This document shows, in pieces, positions 1 to 64,000 of a stretch of 64,000 nucleotides of DNA. A program made the translations under genes and the position numbers. Origin of the DNA: a bacterium 336/3. GTDB lineage: Bacteria > Bacteroidota > Bacteroidia > Cytophagales > Thermonemataceae. Positions within the stretch are counted from its first letter, which is position 1. Each line of letters starts with the position of its first letter. The notes below the pieces were generated by a model. It did not search any database. It was not told the DNA's origin and worked only from the letters and a program-made list of their open reading frames with translations. The stretch is taken from assembly GCA_001281695.1 (NCBI GenBank), contig LJIE01000001.1, forward strand, positions 2,370,586-2,434,585, given 5' to 3'.

Positions 1-1
1 A

Positions 2-277
2 GAAGCTATTTATATTAATTGTACGGTCTATGCTGCAAGTACACAGTTTTTCTTTAAATCTGTAGCTAAAGGAGATACCATCAATGTATCTGTGCTTGCT
101 CCTGAAGCCAGAATGCCAGAAGATAAGCTTATTTATGCTAAAATGCCTGAAAAAATGATAGATGATGATCCCAAATTGGAAGGATTACCAGGAGCTCATC
201 CAAAAATGGTAGGTAAAAAATTCAAAATCATTTATAATGATAAAGATGAAGTTACAGAAGTAAAACTTGCTCAATAA
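2..277 (+). CDS. C-terminal end of an unidentified protein (partial)
   Basis: The frame is already open at the left edge of the window and stops at 277, so only the last 91 residues are visible. The visible part is soluble, has no recognisable motif and ends in a Lys/Asp-rich beta-type tail. The next gene on the same strand starts 14 bases later, so the two are probably co-transcribed. I do not recognise the family, and the internal Met at base 92 is unlikely to be the true start because the frame stays open upstream of it. Confidence 0.6.
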   Translation, partial: EAIYINCTVYAASTQFFFKSVAKGDTINVSVLAPEARMPEDKLIYAKMPEKMIDDDPKLEGLPGAHPKMVGKKFKIIYNDKDEVTEVKLAQ

Positions 278-291
278 AAATTAATATAAAT

Positions 292-816
292 ATGCAAGCC
301 CAACCCAAATATGCTTCTTTAACTCAACAAGAGATAAAGTTTTTGAAAAAAGGAAGAGAGGAAGGGCTTTGGTTGATTATAATACTCGTTTTGGCTAGCA
401 TTCTTACCAAATATTTATTTTCTCATATTCCAAATGCTGAGAAAATAAACAACAGTTGGCTGATTCTTGCACTTCTTTTGGTTGGAATTGCTTTGCTTGC
501 AGGAATTTATTATGGAATAAAACGTTATCTCAACTATCAATTAGACATCAGAACAGGGCAAAAAATTTGTATATCAGGTATCATAGAAGATAAATTTAGC
601 TCAACAGGCAAGAATGCTACATATTACTTTGTGGTAATCGTTGGTCAAAAATTTAAAATCCCTAATGATATAGAACAAATGAATTATGATTTAAGGGTTG
701 ATTTTGTTCAGAAAGGAGATAATGCAACCATTTGGTTTTCACCCAAAACAAAAACAGTGTTTTGGGTAGCAAATCAAGTTTTTCTTGATTTAGAACGTAT
801 AACAGAAAACTTATAA
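292..816 (+). CDS. small two-helix membrane protein, unknown function
   Basis: A 174-residue protein with two hydrophobic segments at about residues 26-47 and 55-76. A roughly 90-residue soluble C-terminal domain follows, rich in beta-type sequence. It starts 14 bases after the preceding partial gene and probably shares its transcript. There is no signal peptide, catalytic motif or Cys cluster. It converges on the next gene with only nine bases between the stop codons. I do not recognise the family. Confidence 0.65.
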   Translation: MQAQPKYASLTQQEIKFLKKGREEGLWLIIILVLASILTKYLFSHIPNAEKINNSWLILALLLVGIALLAGIYYGIKRYLNYQLDIRTGQKICISGIIEDKFSSTGKNATYYFVVIVGQKFKIPNDIEQMNYDLRVDFVQKGDNATIWFSPKTKTVFWVANQVFLDLERITENL

Positions 817-825
817 ATTTTCAAA

Positions 826-1131
826 TTACTTTTTTTGCCAAAAAAATAATCTCCCAAAAAGTTTGTTCACAAACATCCAAAAGAAACGAAATTGCCCAAA
901 AATAAATCCATAGCCAAGCAAAATGATATTGTAGAGTGGCAAAATCAGCACAATCCATGTAAGGATTTTTATCCATGTAGGAGTTTGTTCATTATAGCCT
1001 AATATTGCATAAATAGGCTTTTTAACAAATAAAATAGTAAAGCCAGTACAAGCAAATACACATAAAATAAGGAGTACCTGCCAAATGCTGTGTACTCCCC
1101 AACGATTTTTTAATTTTTCAAGCCAATTCAT
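826..1131 (-). CDS. DUF6787-like small membrane protein
   Basis: A 101-residue protein with an amphipathic Lys/Arg-rich start (MNWLEKLKNRWGV) and two hydrophobic stretches at about residues 17-37 and 52-80, ending in a basic tail. The opening KLKNRWGV followed by a membrane helix matches my recollection of the DUF6787 proteins of Bacteroidota. Some databases mislabel these as prolipoprotein diacylglyceryl transferase, but it lacks that enzyme's size and motifs. It lies just downstream of the bactofilin gene on the same strand, so a link to the envelope or cytoskeleton is an inference from position. No function is known to me. Confidence 0.65.
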   Translation of the reverse strand: MNWLEKLKNRWGVHSIWQVLLILCVFACTGFTILFVKKPIYAILGYNEQTPTWIKILTWIVLILPLYNIILLGYGFIFGQFRFFWMFVNKLFGRLFFWQKK

Positions 1132-1142
1132 CTAATGGATAA

Positions 1143-1661
1143 TTAGATTTTTAAATCACTAAATACAGAGTTATTGGTGGCTTTTTCTTCTTTGGTCTCA
1201 ACAGAAGATTCTGTTTTTACGTCTACTGTTACTTCCTGATTAGAGGTAGAGTTAGATGAGTTTTTCTTTTTGATTTGATCTAGATCACCCATTTGACATT
1301 TACCGTTAAATACTGCTCCTGCTTCTACAACCATTTTAGATGTAAGAATATCACCATGTATAATTGCTGTAGATTTTAATACCAAAAGTTCAGTTACTTC
1401 CAATGAGCCTTTTACTTCTCCTTCTATTTCAGCATTTTGAGCAGTAATACAACCTTCAACCACAGAAGCATTTCCAGTAGCTACTTTCGATTTACTTTTG
1501 ATATCTCCAACTAATTTACCATCTATGCGTACGTTACCAAATGTATCAATATTTCCTTGTAAAGTGGCACCTTTGCCAATATTAGTACTTGCATTAGAGA
1601 TTTTATCTACATCCTGTTGTTTGGTCTCCTTAGTGTTGTTGTTACTTCCGAACATTGCCAT
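1143..1661 (-). CDS. bactofilin (polymer-forming cytoskeletal protein)
   Basis: A 172-residue protein with the bactofilin core at about residues 20-125. The core is a right-handed beta-helix of short repeats with alternating Ile/Val and Gly, for example IGKGATLQGNI, RIDGKLVGDI and GEVKGSLEV. Polar, low-complexity tails flank it. Bactofilins polymerise into cytosolic or membrane-bound filaments that organise cell-wall enzymes. Here the gene follows an M23 peptidase by 47 bases on the same strand, a pairing common in bacteria where the bactofilin scaffolds the peptidase. The Ser/Thr/Asn-rich C-terminal tail is typical and probably disordered. Confidence 0.92.
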   Translation of the reverse strand: MAMFGSNNNTKETKQQDVDKISNASTNIGKGATLQGNIDTFGNVRIDGKLVGDIKSKSKVATGNASVVEGCITAQNAEIEGEVKGSLEVTELLVLKSTAIIHGDILTSKMVVEAGAVFNGKCQMGDLDQIKKKNSSNSTSNQEVTVDVKTESSVETKEEKATNNSVFSDLKI

Positions 1662-1708
1662 AATTAGGTAGTTTTAATAGGTTGCGAAGCAATTTAAAAA
1701 TATTTGAG

Positions 1709-2578
1709 TTAAAAAGAAACAAATTTTTCAGGATTTACAGCATTGCCCTTGTACCACATCTCAAAATGTAAGTGAGGACCTGATGAAAGCCGGCCTGTAT
1801 TACCTATAATGGCAATCACATCGCCAGCCTTTACAAAATCACCTTGTTTTTTCAATAAAACGGCATTATGCTTATAAAAACTGATAACATTTCCTTGATG
1901 TTGAACGCCAATGACGTTGCCTGTGTCTTCTGTCCACGAAGAAAAAATAATTGTTCCATCTGCAACAGCTTTGATAGGTTCATTGGCTTGTGCTACCAAG
2001 TCAATGCCTAAATGCTTCGTTTTTGAATCGAAGCGTTCTGTAATAACTCCTTTGATAGGAGGAAAAAACGAAAAATCCTTAAAAGATATATCAAAAGTAC
2101 CAGTAGATTTTTCAGAATTTAAACTAATATTCATAGACTCATACTCTTTTCTTAAATTCATATCAGCAGGAGCAATATAATCCTTGATAGTATCTGTTTG
2201 AGTTACCTGATTTTTAGAAATATGAGAAGTATCAGTTCGCAATTCATTTACATCTGCTTTGATAGCCTTTTTGAAATTATCATAAAAACGATTATACTGA
2301 TTAGTAACCTCTATCAATGAGTCTACAGTACCAGAAAGCATTAAAACTTGCTTTTTTAGTTTTACTTCATCAGATTTTTGAGCAATAGGAGAGGAACTAC
2401 TAGAAGAACCTAGCCAAAAACCCAATACCAACATCAAAAATAGAATAGGTACACTAATAGCCAAGGCTTTTGCATGATTGTAAGAGAAATTACGTTTCTC
2501 TTCAAAATTTTCCTCATCGCGTACTAAAATTTCGTAACGATGCGTCAGCCAAGAAGATATGGTTTCTTTTATTTTCAT
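1709..2578 (-). CDS. membrane-anchored M23 (LytM-like) endopeptidase
   Basis: A predicted peptidoglycan DD-endopeptidase of 289 residues. There is a basic cytosolic start, one transmembrane helix at about residues 38-57, a linker and a C-terminal M23 domain. The zinc ligands are visible as HLGID and GPHLHFE, and the catalytic-His segment reads YKHN. The ATG at 2578 is preferred over one 33 bases upstream because a Bacteroidota promoter lies between them and the upstream codon falls inside it. It heads a minus-strand operon with bactofilin and a DUF6787 protein, so it probably remodels the wall at sites set by the bactofilin. It is divergent from the PASTA-protein gene. Confidence 0.92.
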   Translation of the reverse strand: MKIKETISSWLTHRYEILVRDEENFEEKRNFSYNHAKALAISVPILFLMLVLGFWLGSSSSSSPIAQKSDEVKLKKQVLMLSGTVDSLIEVTNQYNRFYDNFKKAIKADVNELRTDTSHISKNQVTQTDTIKDYIAPADMNLRKEYESMNISLNSEKSTGTFDISFKDFSFFPPIKGVITERFDSKTKHLGIDLVAQANEPIKAVADGTIIFSSWTEDTGNVIGVQHQGNVISFYKHNAVLLKKQGDFVKAGDVIAIIGNTGRLSSGPHLHFEMWYKGNAVNPEKFVSF

Positions 2579-2582
2579 GGTG

Positions 2583-2612
2583 CAAAGATAGTGTTTTTTA
2601 CGCAAAATCAAA
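2583..2612 (-). promoter_or_regulatory. Bacteroidota sigma-A-type promoter for the M23-bactofilin operon
   Basis: On the minus strand, TTTG (2612-2609) and TATCTTTG (2590-2583) are separated by 18 bases. This is close to the known Bacteroidetes consensus TTTG-N19-21-TAnnTTTG. Transcription would start almost at the chosen ATG (2578), giving a very short or absent leader. Confidence 0.6.
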
Positions 2613-2631
2613 AAAATAGGTTACAACGTAT

Positions 2632-2660
2632 TATTTTTGCCCGATTTTTGCATAAGTTTG
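2632..2660 (+). promoter_or_regulatory. candidate -7 elements for the PASTA gene
   Basis: Two matches to TAnnTTTG occur upstream of the ATG at 2684: TATTTTTG (2632-2639) and TAAGTTTG (2653-2660). Neither has a convincing -33 TTTG at the right distance. They lie back to back with the minus-strand promoter, so this roughly 100-base gap is a divergent control region. Confidence 0.4.
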
Positions 2661-2683
2661 CACTGAAAAAGTTAATATCATTT

Positions 2684-3634
2684 ATGAGCGTTGTTATTCG
2701 TAGTAATTCTTTCCCCCAAGTACTCATTCATATAGGTATTGTAGTACTTATTTTCGCTACTATACTTTTATTTGTATTTTATAATTATCTGCCTTTTGTA
2801 ACCAATCATGGTGAATCTATTACTGTACCAAGTTTGGTGGGAGTAAGTGTAGAGAATATTGAAGGAAAACTCAAAGAGGCAGGTTTTGAAATGGTGGTTC
2901 AAGATACTATCTATTCAAAAGAATATCAGCCTTATACAATTATAGACCAAAAACCTGTTGCAGGAACGAAAGTAAAACAAGGTAGAAAAATTTATCTGAT
3001 TATCAGCCCTAAAGCTCCTCCAAAGGTAAAAATGCCTAAACTAGAAGGGCTTTCTTACCAAATGGCAATTGCTAAAATTAAAACCATGCAGTTGGAAGTT
3101 GGAGCTATTCGCTTCAAACCAGATATAGCCAAAGATGCCATTTTAGGTCAAGAAATGAATGGCAGACCCATCAAAGAAAATGAACTCATACAAGTAGGAA
3201 CAAGCATTGATTTAGTAGTAGGGAGTGGTGTAGGTGATGAAGAAATGGATATGCCCGATTTAGAAGGTTTAAGTTTAGAAGATGCCAAAAGTATTTTAGA
3301 AACCAATGGTTTGCAACTTGGGCATGTTACTGAAGACCCTAACGCCAATGAACCAGCAGGCGTGGTAACCAAACAAAGCCCACCAGCAAGACTTGAAGCA
3401 GATGGGATTCCATACTATGATGAAGAAGGAAAAGCCCTCACTAAAAAACAAAGAGATGAGTTAAAACGAAAAAAACAAGCTCTCAATCCAGATGCACAGA
3501 ATCAACCGAAAAAGAGGTATGGCAAAGATGAGTTTGACCCACGTCCAAGAAATAAAATAAGAGCAGGTGAGATAGTAGATTTAACAGTTTCTGCTAATCG
3601 AAATGCAAAACCTAATGAAGAAGAAAAAAAATAA
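2684..3634 (+). CDS. PASTA-domain membrane protein
   Basis: A 316-residue protein with one N-terminal transmembrane helix (about 12-34) followed by extracytoplasmic PASTA domains at about 46-110, 115-184 and 190 to the end. The repeated motif is VPSLVGVS, MPKLEGLS or MPDLEGLS. PASTA domains bind muropeptides or lipid II. Here they sit without a kinase or transpeptidase domain, as is usual for stand-alone PASTA proteins of Bacteroidota. The third domain is interrupted by about 60 charged Lys/Asp/Pro-rich residues. The start at 2684 was chosen because the frame upstream encodes a basic, non-conserved stretch overlapping the M23 promoter. It is divergent from the peptidase and probably also involved in the wall. 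Confidence 0.85.
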   Translation: MSVVIRSNSFPQVLIHIGIVVLIFATILLFVFYNYLPFVTNHGESITVPSLVGVSVENIEGKLKEAGFEMVVQDTIYSKEYQPYTIIDQKPVAGTKVKQGRKIYLIISPKAPPKVKMPKLEGLSYQMAIAKIKTMQLEVGAIRFKPDIAKDAILGQEMNGRPIKENELIQVGTSIDLVVGSGVGDEEMDMPDLEGLSLEDAKSILETNGLQLGHVTEDPNANEPAGVVTKQSPPARLEADGIPYYDEEGKALTKKQRDELKRKKQALNPDAQNQPKKRYGKDEFDPRPRNKIRAGEIVDLTVSANRNAKPNEEEKK

Positions 3635-3640
3635 ATTACA

Positions 3641-3676
3641 AATAAGCCCTGATTTTTAGGGCTTATTTTTTTTTTG
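3641..3676 (+). terminator. rho-independent terminator
   Basis: A ten-base stem (AATAAGCCCT / AGGGCTTATT) with a short loop is followed by a run of T. It lies directly after the PASTA gene stop. Confidence 0.9.
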
Positions 3677-3810
3677 TTTAAAATGAAATTTTTATAGAAT
3701 CATATTTTGTAAAATTGAAAATAAGCAAAAAAAAAGGTTACCTTTTATATACTTTACAGAATCTACCTAATAGATACATTATTTAAGATACCTGAAATTT
3801 ATATAATACC

Positions 3811-4119
3811 ATGAAAAAAGCATATTGGTTATCCCTTATTTTACTTGGGAGCTGTTTGTATGCATCTGCTCAAACAACTCAAAACCCTAACTGGATAGAA
3901 TCTCCTCAAAAAGAATCCCCAAGATTTCAAATCCCTGCAAGTAACACATATCAAATTGTCAAAAATGAAACAGGCAAACCAGTTTCTGATGATGTATTGA
4001 AAAGTATTCATCGCAGAAGACAAACCAATGATGATATTATTTGGAAAGTAAGCCCTGATTTAGAAATATTAGTTTATAGTAAAAAAAGATCGCTTTTAAC
4101 TATAAAAAAGACTCAATAA
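3811..4119 (+). CDS. small secreted protein, unknown
   Basis: A 102-residue protein with a classic signal peptide: MKK start, hydrophobic core to about residue 18, cleavage after SAQ. The mature part is about 80 residues, polar and basic, without Cys or a known motif. It lies 32 bases upstream of the large T9SS protein on the same strand, so co-transcription is likely. The family is not recognised. I see no clear promoter in the 176-base gap before it beyond the preceding terminator and AT-rich tracts. Confidence 0.6.
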   Translation: MKKAYWLSLILLGSCLYASAQTTQNPNWIESPQKESPRFQIPASNTYQIVKNETGKPVSDDVLKSIHRRRQTNDDIIWKVSPDLEILVYSKKRSLLTIKKTQ

Positions 4120-4151
4120 GAAGTATTTAGGATACATAAAATATAAAAAAC

Positions 4152-7100
4152 ATGAAAAAGTATATTCATTTTTTAATAATATTAATCTTTTCTAGTATCG
4201 AAACTTATGCTCAGAGTACATTTACAGAAGGATTAGGTGGTGGAAGTGCTATTCAAGGCAGAAGATGGCACAGAAATGGTAACTGGACACCAAGTGGAGA
4301 ACCTGTAGCGGGCACCAATGCTATTATTGGTACTGGAACATGTAATGTAGAACAAAATGATGATGTTTGTAATAACCTGACTGTTAATGCTGGTACAACC
4401 CTCAATATTACAAATGGATCACAACTTACTGTGAACGGAAATTTAACAGTGAGTGGTACGCTCAATATCAATACAGGTGGAGCACTTAGTGTAACAGGCA
4501 ATATTACCATCAATGTTGGAGGAATTATTTCTGATAACAGAGTGGGTTCTGGTACTTTTGCTATGGGAGGAACTAGCATTACCAACAATGGAGGCCTACA
4601 TCAACCAGGGGATTTATTCGCAAACCTTACAAATGCTGGTACGGTAACTATCTCTGGTACAAGCACAGATTTCAATAATTTTGCTTTTAATTTGATAACA
4701 GCAGGGCAAATAGTTAATTTCAATGCCAGTACAACAAATGTATATGGTTTTTCTACAGATACAAATACAACACTTAATTTTGGCATAGGGCAATCTATCA
4801 ATATGACACAACTTTCTATTGAAGGAAATGCTAATTTCAATAATGCAAACCTTACTTTGAGAGGTGGTACAACAAGCAATGTAAGCCCTGATTTATATAA
4901 TCCATATTTCCCTACTGGACAAGCAGGTGAAGGAACAGTGAACGCTGGGACAAGTACATTTATTTATAGTGCTAATGCTACACAATTCATACGTTCTGGT
5001 AATTATCATAACCTTACTATACAAAATTATAGTGGAATTTCCAAAGATATAGGGAATGCTTCTTACACAGACGCTAATGGTCAGGGTATGGATGTGAATG
5101 TAAGCAATGATTTAACTTTAGATGTAAACTCTTCTGGTGGAGAAAGCTGGGTATTTAATACTGTAAATATTGGCAGACATTTTAATATGGCAACCAATAA
5201 TGTAGCATTCTCTATGGATTTAATTACAACTAGACTCATGCAAAGAACAGGGGGAATGGGGAATTTTACCATGGGAAATAATACTAACAATAGAATATTT
5301 GTAGGCTATACACATGCTACCAATACCTTTTTACAAGGTTATGGTAATGCCAATACATTTTTTGGAACAGTGATTTATCAAGGAGTATCAGGAACACAGA
5401 AGGTAGTGGGTGCTACTTATACCAATTTAAACCTACAAAATGGAGCAACCAGAGAACTTAACTCAAATGTACTCATCAATGGGAACTTAAACCACTTAGG
5501 AGGCAGTTTTGATGCGACAACATCTAACTTTAACATAGAATCTCAAGGGGACTGGACTCAATCTGCGGGGGCTTTTAATGCTAGAAACAATACAGTTTCT
5601 TTTACAGGAAATGTAAACCAGATACTTTCTACTATACCAAATGTAAATACTAACAGTTTTTCCAATACACCAGGAACACCAGTGGCTATTGCTGATGATA
5701 CACCTACTGGTGGGGTTGTTGCTAATAATACAGTCCCAACTTTGGCGTCTTTAGCAGGAAGTGCAAATATACAAGTAACAGTTCCTGTTGGTACTTATAT
5801 AGCTCTCAATAGCTTTAATTTTGATATTACACATACTTTTGATTCAGATGTAGATATATATTTGGTAACTCCTAATAATACAGTATATGTTGTTTCTACA
5901 GATAATGGTGGGGGTGGAGGAAATTACACCAACACTATTATACAAGATGGGGCAACACTTATTAGTACTGGTACAGCACCTTTTTCAGGTACATTTGCTT
6001 GGGAAGATGCAAGAACCTTGGCTTCTTATGCTGGACCATTAAATGGAACATGGACTTTGTATGTGGTAGATGATGCGTTTTTTGATACAGGAACAATTAA
6101 TAGTTTTGGTGTAACACTTTCAGCATCCACAAACCCTTTTACCTTAAATAATACAACTTTTAATAAAACGGGTAATTTGATACTTGCAGGGACAAGTACA
6201 TCTATCAATATCAATGGTATGATTGATTTTACAAATGGTTATTTGGTTGCAGGTTCTCAGAGAGTAGATTTTATGGCTACCTCAAACACAATCAACGCTT
6301 CCAATGCAAGCCACATGACAGGTACAGCTAGAAAAATAGGTAATACTAATTTTATATTTCCGTTGGGTAATGGTACTTATTATGCAGGGATAGGTTTCAA
6401 TCCAAGTGGTACAACAACAGCTACTGATCATTTTACAGTTACCTATACACGCACAAGCCCTAATACTTTGTATCCTATAGCAACCAAAGAAGCATCTATT
6501 GACCATGTAAGCAATTGTGAATATTGGATGTTTGACAGAACCAATGGAAGCCAAAGTGCTACTGTAAGCCTCCATTATGATAATGTTCGTAGTTGTGGAG
6601 TAACGGATCCTTCAGAGTTATTGGTATGTCGTTGGGATGGAACACAATGGACAAATGGAGGAAATGGTGGTGTAGCAAGTTCTTTTGTAACAAGTGCTGT
6701 TACCTTTACATCCTTTAGCCCTATTACATTAGGAAGTACCACAAGTAATAATCCTTTGCCTGTTGGAATGGTTTATTTTAAAGCAAGTAAATCCAATTCA
6801 GATGCTCTTTTAGAGTGGAAAACAGAATTTGAGTTAAATAGTAAAATATTTAGTGTTGAGCGTTCATTCAATGCTAAAGAATTTGAAGAAATAGGTACTA
6901 TAGAGGCGATAGGTAAAGCTAACACTTATAATTTTACAGATAAAGCTATAAGCCAACAAACTTCAATAGCTTATTATAGACTCAAAAACATAGATAAAGA
7001 TGGTAAATATATTTATAGTAAGCCACAGGCTGTCAATTTTGATGTTAATGAATTCAATATTGTAAATGTTCAGCCTAATCCTATACAAAAAGAGTTTAAA

Positions 7101-7301
7101 GTTCTATTTACTTTGCCCCATAATGCTCAAGTACAAACAATCATTACAGATGCTTTTGGTAGAATAGTGGAAAAGAATATTGTAGAAGGAGTGGCAGGCA
7201 TAAATACTTACGAATTTACAAACTTGAACCTCTCAAGAGGTATGTATATGATAAGTTTACAACATGAAGGACAAACCATTACAAGAAAGATTATCAAATA
7301 A
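4152..7301 (+). CDS. T9SS-secreted protein with P/Homo B domain and C-terminal sorting domain
   Basis: A 1049-residue secreted protein. It has a signal peptide (about 1-20, ending TYAQ), a long Asn/Thr/Gly-rich beta-repeat region, and a P/Homo B (proprotein-convertase-type) domain at about residues 530-660, recognisable from SDVDIYLVTPNN and LNGTWTLYVVDD. A further beta-rich part follows, then a type A T9SS sorting domain in the last roughly 80 residues (VQPNPIQKEF, GMYMISL, ITRKIIK). The P domain normally accompanies a subtilisin or metalloprotease domain, but none is visible here. It is probably a surface or secreted adhesin-like protein exported by the Por machinery. A terminator follows. 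Confidence 0.85.
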   Translation: MKKYIHFLIILIFSSIETYAQSTFTEGLGGGSAIQGRRWHRNGNWTPSGEPVAGTNAIIGTGTCNVEQNDDVCNNLTVNAGTTLNITNGSQLTVNGNLTVSGTLNINTGGALSVTGNITINVGGIISDNRVGSGTFAMGGTSITNNGGLHQPGDLFANLTNAGTVTISGTSTDFNNFAFNLITAGQIVNFNASTTNVYGFSTDTNTTLNFGIGQSINMTQLSIEGNANFNNANLTLRGGTTSNVSPDLYNPYFPTGQAGEGTVNAGTSTFIYSANATQFIRSGNYHNLTIQNYSGISKDIGNASYTDANGQGMDVNVSNDLTLDVNSSGGESWVFNTVNIGRHFNMATNNVAFSMDLITTRLMQRTGGMGNFTMGNNTNNRIFVGYTHATNTFLQGYGNANTFFGTVIYQGVSGTQKVVGATYTNLNLQNGATRELNSNVLINGNLNHLGGSFDATTSNFNIESQGDWTQSAGAFNARNNTVSFTGNVNQILSTIPNVNTNSFSNTPGTPVAIADDTPTGGVVANNTVPTLASLAGSANIQVTVPVGTYIALNSFNFDITHTFDSDVDIYLVTPNNTVYVVSTDNGGGGGNYTNTIIQDGATLISTGTAPFSGTFAWEDARTLASYAGPLNGTWTLYVVDDAFFDTGTINSFGVTLSASTNPFTLNNTTFNKTGNLILAGTSTSININGMIDFTNGYLVAGSQRVDFMATSNTINASNASHMTGTARKIGNTNFIFPLGNGTYYAGIGFNPSGTTTATDHFTVTYTRTSPNTLYPIATKEASIDHVSNCEYWMFDRTNGSQSATVSLHYDNVRSCGVTDPSELLVCRWDGTQWTNGGNGGVASSFVTSAVTFTSFSPITLGSTTSNNPLPVGMVYFKASKSNSDALLEWKTEFELNSKIFSVERSFNAKEFEEIGTIEAIGKANTYNFTDKAISQQTSIAYYRLKNIDKDGKYIYSKPQAVNFDVNEFNIVNVQPNPIQKEFKVLFTLPHNAQVQTIITDAFGRIVEKNIVEGVAGINTYEFTNLNLSRGMYMISLQHEGQTITRKIIK

Positions 7302-7365
7302 TAAGTAGTAGAAAAGATATAGGTAATAAGTATAACAATATTGATTGCAAAATAACCATTAAATA

Positions 7366-7394
7366 GAAAAAGCCCGTTTTAAACGGGCTTTTTC
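7366..7394. terminator. bidirectional terminator between convergent genes
   Basis: A near-perfect palindrome centred on AGCCCGTTTTAAACGGGCT, with A-runs on the left and T-runs on the right. It can therefore stop transcription from both the T9SS gene and the desaturase gene. Confidence 0.9.
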
Positions 7395-7415
7395 TATAAT
7401 ATATCTAATAACTTA

Positions 7416-8498
7416 TTAAGAATTGACTAACATTGGGCGTTTTCCAAACTCTTTCATTACTTTCACATGTGATGCGATAGCAGTCCAAACAGAAGGAGAT
7501 TCATAATAACGAACACCATATTCTTGACACAATTCTTTTACAATTCTACTGAGAGCAGGATAATGAACATGACTTACACGAGGAAATAAATGATGTTCAA
7601 TTTGATAATTTAATCCACCTGCAAACCAAGATACTACTTTATTACCAGGTGCAAAATTGGCAGTTGTAACAATTTGATGAATAGCCCATTCGCTATCTAC
7701 CAATTTGTCTTCCTCAACATGCTCAAATTCTGTGTGTTCCACTACGTGAGCTAATTGGAATACCACAGATAAAGTAAGTCCCATAATTACATGCATAACA
7801 GCAAAACCAATACCCCAATTTGCCCAACCTACAAAATAAACAGGGATAGCAATATAGAATATTACATACAATATTTTACTCATCCAAAAAATAAAATGTT
7901 CTTGAAAAGACATTTTTGGTAAAGGGGTTGTATAAACTTTTTGCTTGAAATATTTATTCAAATCCATGAGAAATACCCATGCAAAAGAACTAATAGCATA
8001 CAAGAAGAAAACATAAATATGTTGAAATTTATGAGCAGGTACCCAAACTTGTGTAGGAGCCATTCGCATCAAAGGGCTTTTGGCAATATCATCATCCAAA
8101 CCATCTACATTGGTATAAGTGTGGTGAATGATATTGTGTTTCGTTTTCCAAAGGAAAGCATTTCCGCCTAAAGCATTGAGTGTAAGACCTAACAAGTCGT
8201 TAATAGTTTTATTCTTTGAATAACTACCATGATTGGCATCGTGCATGACATTAAAACCAATTGTAGCAAGAATAAAACCAAGCACACCACTTAAAACAAT
8301 TCCTAGCCAAGCAGGTAAAGGCATTAAGATAAGACTTAAATACATACCTATGGCTGAGCCAATAAGAATGATAGTTTTGGAATAAAGTCTCCAATCTCCA
8401 GTTTTGGAAATATTATTTTCCAAAAAGTACTGTTCAACAGCATTTTTCAACGTAGAATGAAAATTGCCTTTTTTGTTGTTAAAGGTGATTTTGGGCAT
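7416..8498 (-). CDS. membrane fatty acid desaturase (acyl-lipid / front-end type)
   Basis: A 360-residue integral-membrane di-iron desaturase. The three His boxes are HDANH (86-90), HNIIHH (121-126) and QIEHH (299-303), between paired hydrophobic segments. The glutamine in the third box is the hallmark of front-end (delta-5/delta-6) and related sphingolipid desaturases, yet there is no fused cytochrome b5 domain. The electron donor must be separate. The enzyme would introduce a double bond into membrane acyl chains. The gene is monocistronic by spacing and ends in the shared terminator. The chemical position of desaturation cannot be read from the sequence. Confidence 0.88.
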   Translation of the reverse strand: MPKITFNNKKGNFHSTLKNAVEQYFLENNISKTGDWRLYSKTIILIGSAIGMYLSLILMPLPAWLGIVLSGVLGFILATIGFNVMHDANHGSYSKNKTINDLLGLTLNALGGNAFLWKTKHNIIHHTYTNVDGLDDDIAKSPLMRMAPTQVWVPAHKFQHIYVFFLYAISSFAWVFLMDLNKYFKQKVYTTPLPKMSFQEHFIFWMSKILYVIFYIAIPVYFVGWANWGIGFAVMHVIMGLTLSVVFQLAHVVEHTEFEHVEEDKLVDSEWAIHQIVTTANFAPGNKVVSWFAGGLNYQIEHHLFPRVSHVHYPALSRIVKELCQEYGVRYYESPSVWTAIASHVKVMKEFGKRPMLVNS

Positions 8499-8651
8499 AA
8501 TTTAGTAACTAAAATTTAGTCCTTAACTTAAAAATTTTTTACAAAGTAAAAAATAAATACCTGCAATTCCTAATGAAATTGTATTTTTGGCTTATGGTAT
8601 AACCATATATTTTGCTGACATTGTTCTTATTCTAAGAATAATAAGATTTTT

Positions 8652-9254
8652 TCAAGAATGGAATAAAAAATGTTTTTTAAAATTTTTACCTTTTCTGAGC
8701 AAATAAGCGTGATAGAAACTTGGTATATCACAAATGCGTGAAGGTAACAGACTGGCAATGAAAATTCTATCAGTTTGAGAAATTAAACCCAAAGCAATTG
8801 CTACAAAAAAAGGTATGCCTGCTATTTCTGCGAAAAATAAAAAGCTAAACATGACTACTAATGCAATTCCAAACGATTTGGAGCTATAAGCATGTGAACA
8901 GCCCGTTTTTTTGAAACGAAACCAATAAATAATGTCTGGAATAGGCTCCAAAATGAAAAGAGGAATAATCCAATATTTATATTGTAGAACAAGCTCAGGA
9001 AAGCACAACCAAATACAATAACAAGCACATAACCAAAAGAATAAATCTGCCCAGCAGTCGTACAAACGTAATTTGGGAGTTGCAACTCCCCATTTTCTCG
9101 CCAAAATACCATCAAAAATATCTGAAATAATAGCTAAATAAGCTAAAATGGCTATCCAATACTTAAATTCTGGTGTAAAATAGGCAATTAGGATTGTAAA
9201 AGGAGCAATGATGGCTCTAAAGGCCACCATTGCCATAGGAATATAAATTTTCAT
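8652..9254 (-). CDS. CDP-alcohol phosphatidyltransferase family protein with altered motif
   Basis: A 200-residue membrane protein with several hydrophobic segments. The CDP-alcohol phosphotransferase signature D-x2-D-G-x2-A-R-x8-(G)-x3-D-x3-D is at D45, D48, G49, A52, R53, D66 and D70. Spacing is exact, but the conserved Gly before the third Asp is Leu62. Known members transfer a phospho-alcohol from CDP-diacylglycerol or CDP-choline-type donors. All four Asp are kept, so catalysis is plausible, but the substrate is open. Its neighbour is the desaturase on the same strand, 153 bases away, so it may be a lipid gene too. Confidence 0.7.
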   Translation of the reverse strand: MKIYIPMAMVAFRAIIAPFTILIAYFTPEFKYWIAILAYLAIISDIFDGILARKWGVATPKLRLYDCWADLFFWLCACYCIWLCFPELVLQYKYWIIPLFILEPIPDIIYWFRFKKTGCSHAYSSKSFGIALVVMFSFLFFAEIAGIPFFVAIALGLISQTDRIFIASLLPSRICDIPSFYHAYLLRKGKNFKKHFLFHS

Positions 9255-9352
9255 AGTTGTAGAGGTTAAATAAAAGTTTCCATAGTTATATTATCTTCTG
9301 CAAGTGTTCAAAATTTATTTATAAAGGCATAGCATTCATCAATTTAGTCTAA

Positions 9353-10444
9353 CTAAGATTTTTTATTTTTCCCATTGAAGCCAAAGGATGCTCCAAAACG
9401 CATGCCATCTCTAGAAGGAATACAATAGAAGTTTACGGGGATATTTAATTTGCCAGAACGAAATGATTTACCTGCTGCAATCAAGAAACCTGGGCGTATT
9501 TCGTATCTACCACCTCTGCTATCCAAACGTTTTTCGATAGGAAAGGGGATTTGACTTCTATCTTGGTCTGCAAGTACTAAAGTCCATTGTCCGTTTGCAT
9601 CATAATAACCTTCACCCATTTGTACCATGCTAAAAGTAGGACCAAAAGCAAATTCCCAGCCTGTTTTGTTGTTTCTTAAACCATTTAAAATTGTAAAACT
9701 TGGAATCAGTAGGCCTTGGTCAAATCCTGTAATCATGGGAATAAACTCAAACAAACCTTGAAAATTACCTTCGTTTAAGTATTGTGTTTCAAACTGATAC
9801 CCAAACTGAAACATAAGAGGCATGGCATTGAAACCACCTTGAGCTTTGGGTTCAGATAATCTTTGAGCTAATGAGCCTGTAAAAACAGTTGCTCCCATTC
9901 TTGGACCATTGAGCTTGAGACGTTCAGAATATGGATTGTTCAAAACACTTTCATAACTATCAGGTTCAGTAAGTTTTTTGACAATTTCTTGGTCATTCTC
10001 TAAACCAAACATTTCACGCAAACTAATCGATATAATGGTTTGTATTTCGGGAGTAAGGTCTAAAAACTCTTTTGTATAAGATTTTTCGGTAGTTTCTGAT
10101 TTTACATCTATTAGACGAAAACTAACAATGATTTTTTTACCCAGTTTCTCAACACTTCCGCCCAGCATTTTATCTGAACCAATGGATTTTCCGATTTCTG
10201 TCAAACAGATTTTACCATAACAGTTTGCAACATTTAACCCTTTTTGAGTGATGAGATGGGCTACATCATAACGGTCTGTTACTTGGAATTTTTGAATTTT
10301 ATCGAGTTCCAAACGAACCAAATCGCCCATTTGAGCAGGTTCATAGCCTAATCCTTTGGTATCAATATGTAAGATTGTGAGTGTTTGAGCTTTGATAATA
10401 AAACTCCAAACTGATAAAGCGAGTATTAAAAATGTACGTTTCAT
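9353..10444 (-). CDS. secreted protein with CsgG/LpoB-like N-terminal domain, unknown
   Basis: A 363-residue protein with a signal peptide (about 1-19, cleavage after IKAQ). Residues 20-150 look like the alpha/beta fold seen in CsgG- or LpoB-type periplasmic proteins: a strand TLTILHID, a helix contacting LVRLELDK, VTDRYDVAHL, and a LGGSVEKLGKKIIVSFRLID hairpin. The second half (about 190-360) is beta-rich with aromatic girdle-like positions, like a small outer-membrane or surface domain. It is the last gene of a tight minus-strand operon, eight bases after the upstream gene. The fold is inferred from pattern only; function is unknown. Confidence 0.6.
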   Translation of the reverse strand: MKRTFLILALSVWSFIIKAQTLTILHIDTKGLGYEPAQMGDLVRLELDKIQKFQVTDRYDVAHLITQKGLNVANCYGKICLTEIGKSIGSDKMLGGSVEKLGKKIIVSFRLIDVKSETTEKSYTKEFLDLTPEIQTIISISLREMFGLENDQEIVKKLTEPDSYESVLNNPYSERLKLNGPRMGATVFTGSLAQRLSEPKAQGGFNAMPLMFQFGYQFETQYLNEGNFQGLFEFIPMITGFDQGLLIPSFTILNGLRNNKTGWEFAFGPTFSMVQMGEGYYDANGQWTLVLADQDRSQIPFPIEKRLDSRGGRYEIRPGFLIAAGKSFRSGKLNIPVNFYCIPSRDGMRFGASFGFNGKNKKS

Positions 10445-10452
10445 AATATATT

Positions 10453-10983
10453 TTATTTTATGGTTTTCTTTAATGTATGATGATATATTTGTAGTTTAAC
10501 AGTAGCGAAGACTTGATTGAAACCTTCAAAAGGAGAGCTTCCCATAGTTATTGAAGGTCCAACAGAGATTTTCCCATGTTCTCCAAATGACAGAGCTACT
10601 TCAGGTTGTATTACAAAACTAATTTTTTGAAAATTTGTCATGATGGATAGATCACCACCTATACTTATGTATCCTAAATAATAAGGAAGAAACCCACCTC
10701 TTAAAAAGTTATAGTGTAAACCCATTACAGGCTTTTTTCCAAATATGACACTAGTATAAACTGAAGTATTTGTAAATTTAAATGTAAAATGACCAAGACT
10801 ATCATAAGAATCTTTCCAATTGTATTGGCTAACTCCTAAATCTATACCTCCGTAATGAGTTTTATCAAAGCTAGTTAGAGAAACTCCTGTCAATAACTTT
10901 AATTTCTTTTCTTCTGATTGCCCAAAAGTTGATAGGCCAATGTTGAAGCAGAGTATGATATGTAAAATAAATAATCTCATCAT
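10453..10983 (-). CDS. secreted beta-rich protein, paralogue of the next gene
   Basis: A 176-residue protein with a signal peptide ending near STFGQ. The mature part is rich in beta-strand-like aromatic alternation and suggests a small outer-membrane barrel. It matches the upstream neighbour at several places: KPVMGLHYNF against KPIISLKHGF, QPEVALSF against HPEFGLYF, and a C-terminal VKLQIYHHTLKK against INLQVITNNFKK. The two are therefore tandem duplicates. Only two bases separate the upstream stop from this start. Function is unknown. Confidence 0.6.
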   Translation of the reverse strand: MMRLFILHIILCFNIGLSTFGQSEEKKLKLLTGVSLTSFDKTHYGGIDLGVSQYNWKDSYDSLGHFTFKFTNTSVYTSVIFGKKPVMGLHYNFLRGGFLPYYLGYISIGGDLSIMTNFQKISFVIQPEVALSFGEHGKISVGPSITMGSSPFEGFNQVFATVKLQIYHHTLKKTIK

Positions 10984-10985
10984 TT

Positions 10986-11507
10986 TTAGTGTCTTTTTGA
11001 TTTCTTGAAATTATTGGTTATAACTTGTAAATTGATAGTAACAAAAGGGTTTTTATATCTTTCAAAACGAGAATTACCAACAGGAAAGGCAAAGGAACTG
11101 GTTATCTTACCATAGTAAAAGTAAAGTCCAAACTCTGGGTGTATGGCTATGTTATAGTATGTGAAATCTGTTTGAGCAGAAGCATGAATGCCCCATTCAA
11201 TAAAATGATACCCCCAAAAACCATGTTTTAAACTAATGATTGGTTTTTCCTCTAAACTAATACTAGCTGTGGTTGAACGATAAAAATTAGGTAAATGATA
11301 ATCTCCTTCTGGTAAATTTCTGTAAAACTCTTGATTCAAACCTACCTCAAGACCCCATCTTGTTGTAATTGTGGTATCATTACTTCCATATTGTTGACTT
11401 GTAATTCCAAATAGCCAACCATCAGAAGTTTTTTCTGTTTTCTGCTTTCTTTGACTAAAAGCTGATAGTGAAATAATACTGAATAATACAGGAACAAGTA
11501 GTTTCAT
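10986..11507 (-). CDS. secreted beta-rich protein, first gene of paralogous pair
   Basis: A 173-residue protein starting at MKLLVPVLFS with a signal peptide cleaved near SAFSQ. The frame is open for another 40 codons upstream, but that part is basic and non-signal-like and runs into an unusual inverted-repeat region. The ATG at 11507 was chosen because it gives a compact signal peptide. The mature protein resembles its downstream neighbour and probably forms a small beta-barrel or sandwich. It leads a three-gene operon that ends in the CsgG-like protein. Confidence 0.55.
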   Translation of the reverse strand: MKLLVPVLFSIISLSAFSQRKQKTEKTSDGWLFGITSQQYGSNDTTITTRWGLEVGLNQEFYRNLPEGDYHLPNFYRSTTASISLEEKPIISLKHGFWGYHFIEWGIHASAQTDFTYYNIAIHPEFGLYFYYGKITSSFAFPVGNSRFERYKNPFVTINLQVITNNFKKSKRH

Positions 11508-11589
11508 TTTTTTCTGTTTTCTTGTTTCAAAGATGGAGGATGAAAAATCAGAAATGAAACGGATTATTAGCCTTGTAAACTTAATAAAA

Positions 11590-11690
11590 GCGTTTTTTGC
11601 AGAAAATGAGAGAGTAATCGCATGCAAAAAAATAGCATTTGCGAAAAATGCAAATGCTGAAGTGTATTTTGCAAAAAATGCAAAATGTAG
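11590..11690. repeat. cluster of short inverted repeats around A-tracts
   Basis: Two adjacent inverted repeats with nearly the same loop occur here. GCATTTGC / GCAAATGC surrounds GAAAAAT (11635-11657), and TTTTGC / GCAAAA surrounds AAAAAAT (11667-11685), with centres about 30 bases apart. Related GC-flanked A/T runs lie at 11590-11601 and 11624-11637. They sit upstream of the paralogous-protein operon and downstream of tsaB. Confidence 0.5.
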
Positions 11691-11712
11691 AGTAGCGTTT
11701 TATTGAAAAATA

Positions 11713-12411
11713 CTATAACAAATTGGTAACTTTTTTACCAACAAAATCTTTGAGGTAAAAAGGCTCAAAATAAATGAGGTCTTCAAATATATTTTGAGGA
11801 TATTTTTGAGAAGCCAATAAACCCACTGTTTTGGCTGTTGGGTACACACCTTCCAAAAAAATAGCATTTTCGTGTTCAATCATAGACTTACACTTTGTAG
11901 CTCCATTTCCAAAAAATACAACTTTGTTTGTAGATAAAATATTTTCAAAAGACTGGTTGTCAATAATTTTTGCTTGAGTTCCTTCAAGAATATTTCCTTT
12001 TGAATCTGCTACTAAACAATAAACTTCCATTCTACGAGCATCAATCATAGGGCAGAAGAGTGTATTTTCTCCAAAAAAAGCATTGATTTGCCACACCATA
12101 GCCTCGAGTGTATTGATAGCAATAAGAGGCTTATCCAATGCAAAACACAAACCTTTGGCAGTAGCCACGCCAATTCGTAAGCCTGTATAAGAACCTGGAC
12201 CTTTTGAAATAGCCACAGCAGATATATCTGATAAGCGAACACCACTTTGTTTACAAATTTGCTCAATCATGCTGGTGAGCTGGTCGGAGTGGGAACGTTC
12301 GGTGTGTAATTCGTAGTTAGCAACCAAATTTCCTGCAATATGCAAAGCCACAGAGCAAACAGGAGTGGCAGTTTCTATACTTAAAATTATTTCTTGGGTG
12401 TTCAAAGTCAA
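11713..12411 (-). CDS. tsaB: tRNA threonylcarbamoyladenosine biosynthesis protein TsaB
   Basis: A 232-residue protein of the TsaB (YeaZ) branch of the ASKHA fold. Visible motifs are the N-terminal ILSIETATPVCSVAL, the HSDQL segment, and the conserved KGPGSYTGLRIGVATAKGL block at about residues 65-85. TsaB partners TsaD and TsaE to add threonylcarbamoyl to A37 of ANN-decoding tRNAs, as a non-catalytic scaffold in the cytosol. Length fits the family. It stands alone on the minus strand, divergent from the lipoprotein gene. Confidence 0.95.
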   Translation of the reverse strand: MTLNTQEIILSIETATPVCSVALHIAGNLVANYELHTERSHSDQLTSMIEQICKQSGVRLSDISAVAISKGPGSYTGLRIGVATAKGLCFALDKPLIAINTLEAMVWQINAFFGENTLFCPMIDARRMEVYCLVADSKGNILEGTQAKIIDNQSFENILSTNKVVFFGNGATKCKSMIEHENAIFLEGVYPTAKTVGLLASQKYPQNIFEDLIYFEPFYLKDFVGKKVTNLL

Positions 12412-12448
12412 ATTATTTTAAAATGTATATAAAAGTTTTTGTTACTTT

Positions 12449-12481
12449 TTTGCCAAAATTCTTAAAAAACAATTACTTTCG
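12449..12481 (+). promoter_or_regulatory. Bacteroidota-type promoter for the lipoprotein gene
   Basis: TTTG (12449-12452) and TACTTTCG (12474-12481) are separated by 21 bases. This is one mismatch from the TAnnTTTG -7 consensus, and the ATG is at 12523. Confidence 0.45.
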
Positions 12482-12522
12482 CAAAGTTTTTCACAAGTCT
12501 AAAATTACTTTTCCCATTTGTT

Positions 12523-13788
12523 ATGAAATTGAGTAATTCAATAAAGTTTGCAACTTTAGGGTTGTGTGTAGCTTTTGCTTCTTGTAAAGAGAGCAATAGT
12601 ACCAAAGATAAAGACAATAAAGATACTACCAAAAAACAAACAGAGGTAGAAAAATCAGTTACCATTGATAAAATGGCATCGGGAAGGGCAGAAGTATTGG
12701 CTGCCATGACTCCCACAGATACAGCTAATTATGGAAGAATCATCAATTCGGCTGCTTTTAAAGCTCATCAAGAAGATTTTAACAAAGGTTGGGCAAATTT
12801 AGAAGATAAATATTTGAGTAAATTACGTCCTTGGAGAGATAGCGAACTTTCGGACATGAACAAAGAAGGAAATACTGTGTTCTATCCTTTCAGTGGTCCA
12901 GATATTTTAAATGCTTATAATTTGTTCCCCAATGCAGATAATTATATCATGTTTGGTTTGGAACTACCAGGTACATTGGAAAAAGATTTCCATGCAAAAG
13001 ATGATAAATACTTAAACGGATATTTTGCTGATGTACGTTTAGGATTGAAAGATATTTTTGCTCGTAACTACTTCATTACAAGTTATATGGGTTCTGCTTT
13101 GTATCGCAGAGCCAATGGTGTTGCACCGATTATGAGTATTTTCTTGGCTCGTACAGGCAACGAGATTGTAAGTGTACAACGTGTAGGTATTGATAAAGAT
13201 GCAAAACCTATTTTCAAAGATATTTACACAACCAAAGCTGATAGCATTTATTATGGTGTAGCTTTTGAGATTAAAAACAAAAATCGTAAAAAAACACAAT
13301 GGGTGTATTATTTTGGTGGAGATGTAAGCGATATGGCATTGCTTAAAAAACCTCAGTTCGATAAATTTATTCGTGGCTTCTCTAACAAAGTAGGTTATTT
13401 GAAATCAGCATCTTATGTGCTTTTCAATCCTAATTTTCAGATTGTAAAGAAAATCTTGTTAGAAGACACCAAAGTGATTTTCCAAGATGATACAGGAGTA
13501 CCTTACAGAGATTATATGTCTGCTGGTAACTGGGATGTAAAATTATATGGAAAATATGCTCGTCCTGTAGCTGACTTTGGCAATTATACTGTACAGCCCG
13601 ATTTGAGAGATGCCTACAAAGATAGCTCTAAAGTAACACGCATCAATTTTGCTTATGGCTACCATTGGAAAACAGACAATGCAAGTTTATTAGTTGCCCG
13701 TAGAAACAATAATCCTGTGAAAAATCCACAGCCTTCAGCAGAAGAAAACCTGAAAGGAGTTAAACAAGACAAGAAAAAAGGAAAATAA
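12523..13788 (+). CDS. large lipoprotein, unknown function
   Basis: A 421-residue lipoprotein. Its signal peptide ends in AFASC, with the lipidated Cys at 21. A Lys/Asp/Thr-rich linker (22-50) and a long soluble domain follow. The domain contains a conserved-looking stretch VFYPFSGPDILNAYNLFPN and several aromatic-rich segments (about 110-400). The size and a cytophaga-type lipoprotein tail suggest an outer-membrane or periplasmic role. I do not recognise a named domain or catalytic residues. It has its own promoter and a strong terminator, so it is expressed alone. The C-terminus is Lys-rich. Confidence 0.75.
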   Translation: MKLSNSIKFATLGLCVAFASCKESNSTKDKDNKDTTKKQTEVEKSVTIDKMASGRAEVLAAMTPTDTANYGRIINSAAFKAHQEDFNKGWANLEDKYLSKLRPWRDSELSDMNKEGNTVFYPFSGPDILNAYNLFPNADNYIMFGLELPGTLEKDFHAKDDKYLNGYFADVRLGLKDIFARNYFITSYMGSALYRRANGVAPIMSIFLARTGNEIVSVQRVGIDKDAKPIFKDIYTTKADSIYYGVAFEIKNKNRKKTQWVYYFGGDVSDMALLKKPQFDKFIRGFSNKVGYLKSASYVLFNPNFQIVKKILLEDTKVIFQDDTGVPYRDYMSAGNWDVKLYGKYARPVADFGNYTVQPDLRDAYKDSSKVTRINFAYGYHWKTDNASLLVARRNNNPVKNPQPSAEENLKGVKQDKKKGK

Positions 13789-13826
13789 TTAAATAACAGA
13801 TTCATAGATAATTATATAAAATGAAC

Positions 13827-13860
13827 AAAAAAACCTCGTAAGATTTACGAGGTTTTTTTG
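13827..13860 (+). terminator. rho-independent terminator
   Basis: The stem AACCTCGTAA / TTACGAGGTT is flanked by A and T runs, shortly after the lipoprotein stop. Confidence 0.9.
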
Positions 13861-14021
13861 TTTTTGTGATTTACCTTTTTTTACTTTCAAAAATAAAACC
13901 ATAATTTTGTGAAAATGCTGTATTGTAAAATATTATTTTTTGTAAAGAGTTTTTCATGAAATTATAATAAACTTTTGCAATAATTTAGCCAAAATAAAAC
14001 AACATAAACTTTTAAGGTATT

Positions 14022-14372
14022 ATGAAAAACATCTATTTTATTTTTTTATTCTCTATTTTTCTCTTTTCTAAGGTAAAAGCTCAAAATAATACAACAGAGA
14101 TAGTTCTTGGCATACCCGAATGTTATCAGACTATTCAGGAATGGAATAAAGTAAAAAATGCCCTTCAAACCATGAATGGAATAGAAGTAAAAGGCGTTTG
14201 CACTCGCCACGATTGCATCATATTGCAGGTAAATCGTACTTTAATCCCAACGAATCAACCTATTTTTGATAAAATAAAGGTAACAGATGCTAAATACAAT
14301 ATCTTTATCAAAGAAGCCACCTTTGAAACCATGATGGCAATGTGCAATGATGAAACTATAAAACCTAAATAA
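14022..14372 (+). CDS. small secreted protein, possibly HMA-like fold
   Basis: A 116-residue protein with a signal peptide cleaved near KVKAQ. The mature domain of about 95 residues contains a strand-helix-strand pattern (helix around KVKNALQTM, then IEVKGVCTRHDCIILQV). It vaguely recalls a heavy-metal-associated (ferredoxin-like) fold. It has three Cys in the mature part but no CxxC. It stands alone between a terminator and the next gene. The family is not recognised; the fold is a guess. Confidence 0.55.
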   Translation: MKNIYFIFLFSIFLFSKVKAQNNTTEIVLGIPECYQTIQEWNKVKNALQTMNGIEVKGVCTRHDCIILQVNRTLIPTNQPIFDKIKVTDAKYNIFIKEATFETMMAMCNDETIKPK

Positions 14373-14492
14373 TAAAATCGTCTCATTGCTCTTCATAATA
14401 TCTCAAATTTTCCATTAATCTTTATTTTTTAGATAAAACAATGTAATATCCATATACAAGATATGATATTATAGATGATTCGTATAATATTA

Positions 14493-14522
14493 TTGATAAA
14501 CTAAACTGTAAGTTTAGTTTTG
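14493..14522 (+). promoter_or_regulatory. promoter overlapped by a perfect inverted repeat
   Basis: TTG (14493-14495) and TAGTTTTG (14515-14522) are 19 bases apart, matching the Bacteroidota consensus. A perfect inverted repeat AAACTAAACT / AGTTTAGTTT (14498-14507 and 14511-14520) covers the spacer and the -7 box, so an operator is possible. Confidence 0.5.
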
Positions 14523-14553
14523 GGATTCTTAATTAAACAACATATTTAACTTT

Positions 14554-17319
14554 ATGAATTTTATGAAAAAAACAGTATTATTTTTCTTGATAGCATTTTT
14601 GCTTAATTTAACTTCATATGCCCAAACTATTATCAGTTCCACAGGAAATGGAGGTTTTGAAAGTGCAACTACCTTTGCAGGTAATGGTTGGACAGTTGCT
14701 AATGATGGTGGTGGTGGTGAGAGAAACGAATGGGAAATTGGTAATCCTACAGGGGTAGGTGCAACAGGCTCAAGGGCAGCCTTTATTTCTAGAAATAGTA
14801 CAGATTATGACTACAATAATAATAGAAATTCTGTATCTCATATTTATCGTAATGTAACTATACCAGCAGGTGTAAGCCAAGTTACATTGAGTTTTAACTG
14901 GAAGGCATCAGGAGAGGCAGCAGATAGATTAAGTATTTTTCTCGTTCCAACTACAACTACTCCTGTAGGAGGAACACAACTTACAACAGGGCAGATAGGC
15001 TCAAATTTATATGGACAAAGTACTTACCAGAATTTTTCTATTAACTTACCTTGCTCTGTAATTGGGACAACGCAACGTTTGGTGTTTTCTTGGAGAAATA
15101 ATAATAATGGTTCAGGAACAAACCCACCTGCAGCAATAGATAATATTTCGTTGGTAGCAACGACTACAGCAAGTTGCCCACTGGGTACAGGGGCAACGGT
15201 GGTAGCCAGTTTGCCTTATAGTTCAGGAGCAGGAACAACAGCAGGGGCTGTTAATGATATTACTCCTACTAATGTATCAGCTATCTGTGGAAGCACTGCT
15301 TATTATGATGGAGAAGACCAAGTTTGGCAATTTACACCTGCAACAAGTGGTATTGTAACCATGACACTCACATCGACAGGTACAAATACAGCTTTGATGT
15401 TGTATCAAGGATGTCCAACGAGTAATTGTTCTTTTACAGGAACAGGAACTTGTATAACTCAAACACAATCTGCTACAGGTAATAAAAGTATGTGTGCAAA
15501 TCTTACAGCAGGACAAACATATTATTTAGTATTAGATTCTGACCCTTCTCCAAATAACAATGCTTATACCAATTTGACAATTTCTGCTCCTGTGGCAGCT
15601 ACTTGTAGTTTGGGAACAGGAGTTACGAACGTTGCCAGTTTACCTTATAGTTCAGGGGCAGGAACAACAGCAGGAGCTGTAGATGACATTACATCATCTA
15701 ATGTGTCTCAGGTATGTGGTAGCACCAGTTATTATGAAGGAGAAGATAGAGTTTGGGTATTTACACCTACTACTTCAGGACAAATTACAATAGATTTGAT
15801 TTCTACAGGTACTTGGACAGGTTTGATGTTGTATGATGGTTGTCCTGTAAGCTCTTGTGGTGGAGCTGCAACAGGCATTTGTGTAGCCCAAACACAATCT
15901 TCTACGGGTAATAAAAGTATGTGTGCTGATGTAGTGACAGGAAGAACATATTATCTTATTATGGATTCATTTCCTTCCCCAGCCAATAATCCTTTTACTA
16001 ATTTAACAATTTCTGCCCCTGTTGTTACAGCTTCTACAACTTGTACTTTATCAGGAACATATACTATGAGCTCTATTGCACATAGTCCTGATGTACTAAC
16101 ATCTGCTGACCTTTCTGGGTTTACGGATGATGTATTTTACCCTGGTGGTGTAGTGGCTACAGGTTTCGATTTTTGTCTAAATGGCAATCAATACCAAGAC
16201 TTTTTGATTTCAGCCAATGGTTATATTATTTTTGCTCCTCCTGGAGGTACAAGTTGTGGAAGTTCTGTAACAAATCTGCCAACAGGCATTAATGCAGCAG
16301 CAGGAAATTTTTCTGATTATTCTATTAGTGCTGATATTCCAAATACAACTGATGCTCCAAGAAATGCCATATTGGGTACATGGCATGATATTGACCCAAG
16401 TGTAACAACCAATGGAGCAAATCCGACTATTCGTTATCAAACATTTGGAACAGCTCCTAACAGACGTTTTGTGGTTTCTTGGGAAAGTATTCCTATGTTT
16501 AGTAGTAGTTGCGAAGGAGATAGAAGTCTTGATTATACAGGTCAAATTAAAATGTTTGAAACAACCAATAATATAGAAGTCCACATCACAAGAAAACGCT
16601 TGTGTGCTTCTTGGAATAGTGGAAATGCCATTGTAGGTTTACATAACTATAACGGAACGGAAGCTCTTGTACCAACTAACAGAAATGCGTTGAGTACAGA
16701 CTGGACAGCCACCAACGAAGCTTATCGTTTTACTTTTAATGCAACAACTTGCACTACCTGCACACCTCTGCCTCTAAATCTTATGTATTTTAATGGTGAA
16801 TGGAATAAACAAAATTTAGAAGTAGATTTAAAATGGTCATTTAAAGATCAAAAAGATGTAGAAATGTATATTTTGGAGCATAGTACAGATGAAATAAACT
16901 TCAAAAAAATAGCTCAAATACCTGTAACAAATACTAATTTATATGCTTATACACACAAACAGCCTATAAAAGGTAGAAATTTTTATAGAATACAGAAAAT
17001 TATAAAAAATAAAAAGCCTGAATATTCTCACCAAATTACAGTTATTAATCCCATTGTTGAATCTTGGCAAATTGAAAACATCTATCCTAATCCAACCAAT
17101 ACATTTAACACCAAACTAAAAATCAACAGTTTGGAAAAGCAAGAAATGACCTTGAAAGTGGTAAATTTACAAGGTATTGAGCAGTTTTCTCAAAAGAGAA
17201 TATTGGAAAAAGGACAAAATACTTTAGAAGTAGATTTGAAAAGAGTTGCGAAAGGAACTTATCTGCTTGTTATTAACACTGTTACTCAAATTGAAACAAG
17301 AAGAATAGTGATTGAATAA
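14554..17319 (+). CDS. T9SS-secreted multidomain protein with two duplicated PPC-like domains
   Basis: A 921-residue secreted protein. It has a signal peptide (ends TSYAQ), then an N-terminal beta-sandwich of about 170 residues with choice-of-anchor/MAM character. Two near-identical domains of about 140 residues follow (DNA 15175-15597 and 15604-16020), each with CSLGTG or CPLGTG, LPYSSGAGTTAGAV, GNKSMCA and TYYLVLDS segments typical of bacterial pre-peptidase C-terminal-like folds. Next come a further domain with paired Cys and a type A T9SS sorting domain (IYPNPTNTFN, GTYLLVINT, TRRIVIE). Translation may start at this ATG or at the next Met three codons on. It probably acts at the cell surface or outside the cell. 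Confidence 0.85.
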   Translation: MNFMKKTVLFFLIAFLLNLTSYAQTIISSTGNGGFESATTFAGNGWTVANDGGGGERNEWEIGNPTGVGATGSRAAFISRNSTDYDYNNNRNSVSHIYRNVTIPAGVSQVTLSFNWKASGEAADRLSIFLVPTTTTPVGGTQLTTGQIGSNLYGQSTYQNFSINLPCSVIGTTQRLVFSWRNNNNGSGTNPPAAIDNISLVATTTASCPLGTGATVVASLPYSSGAGTTAGAVNDITPTNVSAICGSTAYYDGEDQVWQFTPATSGIVTMTLTSTGTNTALMLYQGCPTSNCSFTGTGTCITQTQSATGNKSMCANLTAGQTYYLVLDSDPSPNNNAYTNLTISAPVAATCSLGTGVTNVASLPYSSGAGTTAGAVDDITSSNVSQVCGSTSYYEGEDRVWVFTPTTSGQITIDLISTGTWTGLMLYDGCPVSSCGGAATGICVAQTQSSTGNKSMCADVVTGRTYYLIMDSFPSPANNPFTNLTISAPVVTASTTCTLSGTYTMSSIAHSPDVLTSADLSGFTDDVFYPGGVVATGFDFCLNGNQYQDFLISANGYIIFAPPGGTSCGSSVTNLPTGINAAAGNFSDYSISADIPNTTDAPRNAILGTWHDIDPSVTTNGANPTIRYQTFGTAPNRRFVVSWESIPMFSSSCEGDRSLDYTGQIKMFETTNNIEVHITRKRLCASWNSGNAIVGLHNYNGTEALVPTNRNALSTDWTATNEAYRFTFNATTCTTCTPLPLNLMYFNGEWNKQNLEVDLKWSFKDQKDVEMYILEHSTDEINFKKIAQIPVTNTNLYAYTHKQPIKGRNFYRIQKIIKNKKPEYSHQITVINPIVESWQIENIYPNPTNTFNTKLKINSLEKQEMTLKVVNLQGIEQFSQKRILEKGQNTLEVDLKRVAKGTYLLVINTVTQIETRRIVIE

Positions 17320-17337
17320 AAACACTTTTTTAGAAAA

Positions 17338-17369
17338 AATAAGCCTGATAAATTTATCAGGCTTATTTT
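17338..17369. terminator. bidirectional terminator
   Basis: A 30-base perfect palindrome, AATAAGCCTGATAAA and its complement, lies between two convergent genes. Its right end touches the stop codon of the minus-strand gene. Confidence 0.9.
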
Positions 17370-18030
17370 AATTTCTTGTTCCAAATAATAAACTACCCAC
17401 TCGTACCATAGTAGAACCTTCTTGAACGGCAAGGGCATAATCGCCACTCATACCCATTGAAAGCTCTTGGATATCAACATTATCTTGCTTATAAGAAGTT
17501 TTACATTCATCATAAAATTTTTTGAGACCAGAAAACTCTTTTTTGATCTGTTCTGTATTTTCTGTAAAACTTGCCATACCCATAAAACCTACAATCTTGA
17601 TATTTTGGAGGATTTTTAATTCTTCAGAATCTAAAATTTCCTTGACTTCATCAAAGTCAAGCCCAAATTTAGTTTCTTCTTGAGCAATATAAATCTGTAA
17701 CAAACAGGCTATTACACGATTATTCTTCATTGCTTGTTTGTTGATTTCTTGCAATAATTTAAGACTATCGACAGAATGAATAAGATGTATAAAAGGAGCT
17801 ATGTACTTGACTTTATTGGTTTGTAAATGTCCAATCAGATGCCAGCGAGTATCTTGAGGCATTTGCGATTGTTTATCTACCATTTCTTGTACTTTATTTT
17901 CACCAAAATCTCTACAACCAGCTTCATAAGCTTCTATCAAGTCAGGTAGAGGTTTTGTTTTGCTTACAGCTATCAATTTACAAGCTCCTAAAGCGTTTAA
18001 AATGTCTGTGTATTTGTCTTTTAAAAACAT
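17368..18030 (-). CDS. YggS-family pyridoxal phosphate homeostasis protein
   Basis: A 220-residue single-domain PLP-binding TIM-barrel protein (PROSC/YggS family). The cofactor lysine is K24 in IAVSKTKP. Other family motifs are FGENKVQEM, WHLIGHLQTNK, the GLDF segment and the C-terminal SMGMSGDYALAVQEGSTMVRVG. The family controls free PLP and affects amino-acid pools without known catalysis. Length is normal. It is divergent from the GH3 gene. Confidence 0.95.
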   Translation of the reverse strand: MFLKDKYTDILNALGACKLIAVSKTKPLPDLIEAYEAGCRDFGENKVQEMVDKQSQMPQDTRWHLIGHLQTNKVKYIAPFIHLIHSVDSLKLLQEINKQAMKNNRVIACLLQIYIAQEETKFGLDFDEVKEILDSEELKILQNIKIVGFMGMASFTENTEQIKKEFSGLKKFYDECKTSYKQDNVDIQELSMGMSGDYALAVQEGSTMVRVGSLLFGTRN

Positions 18031-18165
18031 TGTATTTTTTTTATATTTTTATTGTACTTTTCAAATTTTTGTATTTTTTTTTGGAAAATTCCTAAAAAGT
18101 TTTCAATTTAGATGTGCCAAATTCAAAACTCTGTTTGAAATAAACACTTAAACTATTCTAATGTT

Positions 18166-19725
18166 ATGGCTATTCTTGGAAAACTCCTTAAAAACGGCAT
18201 AAAATTAAGAAAAAGCATTGAACAAGAAAAAAAATCACCTTTTCAACTGCAAAAAAAAGAACTCCTAAAACTTTTGACAACTGCTGAGCATACAGCTTTT
18301 GGTAAAACATATCATTTTCAGGAAATTATAGAAAATATTCAAAATAGCCCTAAAGCCAGCCGAGAGTTTTATGAGCTTTATAAAAAGCATGTACCAACAT
18401 ATAACTACAACAAAATTTATAATCAGTGGTGGCATAGAGCCAAAGAAGGTGAAAAAGATGTATGTTGGAAAGGACAGATTAAATATTTTGCATTGAGTTC
18501 AGGTACTTCGGAGTCTGCCAGTAAATACATTCCTATTACCAAGGATATGATAAAGGCTATTCGTAGAACAAGTATACGTCAAATACTTGCATTAGCCAAT
18601 TATCCAAATTTACCGAGTAAATTGTATGAAACAGGTATTCTGATGTTGGGTGGAAGCACACATCTCAATTTCAATGGAATGTACTTTTCAGGTGATTTGA
18701 GTGGTATTACAGCTTCTAAAATTCCTTTTTGGTTTCAACATTTTTATAAACCAGGCAGAAAGATAGCTAAAAATACAGATTGGAATGCCAAATTAGAGGA
18801 AATTGTATTACAAGCTCCCAAGTGGGATATTGGTTATGTTGCGGGCGTTCCTGCTTGGATTCAAATTCTTTTAGAGAAAATTATAGCTCATTATCAGGTA
18901 AAAAATATCCATGAAATATGGCCTAACCTGACGATTTATGCTCATGGCGGTGTAGCTTTTGAGCCTTACAAAAATAGCTTTTCTAAACTTTTGGGTAAAG
19001 AGTTATTGTATTTGGAAACATATTTGGCTTCAGAAGGCTTCATAGCTTTTCAAGCTCGTCCTGACGGGGAACTACAATTGGTATTGAATAATGGAATATT
19101 TTTAGAATTTGTGCCATTCAATGAAAAGAATTTTGATATAAATGGAGAAATAATTGAAAATCCTGAAACATTCATGATTGATGAAATAGAAGAAGGAAAA
19201 GAATATGCTATTTTACTTTCTACTTGTGCGGGAACATGGCGTTATCTGATAGGCGATACTGTAAAACTGGTAGATAAAAAACATTCTGATATTATTATTA
19301 CAGGTAGAACAAAACATTTCTTGAGTTTGTGTGGTGAGCATTTGTCTGTGGATAATATGAACAAAGCTATTGAAAGTGTGGCGAGTGATATGGGCTTTAT
19401 GGTGAAAGAATTTACAGTAGCAGGAGTAAAACATGATACTTTATTTGCTCACCACTGGTATATTGGAACAGATGATGTAGTGAATGCTGAAGAAATAAAA
19501 GCTCGTTTGGATGCAAAATTATGCGATTTGAATGATGACTACAAAGTAGAACGTAGTGCAGCCCTGAAAGATGTACTAGTTCAGGTATTACCCACACACA
19601 TATTTTATGATTGGATGCGTTCGAAAGGCAAAGAAGGAGGACAAACCAAATTTCCAAGAGTTGTAAAAGGCGATATTATGAAAGATTGGCAGAATTATGT
19701 AGCTCAACATAGTATCAAAATATAA
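18166..19725 (+). CDS. GH3-family acyl-adenylating enzyme
   Basis: A 519-residue member of the GH3 family (ANL superfamily), best known as plant jasmonate/auxin-amido synthetases. The nucleotide-binding loop is ALSSGTSESASKYIPIT. Further motifs are LETYLASEGFIAFQ, WRYLIGDTVKLV and the hinge ITGRTKHFLSLCGEHLS. Bacterial relatives are widespread in Bacteroidota and cyanobacteria and their substrates are unknown. The fold predicts adenylation of a carboxylate followed by amide formation. The gene is followed 80 bases later by a secreted DUF2490 protein. Confidence 0.9.
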   Translation: MAILGKLLKNGIKLRKSIEQEKKSPFQLQKKELLKLLTTAEHTAFGKTYHFQEIIENIQNSPKASREFYELYKKHVPTYNYNKIYNQWWHRAKEGEKDVCWKGQIKYFALSSGTSESASKYIPITKDMIKAIRRTSIRQILALANYPNLPSKLYETGILMLGGSTHLNFNGMYFSGDLSGITASKIPFWFQHFYKPGRKIAKNTDWNAKLEEIVLQAPKWDIGYVAGVPAWIQILLEKIIAHYQVKNIHEIWPNLTIYAHGGVAFEPYKNSFSKLLGKELLYLETYLASEGFIAFQARPDGELQLVLNNGIFLEFVPFNEKNFDINGEIIENPETFMIDEIEEGKEYAILLSTCAGTWRYLIGDTVKLVDKKHSDIIITGRTKHFLSLCGEHLSVDNMNKAIESVASDMGFMVKEFTVAGVKHDTLFAHHWYIGTDDVVNAEEIKARLDAKLCDLNDDYKVERSAALKDVLVQVLPTHIFYDWMRSKGKEGGQTKFPRVVKGDIMKDWQNYVAQHSIKI

Positions 19726-19805
19726 ATAGTAATACAATTATAAAAAATTGTAAAACAATTATATGTTTTTAAAGTTTTCTTGAAAACACAAGCTTTAAAA
19801 ATTTC

Positions 19806-20519
19806 ATGAAAACAGTTTTTTTGACTTTTCTTGTTTTGATAACATTGCCTGCTTTTGCACAAGAGGGAGAAATACTACATGATGGTCTATTTTGGGGAAT
19901 AGCAGGTACAAATATTACAAAACAAAACTCTCCTTGGGGTGTAGATTTGAGCGTTCAGAATAGAATGTACAAGAATTTTTCGAGATTACAAACAATTTTG
20001 GGAACAGTACATTTGAATTACAGAAGACCTAATCAGCCTTGGGGATTTGCTGTAGGCTATATTGGTGGCGTTTTTGAACCTTTGGGGGTACTTCATATTG
20101 CTCAAGGGCGTATCAATCGGTTTGGAACACTTGCCAATGGAAAAATACCTTTTGTAGCTCGTTTGAGTTATGATAGGTTATGGGCAAATCCGATATATGA
20201 AACAGATGTAAGAACACCTGTCAATCATCGTTGGCGTTTGCTGGGACAAATTACACCACCTATTACCAAAAAAATAAGTGGATTTTTAGCTTTTGAGCCT
20301 TTTATCATCAGAAGAGGTTTGTGGTTTAGTGAAACAAGAGGGCAGGCTGGTTTTCGTTTTTTAATGAAAAATGCCAATTTGGATGTATTGTACTTCAACA
20401 GATGGTTAAAACCTATTAATGAAAGAGATTTGACACGATTTGAGCATGTTTTTCAAGTAATTTATATGCACAGAATTCAATTCAAGTCCAATAAACAAAC
20501 CGAAAATTCAACAAATTAA
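19806..20519 (+). CDS. DUF2490-type outer-membrane protein
   Basis: A 237-residue protein with a signal peptide cleaved near PAFAQ. Alternating hydrophobic/aromatic strands follow (WGVDLSVQNRMY, HLNYRRPNQPWGFAVGYIGG, NHRWRLLGQITPP), matching the beta-barrel pattern of DUF2490 proteins. It probably lies in the outer membrane. It starts 80 bases after the GH3 gene and ends eight bases before the next gene, so the next gene is co-transcribed. Confidence 0.7.
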   Translation: MKTVFLTFLVLITLPAFAQEGEILHDGLFWGIAGTNITKQNSPWGVDLSVQNRMYKNFSRLQTILGTVHLNYRRPNQPWGFAVGYIGGVFEPLGVLHIAQGRINRFGTLANGKIPFVARLSYDRLWANPIYETDVRTPVNHRWRLLGQITPPITKKISGFLAFEPFIIRRGLWFSETRGQAGFRFLMKNANLDVLYFNRWLKPINERDLTRFEHVFQVIYMHRIQFKSNKQTENSTN

Positions 20520-20527
20520 GATATTGT

Positions 20528-20962
20528 ATGAAAAAGCTCTTAATTCTTTGCCTGTTGCTGATCTGCCAAACGGTTGTTGCTCAAAAAGTTGGAAAAAAAG
20601 ATGATGAAGCATTAAAAGCTATATTAAAAAACCAACAAGAAGCATGGAATAAAGGAGATTTAGATGGTTTTATGGAAGGGTATTGGCAATCAGATTCACT
20701 GAAGTTTGTTGGAAAAAATGGCATTACATATGGCTGGAAGGCAACTTTAGACCGTTATAAAAAAGGTTACCCTGATAAAGCAACAATGGGTGTGTTACAA
20801 TTTACAGTACTTCATACAGATTCTATTAGTAAAAATGCAATCTTGATGATTGGTAAATGGTATCTCAAAAGAGATGAAAAAGGAGATGTCAGTGGGCATT
20901 TTTCGCTTTTATGGCGAAAAATAAAAGGAAAATGGGTGATTTGTGCAGACCATTCGAGTTAA
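20528..20962 (+). CDS. secreted NTF2-like protein (DUF4440/SnoaL type)
   Basis: A 144-residue protein with a signal peptide (cleavage near VVAQ) and one NTF2-like domain. The domain has a helix with the typical NQQEAWNKGDLDGFMEGYW, then strands with FVGKNGITYGW, a helix RYKKGYP and closing strands ending KWVICADHSS. This is the usual shape of DUF4440/YybH proteins, which form a cone-shaped binding pocket, sometimes catalytic. The ligand is unknown. It is the second gene after the DUF2490 protein and ends in a terminator. Confidence 0.8.
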   Translation: MKKLLILCLLLICQTVVAQKVGKKDDEALKAILKNQQEAWNKGDLDGFMEGYWQSDSLKFVGKNGITYGWKATLDRYKKGYPDKATMGVLQFTVLHTDSISKNAILMIGKWYLKRDEKGDVSGHFSLLWRKIKGKWVICADHSS

Positions 20963-20978
20963 AAAGTGATTGTAAAAT

Positions 20979-21006
20979 AAAAGCCTCCTAATTTAGGAGG
21001 CTTTTT
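20979..21006. terminator. bidirectional terminator
   Basis: The palindrome AAGCCTCCTAA / TTAGGAGGCTT is flanked by A and T runs, between convergent genes. Confidence 0.9.
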
Positions 21007-21007
21007 G

Positions 21008-24000
21008 TTACTCTAGAATTATCTTTTTATGAGTTTTACCTTTTTGAGTGCTAACATGTAAAATATAAACTCCTTTAGGTAAGTTAGTTATATCCAAACA
21101 TACAATCGTATCTTTTGTGTTTTGTTGTTGTATTTTATGACCAACTATATTGTAAAGTTCTATCTGAATATTCTGAGAATTGAGCTTGGTTATATCTATA
21201 GATAGTCTTCCTTGTGTGGGATTAGGATAAATAATAATATTTTTACTCCATTCATTTTCTATACTGGTAGGAGAGAGTTCTTCCAGTGTCCTAGCACTTA
21301 CTACATTGCTATATTCAGAGTCACCACCAGCATTTATAGCTTTTATTCGATAGAAATAAGCAGTATTGGCTGTTAAACCTGTATTTGAGTAATTTGTAGA
21401 ATTGACTGGTAAACTTGCAATTTCTGTCCAATTATTTGAACCATCAGCAGAACGTTCAATTTTAAAACCTGTTTCATTATTGGAATTATCAGTCCATGAT
21501 AGGTCAATTTGACTTGATGAAGTAGTAGCTATCATACTAAGATTAGTTGGAGCAATAGGAGGTAATGGTAGAGTTGTAGCACTAGCAATATTAGTGTATA
21601 TAGAGTTTCCACCCATATTGTAAGCCTTTACTCGATAGTAATAAGAAGTATTAGCCATTAAGTTGCTATCTGAGTAGGTTGTAGAATTAATAGGAAGACT
21701 TACTATTTCTGCCCAATTGTTTGAGCCATCAGGAGAGCTTTCAACTTTAAAACCTGTTTCGTTATTAGAGTTATCAGTCCATGATAAATTAATTTGTGTT
21801 TGAGAAATAGTATTTATTGTAAGGTTAGTTGGATTAGCTGAGGGTAAAGGTATATTAGAAACCCATAACTCTGTGCCAGAAGTTGGATGTGTTATAGATA
21901 CAAATAATTTATTGCCTGCGGGAACAAAAACACCAATATTTGAAGAGTTAATATCTTGAAACATTATAGTACCAGCTTCTGTTCCATCACTCTTCCAAGG
22001 TTCTAGACCATGTATACCATTATTAGCACTAAAATATAAAATTCCATCTATATGAGCTAGATTGGTAGCAGAACTATTATTTGCTCCTATATTGATATCT
22101 TTAACCAAAATAGTACCAGCCTCTGTTCCATCACTCTTCCATAGTTCTTCTCCATTAACACCATTATTAGCTGTAAAATATAAAGTTCCATTTGCATTTG
22201 TAAGATTTGATGGTGAACTATAATTCGAACCTTCATTGATGTCTTTAACTAAAACAGTACCAGCTTCTGTTCCATTACTCTTCCATAACTCACGACCTCC
22301 ATTTAAGCTATAAGCTGAGAAAAACAAAGTTCCATTTACATTTGTGAGATGAGAAGGAGAGCTATCACCACCACCTTCATTGATGTCTTTAACTAAAACA
22401 GTACCTGCTTCTGTTCCATTACTTTTCCATAATTCTTTGGCATTAGCATAGTTACTAGCTACAAAAAATAAAGTACCATTTACATTTGTAAGGTTAGATG
22501 GATTTCCAGAAAAATCTCCAGCCCAAATATCCTTAACCATGACTGTACCAGCCTCTGTTCCGTCACTTTTCCATAACTCTATACCCTCTGGATACTTACA
22601 GGCTGTAAAAAATAAAGTTCCATTTACATTTGTAAGCCATGTTAAACTGACACCACACGACATAAACGTAAAATCTTTTACTCTGACTGTCCCTGCTTCT
22701 GTTCCATCACTCTTCCAAAGTTGCATACTCCCAATACCACTAGTGAAATATAAAGTTCCATTTACATTTGTGAGCCATGAAAGACCAATATTTTTAACCA
22801 TTACAGTACCAGCTTCTGTTCCATCACTCTTCCAAAGAGAGTTATTAGCACGAAAAAATAGAGTTCCATTTATGTTTGTAAGATGAGAAGGATAACTACT
22901 ATTTGTCAATAGTGCAATATCTTTAACCATTACAGTACCAGCTTCTGTTCCATCACTCTTCCAAAGTTCAGAGCCATGTATACCATCATCTGCTACAAAA
23001 AACAAAGTTCCATTTATATTGACCAGATTACTGGGATTGCTATTATCAGGTATTGTAGAAATATCTTTAACCATTACAGTACCAGCTTCTGTTCCATCAC
23101 TCTTCCAGAGTTCAAAACCATATATACCATTATTTGCATTAAGATATAAAGAATTATTTATATTATAAATATTATAACATCCTGAATTTGAACCTAAATA
23201 AATATCTTTAACCATTACAGTACCAGCTTCTGTTCCATCACTCTTCCAGAGTTCATAACCTGTTGCATTATTACCACCAGCAAAATATAAAGTTCCATTT
23301 ATATTAGTTGGTATACTAGTCATGAAAAGACTATTTTTGACCAAGACAGTTCCTGCTTCTGTTCCATCGCTCTTCCATAAAGAGGTTGTACTACTATTAC
23401 CATCATAAACTTGAAAGAACACTATACCATTTACATCTGTTATACTCTGAGCCATATTATTCTTAAGCAAAACTGTTCCTGTTTCTGTTCCATCACTTTT
23501 CCATAGAGAGTTATAAGCACCAAAAAATAAAGCTCCATTGCTAATAATAATATTAGTCATATAAAACGAATCATCTGTTTCTGTACCAATATCTTTAACC
23601 ATGATAGTACCAACTTCTGTTCCATCACTCCTCCATAGCTCACGACCATGAGTTGCAGTATAAGCTGTAAAAAATACAGAGCCATTTAGATATGTGAAGC
23701 TATTAGGTCTACTACTCCCAGCACCAGTATTAATATCCTTAACCATAACTGTTCCATTTCTTGTTCCATCACTCTTCCAGAGTTCTATACCAGTTGTAGA
23801 ACCACAACAATCAACCCCTCCTTGGAAAAACAAAGTTCCATTCACATTAGTAATATGAGAAGGACTACAATATTTAATGTCAACAGTACCAGCTTCTGTT
23901 CCATCACTCTTCCAGAGAAAGCCATTAGATGAGAAAAATAAAGTTCCATTAAGATTTACTAAATTAGTGATGTTACTTCCAACAAGAACTTTAACTAAAA

Positions 24001-24385
24001 CAGTACCAGCTTCTGTTCCATCACTCTTCCAGAGTTCTGGATTATAGATACCACTGTCTGCTATAAAAAATAAAGTACCATCTACATTGGTAAAATATGG
24101 GTCTGATTGAGACATAGTTGAAACAAATCCATTAGCAGTTCCTGCATTAATATCTTTAACCATTACAGTACCAGCCTCTGTTCCATCACTTTTCCAGAGT
24201 TCTCTACCATGTGTGGGAGTGATTGCAGTAAAAAATACAGTACCATTAATATTAATAAAATTCTTAGGTTCACTATTTGAATTACTTGTTCCTGCATTAA
24301 TATCTTTGAGAAGAGAAAGATTCTGAGCAAAACTTGTAATGGATACAAAAATGCTGATGAGAAGAAGGATAATTTTTGTTTTCAT
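21008..24385 (-). CDS. ELWxxDGT-repeat protein with two FN3 domains and T9SS sorting domain
   Basis: A 1125-residue secreted protein. It has a signal peptide (MKTKIILLLIS to TSFAQ), then 17 copies of a motif reading ELWKSDGTEAGTVMVKDI with small changes, every roughly 35-60 residues. This is the ELWxxDGT (AVS) repeat of Bacteroidota, predicted to fold as a propeller or solenoid. Two fibronectin type III domains follow, near-identical around LSWTDNSNNETGFK. A type A T9SS sorting domain ends the protein (IIYPNPTQGRLS, GVYILHV, KKIILE). The start at 24385 is preferred to an ATG at 24412, because the promoter -7 box lies so close that transcription would begin at about 24410. Confidence 0.9.
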   Translation of the reverse strand: MKTKIILLLISIFVSITSFAQNLSLLKDINAGTSNSNSEPKNFININGTVFFTAITPTHGRELWKSDGTEAGTVMVKDINAGTANGFVSTMSQSDPYFTNVDGTLFFIADSGIYNPELWKSDGTEAGTVLVKVLVGSNITNLVNLNGTLFFSSNGFLWKSDGTEAGTVDIKYCSPSHITNVNGTLFFQGGVDCCGSTTGIELWKSDGTRNGTVMVKDINTGAGSSRPNSFTYLNGSVFFTAYTATHGRELWRSDGTEVGTIMVKDIGTETDDSFYMTNIIISNGALFFGAYNSLWKSDGTETGTVLLKNNMAQSITDVNGIVFFQVYDGNSSTTSLWKSDGTEAGTVLVKNSLFMTSIPTNINGTLYFAGGNNATGYELWKSDGTEAGTVMVKDIYLGSNSGCYNIYNINNSLYLNANNGIYGFELWKSDGTEAGTVMVKDISTIPDNSNPSNLVNINGTLFFVADDGIHGSELWKSDGTEAGTVMVKDIALLTNSSYPSHLTNINGTLFFRANNSLWKSDGTEAGTVMVKNIGLSWLTNVNGTLYFTSGIGSMQLWKSDGTEAGTVRVKDFTFMSCGVSLTWLTNVNGTLFFTACKYPEGIELWKSDGTEAGTVMVKDIWAGDFSGNPSNLTNVNGTLFFVASNYANAKELWKSNGTEAGTVLVKDINEGGGDSSPSHLTNVNGTLFFSAYSLNGGRELWKSNGTEAGTVLVKDINEGSNYSSPSNLTNANGTLYFTANNGVNGEELWKSDGTEAGTILVKDINIGANNSSATNLAHIDGILYFSANNGIHGLEPWKSDGTEAGTIMFQDINSSNIGVFVPAGNKLFVSITHPTSGTELWVSNIPLPSANPTNLTINTISQTQINLSWTDNSNNETGFKVESSPDGSNNWAEIVSLPINSTTYSDSNLMANTSYYYRVKAYNMGGNSIYTNIASATTLPLPPIAPTNLSMIATTSSSQIDLSWTDNSNNETGFKIERSADGSNNWTEIASLPVNSTNYSNTGLTANTAYFYRIKAINAGGDSEYSNVVSARTLEELSPTSIENEWSKNIIIYPNPTQGRLSIDITKLNSQNIQIELYNIVGHKIQQQNTKDTIVCLDITNLPKGVYILHVSTQKGKTHKKIILE
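21960..24250. repeat. tandem coding repeat array (17 ELWxxDGT units)
   Basis: A near-identical DNA core of about 40 bases (for example GTACCAGCTTCTGTTCCATC on the plus strand) recurs 17 times at irregular spacing of roughly 100-200 bases inside one gene. Spacers differ in length and sequence. Several cores are identical at DNA level. Confidence 0.85.
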
Positions 24386-24416
24386 GAAATGATGAATTAT
24401 AAAGGTTTTCATATCA

Positions 24417-24424
24417 CAAAAATA
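24417..24424 (-). promoter_or_regulatory. -7 box of the ELWxxDGT gene
   Basis: The minus strand reads TATTTTTG (24424-24417), a perfect TAnnTTTG. The predicted transcription start is about 24410, which excludes the upstream in-frame ATG as start codon. No clear -33 element was found. Confidence 0.45.
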
Positions 24425-24506
24425 TTAACTTTAAAACATAAAACCATCATTTATCTACAAAATAAATTCGTGCATTTAAAAATTCTGACATTTCAAATAT
24501 TTTAAT

Positions 24507-24514
24507 TAGATTTG
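24507..24514 (+). promoter_or_regulatory. -7 box of the thiolase gene
   Basis: TAGATTTG (24507-24514) is a perfect TAnnTTTG, preceded by TCTG 19 bases upstream as a weak -33. The predicted start of about 24521 lies downstream of an in-frame Met codon at 24512, so translation begins at 24548. Confidence 0.5.
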
Positions 24515-24547
24515 CTGATATTCATGTTCTTAATTCTTCACAATTCT

Positions 24548-25753
24548 ATGGCAGAAGCATTTATTTATGATATAGCTCGTACACCACGAGGAAAAGGCAA
24601 AAATGATGGTTCTTTACATACCATTCAGCCCATAACACTTTTAACAACTGTTTTACAAGCTCTTAGAGATAAAAATCAGTTAGATACATCTTTAATTGAA
24701 GATATTATCATTGGTTGTGTTACACCAGTAGCCGAACAAGGGGCAGATATTGCCCGTACAGCTGCTATTGTGGCAGGCTATGCTGAAACTACAGCAGGCG
24801 TACAGATTAACCGTTTTTGTTCTTCTGGACTGGAGGCTATCAATATGGCTGCTGCATATATTATGTCAGGGCAGTTTGATGCTTTGATTGCTGGTGGAGT
24901 AGAGTCTATGTCTCGTATCCCGATGGGTTCAGATGGAGGAGCTTTGTTTACAAGCCCTGCTATTGTTGCTAAACATAAAATTGTACCTCAAGGCATTTCT
25001 GCCGATTTGATAGCTTCCAAGTATGGTTATAAACGTTCAGATTTGGATGCGTACGCTGTCGAATCGCATAAAAGAGCTTATCAGGCTCAACTAAACGGAT
25101 ATTTCAAATCTATTATCCCTGTAAAAGACCAAGCAGGCTTTACAATTTTGGATAGTGATGAGACTGTTCGTCCTGAGACAACGCTTGAAACCTTAGCTAA
25201 ACTACAACCTGCTTTTGCCATGATGGGGCAAATGGGGGGGCTTGATAATTTAGCTTTGATGCAATACCCTGAAGTTGAGAAAATTGACCATGTACACCAT
25301 GCAGGCAATAGTTCAGGTATTGTAGATGGTTCGGCTGTTACTTTGTTGGGTAACAAAGAGTTTGGTGTAAAAACTGGTTTGAAACCCAGAGCTAAGATTA
25401 AAGCATTTACCATTATCGGCTCTGAACCAACCATTATGCTGACTGGTCCTGTGCCTGCTGTTCAGAAAATACTGAAAAAGAATGGCATGCAAGCCAACGA
25501 TATTGATTTGTATGAAGTAAATGAGGCTTTTGCAGTAGTGCCTATGTTTTTTATGGATGCTTTGGGAGTATCGCATGATAAGGTGAATGTAAATGGCGGA
25601 GCTATTGCTTTAGGACACCCTCTTGGAGCTACTGGAGCCGTTATTTTGGGTACACTTTTGGATGAACTTGAACGTAGGGATAAACAAACTGGTTTGGCAA
25701 CGCTTTGTATTGGTGGAGGTATGGGAATCGCTACGATTATTGAGAGAGTGTAA
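24548..25753 (+). CDS. acetyl-CoA C-acyltransferase (thiolase)
   Basis: A 401-residue thiolase. The nucleophile is Cys91 in NRFCSSGLEAIN. The second half carries NEAFA, then GHPLGATGA (His357) and LCIGGGMG (Cys387), the standard catalytic set. It cleaves 3-ketoacyl-CoA in beta-oxidation or condenses acetyl-CoA. The lack of a neighbouring FadB/FadJ gene leaves the direction open. The RTPRGKG start is typical of the FadA/FadI-type group. The ATG at 24548 fits the family N-terminus (MAEAFIYDIARTP). A bidirectional terminator follows. Confidence 0.95.
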   Translation: MAEAFIYDIARTPRGKGKNDGSLHTIQPITLLTTVLQALRDKNQLDTSLIEDIIIGCVTPVAEQGADIARTAAIVAGYAETTAGVQINRFCSSGLEAINMAAAYIMSGQFDALIAGGVESMSRIPMGSDGGALFTSPAIVAKHKIVPQGISADLIASKYGYKRSDLDAYAVESHKRAYQAQLNGYFKSIIPVKDQAGFTILDSDETVRPETTLETLAKLQPAFAMMGQMGGLDNLALMQYPEVEKIDHVHHAGNSSGIVDGSAVTLLGNKEFGVKTGLKPRAKIKAFTIIGSEPTIMLTGPVPAVQKILKKNGMQANDIDLYEVNEAFAVVPMFFMDALGVSHDKVNVNGGAIALGHPLGATGAVILGTLLDELERRDKQTGLATLCIGGGMGIATIIERV

Positions 25754-25766
25754 GAAAATATGTTTT

Positions 25767-25804
25767 AAATAAAGAGGAATTGTTTACAGTTCCTCTTTAT
25801 TTTT
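25767..25804. terminator. bidirectional terminator
   Basis: The stem AAATAAAGAGGAA / TTCCTCTTTATTT has a ten-base loop and lies between the convergent thiolase and hypothetical genes. Confidence 0.85.
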
Positions 25805-26276
25805 AGTAATCCCAAATTGCGTCAATAAACAAACCTAAATTTGTACAATTCAAAGAAAAATATGAGAACCTATCTATTTTATCAAAATTGATGGGTGCAA
25901 AACAAACAGTATGAAAGGGTTTAGGATATTTGACAGTACCATGTTGTTTAAAATACTTTTTGGGTAATAAGACTATATCTAACATTTTATCATAGTTGCT
26001 ATTATAATAACTAAACACTTGTAGAATATAATTTCTTTTAATATTTAGTTTCAAACCATCGTATTTAAGTTTGGTAAAATACGTAATAAACATAGCCAAG
26101 CTATCATTTCTTATATACCAAAATTTACTAAAATGCTCTGGTTTGCATGTTATAGAATCTTCAATAATTATGATATGATGATTGTTAATTTTTCTTGAAG
26201 AATATTTACTGGTTTGCTCTTGAGCCATCAATTCTAAAGAAAAAAGAAAAAAAAGAATAATCGTGAGTATTTTCAT
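25803..26276 (-). CDS. secreted protein, unknown
   Basis: A 157-residue protein with a signal peptide ending near ELMAQ. The frame also allows a TTG two codons upstream, but the ATG at 26276 gives a normal signal peptide. The mature part has a few Cys, a KISFYF-type alternation and no motif I recognise. It is divergent from the DUF3817 gene and monocistronic. Confidence 0.6.
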   Translation of the reverse strand: MKILTIILFFLFSLELMAQEQTSKYSSRKINNHHIIIIEDSITCKPEHFSKFWYIRNDSLAMFITYFTKLKYDGLKLNIKRNYILQVFSYYNSNYDKMLDIVLLPKKYFKQHGTVKYPKPFHTVCFAPINFDKIDRFSYFSLNCTNLGLFIDAIWDY

Positions 26277-26294
26277 ATCCAATCAAGATTTTTT

Positions 26295-26302
26295 TATTTT
26301 TG
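26295..26302 (+). promoter_or_regulatory. -7 box of the DUF3817 gene
   Basis: TATTTTTG lies 28 bases before the ATG at 26331. No clear -33 was found. Confidence 0.4.
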
Positions 26303-26330
26303 TACCATTTACTACAAATCTACAAAATAA

Positions 26331-26624
26331 ATGCCTGATAAATTTTCTTTGTTTCGTAAAATAGCTTTTATAGAAGGTTGTTCTTATATTCTTCTTTTTG
26401 GGCTTACCATGCCTTTAAAATACTTTTTAAAAATACCACAACCCAATTATATAGTAGGAATAGCTCATGGAATTTTATTTATAGCTTATTGTTTGCTACT
26501 CTTGCAAGTTTGGATAGAATATAGTTGGACTTTTAAAAGAGCTTTTATTGCTTTTTTAGTTTCATTATTGCCTTTTGGAACATTTTGGGCAGAAAAAAAA
26601 GACTGGTTCGGAGAATCCAAATAA
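26331..26624 (+). CDS. DUF3817 membrane protein
   Basis: A 97-residue protein with three hydrophobic helices. Motifs of the DUF3817 (YdzA-like) family are present: an N-terminal FRKIAFIEGCSYILLF, the PLKY segment, VGIAHGILFIAY in the second helix, and a final LLPFGTFWAEKK. The function of the family is unknown. It lies 69 bases upstream of rpoN. Confidence 0.85.
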   Translation: MPDKFSLFRKIAFIEGCSYILLFGLTMPLKYFLKIPQPNYIVGIAHGILFIAYCLLLLQVWIEYSWTFKRAFIAFLVSLLPFGTFWAEKKDWFGESK

Positions 26625-26693
26625 AAAACTTTTTCATTTTTTTTAAAATTGGCAAAATTATTGCTATGTTGCATGCTCTTATGCTAAAAGCTT

Positions 26694-28205
26694 ATGCAAA
26701 AGTTAGGTTTACATCAATCACTGCAACAAAAGTTATCTCCTCAGCAGATACAATTTATTAAGTTGCTCCAAATACCCACAGTAGAATTAAAGGCTCGTAT
26801 CCAAGAAGAATTGGAAATAAATCCTGCTTTAGAAGAAGGAAAAGATGATATTTTTGACCAAAATGAAAATGTTTCCAGCACAGAAGATAGTTATGAGGAG
26901 GAGTTTGACAATTTTGACGATGATAATTTTGATGATGATTTCAGTGGCAACAGCGATGAGGTAAATATCAGCGATTATATACAAGCCGAAGAAGACAGCT
27001 ATAAAACGCAAATGAATAACGGTGGAGGAGATGATGAGGACAAACAAATGCCTATCTCTGTTGGAATTACATTTTTTGAAGCTTTAGAAGCTCAACTAGG
27101 TTATTTGCGTTTGGATGAAAGAGAAAGTGTCATTGGTAAACAAGTGATTGGTAGTTTGGATAATGACGGATATTTACGTAGAGAAATCCCTGCTATTGTA
27201 AATGATTTGGCTTTTACCCAAAATGTAGAAACAACACAAGAAGAAGTATTAGACCTTCTCAAGAAAATACAGCGTTTTGACCCTTCAGGTGTAGGAGCAA
27301 GAAATCTGCAAGAATGTCTTTTGATTCAGCTTAGACGTAAAAAAGAAGAAGAATTACACACAGAAGAAGAACGTCATCTTTTAGAACTTGCTATTGAAGT
27401 AATTGAAGATAATTTTGAAGAGTTCACTAAGAAACATTATCCCAAGATTGAAAAACGCCTCAATATCTCAGAGGAGGAATTGAAGCCTATCATCAAGATA
27501 ATCACGAAGTTAAATCCAAAACCTGGGGAAACAGAAGATGGTGAAAGCATTACTCAATATGTTATCCCTGATTTTATTTTAATCAATAACAATGGCAAAT
27601 TGGATTTAACGCTGAACTCTCGTAATGCTCCAGAATTGCGTATCAGTCGTTCATTTGCCGAAATGTTGGATACTTATCATAAAAGCAATAAAAATGATAA
27701 AGCTATCAAGGAAACGGTATCATTTGTAAAACAAAAACTTGATGCAGCCAAATGGTTTATTGATGCCATCAAACAACGTCAGCAAACACTTCTCAAGACT
27801 ATGCAGGCAATTATCGAATTCCAGTATGATTTCTTTTTGGAAGGAGATGAAAGTAAATTTAGACCCATGATTCTCAAGGATGTAGCTGAAAAAATAATGA
27901 TGGATATTTCGACAGTTTCAAGGGTAGCAAACAGCAAAACTGTACAAACAGAGTTTGGGGTGTATCCACTTAAATATTTCTTCTCTGAAGGAATTGCCAC
28001 TGAAACAGGCGAAGATGTAAGTAGCAGAGAAGTAAAAGCTAAACTCAAAGAATTTGTAGATAATGAAGATAAGAAAAAGCCTCTATCTGATGATAAATTG
28101 GAAAAAATGCTTCATGATACAGGCTATTTGATAGCTCGTAGAACAGTAGCCAAATACAGAGAACAATTGGGTATTCCTGTTGCCCGACTAAGAAAAGAAA
28201 TTTAA
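26694..28205 (+). CDS. rpoN: RNA polymerase sigma-54 factor
   Basis: A 503-residue sigma-54. Region I is Gln/Leu-rich (LHQSLQQKLSPQQIQFIKLLQ), followed by an acidic region II (about 45-115), the core-binding domain and the C-terminal RpoN box ARRTVAKYRE (481-490), which contacts the -24 promoter element. It directs core RNA polymerase to -24/-12 promoters that need an AAA+ activator. No such activator is encoded in this window. A hairpin with a T-run follows directly and the aspartokinase gene comes next. Confidence 0.97.
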   Translation: MQKLGLHQSLQQKLSPQQIQFIKLLQIPTVELKARIQEELEINPALEEGKDDIFDQNENVSSTEDSYEEEFDNFDDDNFDDDFSGNSDEVNISDYIQAEEDSYKTQMNNGGGDDEDKQMPISVGITFFEALEAQLGYLRLDERESVIGKQVIGSLDNDGYLRREIPAIVNDLAFTQNVETTQEEVLDLLKKIQRFDPSGVGARNLQECLLIQLRRKKEEELHTEEERHLLELAIEVIEDNFEEFTKKHYPKIEKRLNISEEELKPIIKIITKLNPKPGETEDGESITQYVIPDFILINNNGKLDLTLNSRNAPELRISRSFAEMLDTYHKSNKNDKAIKETVSFVKQKLDAAKWFIDAIKQRQQTLLKTMQAIIEFQYDFFLEGDESKFRPMILKDVAEKIMMDISTVSRVANSKTVQTEFGVYPLKYFFSEGIATETGEDVSSREVKAKLKEFVDNEDKKKPLSDDKLEKMLHDTGYLIARRTVAKYREQLGIPVARLRKEI

Positions 28206-28216
28206 AAAATAAATGC

Positions 28217-28245
28217 AAATACACACTTCAAAGTGTGTATTTTTT
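28217..28245 (+). terminator. terminator after rpoN (possible attenuator of aspartokinase)
   Basis: The 12-base stem AAATACACACTT / AAGTGTGTATTT has a two-base loop and is followed by T residues. It ends only about 16 bases before the aspartokinase ATG at 28261, which leaves little room for a separate promoter. Confidence 0.8.
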
Positions 28246-28260
28246 ATACTAGTATTATTT

Positions 28261-29523
28261 ATGTTTAATATATTTAAGTTTGGGGGAGCTTCTGTAAAAG
28301 ATGCAGAAGCTGTAAAAAATGTAGCTCATATCATTAGAGAATTTGGTTCTCAAAATAATTTACTTGTAGTAGTTTCGGCAATGGGAAAAACCACCAATGC
28401 TCTTGAAAGATTACTCAATGATTTCTTTGAAAAAAAAGATTGGCAAGTAGAGTATGAGGCTCTCAAAAAATATCATATAGAAATTGTAGAACGCCTTTTC
28501 TCAAAAGATCATCTCATATATACAGCTTTAGATTATTTGTTTTTGCAACTAAAAGATGCTTTACTCAATAAAATAAAGCCTAGTCAGTATGATGAAAGTT
28601 ATGACCAAATTGTAAGTTTTGGAGAAGTCATGTCTTCACAAATATTGAGTTATTATTTGAAAGAGCAAAAAATTGATAACGAATGGATTGAAGCTAAAGA
28701 TTACATCAAAACAGATACCACTTGGCGAGAGGGCAAAGTGGATTTGCCTTGGACTGAAAATCTGGTAAAAAGAGAATTAAATCCTATACTACAAGATAAA
28801 ATTATTATTACACAAGGCTTTTTGGGTGGGACGTTGGGTAATAAAGTTACAACATTAGGCAGAGAAGGCTCAGACTATTCAGCGTCTATTTTTGCTTATT
28901 GTTTGGATGCTGAATCTGTAACCATTTGGAAAGATGTTCCTGGTATTTTGAATGCAGACCCTAAAAAAATAGCTGATACACAACTTTATACAACACTTTC
29001 TTATACAGAAGCTGCCGAGATGACGTTTTATGGGGCAAACGTGATTCACCCAAAGACTATTAAGCCACTTGCCAATAAAAATATTCCTTTGTATGTGCGT
29101 TCTTTTGTAGAGCCTAGTAAATCAGGAACTTGTATAGATGGCGAAGCAAGCCAACGCCAAACGCCTACCATTATTTTTAAACCCAGTCAGGTATTTTTAA
29201 CGTTTAGCGTGAAAGACTTGGCTTTTATTACAGAAGAGAATTTGAGTAAAATATTGCATACTTTTACACAACTCAACTGTAAAATAAACTTAATGCAAAG
29301 TTCAGCAGTTTCATTTTCTATTTGTACGGATTATCAAACTCAACGAATAGCTAAAGTTTGTGAGTTTTTGGAAGAAGAATTTGCTATCAAACAAGAAAAA
29401 GGTGTTCAGTTGCTTACAGTCTTATATTATGAAGAGCAGAATCTCCAAAAACTGATTTCTGGTTATCAGAAAGTTTTAGAACAAAAAACTCCTCAATATT
29501 ACAGAGCTGTTGTATTAGAGTAA
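28261..29523 (+). CDS. aspartokinase
   Basis: A 420-residue aspartate kinase, the first step of the Lys/Thr/Met/diaminopimelate pathway. The ATP-binding KFGGASV is at 6-12. Further motifs are SFGEVMSSQI, TTLGREGSDYSA and the KDVPGILNADP loop. Residues from about 310 onward carry the ACT-like regulatory part (VKDLAFITEENLSK, INLMQSSAVSFSIC). The start at 28261 matches the family N-terminus, whereas an ATG at 28213 lies inside the rpoN terminator. It is a mono-functional form, with no fused homoserine dehydrogenase. Confidence 0.93.
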   Translation: MFNIFKFGGASVKDAEAVKNVAHIIREFGSQNNLLVVVSAMGKTTNALERLLNDFFEKKDWQVEYEALKKYHIEIVERLFSKDHLIYTALDYLFLQLKDALLNKIKPSQYDESYDQIVSFGEVMSSQILSYYLKEQKIDNEWIEAKDYIKTDTTWREGKVDLPWTENLVKRELNPILQDKIIITQGFLGGTLGNKVTTLGREGSDYSASIFAYCLDAESVTIWKDVPGILNADPKKIADTQLYTTLSYTEAAEMTFYGANVIHPKTIKPLANKNIPLYVRSFVEPSKSGTCIDGEASQRQTPTIIFKPSQVFLTFSVKDLAFITEENLSKILHTFTQLNCKINLMQSSAVSFSICTDYQTQRIAKVCEFLEEEFAIKQEKGVQLLTVLYYEEQNLQKLISGYQKVLEQKTPQYYRAVVLE

Positions 29524-29654
29524 AATAAATTTTGATTTCAAATAAAAAAACACAGATTTATATTTGTATAAATATATTTGTGAAATAAATTCTCAAACAT
29601 AGAAAAAATCTTGTATTTTTTGTAACTTCCTAAATCTGACCTAGCGAAGTACAA

Positions 29655-29667
29655 TCAACATTGTTGA
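29655..29667. promoter_or_regulatory. short palindrome upstream of the M50-TPR gene
   Basis: TCAACA-T-TGTTGA is a perfect 13-base dyad 23 bases before the start codon at 29690. It is a possible operator site. Confidence 0.3.
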
Positions 29668-29689
29668 CTAAAAAAAAATATTTTCGCAG

Positions 29690-30877
29690 ATGCAAGACCT
29701 CTTTATATTTATATTGCTTCTTATTTGCTTAGTTTTCATTATCAGACCATTTACTGTTATTTTACATGAGCTCGGTCATGCAATATCTGTCATATTACTA
29801 ACTAAACAAAAAGCGACTATTTACATTGGTTCGTATGGTGACCCTAAAAAAAGTTTAAAAATTAATTTTGGAATATTAAACATATTTTTCCGATACAATC
29901 CTTTTTCTTGGAAATCGGGATGTTGCGTTCCCTCTGCTAAATCTATTTCTATAAATCAGCAAATCTTTTATATATTAGCAGGACCATTGGCTTCCCTGTT
30001 AGTTGGAGGAATTGCTTACTATCTCAATTTTGCTTATAAACCACACGAATTTTTGAAAGAGGGTTTAAAGATGCTTATTTGCTCTTCTTTGTTCGACTTT
30101 TTTGCTAATATTATTCCAAGTAATACACCTATTAGACTTCACGACGGAAACATAACATATAATGACGGTTATAACCTACAACAACTTTTTTATGGCAAGA
30201 AATTCCCAAAGGAATATTCAATGGCTGTGGAGTTATATAATGAACAAAAATTTGCAGAGGCTGCTATTTTATTTGAAACGATAATTTTGCAAGATTTTAA
30301 AGATGAAAGTATTTATCGCCTTGCTATTAGTGCTTTTTTGCAAAGCAAAAATTTTCTCAAAGCAAAAGATTTATCAGAAACTTTGGCTTTGAAAAGCAAA
30401 ATGACTTCTGATGATTTGTCTAGTTTTGCACTGTCCTATTCTCAACTTGGGTTACATGAAAAGGCAATAGAATTTTATGATAAGTCATTATTTCAAAATC
30501 CAGACAATAAATATTCTTTGAATAATAAAGGTTATACTTTAAATTTAATGGGTAAATTTGAAGAGGCAATCCAATATTTCAATAAAGTAATTGATATTGA
30601 TAAAGATTTTGCATATTCTTATAACAACAGGGGACTCTCCAAAATAAAACTTGGACAAGTTGAAGAAGGCTTACAAGACATTATTCATTCGTTTGAATTA
30701 GACCCAAACAATTCTTATGGATATATGAACATGGGCATTTATCATTTTGATAAAAGTGAATTTGATGAAGCCTTAAAGCAATTTATTAAGGCAAAGGAGC
30801 TTGATAATAGCACATACTTGATAGATAAATGGATAAATGATGCCAAATATCAAATAGAAAGAAGAAATATTATATAA
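29690..30877 (+). CDS. M50-type membrane metallopeptidase fused to TPR repeats
   Basis: A 395-residue fusion. Residues 1-160 form a membrane site-2-protease-like domain with the zinc motif HELGH (26-30), an AGPLAS segment in a later helix (97-102) and a possible second ligand motif NIIPSNTPIRLHDG, with D152 as candidate. Residues about 180-390 are soluble tetratricopeptide repeats (AIEFYDKSLFQNPDN, AIQYFNKVIDIDKD, ALKQFIKAKELDN). Site-2 proteases cut membrane-bound regulators, and TPRs bind partners. The combination suggests a regulated or adaptor-coupled protease, but the substrate is unknown. It stands alone. The gap after it holds no visible terminator. Confidence 0.75.
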   Translation: MQDLFIFILLLICLVFIIRPFTVILHELGHAISVILLTKQKATIYIGSYGDPKKSLKINFGILNIFFRYNPFSWKSGCCVPSAKSISINQQIFYILAGPLASLLVGGIAYYLNFAYKPHEFLKEGLKMLICSSLFDFFANIIPSNTPIRLHDGNITYNDGYNLQQLFYGKKFPKEYSMAVELYNEQKFAEAAILFETIILQDFKDESIYRLAISAFLQSKNFLKAKDLSETLALKSKMTSDDLSSFALSYSQLGLHEKAIEFYDKSLFQNPDNKYSLNNKGYTLNLMGKFEEAIQYFNKVIDIDKDFAYSYNNRGLSKIKLGQVEEGLQDIIHSFELDPNNSYGYMNMGIYHFDKSEFDEALKQFIKAKELDNSTYLIDKWINDAKYQIERRNII

Positions 30878-30980
30878 AGTCTAATATATAATTACAAATA
30901 TTTAGGTTCATTTTGTTTCAAAAATATAAAATTATAACTCACAAACAAAAAATTTATAAAACCTGCTTTCAAACAGAATT

Positions 30981-31631
30981 TTACTCTGGTATAGGCACTT
31001 TTTCGCCTAAAAATTTAGGTTTTGCACCCAATACATAATCAATAAATACTTTTACACGAGCTAGTTTTTCACGAGCTTGTACTTTAAAACCATAATTGAG
31101 ACTTACATCACGAGCATTGAAACCAATGGCATCAATGCCTTCTTTGGAGGCAATATAAACAGCTCTTGCATTATGGAAAGGCTGAGAAATAATGGTTACA
31201 GATGTTTGACTAAAAATTTCACGAAGCCTGATGACAGAATCAAAAGTTCTGAAACCTGCATAATCTAAATAAATATGTGTAGAATCTACACCTGCTTTGA
31301 TTAAATCTGAACGCATCATTTCGGGTTCGTTGTATTCTTTTCTGCCATTATCGCCACTGATAACAATATATTTAATCTTCTTGGCTTTAAAAAGCTCAGA
31401 GGCTGCTCGAATGCGATAAGTGTAATACAAATTCACATAGCCACCTTCTAAAAGTTTGGCTGTACCCAAAAGTAAACCTACTTTGTTGTAAGGAATATCT
31501 TTTACATCAGTATAAAGCTTGTTTTTGGTGTTTTTAGTAATAATGCTATCACACACATACACAACCACAACACAAACGATAATGGCAGTCAATATTCCAT
31601 AAATCATCCATTTCTTCCTTTTCATAGTCAT
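30981..31631 (-). CDS. sanA: SanA-like protein of the ElyC/SanA/YdcF (DUF218) family
   Basis: A 216-residue protein with one N-terminal membrane anchor (about 10-28) and a DUF218 domain. It aligns by eye along nearly its full length with E. coli SanA: VGLLLGTAK, SGDNGRKEYNEP, IYLDYAGFRTFDS, and a FLGEKVPIP tail. SanA affects envelope permeability to vancomycin at high temperature, possibly through an envelope lipid or glycan step. The gene is 41 bases from its downstream neighbour and probably heads no operon. Confidence 0.88.
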   Translation of the reverse strand: MTMKRKKWMIYGILTAIIVCVVVVYVCDSIITKNTKNKLYTDVKDIPYNKVGLLLGTAKLLEGGYVNLYYTYRIRAASELFKAKKIKYIVISGDNGRKEYNEPEMMRSDLIKAGVDSTHIYLDYAGFRTFDSVIRLREIFSQTSVTIISQPFHNARAVYIASKEGIDAIGFNARDVSLNYGFKVQAREKLARVKVFIDYVLGAKPKFLGEKVPIPE

Positions 31632-31672
31632 ATTCAGGAGTGTTATTCAATAAAAACTTGATTTTTTTACTC

Positions 31673-32188
31673 TTATACAACGTTTGTACTGATAAGGCTT
31701 TGTGAATCTCCCAATGAAGAAGTTGTCAGCACCAAGCCAACACCTTTGGCATAATAATATTGTGTAAAAAAATTCAAAGACATCAAATTACCGTTCATCA
31801 GCATTTTACTTTCTGCTTCTATCATGGCTATAGCATTATATGTTTTTCCGTTCACTTCTTTTGTAGAGCCTACTTCTTTTACATTGAAAACCAATATATT
31901 ATCAAAGCCATTTGCTTTGAACTTCACTTCCCAAGAATTTCCTACAGTAAGGTCATCTTTGAGTAAAATTTGCATTGTTCCTTCTTCAAAACTATCTGTT
32001 AGATAATTGTTTCCATCTTTTCGCATGATTTGATTTTTATTCATCATGGAATTTATCATGGTAAATTCATGAGGGTTAGATGGATTTACACTTGTTACTT
32101 TATTGGTGTAAGTAGAGCCATCTTTGAGTTGGTAAGTCCACTCAAAACCCGCTTGAAGCGGATAATAAACTTCGTTTCCTGTAATCAT
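31673..32188 (-). CDS. hypothetical protein, probably secreted but lacking a clear signal start
   Basis: A 171-residue beta-rich protein (PLQAGFEWTYQLKDGSTYTN, ITGNEVYYPL start) resembling secreted lipid- or ligand-binding proteins of Bacteroidota. From the ATG at 32188 there is no signal peptide. The frame immediately upstream is open and encodes a hydrophobic run ending FFIYTQ, but it has no ATG, GTG or TTG start before a stop codon. That run coincides with the T-tract of the terminator of the CHAT gene. The true N-terminus is therefore doubtful. The family is not recognised. Confidence 0.5.
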   Translation of the reverse strand: MITGNEVYYPLQAGFEWTYQLKDGSTYTNKVTSVNPSNPHEFTMINSMMNKNQIMRKDGNNYLTDSFEEGTMQILLKDDLTVGNSWEVKFKANGFDNILVFNVKEVGSTKEVNGKTYNAIAMIEAESKMLMNGNLMSLNFFTQYYYAKGVGLVLTTSSLGDSQSLISTNVV

Positions 32189-32209
32189 TTGAGTATAGAT
32201 AAAAAATAA

Positions 32210-32250
32210 AAAAATAAAAAAGCAACACCAACAAGAAGGTCAGTGTTGCC
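32210..32250 (-). terminator. terminator of the CHAT gene
   Basis: On the minus strand the stem GCAACAC / GTGTTGC closes a 14-base loop and is followed by a long T-rich run. It lies just upstream of the next minus-strand start codon. Confidence 0.75.
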
Positions 32251-32266
32251 AGAAATAAAGAGCATA

Positions 32267-35182
32267 TTAATTTTCTGTCAGAATGAAAGCTCCCCAGAAA
32301 TAAGGGTCTTTGTACTTTTCTTTGAGTTTTAACTGAGCTTTACGGAAAGCTTCGGGTTTGTTTTTACTCACTTTCAGATTGTTATAGAATAAAGTCATCA
32401 ATTCTTGTGTGGCATCATCACTTACTTTCCACAAACTCATAATCGTAGCATCTACACCAGCAATTTGGAAAGCTCTTTGTAAACCATATACACCTTCACC
32501 AGCTTTTACATCTCCTAAGCCAGTTTCACAAGCTGAAAGAATGGCAAGCTCTGAGTTATCCAAGTTCATATTGGCTACTTCATAAGCCGTTAAGAACCCA
32601 TTGTCAGTTGATTGATAATCTTTGTTATTTTTCACTCCTTCCATGGTTTCTTCAGCACCTGCAAATACTAATCCTGAACGTAACATAGGGTTACTTTTAG
32701 CTTTTGAGGACTCTACACCAAACACCAAGCCACCTTCTTTTTCTATTTCGTTGATGAAATAACCATGAGTAGCAATATGAATAATATCAGGATGTACAGC
32801 ATCATCAGCTTTTTTTACATTGGTTTCATTAGCATTATCAGCCAAATATGTTTCGATTTTATAACCCAAAGCTTTAAGAATAGGAGAGATGTTCTCTACC
32901 TCTTTTTTAGTGCCAGGTAAAGGGCTGATAGTTCCTTTATTTCCATAATTGGGGAAGCCTACTAAAAGGGCTTTTTTAGTATTTTTATTAGCAGGTTTTT
33001 TCTCACGCTCTTTAGAATCAGGTACGAAACGAGTATTGGTTACAAATGTCAAATTCCAATCTTCTACTACAAATTTTCCGTTGGGTTTGCGTAAAGTATT
33101 CAAACTAATTTGATTATAAACGCCATCCAACGACACAAAAATACGTTTTTTACCTTGTAAAAGAGGTTCGATTTTCTCCCAAAATACACCATACGACATC
33201 TTATTTTCTTTTCTGGTTCTGGTTACATTCTGGTAATATTTGAGTTCATCTTCTTCAAATTCTTTACCTTTTCCCAAAATTGCCATTTTAGGATGACTGT
33301 GCTGATGTTTGCCTGCTACCAAAGCCACATAGATACTTTCTCCTGTAAATTTTTTATCAAAATTTTGGAAAGAAATAATTTCTAAAGCTGCTTCATCATT
33401 GGCTAAGGCTGCATCTATTTCTTTGATAGTGTGTAGTTTATCATCAATTTTGCTTTTGAAAATCTCAGACTTTTGAGATAAAGCTCTTTCCAAATCGTTG
33501 GCTTCACTTTCAATTTTACCCAAATCAATTTCTTGTTCTTTCAATTCTTCTTTAGAAAGGGAGTACAAACGAGCCAATTGTTCTTTTTTCTCAATCCAAA
33601 GGTTATAATCTTTGATAAGCTCAACATCTTTAGAAGCTAAAATCCTTTGTTTGATTTTGTTGGTAGCGTTCAGGAGAATTCCTTTAGTAGAAATATGGGC
33701 ATTGTACATTTCAGAAAGCAATTGAGGATCTTTTTCTCCATTTTGCACTGCAAAGCTATAAAAACGCATATAAGTAGGGCGTAATTTAGACCAATATTGG
33801 TCTTTTTCAGCCTCATTCATGGCAGGAAAATACTTGACAATGAACTCATTGTTTTTATCCAAAACCTTTTTATAGTATTCACTAGCTTCTTTAACTTTAC
33901 CTTGTTGCCAATAGAGAAGAGCTAAACCTTCTTGAGAAGCATTAAAATCTGGGTGATTTTCGCCTAAAACCTGTTTTCTTGCTTCGTAAGATTTTTTTAG
34001 ATTTTCTTCTGCCTTTGTAGGATTACCCTGATACAAGTAATAAAGTCCTAAATTGTGAAGCGTTTTGGCTGTAGAAGGATGATTGTCTCCAAATTTCTTT
34101 TTATAAATGCTGTATGCATCTTGTAAATAACTCTCAACCTTTTTATAATCGCCCATTTGCATATACAAAGAAGCTGTAAGATTCAGTAAATGAGCATAAT
34201 CAGGGCTGTTAGTTCCTAATTGTCCTTTTTTGATTTTAAGTATTTTTTCGTAAATAGCCAATGCTTCTTCTTTTTTGCCCATTTCTTGTAATAAAAGAGC
34301 CTTATTTACTACCACACGCTGATAAGTAAGACTTTTTTGGCTTTTCTCATCATCTACCATTTTTAAAGAAATTTCATAGATTTCTAAAGCTTTTTGGTTT
34401 TGTCCAATAACCTGCTGAAAATAAGCTTTGTTATTATACATAATTGCTAAAATACTTTTATCTAAGTTTTTCGCTTCAGCAATTTGAATAGCCTGATTGA
34501 CAGTAGTTTGAGCATCTGTGAAATGTCCTTGTTGATTATACAAAACACTCTTGTTGTTGAGGGCAATGGCATAATCGTTCGATTGTTCTGTAAATAATTG
34601 TTTTCTTATTTGTAAAGCCTGTTCTAAATAAGTTTCAGATTTCTCAAAATTGCCCAAAGCTGAATACATCAAACCCATGTCTGTCATGAGTTTGGCATAA
34701 TACATATCATTGGTTTTACCTGCCTTTTTAAAGTTTTCTTCAGCAGCTGAGAAGTTCTTTTCTGCAGCCTTGTATTTATTCATAGCAAGCATACTCTCGC
34801 CCAACTCCATACGAGTTTGAGCATATTCGGCTGGGTCACTAATGTTGTTTGTTATTTTTGAAGTAGCATTTAGATTTAATCTGCCATCAGCAATAAAATC
34901 TTGTCCCATAGAATTAAACATCTTATTCCAACGCTGATTTTCTTCGTAAAAACCTGTATTATCGCTTACTGCGATGGCACAAGTATAGTTGGCAGAATCC
35001 ATTTCTGCTCTTTTTTTCTGTAAATCACCTAAGAATTTGTTTTTTTGCCCTTGAGTGGCATTCCGAGCAGTTCTATCAGCCTTGTCTTTGGCTTTATCTT
35101 TTACCTTGTCTTTCAAATTGCCGAATTGAGCATGTGTAATGTAAGAGCATAACAGAAAGCTAAATAAGAGTAAATGTTTCAT
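32267..35182 (-). CDS. secreted TPR-CHAT domain protein
   Basis: A 971-residue protein with a signal peptide (ends ITHAQ). A charged region follows (25-100), then at least ten tetratricopeptide repeats (about 110-450, e.g. ALNNKSVLYNQQGHFTDA, TLHNLGLYYLYQGNPTKA). A coiled-coil stretch comes next, and residues about 640-970 form a C-terminal CHAT domain. The caspase-like dyad is His806 in IHIATHGYF and Cys885 in LSACETG, both intact. CHAT peptidases are TPR-regulated cysteine proteases. The exported location is the unusual point, because characterised ones act in the cytosol. A TAATTTTC promoter-like box lies about 31 bases upstream. Confidence 0.9.
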   Translation of the reverse strand: MKHLLLFSFLLCSYITHAQFGNLKDKVKDKAKDKADRTARNATQGQKNKFLGDLQKKRAEMDSANYTCAIAVSDNTGFYEENQRWNKMFNSMGQDFIADGRLNLNATSKITNNISDPAEYAQTRMELGESMLAMNKYKAAEKNFSAAEENFKKAGKTNDMYYAKLMTDMGLMYSALGNFEKSETYLEQALQIRKQLFTEQSNDYAIALNNKSVLYNQQGHFTDAQTTVNQAIQIAEAKNLDKSILAIMYNNKAYFQQVIGQNQKALEIYEISLKMVDDEKSQKSLTYQRVVVNKALLLQEMGKKEEALAIYEKILKIKKGQLGTNSPDYAHLLNLTASLYMQMGDYKKVESYLQDAYSIYKKKFGDNHPSTAKTLHNLGLYYLYQGNPTKAEENLKKSYEARKQVLGENHPDFNASQEGLALLYWQQGKVKEASEYYKKVLDKNNEFIVKYFPAMNEAEKDQYWSKLRPTYMRFYSFAVQNGEKDPQLLSEMYNAHISTKGILLNATNKIKQRILASKDVELIKDYNLWIEKKEQLARLYSLSKEELKEQEIDLGKIESEANDLERALSQKSEIFKSKIDDKLHTIKEIDAALANDEAALEIISFQNFDKKFTGESIYVALVAGKHQHSHPKMAILGKGKEFEEDELKYYQNVTRTRKENKMSYGVFWEKIEPLLQGKKRIFVSLDGVYNQISLNTLRKPNGKFVVEDWNLTFVTNTRFVPDSKEREKKPANKNTKKALLVGFPNYGNKGTISPLPGTKKEVENISPILKALGYKIETYLADNANETNVKKADDAVHPDIIHIATHGYFINEIEKEGGLVFGVESSKAKSNPMLRSGLVFAGAEETMEGVKNNKDYQSTDNGFLTAYEVANMNLDNSELAILSACETGLGDVKAGEGVYGLQRAFQIAGVDATIMSLWKVSDDATQELMTLFYNNLKVSKNKPEAFRKAQLKLKEKYKDPYFWGAFILTEN

Positions 35183-35212
35183 AAAAGTTATTATAAAGTT
35201 TGATGTTTTTCT

Positions 35213-35244
35213 GAAAATTAAGCAATAAAAGGAAAAAAGACAAG
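35213..35244 (-). promoter_or_regulatory. candidate promoter of the CHAT gene
   Basis: The minus strand reads CTTG (35244-35241), 20 bases, then TAATTTTC (35220-35213). The -7 is one mismatch from TAnnTTTG. Confidence 0.4.
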
Positions 35245-35268
35245 GATTTTTTAGAGTATCTAAAGCAT

Positions 35269-35298
35269 AAAAAAAGCCGAATCAAATTCGGCTTTTTT
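35269..35298 (-). terminator. terminator of the POT transporter gene
   Basis: A GCCGAAT / ATTCGGC stem with a three-base loop is flanked by A and T runs, just downstream of the POT stop on the minus strand. Confidence 0.9.
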
Positions 35299-35309
35299 GT
35301 TCTTTTATT

Positions 35310-37178
35310 TTACCCTCTACCATGCATCATTTTTTTCAAGATGGGAGTTAGTCCAAAAAGTAGTATCGAAGCTATACCACAAAGTACTACAAACACCATG
35401 AAAAATTCAAATAAATTATGAATTGTAAACCCTGCAAATGTTGGATATTTTATTTCAATAATTTTCTTGTCTTTAATAAGTTTGAACTCTTCTGCTGTAA
35501 AAGTAGTATCTTGAGCCTTATAAGTATTTGTAAACTCTTTTTTGTCTTTTTTCGCTTTTTCTCTTGCTGCATTGAGTTTGTGGAGATTATTTACCCTATC
35601 TTCAATATTTAGATTATTTGTTTTAGCTAAATCTGAATTTAATTTAGCTATTTTCATGTTTAAAAGCCTGAATAAGTCTTCTCCTGAAGCATCTACTTTA
35701 GTGTCCAAAATTCCTTGTAAATCAATTTTAACTTTATCGCATGCGATAAACTGCTCGCTGGTAGGAGGTAATATAGAACCTAATGTACCAGCCAAAGCAT
35801 ATCCTGAGGCATTCGATAAGAAGAATACACCAAATAACAATGAGGCAAATCTTTTGGGAGCAAGCTTGCCCACCAATGACAAACCAATGGGAGATAAACA
35901 AAGTTCTCCAATAGTTTGGATAAAATACAAAAGAATAAGCCATTGTACAGCTAATAAACTGGACTTTCCTAAATCTTTCACATTATGAGCAATGATAAAA
36001 TAGCTGAGAGCTATTAAAAGTAATCCTATAGCTTGTTTGAAAGGAGATATGGGTTCTTTGCCTTTTGCTCTCAATTTATCCCACAAAATACTCATTGGAA
36101 TAGCAAAAAGAATCACAAAAACACCATTAGCTGACTGAACCATAGAAGGAGGCATTTTCCAGCCGAAAAAATTTCTATCTGTTTGATTATCTGCTATAAA
36201 TGTAAGAGAAGAACCTGCCTGTTCAAAAGCTGCCCAAAAGAAAATTACAAAAAATGATACAATGTAAATTACCAAAATTCTATCTCTTTCTATTTTTGTA
36301 AGAGATTTGTCAGAAAGTATAAGACCTGCTAAAGTAAGACCACTACCATAAATGGTAGAATAAATGATGTTCTGCCCAAAAACAAAATAAAATATAAGTG
36401 CTAATGCTACAAATCCTAATAAAGCTGTACCAAGTGCAGCAGGGGTAAATTTAGCTGATTGAGCTTCTCCCTCAGTATAATCAGCAACATCATTATGCTT
36501 GGGTAAGCCACCAATAGGTTTTCCCTCTGGTGTAATAACATATTTATCTTTAAGGAAATACAGAGTAAGTGTCCCAAGAACCATAGCGATAGAAGCTGCT
36601 AAAAAGCCCCATTTAAAAACAAAAATATCTCTCACACCATTATCATCAACAACATCTCCCAACAAGGGGCAAATAGATTGCCCTAAAAATGCTCCCACAT
36701 TAATTCCCATATAAAATATGGTAAAAGCTGTATCCAGTTTGTTCTTGTCTTGAGGGGGATACAAACTACCTACCATCGAAGAAATATTGGGCTTGAAAAA
36801 GCCATTTCCAAAAATAATACAGCCCAAAGCTATGTATAACAATGTTTTAGCAAGCCCTAAATTAGAATCAAAAACGTTACCACTAAAAAATAACAACATC
36901 TGACCTATTGCCATCAGTGTACCACCTATCATGATACAGTTTCTATTGCCTAAATATCTATCAGAGATGAACCCTCCCAACATGGGTGTAAGATAACTCA
37001 ATCCTAAGAAACCTCCATAAATTAGTGATGAGTCTTCTTTACTCATCATCAAAGCATTCACTATAAAAAGTGTAAGCAAGGCTCGCATACCATAAAAATT
37101 GAACCTTTCCCACATTTCTGTTAGAAATAATACAAATAAGCCTGGTGGATGTTTACTAGAAGATTTTGTACTGTCCAT
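35310..37178 (-). CDS. proton-dependent oligopeptide (POT/PTR2) transporter
   Basis: A 622-residue major facilitator protein that imports di- and tripeptides with protons. The POT N-terminal signature is present in FLTEMWERFNFYGMRALLTLF, with YGGFLGLSYLTPMLGGFISDRYLG, the FYMGINVGAFLGQ region and a later IGELCLSPIGLS. About 110 polar, Lys-rich residues (about 472-585) lie between the last two membrane helices. This makes it longer than E. coli DtpA-type proteins (about 500). The insert would be exported if the usual topology holds. The gene is monocistronic with its own terminator. Confidence 0.92.
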   Translation of the reverse strand: MDSTKSSSKHPPGLFVLFLTEMWERFNFYGMRALLTLFIVNALMMSKEDSSLIYGGFLGLSYLTPMLGGFISDRYLGNRNCIMIGGTLMAIGQMLLFFSGNVFDSNLGLAKTLLYIALGCIIFGNGFFKPNISSMVGSLYPPQDKNKLDTAFTIFYMGINVGAFLGQSICPLLGDVVDDNGVRDIFVFKWGFLAASIAMVLGTLTLYFLKDKYVITPEGKPIGGLPKHNDVADYTEGEAQSAKFTPAALGTALLGFVALALIFYFVFGQNIIYSTIYGSGLTLAGLILSDKSLTKIERDRILVIYIVSFFVIFFWAAFEQAGSSLTFIADNQTDRNFFGWKMPPSMVQSANGVFVILFAIPMSILWDKLRAKGKEPISPFKQAIGLLLIALSYFIIAHNVKDLGKSSLLAVQWLILLYFIQTIGELCLSPIGLSLVGKLAPKRFASLLFGVFFLSNASGYALAGTLGSILPPTSEQFIACDKVKIDLQGILDTKVDASGEDLFRLLNMKIAKLNSDLAKTNNLNIEDRVNNLHKLNAAREKAKKDKKEFTNTYKAQDTTFTAEEFKLIKDKKIIEIKYPTFAGFTIHNLFEFFMVFVVLCGIASILLFGLTPILKKMMHGRG

Positions 37179-37366
37179 GTTGCGTGTAGATTTTAATGAA
37201 ATTAATAAGTTTTAAAAATACAATGAAAAGCTGTGTATGCAAAAAAACTTCTCTTAATTTTTTGACTCTAAACTTTTATAATCTTGTATTTGTTGATTAT
37301 GAGTGATTTGGATACTTTCAGTTAAACAAAAAACAAACGTAAATTTAAGAGATATATCAAAAAAGT

Positions 37367-37374
37367 TATATTTG
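37367..37374 (+). promoter_or_regulatory. -7 box of the Fe-S/OsmC/mltG operon
   Basis: TATATTTG is a perfect TAnnTTTG and lies 17 bases before the ATG at 37392. A short leader is implied. No clear -33 was found. Confidence 0.55.
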
Positions 37375-37391
37375 CACAAACAGATACAATT

Positions 37392-37847
37392 ATGGCTATT
37401 GAAAAAAAAGAATACTCAAATGGTGAAATTACAGTGGTATGGCAACCCAAAATGTGTATCCATTCTGCTGTTTGTTTTCGTGGACTCAAGAGCGTTTTTG
37501 ACCCCAATAAACGTCCTTGGGTGAATATAGAAGGTGCTAATACTGAGCAGATTGTAGCTCAAATAGAAAAATGCCCCTCCAAAGCATTGAGCTATTACCA
37601 CAACAATGCTCAAAATGATTCAACTCAAACCAAAAAAGAAGAAACTACCATGCAAAACGAAGATAAAAATCTGAAAATCGAAATATTACCCAATGGACCT
37701 ATTTTGGTGCAGGGGAACTTCACACTGAAGCATGGTGAAGAGGAAAAGGAAAATGCTAAGTCAACTACATATCTTTGCCGTTGTGGAGCATCTAAAAAGA
37801 AACCTTATTGTGATGGTTCACACAAAAATATTAATTTTGAGGGCTAA
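37392..37847 (+). CDS. iron-sulfur protein: 4Fe-4S mono-cluster (YjdI-type) domain fused to CDGSH domain
   Basis: A 151-residue protein. Residues 12-70 are a divergent 4Fe-4S mono-cluster domain (Cys22, Cys28 and Cys61 in CIHSAVC and KCPSKAL). Residues 94-151 form a mitoNEET-type CDGSH domain with ligands Cys129, Cys131, Cys140 and His144, in the exact CxCx2Sx3PxCDGSH pattern. CDGSH domains bind a redox-active 2Fe-2S cluster. Two Fe-S modules in one chain suggest an electron-transfer or cluster-transfer role in the cytosol. The gene leads an operon with OsmC and MltG; OsmC starts six bases after it. Confidence 0.93.
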   Translation: MAIEKKEYSNGEITVVWQPKMCIHSAVCFRGLKSVFDPNKRPWVNIEGANTEQIVAQIEKCPSKALSYYHNNAQNDSTQTKKEETTMQNEDKNLKIEILPNGPILVQGNFTLKHGEEEKENAKSTTYLCRCGASKKKPYCDGSHKNINFEG

Positions 37848-37853
37848 AATAAC

Positions 37854-38258
37854 ATGGAAAAACTTATAGATTCTGTACTTGAAAACGAAAAATACCAAGT
37901 AAAAATACACTCATCTCATCATCAAATTATTGCTGATGAACCTGAAGATTTGGGTGGAAAAAATACAGGTATGACTCCCTACGAACTCCTTTCGGCAAGT
38001 TTGGCAGCTTGTACTAGTATTACACTCAAAATGTATACAGAACGCAAAGAATGGAACGTGGGGCAAATCAATGTAACAATTAATTTTGAGGAAATTAGTG
38101 AATCAGGAACAAAAAAAGCAAAATTTATACGAGAAATAAGTTTTGCAAATGATATAGAACAAACTGAAAAAGACCGTCTCAAGCAAATAGCAGATGCTTG
38201 TCCTGTGTCTAAAATCTTAAAATCAGGTGAAAATACCATAGAAACCATCATAAAATAA
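37854..38258 (+). CDS. OsmC-family peroxide-reducing protein
   Basis: A 134-residue protein with the two OsmC/Ohr-type redox cysteines at Cys53 (SLAACTSI) and Cys116 (DACPVSKIL). The family reduces organic hydroperoxides using thiols. It sits six bases after the CDGSH gene, and its stop overlaps the next start codon by one base (TAATG), so it is translationally coupled to mltG. Pairing with the Fe-S protein points to an oxidative-stress role. Confidence 0.9.
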   Translation: MEKLIDSVLENEKYQVKIHSSHHQIIADEPEDLGGKNTGMTPYELLSASLAACTSITLKMYTERKEWNVGQINVTINFEEISESGTKKAKFIREISFANDIEQTEKDRLKQIADACPVSKILKSGENTIETIIK

Positions 38259-39292
38259 TGACTAAAACCAAAAAAATATTATCAGCTATCTTTGTAGGAT
38301 TAACCATTTTGTTGTCTTCATTAGCTTTTTATGTATATCAAGTAACACAAAGCCCTAATTTACAAGTAAAAAGAGGTGCAAAAATGCTTTATATCCCTAA
38401 AGGAACTGATTTTCAGGGACTGATTCAAATACTTAAAAAAGACTCGATTGTGAGCAATGTTGTTTCATTTGCTTTTCTTTCAAAAACACTGGGTTATCAA
38501 GAACATGTAAAAGCAGGAGCATACCTTATTGAACCCAATATGACTAATCTGGCAGCTATTCGTAAATTGCGTTCGGGTGATCAAACACCTATAAGGCTTA
38601 CATTTAATTATCTAAGAACAAAAGACGATTTGGCAGAAAGATTGGCAAACCAATTACCTATACCCAAACAAGAAATATTAGATATGCTGAATAATAAGGA
38701 GTTAGCTCAAAAATATGGCTTGGACGCAAATACTATGACAACTTTATTCATTCCTAATACGTATGAGATATACTGGACAATAACCAAAGAGGAACTTTTT
38801 GAAAAAATGCATAAAGAATACAAAAAGTTTTGGACAGAAAATAGAATTCAGAAAGCAAAAGCCTTGAATTTGTCACCTTCAGAGGCTTCAATCTTGGCTT
38901 CTATTGTACAAGCTGAAACAGCTAAAAATGATGAAAAACCTCGTGTAGCAGGTGTTTACTTAAATAGATTAGCCAAAAACGATTTGTTACAAGCTGACCC
39001 AACTGTGATATTTGCCTTGCAAGATTTCAGTATCAAAAGGCTTTTAAACAGTCATTTAAAAGTAGATTCACCTTATAATACTTATAAATATGCAGGATTG
39101 CCACCTGGTGCAATTAATTTACCTGAAATTTCTTCAATAGATGCTGTACTCAATGCAGAAAAACACGATTATTATTTTTTCTGTGCTAAAGAAGACTTCT
39201 CAGGTTATCATAATTTTGCAAAAACATTGGCAGAACACAATAGAAATGCTAAATTGTATCAGCAAACTCTTAATGAGAAAGGAATTAAATAA
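38258..39292 (+). CDS. mltG: endolytic transglycosylase MltG
   Basis: A 344-residue membrane protein: one helix (8-29), then a LysM-like segment (IPKGTDFQGLIQILK) and the YceG-like catalytic domain. The catalytic glutamate is Glu220 in SIVQAETAKN, matching the position known in E. coli. The fingerprints YAGLPPGAINLP and YYFFCAKEDFSGYHNFAKTLAEHN are present. MltG cuts nascent peptidoglycan glycan strands and helps set strand length. It is coupled to the OsmC gene upstream by a one-base overlap. Confidence 0.95.
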   Translation: MTKTKKILSAIFVGLTILLSSLAFYVYQVTQSPNLQVKRGAKMLYIPKGTDFQGLIQILKKDSIVSNVVSFAFLSKTLGYQEHVKAGAYLIEPNMTNLAAIRKLRSGDQTPIRLTFNYLRTKDDLAERLANQLPIPKQEILDMLNNKELAQKYGLDANTMTTLFIPNTYEIYWTITKEELFEKMHKEYKKFWTENRIQKAKALNLSPSEASILASIVQAETAKNDEKPRVAGVYLNRLAKNDLLQADPTVIFALQDFSIKRLLNSHLKVDSPYNTYKYAGLPPGAINLPEISSIDAVLNAEKHDYYFFCAKEDFSGYHNFAKTLAEHNRNAKLYQQTLNEKGIK

Positions 39293-39354
39293 ATTGTGTG
39301 TCAAATTTTTATTTTGGCATTATTTTAGATGAAAAACAAGCAAAAATCAATATT

Positions 39355-40278
39355 ATGAAAAATCTCATACTTCTCTTTCTTTTTGTAAGCAATTTGTTGT
39401 ACGCTCAAGATTTTCAAGTGCTTACCAGCAACGGAAACAATCTAATTAAATTAGGAAATAAAAAAATATGGGCTGGTACAGCTTTAAAAAATGCAGATGT
39501 GATTACAGTTGCTCAAAATGGATACTTGGGGCTTATGCACCTTAAAACAGGTAAAACTATTGAAATTAAGAAGGCTGGAACTTATACCATGTCCACATTA
39601 ACGCCCAAAACAGGAAATAGCTCATTAGGACCAAAATATAGTAGTTATGTTGCTGAAGAATTATTTAAAGGAGAAAAACAAGATATAAATAAAAATCATA
39701 GAAAATACATGGCTATTACAGGAGCTGTCTCTCGTGATTCGAGGGTACTCAATGAAGCTAAAACACTTACTGTTTTTACAAGTGATGGAGCTCAAGAGGT
39801 ATATGATAACTTTGTTTATTTATCATGGATGCCTAACAGCAATGATAAAATCGAAAAATATTATATACAAATTACAAACTTCAATGATGAGACTGTGGCT
39901 CTACTCGAAACAGATAAAAACTATTTGGAATTAGATATGAGTATTTACAAAAGAGCTAAAAATAGTGATGCTACTTTTATTATCAAAGTGTTTACTGTTG
40001 AGGCTCCTTTATATAAAGGCGTTTTTACAGTTTCGTTGATGGATAAAACGAAAAAAGAAGGAATTAAAAAAGAAATAGGGAGTACTACACCTGAAAACGC
40101 TTTAGATTACATGATTATGGCTAAATATTTTGAAGAAAAAGGTCTTTTATTAGATGCTGTAAAATGTTATCAAAAAGCTTTAGCTTTACAAAATCTGGAT
40201 AGCTATAAAAATGCTTACATGGAGTTTTTATCAAGAAATAAAATTGGTTATACACTCAATCCTGATTTTAAGGATTAA
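39355..40278 (+). CDS. secreted FecR-like protein with TPR-like tail
   Basis: A 307-residue protein with a signal peptide (MKNLILLFLFVS to LLYAQ). Residues about 25-90 resemble a FecR-type sandwich (TALKNADVITVAQNGYLGL, IEIKKAGTY). The end (about 250-290) has a helical repeat (YFEEKGLLLDAVKCYQKALAL) resembling one TPR. The start at 39355 replaces a codon 57 bases upstream, which would add a non-signal N-terminus. Function is unknown. It follows mltG by 62 bases and ends in a terminator. Confidence 0.65.
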   Translation: MKNLILLFLFVSNLLYAQDFQVLTSNGNNLIKLGNKKIWAGTALKNADVITVAQNGYLGLMHLKTGKTIEIKKAGTYTMSTLTPKTGNSSLGPKYSSYVAEELFKGEKQDINKNHRKYMAITGAVSRDSRVLNEAKTLTVFTSDGAQEVYDNFVYLSWMPNSNDKIEKYYIQITNFNDETVALLETDKNYLELDMSIYKRAKNSDATFIIKVFTVEAPLYKGVFTVSLMDKTKKEGIKKEIGSTTPENALDYMIMAKYFEEKGLLLDAVKCYQKALALQNLDSYKNAYMEFLSRNKIGYTLNPDFKD

Positions 40279-40302
40279 AATTTTCTGACAAATTGATATT
40301 AT

Positions 40303-40334
40303 GCCCTAATTTGATAAAATTTAGGGCTTTTTAT
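40303..40334 (+). terminator. rho-independent terminator
   Basis: A GCCCTAA / TTAGGGC stem with an 11-base loop is followed by a T-run, after the FecR-like gene. Confidence 0.85.
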
Positions 40335-40397
40335 TTTAAATCTTTTCTGAAATAAGCAAATTTAAGAAAAATCATTTTTTTATTTTGACAAAACATA

Positions 40398-40405
40398 TAC
40401 TTTTG
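40398..40405 (+). promoter_or_regulatory. -7 box for the metal-linked locus
   Basis: TACTTTTG is a perfect TAnnTTTG and ends 20 bases before the TTG start codon at 40425. An ATG at 40408 lies upstream of the predicted transcription start and is followed by a stop after six codons. Confidence 0.5.
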
Positions 40406-40424
40406 CCATGAAATCAGAAAACCT

Positions 40425-40796
40425 TTGACAAAATACATTTCCATATTCTTTCTTTTCATATCTCTTTCCCAACCTCTACAATATTTTTGGGTTAGGGTTT
40501 CTTTTGAATTGAATAGGACTTACATTGCTCAAAACCTCTGTGAAAATAGAGCCAAACCCGAATTAAAATGTGGTGGTCAATGTTTTTTGATGAAAAAATT
40601 AGCAGAAAAAAAGCAGCAGGAACAGAAAAATACAGAAAATTTAGAAGTTTTATTATCAATTTCCCTATTTCAAAATCCACCATCTTTTTATTTTAAACAG
40701 ACTATAAAAGAAAATGAAATCATATATTTCTCATCTTTTATTAGTTTTTATACCCAAAATTGTATTTTAAGCACTTTTCAACCTCCTTGTGCTTAA
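40425..40796 (+). CDS. small membrane-associated Cys protein of Bacteroidota metal loci
   Basis: A 123-residue protein with an N-terminal hydrophobic segment (about 5-20). A conserved-looking Cys stretch LCENRAKPELKC ends near residue 49, giving Cys39, Cys49 and Cys53 (CGGQC). A Lys-rich helix follows. I recall similar LCEN-KP-KC-G-C proteins beside metal-related outer-membrane genes in Bacteroidota. No ATG is in frame before a stop codon upstream, so translation is assigned to the TTG at 40425, giving MTKYISIFF. It precedes the MbnP-like gene and may bind a metal. Confidence 0.6.
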   Translation: MTKYISIFFLFISLSQPLQYFWVRVSFELNRTYIAQNLCENRAKPELKCGGQCFLMKKLAEKKQQEQKNTENLEVLLSISLFQNPPSFYFKQTIKENEIIYFSSFISFYTQNCILSTFQPPCA

Positions 40797-40958
40797 TCAT
40801 TCATACCTTTTATAAATAGGTTTAACAGATACTTATGGTAACTGTTTGCTAATCCTTTTTCTTTTTGCAAAACTATTTTACGCTTTTGTGCTAGCCAGAG
40901 GTGTAGATAGTCCTATACGTTTATTTTTTATTTTAAATTTTATTTAGACTTTTTATTT

Positions 40959-41768
40959 ATGAAAAGAATACATCTCTTTTTGCTTGCTATTATAGCGTCT
41001 ACTATTGTGATTTCTTGTAAAAAAAATGATACAGAACCCGCTCCAAATCCAAATTTGACAGGTAGTTTGGAAGTAGAATTTGAGAATTTTGTAGGAACTC
41101 AAAAATTTGCTTTTGGTACCACTTACACCAACCCCAATACCAATGAGTCTTTTACACCTAGTATGTTACGCTATTTTATAAGCAATATCGAATTGAAAGC
41201 CTCAAATGGTACAGTTTTCACTGTTCCACAAAATGACAGCTATTTTTTAATAGACCAAGAAAAACCTGAAAGTCTCAAATTTACATTAAATGATATCCCT
41301 GAAGGAGATTATAATGAAATTTCTTTTACAATAGGTGTGGATAGCCTTAGAAACACTAAACCTGTTGGTGAAAGAACTGGAAACTTGGATATTTCTGGAA
41401 CGGCTCAAGGTATGTACTGGTCTTGGAACAGTGGTTATATTTTTGTGAAATTTGAAGGTAGTTCTTCACAATCTACGGCACCGGACCAAAAATACCGTTA
41501 TCATATTGGTGGTTATGGAGGATATTCTTCAAAAACTATCAATTGTGTTCGCAAGAAAACCCTTTCTTTTAATAAGGATATAGCCAAAGTAAGAACAAAA
41601 ACAGCACCTACTGTGCATCTAATTACAGATGTGATGAAGCTATTCAATGGTTCTACACAACTAAAAATAGCAGATAATAATACTGTGATGTTCAGTGCTT
41701 TCGGGGTAAACGTTGCCAATAATTATACAGAAATGTTTGCTTATGATCATATTCATAATGATGACTAA
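40959..41768 (+). CDS. MbnP-family (copper-binding-type) lipoprotein
   Basis: A 269-residue lipoprotein with a signal peptide ending VISC (Cys20). The mature part fits the MbnP-like family (copper-chelation partner proteins, PF20243-type): EVEFENFVGTQKFAFGT, a RYFISNIEL strand, DIPEGDYNEISFTIGVD, and GMYWSWNSGYIFVKFEG at 151-167 with two Trp (154, 156). In the characterised methanotroph protein one Trp is turned into kynurenine by the di-heme partner MbnH to complete a copper site. A di-heme protein is encoded 4.3 kb downstream. Copper binding here is inferred. A terminator follows. Confidence 0.85.
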   Translation: MKRIHLFLLAIIASTIVISCKKNDTEPAPNPNLTGSLEVEFENFVGTQKFAFGTTYTNPNTNESFTPSMLRYFISNIELKASNGTVFTVPQNDSYFLIDQEKPESLKFTLNDIPEGDYNEISFTIGVDSLRNTKPVGERTGNLDISGTAQGMYWSWNSGYIFVKFEGSSSQSTAPDQKYRYHIGGYGGYSSKTINCVRKKTLSFNKDIAKVRTKTAPTVHLITDVMKLFNGSTQLKIADNNTVMFSAFGVNVANNYTEMFAYDHIHNDD

Positions 41769-41778
41769 CATGAACGGG

Positions 41779-41814
41779 GCTTCTTTACTCTATAAGTAAA
41801 GAAGCTTACTTTTT
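41779..41814 (+). terminator. terminator after the MbnP-like gene
   Basis: The perfect 11-base stem GCTTCTTTACT / AGTAAAGAAGC has a five-base loop and is followed by TTACTTTTT. Confidence 0.85.
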
Positions 41815-41852
41815 GATTAATTATTTATTTCAAGATTAAAATTTATCCAAAC

Positions 41853-42245
41853 ATGAAAAAGATATTCATATTATTCTTCTTTTATATCATAAGCTATCAT
41901 CTTCAAGCACAATCTATTGGAGAGAAATGGAAGGAACTCAAAGAGTTTCATACAGTGATGTCTCAAACTTTTCACCCTTCCGAAGAGGGAAACTTAGAGC
42001 CTATCAAGACTCGTAGCAATGAAATGGCAGAAAAAGCACAAATTTTGGCAAAATCAGCTATTCCAACAGAGTTTGCTACACCCAAAATTAAGGATGCTGT
42101 AAAAAGACTAAACAAAGGTAGTAAAGAACTCAATAAACTCATCAAAACAGGAAAAGCATCTGATGAACAGATTAAAACAAATTTAGCTGCACTACACGAT
42201 GTATTTCATGAAATTATGGGTTTGTGTAAAAACGAAAAACACTAG
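41853..42245 (+). CDS. small periplasmic helical protein, unknown
   Basis: A 130-residue protein with a signal peptide cleaved near LQAQ. The mature part is about 110 residues of amphipathic helices, with His at about 33 and 42 and an LHDVFHEIMGLCK end. It resembles four-helix-bundle periplasmic proteins such as cytochrome b562 or CpxP in overall shape only. It lacks CxxCH. It lies four bases upstream of the TonB-dependent receptor start and is surely co-transcribed with it. A metal-binding role is only an inference from location. Confidence 0.6.
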   Translation: MKKIFILFFFYIISYHLQAQSIGEKWKELKEFHTVMSQTFHPSEEGNLEPIKTRSNEMAEKAQILAKSAIPTEFATPKIKDAVKRLNKGSKELNKLIKTGKASDEQIKTNLAALHDVFHEIMGLCKNEKH

Positions 42246-42249
42246 AAAA

Positions 42250-44628
42250 ATGAAAGGAAAGTATTTGTTATACACCTTATTATGTTTATGGAGTCATTTT
42301 TCGTGGGGGCAAAAGCTTTCAGGAAATGTTAAAAATAAACAAGGAGAAGCCATTGATTTTGCGAAAGTAAGTATCCTGAATTTATCAAAATCTACATATT
42401 CTGATAAAAATGGAAATTATGAAATAGATATTCCACAAGGAAACTATGAAATTTCTGTTAGTGCAACAGGTTATGCTTCACAAATCAGAAAGATAGAAGC
42501 AAAAGAGTCTGTTACACTTGATTTTGAGTTATCTGAAAATATAGAAGTATTGGATGATATTGTAGTAACTGCTCAAAAAACAGAGCAGAATGCCATTCAA
42601 ACACCTATATCTGTTACCAACCTTTCTGCTAAAAAAATAGAAGATACCAGAACTTGGGGACTTGGAGGACTGACAGCTTTGGTGCCAAACTATACATATC
42701 AAGAGTTAGGAGTTCCATTTCAACAAGTGCAGTCTATTCGTGGTATTCAGGTATTTAGCGAAAATCCTGCTGTATCTACCTATATTGATGATGTCAATAA
42801 CATTGATATTCTTGCCAATGGGTTTGCATTTACAGATGTAGAACGCATAGAAGTATTACGAGGTCCACAAGGTACACTGTTTGGCAGAAATGCAATGGGA
42901 GGAGTGGTCAATATCATTACCAAAAAACCAACCAATCGAACAAGTGGTTTTGCTGAGGTCGGAATGGGAAATTTAGGTTTGCAACGCCATAGTTTAGGTT
43001 TTAAAACACCTATTATCAAAAATAAATTATTTTTTGGAATCAATGGTTTATTTCAAAAACAAAATGGTTACTGGAAAAATGATACAACAGGAACAGGAGC
43101 CATCAATGGCAATGCAAATGGTAAAACTGTTGGAGGAGAGAATAATTTATATGGTAATATATTCTTGAAGTGGATTGCTCATCAGAAACTTGAGTTTACA
43201 CTGAATTTAAAGGGACAGAGAGATTGGAGTAATAATACTGGCTTTTTTGTTTCTCAAACGGATAGAGATTTGGCACTTGCTAATCCTGATAGAATTAATT
43301 TGGCAAGAGTGGGCGAACATGAACGCAACATTTTAAATACATCTTTAGTAGCTAAGTATTTTGGGAATAAGTTCACCCTAACTTCAATTTCGGCTTATCA
43401 AACGATTGGTTTATCATTTAAAGATATCGACTTCCCTGGTTTCTATCATTCATTTTACAAAAGTGCTATTGGCGAAAAACTGCCACCACAACAAGTGTAC
43501 AGTCAGGAATTGAGAATCAATTCAAGCTCTGATAGTAAACTGCAATATACGGCTGGCTTTTATGGCTTTTCTCAAGTAGGATATGAACCTTCAACGAACT
43601 TAGCCTTTGAAAGTCCAATATTTCCTGATACTTATTCAATTTTTAGAAATAAAGCAAATAATTTTGGTATTGCAGGATTTGGTGAATTGAGTTATCAACT
43701 TACTAAAAAGTTAAAAGCTACAGCAGGCTTACGTTATGACTACGAAAAACGTGAAGCTACCTTTAACGGTTTTGGAGATGCAATATTTTCAGGTGGTGTG
43801 TTTACTCAAATTTTACCCGACACAACAGTTAGTGGTAACTATTCTGCAATTTCACCAAAATTTGCTTTGAGTTATGCTGTAAATGAGCGTTCTAACATTT
43901 ATGTAACTTATACTCGTGGTTTTCGTGCAGGTGGTGTAAATGCTCAAAAAGTACCCAACAATGTTCGCCAAACTTTTGACCCTGAATACTCAAATAACTA
44001 CGAAGTGGGTTACAAAACCTCTTTGGCTAATAACAAACTGAGTATTGGAGCCTCTGCATTTTTAATTCAATGGCAAGATTTGCAATTCTTTAATTTGGTA
44101 GCACCTTTTACGTATGCAAGGGAAAATGTAGGTAATGCTCAGTCAGCTGGATTAGAGTTAGAAGTTTCAGTTATACCCGTTAAAGGATTACAAATAGATG
44201 GAAGTTTTGGATTCAACCAAACAGAGTACAAAAGTTTTGATTTGAAACGTGTAAACTTTGGAACAGGTGTGGAAAGTACAACAGCCATAGGTGGTAACAG
44301 CCTTTCTAATGCACCAAGCCATACCATTTTCTTGGGTGCTCAATATGAGTATGCCATTTCTAAGAATTTGAAAGCTGTTGTTCGTGGAGAAGTTCGTAAC
44401 ATTGGAAGCTATTACACTGATATTCAAAACCAAATTAAACAGCCAACTTATACACTTATCAATTCAAGAGTTGGCTTGAATTATGAAAAATATAGTTTAT
44501 TCTTTTGGGGACAAAACCTTAACAATGAAAGGTATTTGGCTTTTGGTAATCCTGATAGTAGTTTTGGTAGAAATGTGAGAACAGCAGCACCAAGAACTTT
44601 TGGATTTACTGCTCAATATAAATTTTAA
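42250..44628 (+). CDS. TonB-dependent outer-membrane receptor
   Basis: A 792-residue receptor: signal peptide (ends FSWGQ), a carboxypeptidase-regulatory-like domain (about 22-100), a plug domain with LGGLTALVPN, QSIRGIQVF and VERIEVLRGPQGTLFGRNAMGGVVNI, then a 22-strand barrel ending YKF. It moves a ligand across the outer membrane using TonB/ExbBD energy. Nothing in the chain names the ligand. Neighbours (MbnP-like lipoprotein, di-heme peroxidase) suggest a metal, probably copper or an iron chelate. The start at 42250 gives a normal signal peptide; an earlier in-frame ATG overlaps the previous gene. Confidence 0.92.
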   Translation: MKGKYLLYTLLCLWSHFSWGQKLSGNVKNKQGEAIDFAKVSILNLSKSTYSDKNGNYEIDIPQGNYEISVSATGYASQIRKIEAKESVTLDFELSENIEVLDDIVVTAQKTEQNAIQTPISVTNLSAKKIEDTRTWGLGGLTALVPNYTYQELGVPFQQVQSIRGIQVFSENPAVSTYIDDVNNIDILANGFAFTDVERIEVLRGPQGTLFGRNAMGGVVNIITKKPTNRTSGFAEVGMGNLGLQRHSLGFKTPIIKNKLFFGINGLFQKQNGYWKNDTTGTGAINGNANGKTVGGENNLYGNIFLKWIAHQKLEFTLNLKGQRDWSNNTGFFVSQTDRDLALANPDRINLARVGEHERNILNTSLVAKYFGNKFTLTSISAYQTIGLSFKDIDFPGFYHSFYKSAIGEKLPPQQVYSQELRINSSSDSKLQYTAGFYGFSQVGYEPSTNLAFESPIFPDTYSIFRNKANNFGIAGFGELSYQLTKKLKATAGLRYDYEKREATFNGFGDAIFSGGVFTQILPDTTVSGNYSAISPKFALSYAVNERSNIYVTYTRGFRAGGVNAQKVPNNVRQTFDPEYSNNYEVGYKTSLANNKLSIGASAFLIQWQDLQFFNLVAPFTYARENVGNAQSAGLELEVSVIPVKGLQIDGSFGFNQTEYKSFDLKRVNFGTGVESTTAIGGNSLSNAPSHTIFLGAQYEYAISKNLKAVVRGEVRNIGSYYTDIQNQIKQPTYTLINSRVGLNYEKYSLFFWGQNLNNERYLAFGNPDSSFGRNVRTAAPRTFGFTAQYKF

Positions 44629-44632
44629 CTAT

Positions 44633-44665
44633 AAAGGAGGTTTGGAGTATTTTAAGCCTCCTTTT
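44633..44665 (+). terminator. terminator after the TonB-dependent receptor
   Basis: The stem AAAGGAGG / CCTCCTTT is followed by T. It is weaker than the others because the T-run is short. Confidence 0.6.
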
Positions 44666-44678
44666 AAACCAAAAAGAT

Positions 44679-45536
44679 ATGTATAAGATATTGATATTAC
44701 TATTGATAGGCGGTTTGTTTGCTTGCCAGAATCAGCCATCTAAAGAAACGAAAAAGATTGCTGAAGAAAAAAGTAATACAACTGAAAAAAACCATGACAC
44801 ATTGGTTCCAAAACACCAACAAGATGAAATGACACTCATTTTAGGAAAACCTAAGAAAAATATTAAAACAGTAGGAATATTGGTATATGATGGTGTCAAT
44901 GAACTTGATTTGATGGGACCTCGCTACATTTTAGGGCAGATAATGGGTGTTAAGATTGATTTAATTGCATTGAAAAAAGGAAATATCAGAACAGTAATGG
45001 GAACAGAAATAGTACCCAACACAACCATAGACTCTGTAAGTCAATTAGATATTTTGGTTATTCCAGGTGGTTTCAAAGGTACAGTACTAGCTACTTATGA
45101 TACCAAATTACACGATTGGATTAGAAAAATTGATAAAAATACAACTTATACGGCTGCTGTGTGTACAGGTGGCTGGATTTTAGGAGCAACAGGACTTCTC
45201 AAAGATAAAAAAGCAACCTCAAACTGGTATCAGGCAGAACAAATGATGACCAAGTATGGAGCTAAATTCGAGTCAAAAAGATTTGTAAATGATGGTAAAT
45301 ACTGGACATCAGCAGGTGTAACGGCTGGAATGGATATGTCTCTGGCAATGCTCAAAGATATTTGGGGCGAAAAATATGCACAAGCAGTAATGTTAGATAT
45401 GGAATACGACCCTATGCCTCCTTTTGAAGGTGGTTCTCCCAAGAAAACACCTAGTGATGTATTAAGTATGATGAATATTATGTATGGAATGGGATTGATG
45501 CCTTTGATAGATAGTTTAGAAAAATTAAAAAAATGA
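44679..45536 (+). CDS. DJ-1/PfpI (isonitrile hydratase-like) lipoprotein
   Basis: A 285-residue protein: a lipoprotein signal (LFAC, Cys16), a Lys/Glu-rich linker and a class I glutamine-amidotransferase-like DJ-1 domain from about residue 60. The nucleophile elbow is Cys162 in AAVCTGGWILGATGLL, and LDLMGP, LDILVIPGG and TSAGVTAGMDM match the AraC-type/isonitrile-hydratase branch. A lipidated, exported DJ-1 protein is unusual. The gene overlaps the next by four bases (ATGA), so the two are translated together. Confidence 0.85.
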   Translation: MYKILILLLIGGLFACQNQPSKETKKIAEEKSNTTEKNHDTLVPKHQQDEMTLILGKPKKNIKTVGILVYDGVNELDLMGPRYILGQIMGVKIDLIALKKGNIRTVMGTEIVPNTTIDSVSQLDILVIPGGFKGTVLATYDTKLHDWIRKIDKNTTYTAAVCTGGWILGATGLLKDKKATSNWYQAEQMMTKYGAKFESKRFVNDGKYWTSAGVTAGMDMSLAMLKDIWGEKYAQAVMLDMEYDPMPPFEGGSPKKTPSDVLSMMNIMYGMGLMPLIDSLEKLKK

Positions 45537-46090
45537 AAAGAATAATTGTATACACAATCATATCATGGACTTTTTGGAGTTGTGATAGGGATGATCATCA
45601 AAAGCATGAGCATCCTAGTACCCAAACAGATACAACTAAAAAGAGTGTTAAAAAAACAGCTATGGCAAACATTGGTCGCAACCATGTTCATATAGAATAT
45701 ACAGCTCCTGCTGTTAGGAATCGTATTGTTTGGGGTGGTTTGGTACCTTTTGGCGAAGTTTGGGTGACAGGAGCACATCAGGCAACATCTTTTACCTTCT
45801 CTGAAGATGTTGTCATTCAAGAAAAAACAATCAAAAAAGGAAAATATGCCTTTTTTACAATTCCTGATAAAAATGAATGGACAATTATATTGAATACTCG
45901 TTGGAAACAACATCTGGCAGATGAATACAATCAAAAAGAAGATATAATCCGCTTCAAAGTAAAACCCCTCGAAAATATTCATACCGAAAGGCTAATATAT
46001 CAGGTTGTGGATGAGGCAGATGGGAAAGGATATGTAGAAATGGCTTGGGAAAAAATAAAAATCAAGTTTCCCATACAAAATAGAAACTAA
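45533..46090 (+). CDS. DUF2911 lipoprotein
   Basis: A 185-residue lipoprotein (FWSC, Cys17) with a His-rich linker (HQKHEHP) and a DUF2911 domain: HIEYTAPAVRNRIVWGGLVPF, EVWVTGAHQAT, FFTIPDKNEWTIILN and WQ-like HL segments. DUF2911 proteins are common in Bacteroidota and lack an assigned activity. The His-rich linker could bind metal. It overlaps the DJ-1 gene by four bases and is nine bases before the peroxidase gene. Confidence 0.85.
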   Translation: MKRIIVYTIISWTFWSCDRDDHQKHEHPSTQTDTTKKSVKKTAMANIGRNHVHIEYTAPAVRNRIVWGGLVPFGEVWVTGAHQATSFTFSEDVVIQEKTIKKGKYAFFTIPDKNEWTIILNTRWKQHLADEYNQKEDIIRFKVKPLENIHTERLIYQVVDEADGKGYVEMAWEKIKIKFPIQNRN

Positions 46091-46099
46091 ACCATTGAA

Positions 46100-47161
46100 A
46101 TGAAGAAGGCTATGAATAAAAACATTCTTTATATTGTCATTGTAGTTGTAATGTTTTCATGTAAATCAAGGGATTTGGAGACACCCATATCATTTCAAAA
46201 TCCATCAAATTTTCCTGAACCACATTACAATTTATCCCGAAACCCGATTACAACAGAGGGGTTTAAACTGGGTAAAATGCTGTTTTTTGATAGTATTTTG
46301 AGTAGAGATGGAACCATTAGTTGTGGGAGTTGTCATATCCCTAGTTCGGCATTTACACAACACGGACACGATTTGAGTCATGGGATAGATGACCAACTTA
46401 CACTTAGAAATGCCCCACCAATTATGAATCTGGCTTGGCAAAAAGAGTTTTTTTGGGATGGAGGTGTATTTGATTTGGATTTATTTGCCCTTGCACCCAT
46501 TGAAGCTCATAATGAAATGGATGAAAGTATTGCCAATGTTTTAAATAAACTCAGAAAGCATTCTAAGTATCCTCAAATGTTTGAAAGAGCTTTTGGTACT
46601 TCTGAAATCACTTTGGATAGATTTTTAAAAGCTTTATCTCAATTTCAACTCATGGCAATTTCTGCCAATTCGAAGTATGATAAGTTTATAAGAAACGAGG
46701 GAGCAACCCTTACAAATGATGAATTATCTGGTTTAGAGCTTTTTAAGGCAAAATGTAGTTCCTGCCATCAGGGAGAGTTGTTTACAGATTTAAGTTATCG
46801 AAATAACGGAATCATACCTCAAAGATTTAAGCTCAATGGTGCTGATACAATTGATACAGGGAGAGAACGTATTACGCTTAACCCAAACGATCAATTTAAG
46901 TTTAAAGTACCAAGCCTGAGAAATGTAGAAATCACACGTCCCTACATGCATAATGGCTCTTTGAGGACATTAGAGCAAGTTTTAGACCATTACCAAACAG
47001 GTGTTAAAGATAATCCGACATTAGACCCCATTTTAAAACAAAATGGCAGATTAGGAATAAATTTGACAGATGATGAGAAGAAAAAAATTATAGCATTCTT
47101 AAAAACACTAACCGATGAAGAATTTCTTAAAAACCCGATTTTATCAGAAGAAAATCCATAA
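46100..47161 (+). CDS. di-heme cytochrome c peroxidase (MauG/MbnH-like) lipoprotein
   Basis: A 353-residue protein with a lipoprotein-like signal (VMFSC, Cys21) and two c-type heme sites, CGSCH (75-79) and CSSCH (219-223). The inter-heme Trp motif LAWQKEFFWDGG is present, as is an axial Met candidate in PYMHNGSL (Met283). Family members reduce peroxide or, as in MauG and MbnH, oxidise Trp or Tyr in partner proteins using a bis-Fe(IV) state. The MbnP-like gene in the same locus makes the second role plausible. The last 47 bases overlap the start of the next gene. Confidence 0.92.
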   Translation: MKKAMNKNILYIVIVVVMFSCKSRDLETPISFQNPSNFPEPHYNLSRNPITTEGFKLGKMLFFDSILSRDGTISCGSCHIPSSAFTQHGHDLSHGIDDQLTLRNAPPIMNLAWQKEFFWDGGVFDLDLFALAPIEAHNEMDESIANVLNKLRKHSKYPQMFERAFGTSEITLDRFLKALSQFQLMAISANSKYDKFIRNEGATLTNDELSGLELFKAKCSSCHQGELFTDLSYRNNGIIPQRFKLNGADTIDTGRERITLNPNDQFKFKVPSLRNVEITRPYMHNGSLRTLEQVLDHYQTGVKDNPTLDPILKQNGRLGINLTDDEKKKIIAFLKTLTDEEFLKNPILSEENP

Positions 47162-48080
47162 AATAACCTTATCCTTATTTATTTGGATGTTTTTTCTAAT
47201 ACCCAATAGCTCTTGGGCATGTGATATTTGTGGTTGTGGTGTTGGAAGCTACTATTTTGGTGTGATGCCTCAATATCATAAACATTTTATGGGCTTGCGT
47301 TATAGAAGTATGTCTTTTGAATCGCATCTAAACTCTCAGTTGCTCAGAACCAAGGAGTATTTTCATACAACAGAGCTCTGGGGCAGATTTTATCCAACAA
47401 ACAAGTTGCAAATCATGGGATTTGTACCATATTCATTTAACAATCAGGTAGATATTAACAATCAATCTAAAAAAATGCAGGGTTTCAATGATATTGTCTT
47501 GATGGCAAGTTATAATATGTTCAATGCTTCTACTATTCAAGATACCATTGTACGAAAATTTAAACATAGTTTGTGGATAGGAGGAGGGGTAAAATTGCCT
47601 ACAGGCAAGTACAATTATGAAGAACAAGATGCAGGGCAGGTAGCCAATCCAAATTTTCAGTTGGGAACAGGCAGTGTGGATATTTTGACAAATCTTTTCT
47701 ATAATGTTCGCTATCAAAACTGGGGTTTTAATCAGGATATTGCCTATAAAATAAATACTAATAATGCTAAAAATTATCGTTTTGGTAATAGAATCAGTGG
47801 AAATAGTAATATTTTTTACATCAGGAAAATAAGCAAAAAACTAAGCCTGATGCCTTATACAGGGATTTATTTTGAGCAATCTGCTTTAGATACTCGAAAC
47901 AATGAAAAAATAAAAGAAACAGGTGGGTATTTGCTCGCTTCTAATATAGGAATGGACGTATATTGGAATCAGAAATTAAATATTGGAGTGAATTACCAAA
48001 TCCCTCTCTCTCAAAATTTAGCTCATGGAGAAATCAAGGCAAATAATAGAGTAGTTTTGCAGGCTTCTTGGCTGTTTTAA
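47115..48080 (+). CDS. outer-membrane barrel protein with N-terminal CxxCxC motif
   Basis: A 321-residue protein with a signal peptide cleaved at SSWA. The mature N-terminus is CDICGCGVGSYYFG (Cys36, Cys39, Cys41), followed by alternating aromatic barrel strands to a final QASWLF. This ending is typical of outer-membrane porins. The cysteines at the very start could be lipidated or hold a metal. The gene overlaps the end of the di-heme protein gene. The only later in-frame ATG gives too short a signal, so this start is kept. I recall such CGCG barrels beside MbnP/MauG genes, but the role is inferred. Confidence 0.75.
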   Translation: MKNFLKTRFYQKKIHKITLSLFIWMFFLIPNSSWACDICGCGVGSYYFGVMPQYHKHFMGLRYRSMSFESHLNSQLLRTKEYFHTTELWGRFYPTNKLQIMGFVPYSFNNQVDINNQSKKMQGFNDIVLMASYNMFNASTIQDTIVRKFKHSLWIGGGVKLPTGKYNYEEQDAGQVANPNFQLGTGSVDILTNLFYNVRYQNWGFNQDIAYKINTNNAKNYRFGNRISGNSNIFYIRKISKKLSLMPYTGIYFEQSALDTRNNEKIKETGGYLLASNIGMDVYWNQKLNIGVNYQIPLSQNLAHGEIKANNRVVLQASWLF

Positions 48081-48243
48081 TGAAATACAAACATAATGAG
48101 TTATTACGTGCTTTTAAATAATATGTAAGCCTATTTTAAAATAAAATATCAATTGGTAAATAAAAAACAGCATTTCATAAAACAAGGGCATAAATAATAC
48201 GTTTAAATAAGTACTATTGCACAATAACTACTACTAAACTAAT

Positions 48244-49113
48244 ATGAACTTAAAAGAACTTATTATTAATTTTGCTCCAACGGGTAATGTTCCAACATCC
48301 AAAAACTCTCCATACATACCCATTAGCCCCAGCCAGATTATTGAAGAAGTGATAGAAGCCTATGAACTGGGCATTACACTTGTTCATTTACATGCCAGAG
48401 AAGAAGACGAAAGTCCAAGTTGTAAAGCAAGTATCTACAGTGTTATTTTAGAGGGTATCCGTAAATACTGTCAAGATATGGTATTGGGAGTGTCTTTAAG
48501 TGGAAGAAACTTCCCTGAAATAGAGAAAAGAACAGAGGTCTTGAGCTTAAAGCCTGATATGGCTTCCTTGACACTCAGTTCACTGAATTTTAAAAATCAG
48601 GCAAGTTTAAATGAACCAGAAACCATCAATATCCTTGCAGAGAAAATACAGGCTTGTGGTGCAACACCCGAACTAGAGTGTTTTGATGCTGGTATGCTCA
48701 ATTATGCACTTTATCTGATTCAGAAAGGAAAAATAAGGCCTCCTTTTTACTTCAATCTCATTACTGGTAATATCTTTGGGATGCCCAATGACATGGCTCA
48801 TATTGGTACTTTCATCAAAGATTTACCAAAAGAATCAGTTTGGGCATTGGGTGGAATAGGAGACTTTCAACTGGCTGCCAATAGTTATGCCATTACAGCA
48901 GGAGGAGGAGTAAGAGTAGGTTTGGAAGATAACATTTGGTATAATGCCAAACGTACTCAGTATGCTACTAATATAGATTTAATCAAACGCATACATACAC
49001 TAGCCGAAATTCATGAAAGACCTATTATGAAACCTGCAACATTTGGAAAAATGGGTTTCTTTAATAAGAACAGGGTTTTTATGAAGAATGATATTTTAAA
49101 AGAGGCTGTATAA
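48244..49113 (+). CDS. beta-keto acid cleavage enzyme (BKACE / Kce-like, DUF849)
   Basis: A 289-residue TIM-barrel protein of the BKACE family. Motifs are TGNVPTSKNSPYIPISPSQI, the zinc ligands His48 and His50 in VHLHARE, ELECFDAGML (about 143-152) and GGGVRVGLEDNIW with Glu228. Known BKACEs condense a beta-keto acid with acetyl-CoA to give acetoacetate and a new acyl-CoA; Kce acts on 3-keto-5-aminohexanoate in lysine fermentation. No other lysine-fermentation genes are nearby, so the substrate is probably different. It is the first of four tightly coupled genes; its stop overlaps the next start by one base. Confidence 0.88.
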   Translation: MNLKELIINFAPTGNVPTSKNSPYIPISPSQIIEEVIEAYELGITLVHLHAREEDESPSCKASIYSVILEGIRKYCQDMVLGVSLSGRNFPEIEKRTEVLSLKPDMASLTLSSLNFKNQASLNEPETINILAEKIQACGATPELECFDAGMLNYALYLIQKGKIRPPFYFNLITGNIFGMPNDMAHIGTFIKDLPKESVWALGGIGDFQLAANSYAITAGGGVRVGLEDNIWYNAKRTQYATNIDLIKRIHTLAEIHERPIMKPATFGKMGFFNKNRVFMKNDILKEAV

Positions 49114-49766
49114 TGATGGATAAAATAGATATTTTAGGGGCTAGTATTGATACATTATCCATGATTTTTGAAATACTAGCCCATCAAATCAATATTCCAC
49201 AGGTCAGAATTGTTCAGAATACTTCACATGCTTTGGATGGAGATTTTCTCCATCCAAAAGTTTCTTATACAAGTGTTCATGTAGAAAATATTGAAAATAG
49301 GCTTTTTGATAAAGTAATTTTAGGTGTTTATCAGGTAAAAACCAAATATGCTGTCTGGAATAGTTTTTTAGAACGATTTCCAAATTTAGAACAGCATTTA
49401 TGTAATATTCTACACCCTCAAAATGCCATTGCCGAAACTGTAAGTCTTGATAAAGGCATACAAATCAATCCGTTTGTGGTGATAGCTCCTTATGCTAAAA
49501 TTGGAAAATGTGTGTCTATCAACAGACAAGTAAGTATTGGACATCATACATCTATCAGTGATTTTAGTACCATTAACCCTGGAGTAAATATCGCAGGGCA
49601 TTGCGAAATAGCCGAAGGTGTTACAGTGGGGATGGGAACAAATATTATAGAAGGAGTAAAAATAGGTAAAAATAGTATAGTTGGTGCGGGTTCACTAGTT
49701 TTAAAAGATATACCCGAAAATGTATTGGCTCTTGGAAGTCCTGCAAAAATTATAAAAGAATTATGA
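49113..49766 (+). CDS. NeuD/PglD-like left-handed beta-helix acyltransferase
   Basis: A 217-residue protein with a short N-terminal nucleotide-type domain (MDKIDILGAS) and a C-terminal left-handed beta-helix of hexapeptide repeats (about 105-210, e.g. VSIGHHTSISDFSTI, VTVGMGTNIIEGVKI), ending LGSPAKIIKEL. This is the shape of sugar O/N-acetyltransferases such as NeuD and PglD. The His in SIGHH fits the PglD catalytic base position. It shares a base with the BKACE stop and overlaps the aminotransferase start by four bases. The acyl donor may be the BKACE product (inference). Confidence 0.85.
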   Translation: MMDKIDILGASIDTLSMIFEILAHQINIPQVRIVQNTSHALDGDFLHPKVSYTSVHVENIENRLFDKVILGVYQVKTKYAVWNSFLERFPNLEQHLCNILHPQNAIAETVSLDKGIQINPFVVIAPYAKIGKCVSINRQVSIGHHTSISDFSTINPGVNIAGHCEIAEGVTVGMGTNIIEGVKIGKNSIVGAGSLVLKDIPENVLALGSPAKIIKEL

Positions 49767-50869
49767 TTTCAGTTTTTGGAAGTAAATTTACAGAAGAAGA
49801 AGCAGAGTCTGTGAAACAGGTTCTGCTTTCGCAGTGGGCAGGTATGGGTAAAAAAGTAGCTGAATTTGAGCAAGAATTGGCTCAAAAAAGGCATTTGCCC
49901 AATATGTTACTGGTCGATTCAGGTTCAAATGCGTTATATCTAGCTATTACGTTACTCAATTTGCCACCAAATTCGGAAATAATTTTGCCCAGTTTTACTT
50001 GGGTGGCATGTGCTCAAGCAGTTCTATTAGCAGGACACACGCCAGTATTCTGTGATGTGGATATACAAACACAAAATGTAACAGTAGAAACCATTTTGCC
50101 ACATATTACGCCTCAGACAAAGGCAATTATGGTGGTGCATTATGCAGGCAAACCAGTAGATATGAATCCTATTTTAGCATTAGGGTTTCCTGTCATAGAA
50201 GATGCAGCCCATGCCATTCATTCCAATTATCATGGAAAAGCATGTGGAACAATAGGAGAAATAGGCGTTTTTAGTTTTGATTCCATTAAAAATCTTGCAA
50301 TGGGTGAGGGTGGAGGAATAACTACCCAAAATGAAGCCTATCTTGCAAGAGCTAAAAAACTGAGATATTGTGGTATTGAAAAATCTGGTTTTCAGCAGTC
50401 ACAAGCTCAACAAAGTCAAAATAAGTGGTGGGAATATCACATTTCGGAAGTGTTTATCAAAATGTTACCCACTGATTTAGAAGCTTCTATAGCTTTGGTT
50501 CAATTGCAAAAAATGGAAAAATACCAAACTATCAGAAAAAATATTTGGGATACTTATCAAAAAGCTTTTGAAAATATAGACTGGATAGCCCGTCCACAAG
50601 ATTCAGAATTACATGAACAGCATTCTTATTTTACGTATTTTATCAGAACACCCTTTAGAAATGAATTAGCACAATATTTATTGGATAAAAAAATTTACAC
50701 AACACTTCGTTACCATCCTTTGCATCTCAATGCTTTGTATCAGAGTACAAAAGTACTTCCTAATAGTGAACAACTCAATGAACAAGGCTTAAACTTACCT
50801 TTGCATCCTAACCTTTCTGAAACAGATGTTTCATACATTATTGATTGTATCACGAAATTTAAAAAATAG
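49763..50869 (+). CDS. DegT/DnrJ/EryC1/StrS-family sugar aminotransferase
   Basis: A 368-residue PLP-dependent aminotransferase. The Schiff-base lysine is Lys176 in SFDSIKNLAMGEGG, and Asp147 in VIEDAAHAIHS fits the cofactor site. Family members put an amino group on keto-sugar nucleotides. No dehydratase or epimerase gene that would make the keto-sugar is in this window. It overlaps the acyltransferase by four bases and the next gene by one base. Confidence 0.92.
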   Translation: MISVFGSKFTEEEAESVKQVLLSQWAGMGKKVAEFEQELAQKRHLPNMLLVDSGSNALYLAITLLNLPPNSEIILPSFTWVACAQAVLLAGHTPVFCDVDIQTQNVTVETILPHITPQTKAIMVVHYAGKPVDMNPILALGFPVIEDAAHAIHSNYHGKACGTIGEIGVFSFDSIKNLAMGEGGGITTQNEAYLARAKKLRYCGIEKSGFQQSQAQQSQNKWWEYHISEVFIKMLPTDLEASIALVQLQKMEKYQTIRKNIWDTYQKAFENIDWIARPQDSELHEQHSYFTYFIRTPFRNELAQYLLDKKIYTTLRYHPLHLNALYQSTKVLPNSEQLNEQGLNLPLHPNLSETDVSYIIDCITKFKK

Positions 50870-52035
50870 TGCTTGATTTACCCAAAATCCCCTTGAGTCA
50901 AGGTAGTTTGATAGAAGTGTATCAGCCTGATATTGATTTCTTTATCCAAAAACTACAGAAAAGAGAATATTTTGCTTTTACAAGACAATTGCATGGACTC
51001 TGGGATTCTGTCATTGGGGCATGGATTTTAGATGCAAGTTTGCGAAAAATAGAATTAGAAGATGAAAATTATCTTTGGAAACTGGCTCAAACCATGTCAA
51101 AGGGTAAAGAAGCCATAGAAGGACTTTATTATCCTCCAAAACTTTATATGGAATTGCTTCAAATTCTGAAAAATTTAGAACAAACACCTGAAAACTTCTT
51201 TTTTGGAATAGGAGATACCTATTTTTATCCTGAACAAACACCACCATACCATTACAATCATTATACTTTGCCTTTTAAATGTTCTTTTAAATACTTACCA
51301 ACATCTAATCAATTGAAATTCTATAAGTTAAGATTTGGGGACAGGCAAGAAGTGATGCAATATATTTTACCTAAAAATAAAACGTTTTTTGATGGGTTGA
51401 TTTGGAAACGATACACTTACTATAATCAAATTCAAGCTTTTTTTGAGGCTTTGAAGGAATTTCAGGTAATAGGCATAGCCCCCAAACACTATCATAATTT
51501 TGGAGAATTGGTAAAAATACCTGATTACACACATGTAGCCATTCATCATAACAAAGCCTCAGAGAATAGAGAGGAATTATTGGAGTATATTGTGGGTTTG
51601 CATGCTCAAAAAAAGAAGTTTGGAAAGCCCTGCTTATACTTTTTTGTGGCAGGTTCTTTGAGTGTATGGTTGGTGTATCATCTTCAAAAACGAATTCCAG
51701 ATGCCTTTTTAGTAGATATAGGTCAGGCTTTCAATTATTTGTACGATTCTAAAGAAGGACTTTTGCATAGAGAGTTTGGCTTGAGCCATCAAAACGACCA
51801 CAAACGAAAATCTGTGGATTCAAAAAAATGGTATGGAACGAAAGATTTAGGGTGTAAAATGCAAATTATTGATAATCAGGTTGTTTTTTCTTTTAAAGAC
51901 CATTTTTGGATGAATCTGCCTGAGAAAATATTGTTGCTAGTTCAAGAAAGGCTTATTAGACGAAAATTAATAGATTTTCGATATCAATTAAAACATAAAT
52001 TGATTAAAAGTCTGTTTGAAACAAAAAATACATAA
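50869..52035 (+). CDS. unknown protein, possible divergent GT-D-fold glycosyltransferase
   Basis: A 388-residue cytosolic protein starting at a GTG that shares its G with the TAG stop of the aminotransferase gene. The region about 198-300 (VIGIAPKHYHNFG, KPCLYFFVAGSLSVWLVYHL, DAFLVDIGQAFNYLYD) resembles the nucleotide-sugar half of GT-D (DUF1792) glycosyltransferases. However, the RFGDGE motif is not visible, and FTRQLHGLWDSV occupies the matching N-terminal place. Fold and role are tentative, supported by sugar-type neighbours. It is the last gene of the cassette and ends in a terminator. Confidence 0.6.
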   Translation: MLDLPKIPLSQGSLIEVYQPDIDFFIQKLQKREYFAFTRQLHGLWDSVIGAWILDASLRKIELEDENYLWKLAQTMSKGKEAIEGLYYPPKLYMELLQILKNLEQTPENFFFGIGDTYFYPEQTPPYHYNHYTLPFKCSFKYLPTSNQLKFYKLRFGDRQEVMQYILPKNKTFFDGLIWKRYTYYNQIQAFFEALKEFQVIGIAPKHYHNFGELVKIPDYTHVAIHHNKASENREELLEYIVGLHAQKKKFGKPCLYFFVAGSLSVWLVYHLQKRIPDAFLVDIGQAFNYLYDSKEGLLHREFGLSHQNDHKRKSVDSKKWYGTKDLGCKMQIIDNQVVFSFKDHFWMNLPEKILLLVQERLIRRKLIDFRYQLKHKLIKSLFETKNT

Positions 52036-52039
52036 AAAC

Positions 52040-52066
52040 AAAAAGCCTCATAATGAGGCTTTTTTA
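52040..52066. terminator. bidirectional terminator
   Basis: The palindrome AAAGCCTCAT-A-ATGAGGCTTT has A and T runs and closes the four-gene cassette against the convergent ferredoxin gene. Confidence 0.9.
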
Positions 52067-52085
52067 ATAAATACATTAGAAAGCA

Positions 52086-52352
52086 TTATTTCTCTAGAAG
52101 ATTTTTGGTTACTTGTTTGAACAGTTTATCATCAAAATCTGTAAACCAAAGGTTTGTAGGTTGTAAACACATCACAGGAGCTTGTTTGCATCTACCTGTA
52201 CACTCTATTTTCAAAATCTCAACATCGTGGTGTTTGCCTTCATGTTTTAAGACATCTTTCAGATGTTTGTAATGATCTTTGTTGTATTTTTTACATTTAC
52301 TGCCCATACACATACACACTACCTGAGCAGGAAAATCATGTTTTTTACCCAT
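52086..52352 (-). CDS. thioredoxin-like [2Fe-2S] ferredoxin
   Basis: An 88-residue protein with Cys13, Cys15, Cys20, Cys51, Cys55 and Cys62. The CMCMGSKC and ECTGRCKQAPVMC motifs match small stand-alone (2Fe-2S) ferredoxins of the thioredoxin-like fold (NuoE C-terminal type). It probably carries electrons in the cytosol; the partner is unknown. The His/Lys-rich middle (KHEGKHHD) is notable. It is monocistronic by spacing. Confidence 0.85.
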   Translation of the reverse strand: MGKKHDFPAQVVCMCMGSKCKKYNKDHYKHLKDVLKHEGKHHDVEILKIECTGRCKQAPVMCLQPTNLWFTDFDDKLFKQVTKNLLEK

Positions 52353-52422
52353 TTTTGATTAAAAATAATGTAAGAAAATCTATAAGGTTTAAAACTGTTT
52401 ATCAACTAATTATAGAATAAAT

Positions 52423-52770
52423 TTATTCACAAACAATATTGTATTCATGCAAAATGCTATTGAGTTCAAGCATAGCTTTTGCTCCAGCCAAAAGTTCTTG
52501 TAAATGATATACTTCACAGACATTGAGTGTATAAAGTTTATCAGTTTGAGGTAAATAAATCAGTTCCAAATCAAATTCTTTTTCGATGCGTTCAAGCATG
52601 ACTTGCAAATTGATTTGATTGATCACCTTTTTGAAGTCTATAAACTGTTTTACATTGAAACGAGCAGTTGTACCTGCAAATTCAATCATAAAACTGTTGG
52701 TTATATCACACTGATAAATAGAGCCTTTTGCAGTAGAAAATACTTCCGTTAGAGCCAATTCTTTTACCAT
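52423..52770 (-). CDS. DUF6686-like small protein, unknown
   Basis: A 115-residue cytosolic protein. YQCDITNSFMIEFAGTTARFNVKQFIDF fits my recollection of DUF6686 proteins of Bacteroidota, which have a central GTT and a following helix. The start at 52770 is preferred to an upstream in-frame codon at 52800, because a perfect promoter -7 box overlaps that codon. Function is unknown. The 180-base gap upstream holds only this promoter and AT-rich sequence. Confidence 0.5.
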   Translation of the reverse strand: MVKELALTEVFSTAKGSIYQCDITNSFMIEFAGTTARFNVKQFIDFKKVINQINLQVMLERIEKEFDLELIYLPQTDKLYTLNVCEVYHLQELLAGAKAMLELNSILHEYNIVCE

Positions 52771-52797
52771 ATTTATAGAGCCTAAATAAAATTTAAG

Positions 52798-52805
52798 CAA
52801 ATATA
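52798..52805 (-). promoter_or_regulatory. -7 box of the DUF6686-like gene
   Basis: The minus strand reads TATATTTG (52805-52798), a perfect TAnnTTTG. The predicted transcription start of about 52791 supports translation from 52770. Confidence 0.5.
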
Positions 52806-52951
52806 AGTTTTTATTTAGAATAAATCCAAATTAAAAGAAGGATTTTATAATCTTGACTTTAAATTAAATTGATATTCAGTTGATTTGAGAAATATCTTGT
52901 ATTGTTTTATTATGATTTCTTAAAAAGTTATATAAATAAATGTAATATATT

Positions 52952-53512
52952 TTAAGATAAGGCTTTGATACATAATTCTCTAATCTGCCAAATTTCCTCC
53001 AAAGAATATTTAATATCATCATGATCTTTTAACCAATTCTTTATATAATTCTTATGTGCATCTATTTTAAAATCAGATATTTGATAAGGAGTTATAGGGT
53101 ATTGTATTAATAAGCTTTCTTCAAAATCTAACTCTTGTGTGGTGGGGAAAGTGAAATCATAAATCTTTTGTTTATAAAATAGATAATTGTGGGCTTCAGG
53201 AATATATTGAAGATTATATTTTTGTAAAATGGGGGATATTTTATGAGCATTATAATGATTCAATTTAAAAATACCCAACATTAAATCTAACTCTTCAAAA
53301 TTATTTTCATCTGCTAAAAGCTTCAAAATAGCATGTTTGGTGCTACAAGTACCACATTTTTCTTGGAAAACAAATTTTAAATCGACTTTAGATGAATTTC
53401 TTCGATAAGGTAAAGAAGCAATCCAATTACCTGCATCTTTAAAACTAGTAATCCCTAAATTCAAAAATATAGTAGAAATTTCGCCTTTAGGGTAAATTGA
53501 AAAGTCTAACAT
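52952..53512 (-). CDS. unknown protein with CGTCSTKH motif
   Basis: A 186-residue protein. Residues 53-60 read CGTCSTKH, followed by a helix AILKLLADENN. This looks like the Cys-helix start of transglutaminase-like cysteine proteins, though no His/Asp partners can be assigned. The ATG at 53512 is preferred to a TTG at 53539 inside the upstream gene. It follows the rhodanese gene closely and is probably co-transcribed. Function is unknown. Confidence 0.55.
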   Translation of the reverse strand: MLDFSIYPKGEISTIFLNLGITSFKDAGNWIASLPYRRNSSKVDLKFVFQEKCGTCSTKHAILKLLADENNFEELDLMLGIFKLNHYNAHKISPILQKYNLQYIPEAHNYLFYKQKIYDFTFPTTQELDFEESLLIQYPITPYQISDFKIDAHKNYIKNWLKDHDDIKYSLEEIWQIRELCIKALS

Positions 53513-53531
53513 ACATGTCTTAAAATAGTTG

Positions 53532-54047
53532 TTATACAATTACTTTTTTGCCTTTATTCCATGGAAGCATGGCGATTCCCATTCTCATATAACATTTATT
53601 CAAGAGAGATGTAATCGTAAAACCAAGACATAAAATAATAGGAATAACTATAAAATAAATGGAAACATAATGATAACCAACCAAAAATATCCCCAATAAA
53701 ATACCTATGACAAACCTAAATTGCCTATCAACACTCCAACCTCCTGTATTATAGGTTTCTGTGATAGAAACAGACTCCATTTGTTCTTCCAAGATATATA
53801 AATTTTGAAATCCTTGAGCTTCTAATTTTTTTAATATTTGATTGGCTCTATTACCACTTTGACAAACTAAATATATATTTTTAGTTTTATAGGGCTCATA
53901 ATCTGCAACATTAAATTTTGAGGAGGGGATATTGATAGCATTAGCAATATGATAGTTTCTAAACTCGGCGGGTTCTCGTACATCTATAATAATAGCATTT
54001 CCTGAAGACACTTGCTCAATAGCCTCTGTGTTTTTGATAGTTGTCAT
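53532..54047 (-). CDS. rhodanese domain fused to DUF2892-type membrane tail (YgaP-like)
   Basis: A 171-residue protein with a rhodanese domain at about 1-95, the active Cys62 in YLVCQSGNRA, and two C-terminal membrane helices at about 109-147 ending in a basic tail. This matches YgaP-like inner-membrane rhodaneses, which move sulfane sulfur at the membrane. A hairpin with a Fur-box-like core lies just upstream of the start and may control the gene. The next gene on the strand starts 19 bases later. Confidence 0.85.
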   Translation of the reverse strand: MTTIKNTEAIEQVSSGNAIIIDVREPAEFRNYHIANAINIPSSKFNVADYEPYKTKNIYLVCQSGNRANQILKKLEAQGFQNLYILEEQMESVSITETYNTGGWSVDRQFRFVIGILLGIFLVGYHYVSIYFIVIPIILCLGFTITSLLNKCYMRMGIAMLPWNKGKKVIV

Positions 54048-54060
54048 GTGATATTATTTT

Positions 54061-54096
54061 AAATTAGAAAAATGATAATCATGAGTTTTCTAATTT
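54061..54096. promoter_or_regulatory. inverted repeat with Fur-box-like core
   Basis: The perfect 11-base arms AAATTAGAAAA and TTTTCTAATTT enclose a 14-base loop, ATGATAATCATGAG. The core (54071-54082) matches 12 consecutive bases of the Fur box consensus GATAATGATAATCATTATC, and 14 of 19 overall. It ends 14 bases from the rhodanese ATG. Confidence 0.4.
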
Positions 54097-54152
54097 TAGG
54101 GTGCTTTAAAAAAAATAATTTATATGTTTGTTTTCATAAAAACAGATATATT

Positions 54153-54815
54153 TTATTTGACCACTCGATAAATTTTTATTCTTTGAGTACAACAATGAAA
54201 ATTAATAACATATAACTCCTTTTGTTTGTTGTTATCTAAATCGTATTCAAAAAATAGGAGATTGCCAATATTTTTAAAATACAAAGAAGATTTTTCATTT
54301 ACAATTTTTAAAGGATTCCGACCTGTGTCATCACAGCCGAAATGAGTTCTATAAACTTGTATTTTTCCAAAAGTAGAATTAAAATTCATAATATCAGGGT
54401 CATAAATAAATTTAATACCTCCTTGACCATCAGGTACACCTTCTCTATTTACTCTAAATTCACGAGCAGAAGTTTCCTTTTTATAAAAGCTTCGTGGTAA
54501 ATGCTGATAAATATACACGTTATCTGTCTTTATTACAAAATTCCAAAGTTGTGAAACAAGAGTTATAGAAGAATCTTTATTGACATAAACTTTGGGATTA
54601 CAAATTTGGTCTCCCTTTATTTGAAACCCTTCAAGTTTACACTTTTTACTATCAAAAACATTATACACTTTCCATTTGCTTTTATTGATGATAGAAGTAT
54701 CATTTTCTAATAAAATTGGTTTAAAAGTACCTAAAAATGTACAATCTCGTTTGATAGGCTCTTGACTATACACTGAAAACGCAATGATCCATAAAAGTAA
54801 AATAAACCCTTTCAT
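54153..54815 (-). CDS. secreted protein, unknown
   Basis: A 220-residue protein with a signal peptide cleaved near VYSQ. The mature part is beta-rich with about seven Cys and a C-terminal DLDNNKQKELYVINFHCC segment that resembles a Ca-type or FG-GAP-like fragment. It starts three bases after the stop of the rluE gene upstream, so it shares its transcript. The family is not recognised. Confidence 0.6.
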   Translation of the reverse strand: MKGFILLLWIIAFSVYSQEPIKRDCTFLGTFKPILLENDTSIINKSKWKVYNVFDSKKCKLEGFQIKGDQICNPKVYVNKDSSITLVSQLWNFVIKTDNVYIYQHLPRSFYKKETSAREFRVNREGVPDGQGGIKFIYDPDIMNFNSTFGKIQVYRTHFGCDDTGRNPLKIVNEKSSLYFKNIGNLLFFEYDLDNNKQKELYVINFHCCTQRIKIYRVVK

Positions 54816-54818
54816 ATA

Positions 54819-55403
54819 CTACAACATCAAGGTTTTATATACAAAATCTCTATCAAGCTCTTTCACATCACCTACTTGCATATCATCCAAATGGATATTC
54901 TGAATACTATAACGAACTAACCTGAGTGTTGGAAATCCCACAAAGGCTGTCATTTTACGAACTTGGTGTTTTTTGCCTTCTACAATTGAAAGACTCAGCC
55001 ACGAAGTAGGAATATTCTTCCGAAAACGAATAGGAGGGTCTCGTTCAGGTAAATTGGGTTCTTGCTCAAAAATAGATGCTTTGGCTGGTAACGTTTGGTA
55101 TTCTTTGCCATCAATTTTTATTTTTACACCTTTTTCAAGAATTTTGATAGCTTCTGGCGTAATTTGTCCCTCTACTTGTACCCAATATGTCTTGGTATGC
55201 TTAAAAGCAGGATTTAAGAGCTTATGATTGATTTTAGTATCATTGGTAAGCAATAAAAGTCCTTCACTATCAATATCCAAACGCCCCACAGGATACACAT
55301 CTTTTGGAAAATCGTAGAGAGAGGCAAGCGTTGGGCGTTCCAAATCGTCTGTAAACTGATTCAGAACGCCATAAGGTTTGTATATAATAAAATAACGAAA
55401 CAA
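54819..55403 (-). CDS. rluE: 23S rRNA pseudouridine synthase RluE
   Basis: A 194-residue RsuA/RluE-type synthase that makes one pseudouridine in 23S rRNA. Motifs are FIIYKPYGVLNQFTDD, GRLDIDSEGLLLLTND with catalytic Asp43, and PPIRFRKNIPTSWLSL with GKKHQVRKMTAFVG, which align well with E. coli RluE. It lacks the S4 domain, as expected for RluE. The frame begins after a TAG with no ATG; a TTG at 55403 gives MFRYFIIYKP, which fits the family. Start codon assignment is therefore unusual. Confidence 0.92.
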   Translation of the reverse strand: MFRYFIIYKPYGVLNQFTDDLERPTLASLYDFPKDVYPVGRLDIDSEGLLLLTNDTKINHKLLNPAFKHTKTYWVQVEGQITPEAIKILEKGVKIKIDGKEYQTLPAKASIFEQEPNLPERDPPIRFRKNIPTSWLSLSIVEGKKHQVRKMTAFVGFPTLRLVRYSIQNIHLDDMQVGDVKELDRDFVYKTLML

Positions 55404-55489
55404 AATAATGCTAAATGTTTAAACTGTTAATGCTAAATTTACTCTGCTTTAAATCTCTCTTCTTTTCTTTAAAATCTCATATCTAAAAA

Positions 55490-56971
55490 CTATTCTACTA
55501 CAACAGGGTAGGTCATTGTCCAGATTCGGTTTAAATCTTTACTTTCTTTCACTTCTAACCATACAATATAATTACCTTTTTTAGAAGGCGTTTTAATGGG
55601 TAAATCTGTTTTTAAGCCTTTGGCCATTGCCAAAACTTCTTTTTTGCCATCAGAAAGAACCCTTTCACCTGTTTGGGCATCTACAAAACTATAACGATAA
55701 TTGACAACATTGCCCAAATTCTTTTTCTCAGAAAGTGATAATACATAATTCTGATTTACTTTAAGAGTACCTACATTTTTACCTGCCATCAGAAATTCTA
55801 TTTTGCCCACTGTTATTTCAAAAGTAGATTTGGTATTTATCCCATTACCCAGCACAGAAGTGCTAGTCCTAATATTGTTTGACTTTGCTGTTTTCTCTGC
55901 CATTGTAAAAGGCATATTCACCAGAATTTCAGCATTGCTGAGCTTATCATAAAAACGGGCTTTTAATAACAAATCGCTATTTGCTTCAGATTTAGGAAAG
56001 CTAAGCGTAATTTTTAAATTATTAAGCATTTCTTGTTCCAATGGACCTATTTCTTTAAATAAGTCTTCTGCTTCACCTAGAGAGGTATTACCCTGATACA
56101 CACTGAAACCAACACCCACATGAGCATCTGTATTATTTAAGTTAAAACCTCTGGGTTTATCTACTTTTAAAACAAAATCTTCATCGTAACCAAAAATGGA
56201 ACTTGTTACAAAGCCACCACTTTTAGGAGTAATCTCATATTTCTCATATGTAAGCCCTTTCGAAATAAAAATAGCTCCTGTAAATGGGTCTACCTGTACA
56301 TCACTGATAGCTACTGGGCTATTATCTTTTTCTTTTACTTTGGGTTTAGCCCAATCACATTGCATCATTTCGTAAGCTTCAGATTTAGCATTCTCAAGAC
56401 CCATTTCATAGGCTTTCTGATAATCAGGACAACCTTTTTCTTTATTGCCTAATTTGTTGTACATGTAGCCTCTATCAAAATAAAGTTGTTTGTTTTTATT
56501 GTTGATAGCAATAGCCTTATCATAATCATCAATCGCTTCTTGATACTTGTTTAAATTCATGTAAGTATCTGCTCTGTATTGAAATAAAGTGTCATTCTTT
56601 TTAGAAGTTTCCAAATCAATCGCTTTTGTGTAATCAGGCAGACTTTTATCGTATAATTTTGCATTATAATAAGCATCTCCACGCTTTTTGAAATATCTCC
56701 ATTGTTTAGCATCTAATTTGATGGCTTGGTCTAAAGACTCTATGGCTTCTGTATGTTTACTGAGCTCTACCAAGCAATAGCCTTTGAGATAGTAGTTTTG
56801 AGCAATTTTTGGCTTAAATTTAATTGCCTTTTCAAGGAGAGGAGCAGCCTCTCTATAATCTTTTTCTTTCATTTTTGTTTGAGCCATGCTCAAGGCTTCT
56901 TTATAATTTTTTTGAGCAAAAAGTGGCAATTGAATAAATATTAGAGCCACTATCCATGTTTTTTTCATCAT
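55490..56971 (-). CDS. secreted TPR protein, unknown
   Basis: A 493-residue protein with a signal peptide (ends PLFAQ). Five or so tetratricopeptide repeats follow (about 22-205: YREAAPLLEKAIKFKPK, YQEAIDDYDKAIAINNKNK, CPDYQKAYEMGLENA). A C-terminal beta-rich half (about 220-490) includes a likely ligand or beta-sandwich domain (PSKKGNYIVWLEVKESKDL). It is probably periplasmic or outer-membrane-associated. The domain order matches many Bacteroidota TPR proteins of unknown function. It is monocistronic; the gap to rluE holds no clear terminator. Confidence 0.75.
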   Translation of the reverse strand: MMKKTWIVALIFIQLPLFAQKNYKEALSMAQTKMKEKDYREAAPLLEKAIKFKPKIAQNYYLKGYCLVELSKHTEAIESLDQAIKLDAKQWRYFKKRGDAYYNAKLYDKSLPDYTKAIDLETSKKNDTLFQYRADTYMNLNKYQEAIDDYDKAIAINNKNKQLYFDRGYMYNKLGNKEKGCPDYQKAYEMGLENAKSEAYEMMQCDWAKPKVKEKDNSPVAISDVQVDPFTGAIFISKGLTYEKYEITPKSGGFVTSSIFGYDEDFVLKVDKPRGFNLNNTDAHVGVGFSVYQGNTSLGEAEDLFKEIGPLEQEMLNNLKITLSFPKSEANSDLLLKARFYDKLSNAEILVNMPFTMAEKTAKSNNIRTSTSVLGNGINTKSTFEITVGKIEFLMAGKNVGTLKVNQNYVLSLSEKKNLGNVVNYRYSFVDAQTGERVLSDGKKEVLAMAKGLKTDLPIKTPSKKGNYIVWLEVKESKDLNRIWTMTYPVVVE

Positions 56972-57058
56972 TGTATATTTGGAAGTTTAGAATAAATTTC
57001 ATGAACTTCAATAAAATTAGTTTTGCTTAGATTTTTGTATAAGTAAGGAGTATTGAAA

Positions 57059-57502
57059 TTAAACGCTTTTTAATATTTTTTCTTCCGATTCGGTAAGTTT
57101 ACCAGACTCGAACATGAAATCAATCATAGCTTTCTTAAATTCTTTGTCAAAATTGCTGTTGGGTAATAATTCTAAAATACTTTTTTTGTCTTTCTGTAAA
57201 TGTAAAGCATAACTCATGATAGAAGGTACGCCACATTCTATGGTGAAACGTAAAAAAATAACTTCTAAATTATCAGGCTCTAACTCTAACGCTTTATCAA
57301 AAAGCTTGCTACATTCCCAAAAATAAGCAAGTTTCATGGCTGGAAAAAAAGCATAATTACCTTTAAGAGCCTGAAAGCCTGCTTTATATGCCAAAAGAAC
57401 AGCACTTTCTTCTTTTTCTTGAGCTATCAGCTCTTCTAATACTTTTAGTTTAGACTCTTGTTTGGAGGCATCAGAATATGCCTTGCGAAATGCTTTGTTC
57501 AT
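57059..57502 (-). CDS. TPR-like helical protein, unknown
   Basis: A 147-residue, mostly helical cytosolic protein (AVLLAYKAGFQALKGNYAFF, LFDKALELEPDNLEVIFLRF). It looks like one and a half TPR units plus caps. No signal or catalytic motif is visible. It is divergent from the next gene, about 97 bases away. I recall similar short proteins in Bacteroidota but no function. Confidence 0.65.
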   Translation of the reverse strand: MNKAFRKAYSDASKQESKLKVLEELIAQEKEESAVLLAYKAGFQALKGNYAFFPAMKLAYFWECSKLFDKALELEPDNLEVIFLRFTIECGVPSIMSYALHLQKDKKSILELLPNSNFDKEFKKAMIDFMFESGKLTESEEKILKSV

Positions 57503-57599
57503 TACAAAATGATTGATTGAGTAATCAAGATGATTAAAAAATTTGGTAAATCAAGAAAGATTTTGAAAATTTAGAGAAAAAATTACCTGACACCCTATC

Positions 57600-59075
57600 A
57601 TGGAAACCATTACACTCAAAGAAAATGCTCTTTTATTAGAAAAACACATTGAAAAGGTAAAAGGGCAATTTACCCTCAATGATGCTGCTGCCATCACAGG
57701 TGTAGCTGTAGAACAAGCCAGAGAGAGCCTCAACGAACTGATGAGCAAGTACATCTGCCATCTGCAAGTCAGTGAAAATGGAGACTTGATTTACGATTTT
57801 GGCTCAAGCCCTACACGCAGAGGCGAAAAAAGTTTTGCAGAAATCTTAGATGGTATTAAAAATTGGCTTTGGAAGGCTTTTAAAATATTTTTTAAAGCTT
57901 GGATTACAGTTACTTTGGTTGTGTACTTTGTCATATTTGTCCTTTTACTCATAGCCATTATTATTGGTCTGACTGCCGCAAATAAAGATGATGACAGGAA
58001 AAGTAGTGGAGGTGGGGCTATGTTTAGGCTCATTGGAGATGTTTTTTATGCGATTTTTCGCTGGAATACCATTACAGGAGGTACTTATTACCAAAAAGAC
58101 CAATATGGACAGCCTTATAAACATTACAAACCTATAGAATCTCAGATATTTAAAACAAACTCTACAGACCCCAAAGCCAAGAAGAATTTTATTTCGGCTG
58201 TTTACGACTTTGTTTTTGGTCCTCCTCGTGTGGAAATAGAACCCTTCGAGAATCAGAAGGAAGTAGCTGCTTATGCTCGCCAAAATAAAGGTGTAATGAT
58301 TCTTCCTGAATTTAAGGCTCTTGCAGGTTGGAACAATGATGAAGCCCAAGAATTTATGACAGATTGTATAGGCAGATTCAATGGTTCGGCTGAAATAAGC
58401 CCCAATGCTGTTTTGTATGCAGATTTTTATGATCTGACTCGTAGTAAAACCCAAGCCCAAGATGGTAAAATAGAATGGTATTGGAACGAATATGAACCCG
58501 AATACGAACTTACAGGAAATACAACAGGCAAAAATGCAGGTGTGATAGCCATGAATGCATTCAACCTTATTTTTGCATCTCTTTGTTTGGTAGATGGAAT
58601 AGATACTATTTACAATGGAAAGGTTGGACTTTTTACAGAAATGATAGAGCCTTATGTTGTGTTGTATGGTTTGGGAGTTGTTCCCTTCTTGTTTTCTACT
58701 ATTTTCTTTTTAGTACCTGTTTTGCGTTATTTTAGCCTTATCCCCAAACGTAACAAAAGAAGACTCAATAACATCAAAAAACGCCTTGTAAAAGTCATTT
58801 ATCAGCAGGGTGTAAGTAAAGATTTATCTTTGGATGAAATAGTTTCACAAGTAAATCAAGGAGATGTAGAGAAACTTTCTAAACCCGAAGTACAATCTAT
58901 GATGAGTAAACTTATTATTGACTGGGGAGGAGAGGCTATCCCACAAGATGACGGAACAGTTCGTTATCAGTTTATCCAGCTTCGTGAGGAACTCCAAGAA
59001 ATCCGAAATATCAGAGCCACCAGAGATGGGAAATCTGATTTAGGTAATATTTATATGGATACTGGGAAACTGTAA
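57600..59075 (+). CDS. membrane protein with N-terminal winged-helix-like domain, unknown
   Basis: A 491-residue protein. Residues 1-66 resemble a winged helix (FTLNDAAAITGVAVEQARESLNELMSKYICHLQVSENGDLIYDFG). Then come one or two membrane helices (about 100-125), a large soluble part (130-310), two more helices (about 315-335 and 352-380), and a basic C-terminal domain with a second winged-helix-like stretch (LSLDEIVSQVNQGDVEKLSKPEVQSMMS). The architecture could couple a membrane signal to DNA or protein binding, but no family is recognised. It is a single gene. Confidence 0.6.
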   Translation: METITLKENALLLEKHIEKVKGQFTLNDAAAITGVAVEQARESLNELMSKYICHLQVSENGDLIYDFGSSPTRRGEKSFAEILDGIKNWLWKAFKIFFKAWITVTLVVYFVIFVLLLIAIIIGLTAANKDDDRKSSGGGAMFRLIGDVFYAIFRWNTITGGTYYQKDQYGQPYKHYKPIESQIFKTNSTDPKAKKNFISAVYDFVFGPPRVEIEPFENQKEVAAYARQNKGVMILPEFKALAGWNNDEAQEFMTDCIGRFNGSAEISPNAVLYADFYDLTRSKTQAQDGKIEWYWNEYEPEYELTGNTTGKNAGVIAMNAFNLIFASLCLVDGIDTIYNGKVGLFTEMIEPYVVLYGLGVVPFLFSTIFFLVPVLRYFSLIPKRNKRRLNNIKKRLVKVIYQQGVSKDLSLDEIVSQVNQGDVEKLSKPEVQSMMSKLIIDWGGEAIPQDDGTVRYQFIQLREELQEIRNIRATRDGKSDLGNIYMDTGKL

Positions 59076-59153
59076 AAAAAACAAAAAAATACAAGGTTTT
59101 TACGTTTTAAAATGCTATATTTCTGATATGTCAAACTTAAAACATAAAAGCGT

Positions 59154-61067
59154 ATGAAAAAAACTCTACTATTTATGGCTACTTTTATGGTAGCCTTTGT
59201 TTTTCAGTCTGTTGCTCAAATCAGTATAAAGGGCAAAGTTACTGATAAAGATGCTAACCCTGTTATTGGTGCAACTGTTTTTGTAAAAGGTAATACCAAA
59301 TTGGGTGCAGTTACAGATGTGGATGGTTTATATGCCATTCATGATATTCCTAAAAATTCTGTTATCGTATTCAAAGCCGTTGATTTCAAAGATAAGGAAG
59401 TGCCAATCAAAGATGGCATGACAGTTCTAAATGTAGTGTTGGAAATTGATGGGAATATACAATACATCAGTGTTACTTCAACTGCTTATGGACAAATAAG
59501 AGGAGGGAAAAGAAAAGCCCGAAAAGCTCAAAAAGAAGCAGAAAGAGCTTATATTCAAGCTGAAAAAAGCATGAAATGGTCTACAAATGCACAAAAGCAG
59601 GCAAACCATAGTAAAAAAACAAAAGAACCCAACGACAACGATTACAGCAAAATAGTTGATAATACTTTCAAAGATTCCAAAAAAGAACCACTTTCTACGT
59701 TTTCCATTGATGTGGACAATGCTTCATACAGCCAAGTGAGGTCAAGTATAGAACAAGGTGAAATGCCCACAGCAGATGCTGTTCGTATTGAGGAACTCAT
59801 CAACTATTTTGATTATGACTACGAAGAACCTAAAGGAGAGCATCCTTTTACCATCAACACTGAGTTAGCTTCATGCCCTTGGAATCCACAAAACAAACTC
59901 GTACACATTGGTTTGCAAGGCAAAAACCTTGATTACAAAAACCTCAAACCGTCTAACTTGGTGTTTTTGATTGATGTATCAGGTTCGATGTCAGATACAA
60001 ATAAATTACCTCTTGTAAAAAAATCTCTATCTATCTTACTCAATGAACTTTCAGACAAAGACAAAATTTCGATTGTAGTGTATGCTGGTTCAGAAGGTTT
60101 GGTTCTTGAAGCTACTAAAGCAAGTGAGAAAGAAAAAATTATGACTGCTTTGGATAATTTGAGCTCAGGAGGCTCTACCAATGGTGGGGCAGGTATTGAG
60201 CTTGCTTATAAAATAGCTGAAGAAAACCTCATCAAAGATGGCAATAACCGAATTGTGTTGTGTACAGATGGGGATTTCAATGTGGGTGTAACCTCTACAG
60301 ACGAATTGGTTAAAATCGTAGAAAAGAAACGACAAAAAGGAATTTATCTGACTATCTGTGGTTATGGAATGGGAAATTACAAAGATAGCTCTATGGAAGA
60401 AATCTCCAAAAACGCCAACGGAAACTATTTTTATATTGATAATCTTCAGGAAGCTCAAAAAGTATTTGCCAAAGAAATGAGAGCCAATATGTTTACCATT
60501 GCCAAAGATGTAAAAATACAAGTAGAATTCAATCCTCAATGGGTTCAGGCTTACAGACTCATTGGTTATGAAAACAGAGTGATGGCAAATGAAGATTTTA
60601 ATGATGACAAAAAAGATGCTGGAGAATTGGGAGCAGGGCATACAGTGACTGCTCTTTATGAAATAGTACCAGTAGGAGTAAAAAGTGAATATGTCGCTAA
60701 AACAGATGATTTGAAATATCAACAAGCTCAACTTTCAAACCAGTCGCAAACCAACGAACTGATGACAGTGAAATTCAGATACAAGCCACTTAAGAAAGAA
60801 GAAAGTGTACTAATAACTCAAGTAATTGAAAACAATTCAAAAAATTGGGAGAATAGTTCAGATAATTTCAGGTTTTCGGCATCAGTAGCAAGTTTTGGAA
60901 TGCTTCTGAGAGAATCGCCATATAAAGGAAAGAGTAATTATGAACAAGTCCTTTCAATGGCAAGGGGGGCAAAAGGAAAAGATGATAATGGTTATCGTTC
61001 TAATTTTATACAACTCGTGGAATTAGTTAAAACCCTCGAAAAACAGAAAAAATCAACGAAGGAATAA
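59154..61067 (+). CDS. vWA-domain protein (YfbK-like) with carboxypeptidase-regulatory domain
   Basis: A 637-residue protein. It has a signal peptide (ends SVAQ), a CarboxypepD_reg-like domain (about 23-108), a basic linker, the YfbK N-terminal domain (FSIDVDNASYSQVRSSIEQG, RIEELINYFDY), a von Willebrand A domain (about 270-450) with MIDAS DVSGSMS and TDGDFNVG, and a DUF3520-type C-terminus. vWA domains bind partners through Mg. It is probably in the periplasm or attached to the outer membrane. The extra N-terminal domain is a Bacteroidota-style addition. A terminator follows. Confidence 0.9.
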   Translation: MKKTLLFMATFMVAFVFQSVAQISIKGKVTDKDANPVIGATVFVKGNTKLGAVTDVDGLYAIHDIPKNSVIVFKAVDFKDKEVPIKDGMTVLNVVLEIDGNIQYISVTSTAYGQIRGGKRKARKAQKEAERAYIQAEKSMKWSTNAQKQANHSKKTKEPNDNDYSKIVDNTFKDSKKEPLSTFSIDVDNASYSQVRSSIEQGEMPTADAVRIEELINYFDYDYEEPKGEHPFTINTELASCPWNPQNKLVHIGLQGKNLDYKNLKPSNLVFLIDVSGSMSDTNKLPLVKKSLSILLNELSDKDKISIVVYAGSEGLVLEATKASEKEKIMTALDNLSSGGSTNGGAGIELAYKIAEENLIKDGNNRIVLCTDGDFNVGVTSTDELVKIVEKKRQKGIYLTICGYGMGNYKDSSMEEISKNANGNYFYIDNLQEAQKVFAKEMRANMFTIAKDVKIQVEFNPQWVQAYRLIGYENRVMANEDFNDDKKDAGELGAGHTVTALYEIVPVGVKSEYVAKTDDLKYQQAQLSNQSQTNELMTVKFRYKPLKKEESVLITQVIENNSKNWENSSDNFRFSASVASFGMLLRESPYKGKSNYEQVLSMARGAKGKDDNGYRSNFIQLVELVKTLEKQKKSTKE

Positions 61068-61072
61068 ATGCA

Positions 61073-61102
61073 AAGGGCTGAATTTTCAGCCCTTGTGTTT
61101 TT
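61073..61102 (+). terminator. rho-independent terminator
   Basis: The stem AAGGGCTGAA / TTCAGCCCTT is followed by GTGTTTTTT, after the vWA gene. Confidence 0.88.
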
Positions 61103-61117
61103 TAACAAAAATCTATA

Positions 61118-61484
61118 TTATTTTTTAAACATCTCAAACCATTCATAATCTGTAACACTCAAATATTCTTTGGGAACTTCTTTTAATAGAACTCCATCCT
61201 TAGTATTTGGTTTATATACAGGTTTTTTTGTTTTAATAAACTCTATGTTTAATTCTTCATTTTTATGACTAAGAAGAGGATAAATGAACTCCATAGTATC
61301 AATTTTAAGCCCATTCCATTGATATTTATACAATCCTACTTCACCAGGGTGTCTCATTTTTTTTCTTGTTCTCTAAACTCTTTTATCAGAATAGAATCAC
61401 TTTTTTGGCAGTTTTTTATTCTTTAGCTTGCTGGCAACTGAAAAATAAAACAAGAAAAAAGAATGTAAGCGTTTTATTTGCCAT
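61118..61484 (-). pseudogene. small lipoprotein gene interrupted by two frameshifts
   Basis: Three pieces in successive frames can be joined. An ATG at 61484 starts a lipoprotein signal (MANKTLTFFFLVLFFSC) that stops after QQAKE. A second frame continues with IKNCQKSDSILIKEFREQEKK and stops. A third frame encodes the rest (MRHPGEVGLYKYQWNG to EWFEMFKK, ending at 61118). Each change of frame falls in a run of A, and adding one A in each restores a single lipoprotein of about 120 residues. It could be a decayed gene or a homopolymer sequencing error. It follows the TolB-like gene by 20 bases. Confidence 0.6.
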
Positions 61485-61503
61485 ATTTTCAAATATATTT
61501 TAT

Positions 61504-62475
61504 TTAATCCCTTAAAGGAATCTCAATCCGTGTTAGTTTCTTTGTTTTGATATCAAAGGAATAAATTTTTGCATTAAAATTATATCTTCTATTCACAATT
61601 GTTAGAATTGAAAAAAATATTTTTTCATCTTTTTTATCAAAACGAAGAAAAATAGGCATTGCTTGTTCTTCTTTACCAAAAGATGACCAAATTTCTTCAC
61701 ATTTATGGTCTTTTAAACTCATGATATACAGTTGATAAGGAGCTGTAAAAGCTATTTGCTTATTGTGGTGGGATAAGGCTGGTGTGCCATAAAAATTATC
61801 CTTGATTTCTGGTCGTGGATTATTAATAACTTCTACTTTCGTTTTTACTGTATCAGCAAGTGAAAGTAAATAAAATCCTTCAGTAGCATTATTGCTAATA
61901 AGCTTGCAAAGCACCGTATCTCCTTTTTTATTTGGTTGTATATTTGACAATTGGTAAGCACGAAAGTTTGTAAGTTTTTGAGATTTATCAGCATCATATT
62001 CTGTTAAATATAAATCAATTTTGTGTGGAGCTTTTCTTGCCATTGGAGAGTAATTGGTTACAACTTCTGCTCCACAATATAGAATTTTCTCTCCATTAGG
62101 TAAAAAAGAAGCCTCTGTAACATATATTTTCCCATTTGTTAGATTTTTTATTTTTTTTGTTTCTAAATGAATGGAATATAAATCACTATTTTCTGAATTT
62201 AAATCTTTTGATAAAAAAAGTATTTTGTCTCCCTTTGGTGAATAAATAGGGTTGGTGTAATATCCTTTAGTTGTTGTCAAAGGTGTTATCTTATGATTTA
62301 TAAGAGAATAAATATACAAAGATGAGCCTTCCTTATTTGATATAGATATTACGAGATTCTTATTGTCTGGGGAAATATCAAAAAATGGTGATAATTCTTC
62401 AGCAGGAGTATTATCTTTCTGTCCAAACAAACTTATTGATATAAATAGCAAAATTATAATAAATGTGTTTTTCAT
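61504..62475 (-). CDS. TolB-like beta-propeller protein
   Basis: A 323-residue protein with a signal peptide (ends SLFGQ) and repeated WD40-like/PD40 strands (SPDNKNLVISI, SPKGDKILFLS, LPNGEKILYCG, ALSHHNKQIAFTA). It resembles the TolB propeller part without the N-terminal TolB domain. It is probably periplasmic. The broken lipoprotein gene lies 20 bases downstream, and the 145-base gap upstream has only AT-rich sequence. Confidence 0.8.
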   Translation of the reverse strand: MKNTFIIILLFISISLFGQKDNTPAEELSPFFDISPDNKNLVISISNKEGSSLYIYSLINHKITPLTTTKGYYTNPIYSPKGDKILFLSKDLNSENSDLYSIHLETKKIKNLTNGKIYVTEASFLPNGEKILYCGAEVVTNYSPMARKAPHKIDLYLTEYDADKSQKLTNFRAYQLSNIQPNKKGDTVLCKLISNNATEGFYLLSLADTVKTKVEVINNPRPEIKDNFYGTPALSHHNKQIAFTAPYQLYIMSLKDHKCEEIWSSFGKEEQAMPIFLRFDKKDEKIFFSILTIVNRRYNFNAKIYSFDIKTKKLTRIEIPLRD

Positions 62476-62620
62476 ACTTATAAATTGTTTTAAAGTTTAA
62501 CGTTGATTTTTGAATGAGTTGTTTTAGAATAAATAGATAGTTTTTTAGCAACCAGCCATCAATAATTTTTACCTAATATTTTTTCTGTAGGCTCACAAGA
62601 AAGAACACTATAAAATTTTT

Positions 62621-63136
62621 TTAAAAACATATCGAAATGCCAAAGAAAATAGGCATTGCCAAGCAAATCAAAAGAATTAAGCCTATCAGGAAAGGAAACC
62701 CACCCAAAATAAGCCCTATAATAGCCAAACCTCGCCCTCGAAACTCCTTTTTCTTGCCTGTTTTACCAATTGCTCTGATGCCATAAATAATAGCAAAAAT
62801 GGCAAGAATGAAACCTATTCCAAGAAATAGTGTCAGATAAGCCAACAAACCAAATAAAAAAGCCTTTTTGCTATCAGGGTGAATAGGTTTTTTTTTGTTT
62901 TTCTGAGAAGAAGTAGCTTTATTTAGCTTCTTTACAAGTATTTTGGTAGCTAATCTTTCTGTGAAATTTAATTTTTTACCCTTTTGCTTCTCTAAAGCCG
63001 TTTTAAGCTCAAAATAAGTAATACTCTTTTGCTCTTTTGGTAAAACTTTACTGGTGTCAGAAACAATAGGGGCTTTGTTCGGCATATTAGCTGAACAAAG
63101 CCCTAAAATTAAAAATAAAGCATATATCAATTTCAT
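62621..63136 (-). CDS. DUF4190-like membrane protein
   Basis: A 171-residue protein with an N-terminal signal-like stretch (LGLCSANM), a charged polar region (25-85) and two C-terminal membrane helices (about 90-125 and 137-165). The helices flank the basic GIRAIGKTGKKKEFRGRGLAIIG loop, as in DUF4190/DUF4870-like proteins. Function is unknown. It lies 13 bases downstream of the rnr stop and may be co-transcribed with it. Confidence 0.7.
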   Translation of the reverse strand: MKLIYALFLILGLCSANMPNKAPIVSDTSKVLPKEQKSITYFELKTALEKQKGKKLNFTERLATKILVKKLNKATSSQKNKKKPIHPDSKKAFLFGLLAYLTLFLGIGFILAIFAIIYGIRAIGKTGKKKEFRGRGLAIIGLILGGFPFLIGLILLICLAMPIFFGISICF

Positions 63137-63149
63137 AAAAAAGGATATT

Positions 63150-64000
63150 TTATCTTTTTCGTCTGTAGCTGTTATTACTTTTTCGTACAGTTTTTTGGTT
63201 GGTTGTTTTTCCTACAACATTTTTAATAGTTTTTGTATGCGAAGAACCTTCAAGCTCTAAATCTATCGTTCTTTTTTGTAAATCGGCATCTATGACTTTT
63301 ACTTGTACTTTATCGCCAAATGCAATGATTTTTCCTGTTTTCTTGCCTACAATTCTATAATTTTGAGCATCCAATTCATAGAAATCATCTTTTAGTTCGC
63401 TCATGCGTACCATCCCTTCCGATTTGGTGTCAATAATCTCCACATAAATCCCGAAATCTGTTACACCTGTTACAATACCATTCCAAATTCTGCCATCATC
63501 TTTGAGTTTCATAAACTCTACTTGTTTGTATTTGATGGAAGCTCTTTCTGCTTCGGCAGCACGTTTTTCTCTATCCGATGAGTGTTTACATTTTTCTTCA
63601 TAAGCATCTTTCGATACACTTTTTCCTTTTTCTAGATAATGCTCTAAAAGCCTGTGAACCATCACATCAGGATAACGGCGAATAGGAGATGTAAAATGTG
63701 TATAATGTTTGAATGCTAAACCAAAATGTCCAATAGCATCAGTACTGTATTTTGCTTTCGACATGGTACGAACAGCCAAATTCTGAAGTACATCTTGTTC
63801 GGGCTTTCCTTCTAAGGCTTCAGTCATTTTATTGAAAGAAGCGGACATCTTTTTGCCTTCTGTTTCAATTTTATAACCCAAACGAGCCACAAAACGAGCA
63901 AAAGTTGCAAGTCTTTCTTTGTCAGGAGCTTCATGGATTCTATACACCATTGTAGGGCGTTTATCGCCTTTGCCCATATTGTAAATAAACTCTGCTACAC
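63150..64000 (-). CDS. rnr: ribonuclease R, C-terminal part (partial)
   Basis: The last roughly 280 residues of an RNase II/R exoribonuclease. The frame runs to the right window edge, so the start is missing. Visible are the end of the RNB catalytic domain (HYTHFTSPIRRYPDVMVHRLL) and an S1 RNA-binding domain (IWNGIVTGVTDFGIYVEI), with a Lys/Arg-rich tail typical of RNase R. The enzyme degrades structured RNA 3' to 5'. The ATG codon at 63977 is internal, because upstream codons read VAEFIYN, as in RNase R homologues. Confidence 0.95.
   Translation of the reverse strand, partial: VAEFIYNMGKGDKRPTMVYRIHEAPDKERLATFARFVARLGYKIETEGKKMSASFNKMTEALEGKPEQDVLQNLAVRTMSKAKYSTDAIGHFGLAFKHYTHFTSPIRRYPDVMVHRLLEHYLEKGKSVSKDAYEEKCKHSSDREKRAAEAERASIKYKQVEFMKLKDDGRIWNGIVTGVTDFGIYVEIIDTKSEGMVRMSELKDDFYELDAQNYRIVGKKTGKIIAFGDKVQVKVIDADLQKRTIDLELEGSSHTKTIKNVVGKTTNQKTVRKSNNSYRRKR

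Follow-up and report, generated by a model that had tools for sequence, protein, structure and literature searches.

Within the window, the whole 64,000-nucleotide stretch of DNA that was analysed, four consecutive open reading frames on the + strand occupied positions 48244-52035 and, by the sequence and the ORF list, overlapped one another in turn by 1, 4 and 1 bases. The operon comprised the following features, the short motifs being read directly from the sequence:

48244-49113, + strand: gene 1, BKACE (beta-keto acid cleavage enzyme), 289 aa
49111-49115, + strand: TAATG, BKACE stop and NeuD start, 1-base overlap
49113-49766, + strand: gene 2, NeuD-like acyltransferase, 217 aa
49763-49766, + strand: ATGA, 4-base overlap of the NeuD and DegT genes
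49763-50869, + strand: gene 3, DegT aminotransferase, 368 aa
50867-50871, + strand: TAGTG, 1-base overlap between the DegT stop codon and the GTG at which gene 4 starts
50869-52035, + strand: gene 4, fourth protein, 388 aa, GTG start
52040-52064, listed on the - strand: terminator-like palindrome closing the operon, just 3' of gene 4

The ORF coordinates bore out the four coupled genes and the 1/4/1 overlaps described in the first-pass annotation. The palindrome lay between convergent genes, with a T run after it on the + strand as well. GC content of the four genes (0.32-0.37) was ordinary for the window, and a foreign composition of the operon was rejected because GC and GC3 were both ordinary. 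A chance operon was ruled out by conservation in a second genome (G004), at 24 bacterial places and at viral places. No keto-sugar-forming gene was present within the four-gene operon; 4,6-dehydratase-type enzymes (RmlB, Gmd and PseB-like) were encoded in the same genome outside the window, with RmlB scoring 466 bits against a cut-off of 365 and Gmd 591 bits against one of 415.

Profile searches supported the BKACE, NeuD-like and DegT labels given earlier to genes 1-3; the GT-D label given to gene 4 found no support in its sequence. Gene 1 matched the Pfam BKACE family (PF05853) at E 3.1e-73 and 246.9 bits against a gathering score of 24.8. The protein has the conserved residues H48, H50, R224, E228 and D229 and carries the SxSGR and SLT marks. 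At the positions of CcaKce H46, H48, R226, E230 and D231, which we take to be metal ligands and catalytic residues, H, H, R, E and D were found in 48 of 48 aligned rows. The fold family and the metal-site His/His/Glu and Arg/Asp positions are common to the window protein and the BKACE/Kce family (PF05853, DUF849), but its acyltransferase-coupled clade is separate: Gly84 of CcaKce corresponds to Ser, SLT stands at 106-108 and Kce Glu14 is replaced, and it is linked to sugar acyltransferases, not to degradation genes. The Glu14 position, which we assume to have a functional role in Kce when reading its replacement, was Val, Ile, Gln or Leu across the 24 unfused bacterial BKACEs of the subclade. 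This replacement disfavours the 3-amino-acyl group that had been offered as an example of the product. Two other candidate marks were discarded: replacement of Tyr145 by Phe as evidence of altered chemistry, since Phe occurred in 47 of 48 rows, ordinary BKACEs included, and Arg88 as a clade-specific mark, since it is not diagnostic alone and also occurs in 3no5, 3chv, 3fa5 and a pca-operon BKACE.

The best NCBIfam model for gene 1 was Kce (NF052387; 211.4 bits), as would be expected if the enzyme worked in lysine fermentation or the catabolism of beta-keto acids and stood beside sugar genes only incidentally. That score, however, was far under the equivalog cut-off of 382; the 198.9 bits for 3-oxoadipate:acetyl-CoA acetyltransferase (NF053568) likewise fell short of its cut-off of 350. 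Moreover, Kce Glu14 is replaced, the genome gave a single match to BKACE, and the linkage to sugar genes is conserved in bacteria and phages. The catabolic explanation is thus largely refuted and in our judgement very improbable, and a BKACE acting only in lysine fermentation, which the first-pass annotation had named as contrary evidence, was not what we found. A search of the genome for lysine 5,6-aminomutase (PF09043) gave no match, the control genomes being silent too.

Gene 2 matched Hexapep (PF00132) at E 4.9e-13, and its best NCBIfam model was NeuD_NnaD (TIGR03570) at 138.1 bits, under the curated cut-off of 160.8. Three cassette relatives scored 138.3, 135.3 and 137.7 bits against this model, and two other NeuDs in the window genome 173.1 and 211.5 bits. 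The GHH motif, in which the His of the GH motif is presumably catalytic as in the NeuD family, was invariant in the 15 aligned NeuD sequences (15 of 24 relatives); the NeuD pseudogene of L046 reads GHR at this site. Gene 2 thus shares hexapeptide repeats and GHH with the NeuD/PglD/PerB/VioB enzymes, and the solved chain nearest to it, perosamine N-acetyltransferase, acts on an amino sugar, but it falls below the family cut-off, and its partner is a putative enzyme dedicated to making acyl-CoA.

Gene 3 matched DegT/DnrJ/EryC1 (PF01041) at E 3.3e-87 and 293.5 bits against a gathering score of 19.8. TlmJ was the nearest solved chain (E 1.4e-69), and ArnB also aligned (E 2.8e-48), with both alignments running over its length and K176, presumably the PLP lysine, aligning with the K of both. 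In this gene 3 resembles the TlmJ/ArnB/perosamine synthase-type DegT enzymes, but it missed the equivalog cut-offs of the NCBIfam DegT models listed for it, and relatives as close as 54% or more turned up here solely next to BKACE-NeuD, in G004 and in phages. Its identity was 55% to phage-borne DegT (three compared) and 32% to a paralogue in its own genome.

Gene 4 was assigned to no family by the profile searches, and Pfam gave none even at E up to 10, a range in which the HMMER filters drop most matches above ~0.1. Two predicted models, both of low confidence (mean pLDDT 42.9 and 47.0), aligned in part with DUF1792 GT-D chains (4pfx, 4phr, 5v4a) at Z 6.2-6.8 (ranks 2, 4 and 5, and 14, 17 and 18) and with TarA/TagA at Z 4.9-8.0, but unrelated chains scored as high or higher, and the top structural match of both models was a PTS domain (Z 8.1 and 10.1). 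Foldseek against the PDB with the first model returned nothing at E 0.001 or better, and a PF08759 profile search of 59 genomes gave no match, its 14 controls being silent too. Judging from these models, the protein is possibly a GT-D/GT-E-like glycosyltransferase. Homologues were found in 2 of 98 relatives, 1 of 395 phylum genomes and 2 of 291 order genomes, always in the window genome or G004. A contig scan with two short patterns returned the G004 contig alone, which speaks weakly for rarity.

We then compared the gene neighbourhoods. The complete four-gene order was found in a single further genus of this family (G004), where genes 1-4 were 62, 50, 62 and 48% identical to those of the window and the flanking neighbours differed; the earlier proviso that the order might not be conserved in any relative was therefore overturned. 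At unfused bacterial places of the BKACE subclade, a NeuD-like gene lay within one gene and on the same strand in 24 of 24 cases (23 intact; the NeuD of G626:C3 is a pseudogene with two in-frame stops), compared to 0 of 9 ordinary BKACEs in a fetched flank of about 1.5 kb or less (over 7 kb as well for two of the nine). A same-strand GT2 gene stood beside the pair at 15 of the 24, a DegT-family gene was in the fetched stretch at 6, and the window's fourth gene at 2. The conserved unit, which recurs across Bacteroidota, is BKACE plus NeuD; whether DegT or the fourth gene accompanies it varies. One relative (L082) has FdtA-DegT-NeuD-BKACE-GT2 in a row, and another place (L081) has the order BKACE-NeuD-GT2-miniDegT, miniDegT being a short DegT. 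Nine sister BKACEs lie in longer frames of 445-510 aa, and in each of the four examined the BKACE is fused to an acyltransferase of the GNAT family, identified by Pfam in one and by BLAST to it in three. A class-wide search with the BKACE profile brought no new place (3 of 355). Plasmid records matching two cassette BKACEs numbered 536 and 591; on the three examined, whose gene tables are incomplete, no NeuD was listed next to BKACE.

A scan of viral contigs gave 74 loci. It queried the clade's own motifs and is thus silent on the frequency of ordinary BKACEs in viruses; NeuD was not a criterion. One locus was dropped (L138, no called BKACE frame) and two proved to be ordinary BKACEs without NeuD (L166, L167), leaving 71 BKACEs of the subclade. 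NeuD adjoined 68 of these and was absent from the fetched stretch of the other three (L094, L095, L126); DegT or miniDegT lay within 2.5 kb in 45 of 71. Clustering at 90% identity yielded 48 groups, 45 with NeuD, 26 with DegT/miniDegT and 20 with a small GT-like gene. Five of seven whole viral records tested (of 74) had a T4-type capsid gene, the other two showing neither phage gene. The window BKACE had no match at E 1e-5 among the 50,697 phage records of INPHARED. The carriers are many uncultured phages, some with very large genomes, in which the BKACE-NeuD pair was unexpected.

From the gene content, families, conserved active-site residues, linkage and clade observed here, we infer every chemical step of the route, as well as the direction of the BKACE reaction, which acyl group and sugar are involved and what finally accepts the product. 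A nucleotide 4-keto-6-deoxy sugar would come from a 4,6-dehydratase whose gene lies outside the operon (RmlB, Gmd or PseB-like), and DegT would aminate it. BKACE would convert a beta-keto acid and acetyl-CoA to acetoacetate and a non-acetyl acyl-CoA, and the NeuD-like enzyme would move this acyl group onto the sugar amine. The fourth protein would then probably transfer the finished sugar to an acceptor, which may be a surface glycan in bacteria and a virion or host glycan in phages. We think it probable that the operon encodes such a route, a compact one, by which an N-acylated amino sugar is made. The central idea of the first-pass annotation, that BKACE feeds acyl-CoA to an amino-sugar acyltransferase, gains independent support from the linkage seen at bacterial (24/24) and viral (68/71) places, from the GNAT-fused sisters, from the FdtA-DegT-NeuD-BKACE-GT2 relative and from a phage Gmd-BKACE-miniDegT-NeuD locus. 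Speaking against the route, no beta-keto-acid-making enzyme was recognised in the cassettes, and genes 1-3 fell short of the BKACE equivalog, TIGR03570 and DegT equivalog cut-offs mentioned above.

The acylated amine could instead belong to an amino acid, lipid or small metabolite, with a secreted small molecule as the cassette product. Many bacterial cassettes appeared by eye to lie away from any large polysaccharide locus, four of them had ATP-grasp genes of PylC-like and sugar-transfer-associated type nearby, and 18 of the 24 places had no DegT-family gene in the fetched stretch. Because of this last count the acceptor may differ among cassettes. The surface glycan suggested earlier is best read as a presumptive destination. 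Nevertheless, the NeuD-type acyltransferase, the sugar-type DegT and the FdtA, Gmd and GT2 neighbours, together with frames beside L050 that read by eye as nonulosonate-type genes, argue for a sugar, and we consider another amine unlikely.

The BKACE might also be non-canonical, keeping its Claisen product or making a small keto compound, with NeuD separately using acetyl-CoA. The BKACE homologue BsfD (DUF849) is reported to perform different chemistry, acetylating its substrate without cleaving it (PMC12871164). Two BKACEs in riboflavin-type flavin clusters, where the need for an acyl-CoA is not obvious, fall inside the superclade, one of them among the NeuD-linked rows in both trees; no NeuD or GNAT is annotated beside either in an incomplete gene table. 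For these two reasons, the clade does not fix the reaction. On the other hand, BsfD lacks the superclade's Ser84 and SLT marks in our alignment, its Tyr-to-Phe change is not diagnostic, and linkage or fusion to the unrelated NeuD and GNAT families is best explained by an acyl-CoA product. A non-canonical BKACE therefore seems to us improbable.

For the acyl-CoA-fed route, a precedent is the Qui2NAc4NR pathway of Flavobacterium psychrophilum (wfpC-G), likewise in Bacteroidota. The prediction there is that a homologue of PglD places a non-acetyl group on a 4-amino sugar, namely 3,5-dihydroxyhexanoyl supplied by an ACP pathway of its own (PMC6519341). A dedicated acyl supply is common to both, but ketoacyl-ACP synthases and a reductase are predicted to assemble that acyl group while it is bound to an acyl carrier protein, whereas the window operon has neither ACP nor synthase and its BKACE would give acyl-CoA. 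In the open-licence literature, judged mostly from titles and abstract openings, no description of a BKACE-NeuD pairing was apparent. If BKACE does feed sugar acyltransferases, it would be a new acyl-donor source for glycan diversity, a function would be assigned to a separate clade within an enzyme family that is mostly degradative, and non-acetyl caps would become predictable in genomes from one marker gene. The glycans of bacteria and phages bear numerous unusual N-acyl groups, and where these come from is seldom known.

We give about even chances to a broader proposal, that an acyl-sugar module of BKACE, NeuD, full or short DegT and a glycosyltransferase is transferable and moves back and forth between the chromosomes of Bacteroidota and large phages of T4-like type. 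Such phages would carry their own non-acetyl acyl-CoA-making enzyme, at least one of them with a GDP-mannose 4,6-dehydratase as well, and would use these to produce an acylated amino sugar destined for the virion or host surface. The pair in phages raises the testable question of whether phages synthesise acylated sugars themselves, either as virion decoration or as a means of reshaping host surfaces. In the phage locus L097 (Gmd-BKACE-miniDegT-NeuD), a Gmd-like gene lies directly upstream of BKACE, and glycosyltransferase, epimerase and methyltransferase genes were found around the phage cassettes.

The four same-strand ORFs of the first-pass annotation, with successive overlaps of 1, 4 and 1 bases, are present in the sequence as it described them and are followed by a terminator-like palindrome:

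48244-49113, + strand, BKACE (beta-keto acid cleavage enzyme; PF05853, 246.9 bits)
49113-49766, + strand, NeuD-like hexapeptide transferase (closest NeuD_NnaD, 138.1 bits, under the cut-off of 160.8)
49763-50869, + strand, DegT aminotransferase (PF01041, 293.5 bits)
50869-52035, + strand, gene 4 (no family match)
52040-52064, terminator-like palindrome

The closest solved chains were the uncharacterised BKACE 3no5 (E 2.1e-46), perosamine N-acetyltransferase 4ea7 for NeuD (E 1.1e-16) and the TlmJ aminotransferase 5uid for DegT (E 1.4e-69). Two-sequence structure models of gene 4 were poor (pLDDT 42.9 and 47.0); parts of them aligned to DUF1792 GT-D chains at Z 6.2-6.8 and to TarA/TagA at Z 4.9-8.0, values that may reflect a common arrangement. 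A PTS domain was the best-scoring match for both models, and the earlier GT-D-like label has no family match behind it. A role as a predicted glycosyltransferase is plausible.

The gene-order check in Bacteroidota relatives that the annotation had proposed found all four genes in G004, a genome from another genus of the family, with order and strand kept and neighbouring genes a few bases apart or overlapping by as much. Identities were 62/50/62/48% (BKACE/NeuD/DegT/gene 4), and the flanking genes differ. Gene 4 was seen only in these two genomes in searches of relatives, phylum and order genomes. In the profile search of the order, three further members of the window's genus showed no BKACE match, so presence is patchy.

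Judged from gene neighbourhoods, the conserved core of the cassette is BKACE plus NeuD. When 390 genomes of the order were searched with a profile built from the window and G004 BKACEs, 28 matched, at 29 places that a clear gap divides into 20 at E ≤1.9e-81 and 9 at E ≥4.9e-49. At all 20 high-scoring places a NeuD-like gene shares the BKACE's strand, adjacent or one gene off; the 9 low-scoring places, with ordinary BKACEs (those outside the acyltransferase-coupled clade), showed none in fetched flanks of ~1.5 kb or less. A wider profile (E 1e-60) matched 15 of 395 genomes of the phylum: in 6, NeuD is adjacent or one gene off, and in the remaining 9 the BKACE frame is 445-510 aa long. Since two of the 6 were already counted in the order search, the unfused places of the clade number 24, with NeuD at every one. 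Two stops interrupt the frame of one of these NeuD genes (G626:C3; L046, 9440-10147), making it a pseudogene; its genome has a second, intact BKACE-NeuD pair at C4.

The nine long-frame BKACEs (L062-L070, family f37 genomes) include four, those examined, with an N-terminal GNAT acyltransferase, identified by Pfam for one and by BLAST to it for three; the other five are classed by their length. An ATP-grasp or ligase-like frame adjoins one of the nine.

A tree of 48 BKACEs comprised 24 NeuD-linked, 9 long-frame, two flavin-cluster and 13 other rows, a pca-operon one and four solved ones included. The NeuD-linked rows split from fused and ordinary rows at a branch (support 99/94) that also takes in the flavin-cluster BKACE of L004; alone they reach only 86/31. 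The long-frame rows group together at 100/97, and the NeuD-linked, long-frame and flavin-cluster rows form a superclade apart from ordinary BKACEs (100/98). Its marks, Ser at the CcaKce Gly84 position (reference numbering) followed by Gly-Arg, together with Ser-Leu-Thr at 106-108, occur in 35/35 superclade rows, and the set in 0/13 rows outside it. Metal-site and catalytic positions are kept in all 48. CcaKce Glu14, taken to bind the amine of the substrate, is replaced in all 24 NeuD-linked rows by Val, Ile, Gln or Leu. This replacement argues against the 3-amino-acyl product that had been offered as an example.

Two superclade BKACEs lie inside riboflavin-type clusters with RibA, riboflavin synthase and a methyltransferase: L004, 9001-9870 (Salmonella pRSE21), and L005, 7986-8840 (a Streptomyces camelliae plasmid, rosB close by). 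This setting suggests that a BKACE takes part in a pathway to a flavin analogue.

BKACEs turn a beta-keto acid and acetyl-CoA into acetoacetate and a shortened acyl-CoA (PMC12871164). The coupling of BKACE to two unrelated acyltransferase types, NeuD and GNAT, points to the acyl-CoA as its useful product, which would serve the neighbouring or fused acyltransferase. The same paper describes a homologue with different chemistry, and we keep alive the alternative that the cassette BKACE does something other than beta-keto acid cleavage. If it does form acyl-CoA, even an N-formyl group is possible by analogy, since one BKACE made formyl-CoA from malonate semialdehyde (PMC11961710).

A GT2 gene lies beside the BKACE-NeuD pair, on its strand, at 15 of the 24 bacterial places, and a DegT-family gene falls within the fetched stretch at 6 (one divergent, two short forms of ~200 aa). 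The most telling context is L082, where FdtA (PF05523), DegT, NeuD, BKACE and GT2 run in a single direction, with a 4-base DegT/NeuD overlap and NeuD and BKACE abutting. The window's genome encodes RmlB and Gmd above curated cut-offs and a PseB-like dehydratase just short, so a 4-keto sugar need not come from inside the operon. At L050 (252-6886), CMP-nonulosonate and nonulosonate synthase-like frames (by eye) and a GT2 adjoin the pair on the opposite strand. DegT-family proteins of ~200 aa, with much of the aminotransferase missing, stand beside BKACE-NeuD at L054 (6615-7205), L081 (10152-10793) and many viral loci.

The BKACE alignment, run against viral contigs, found 74 loci, 71 of them of the acyltransferase-coupled clade (48 groups at 90% identity). 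NeuD lies near BKACE on one strand in 68 of the 71; 45 of these loci also have a DegT, full or short, no more than 2.5 kb away, and 29 viral loci have a small GT-like gene shared with bacterial L052-L054. Full-length DegT occurs in five (2/48 groups), in the order BKACE-NeuD-DegT-small GT-like gene; the three compared are 55% identical to the window DegT, versus 32% for a paralogue in its own genome. PhoH comes next after these four genes in L127 (PHROGs), with a similar frame there in L108, and a Gmd-like gene (395.3 bits vs cut-off 415) lies immediately 5' of BKACE in L097. A further 91 ORFs of ≥150 aa, drawn from 12 viral loci, include repeated cases of glycosyltransferase, epimerase, methyltransferase and sulfotransferase families alongside PhoH, plus an RNA ligase and a phage lysozyme. 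Of seven whole viral records, 4 have a PF03237 terminase and 5 a Gp23-type capsid gene, 291-336 kb records among those bearing them; 2 have neither. INPHARED phages (50,697 records) gave no match to the window BKACE at E 1e-5.

In a second tree, of bacterial and 47 viral rows (bootstrap not settled), 41 viral rows join L052-L054 at 100/100. Of the other six, three group with L082 and L004, the flavin BKACE, two branch separately and one is placed with different bacterial rows; bacterial NeuD-linked rows cease to be a single group. Viral rows at several points suggest several transfers of BKACE between bacteria and phages.

For F. psychrophilum, an ACP route devoted to supplying acyl groups to a PglD-type enzyme has already been proposed (PMC6519341); the route proposed here is through BKACE. 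The literature searched, judged mostly by titles and opening lines of abstracts, contained no description of a BKACE route to sugar acyl groups or of one in phages.

The L052-L054 and phage BKACE-NeuD pairs possibly share an origin. BKACE/NeuD overlaps measure ~29-38 bases in L052-L054 and many phages, against 1-4 in the window and in a number of further bacteria; L051 has 23 and L081 has 29.
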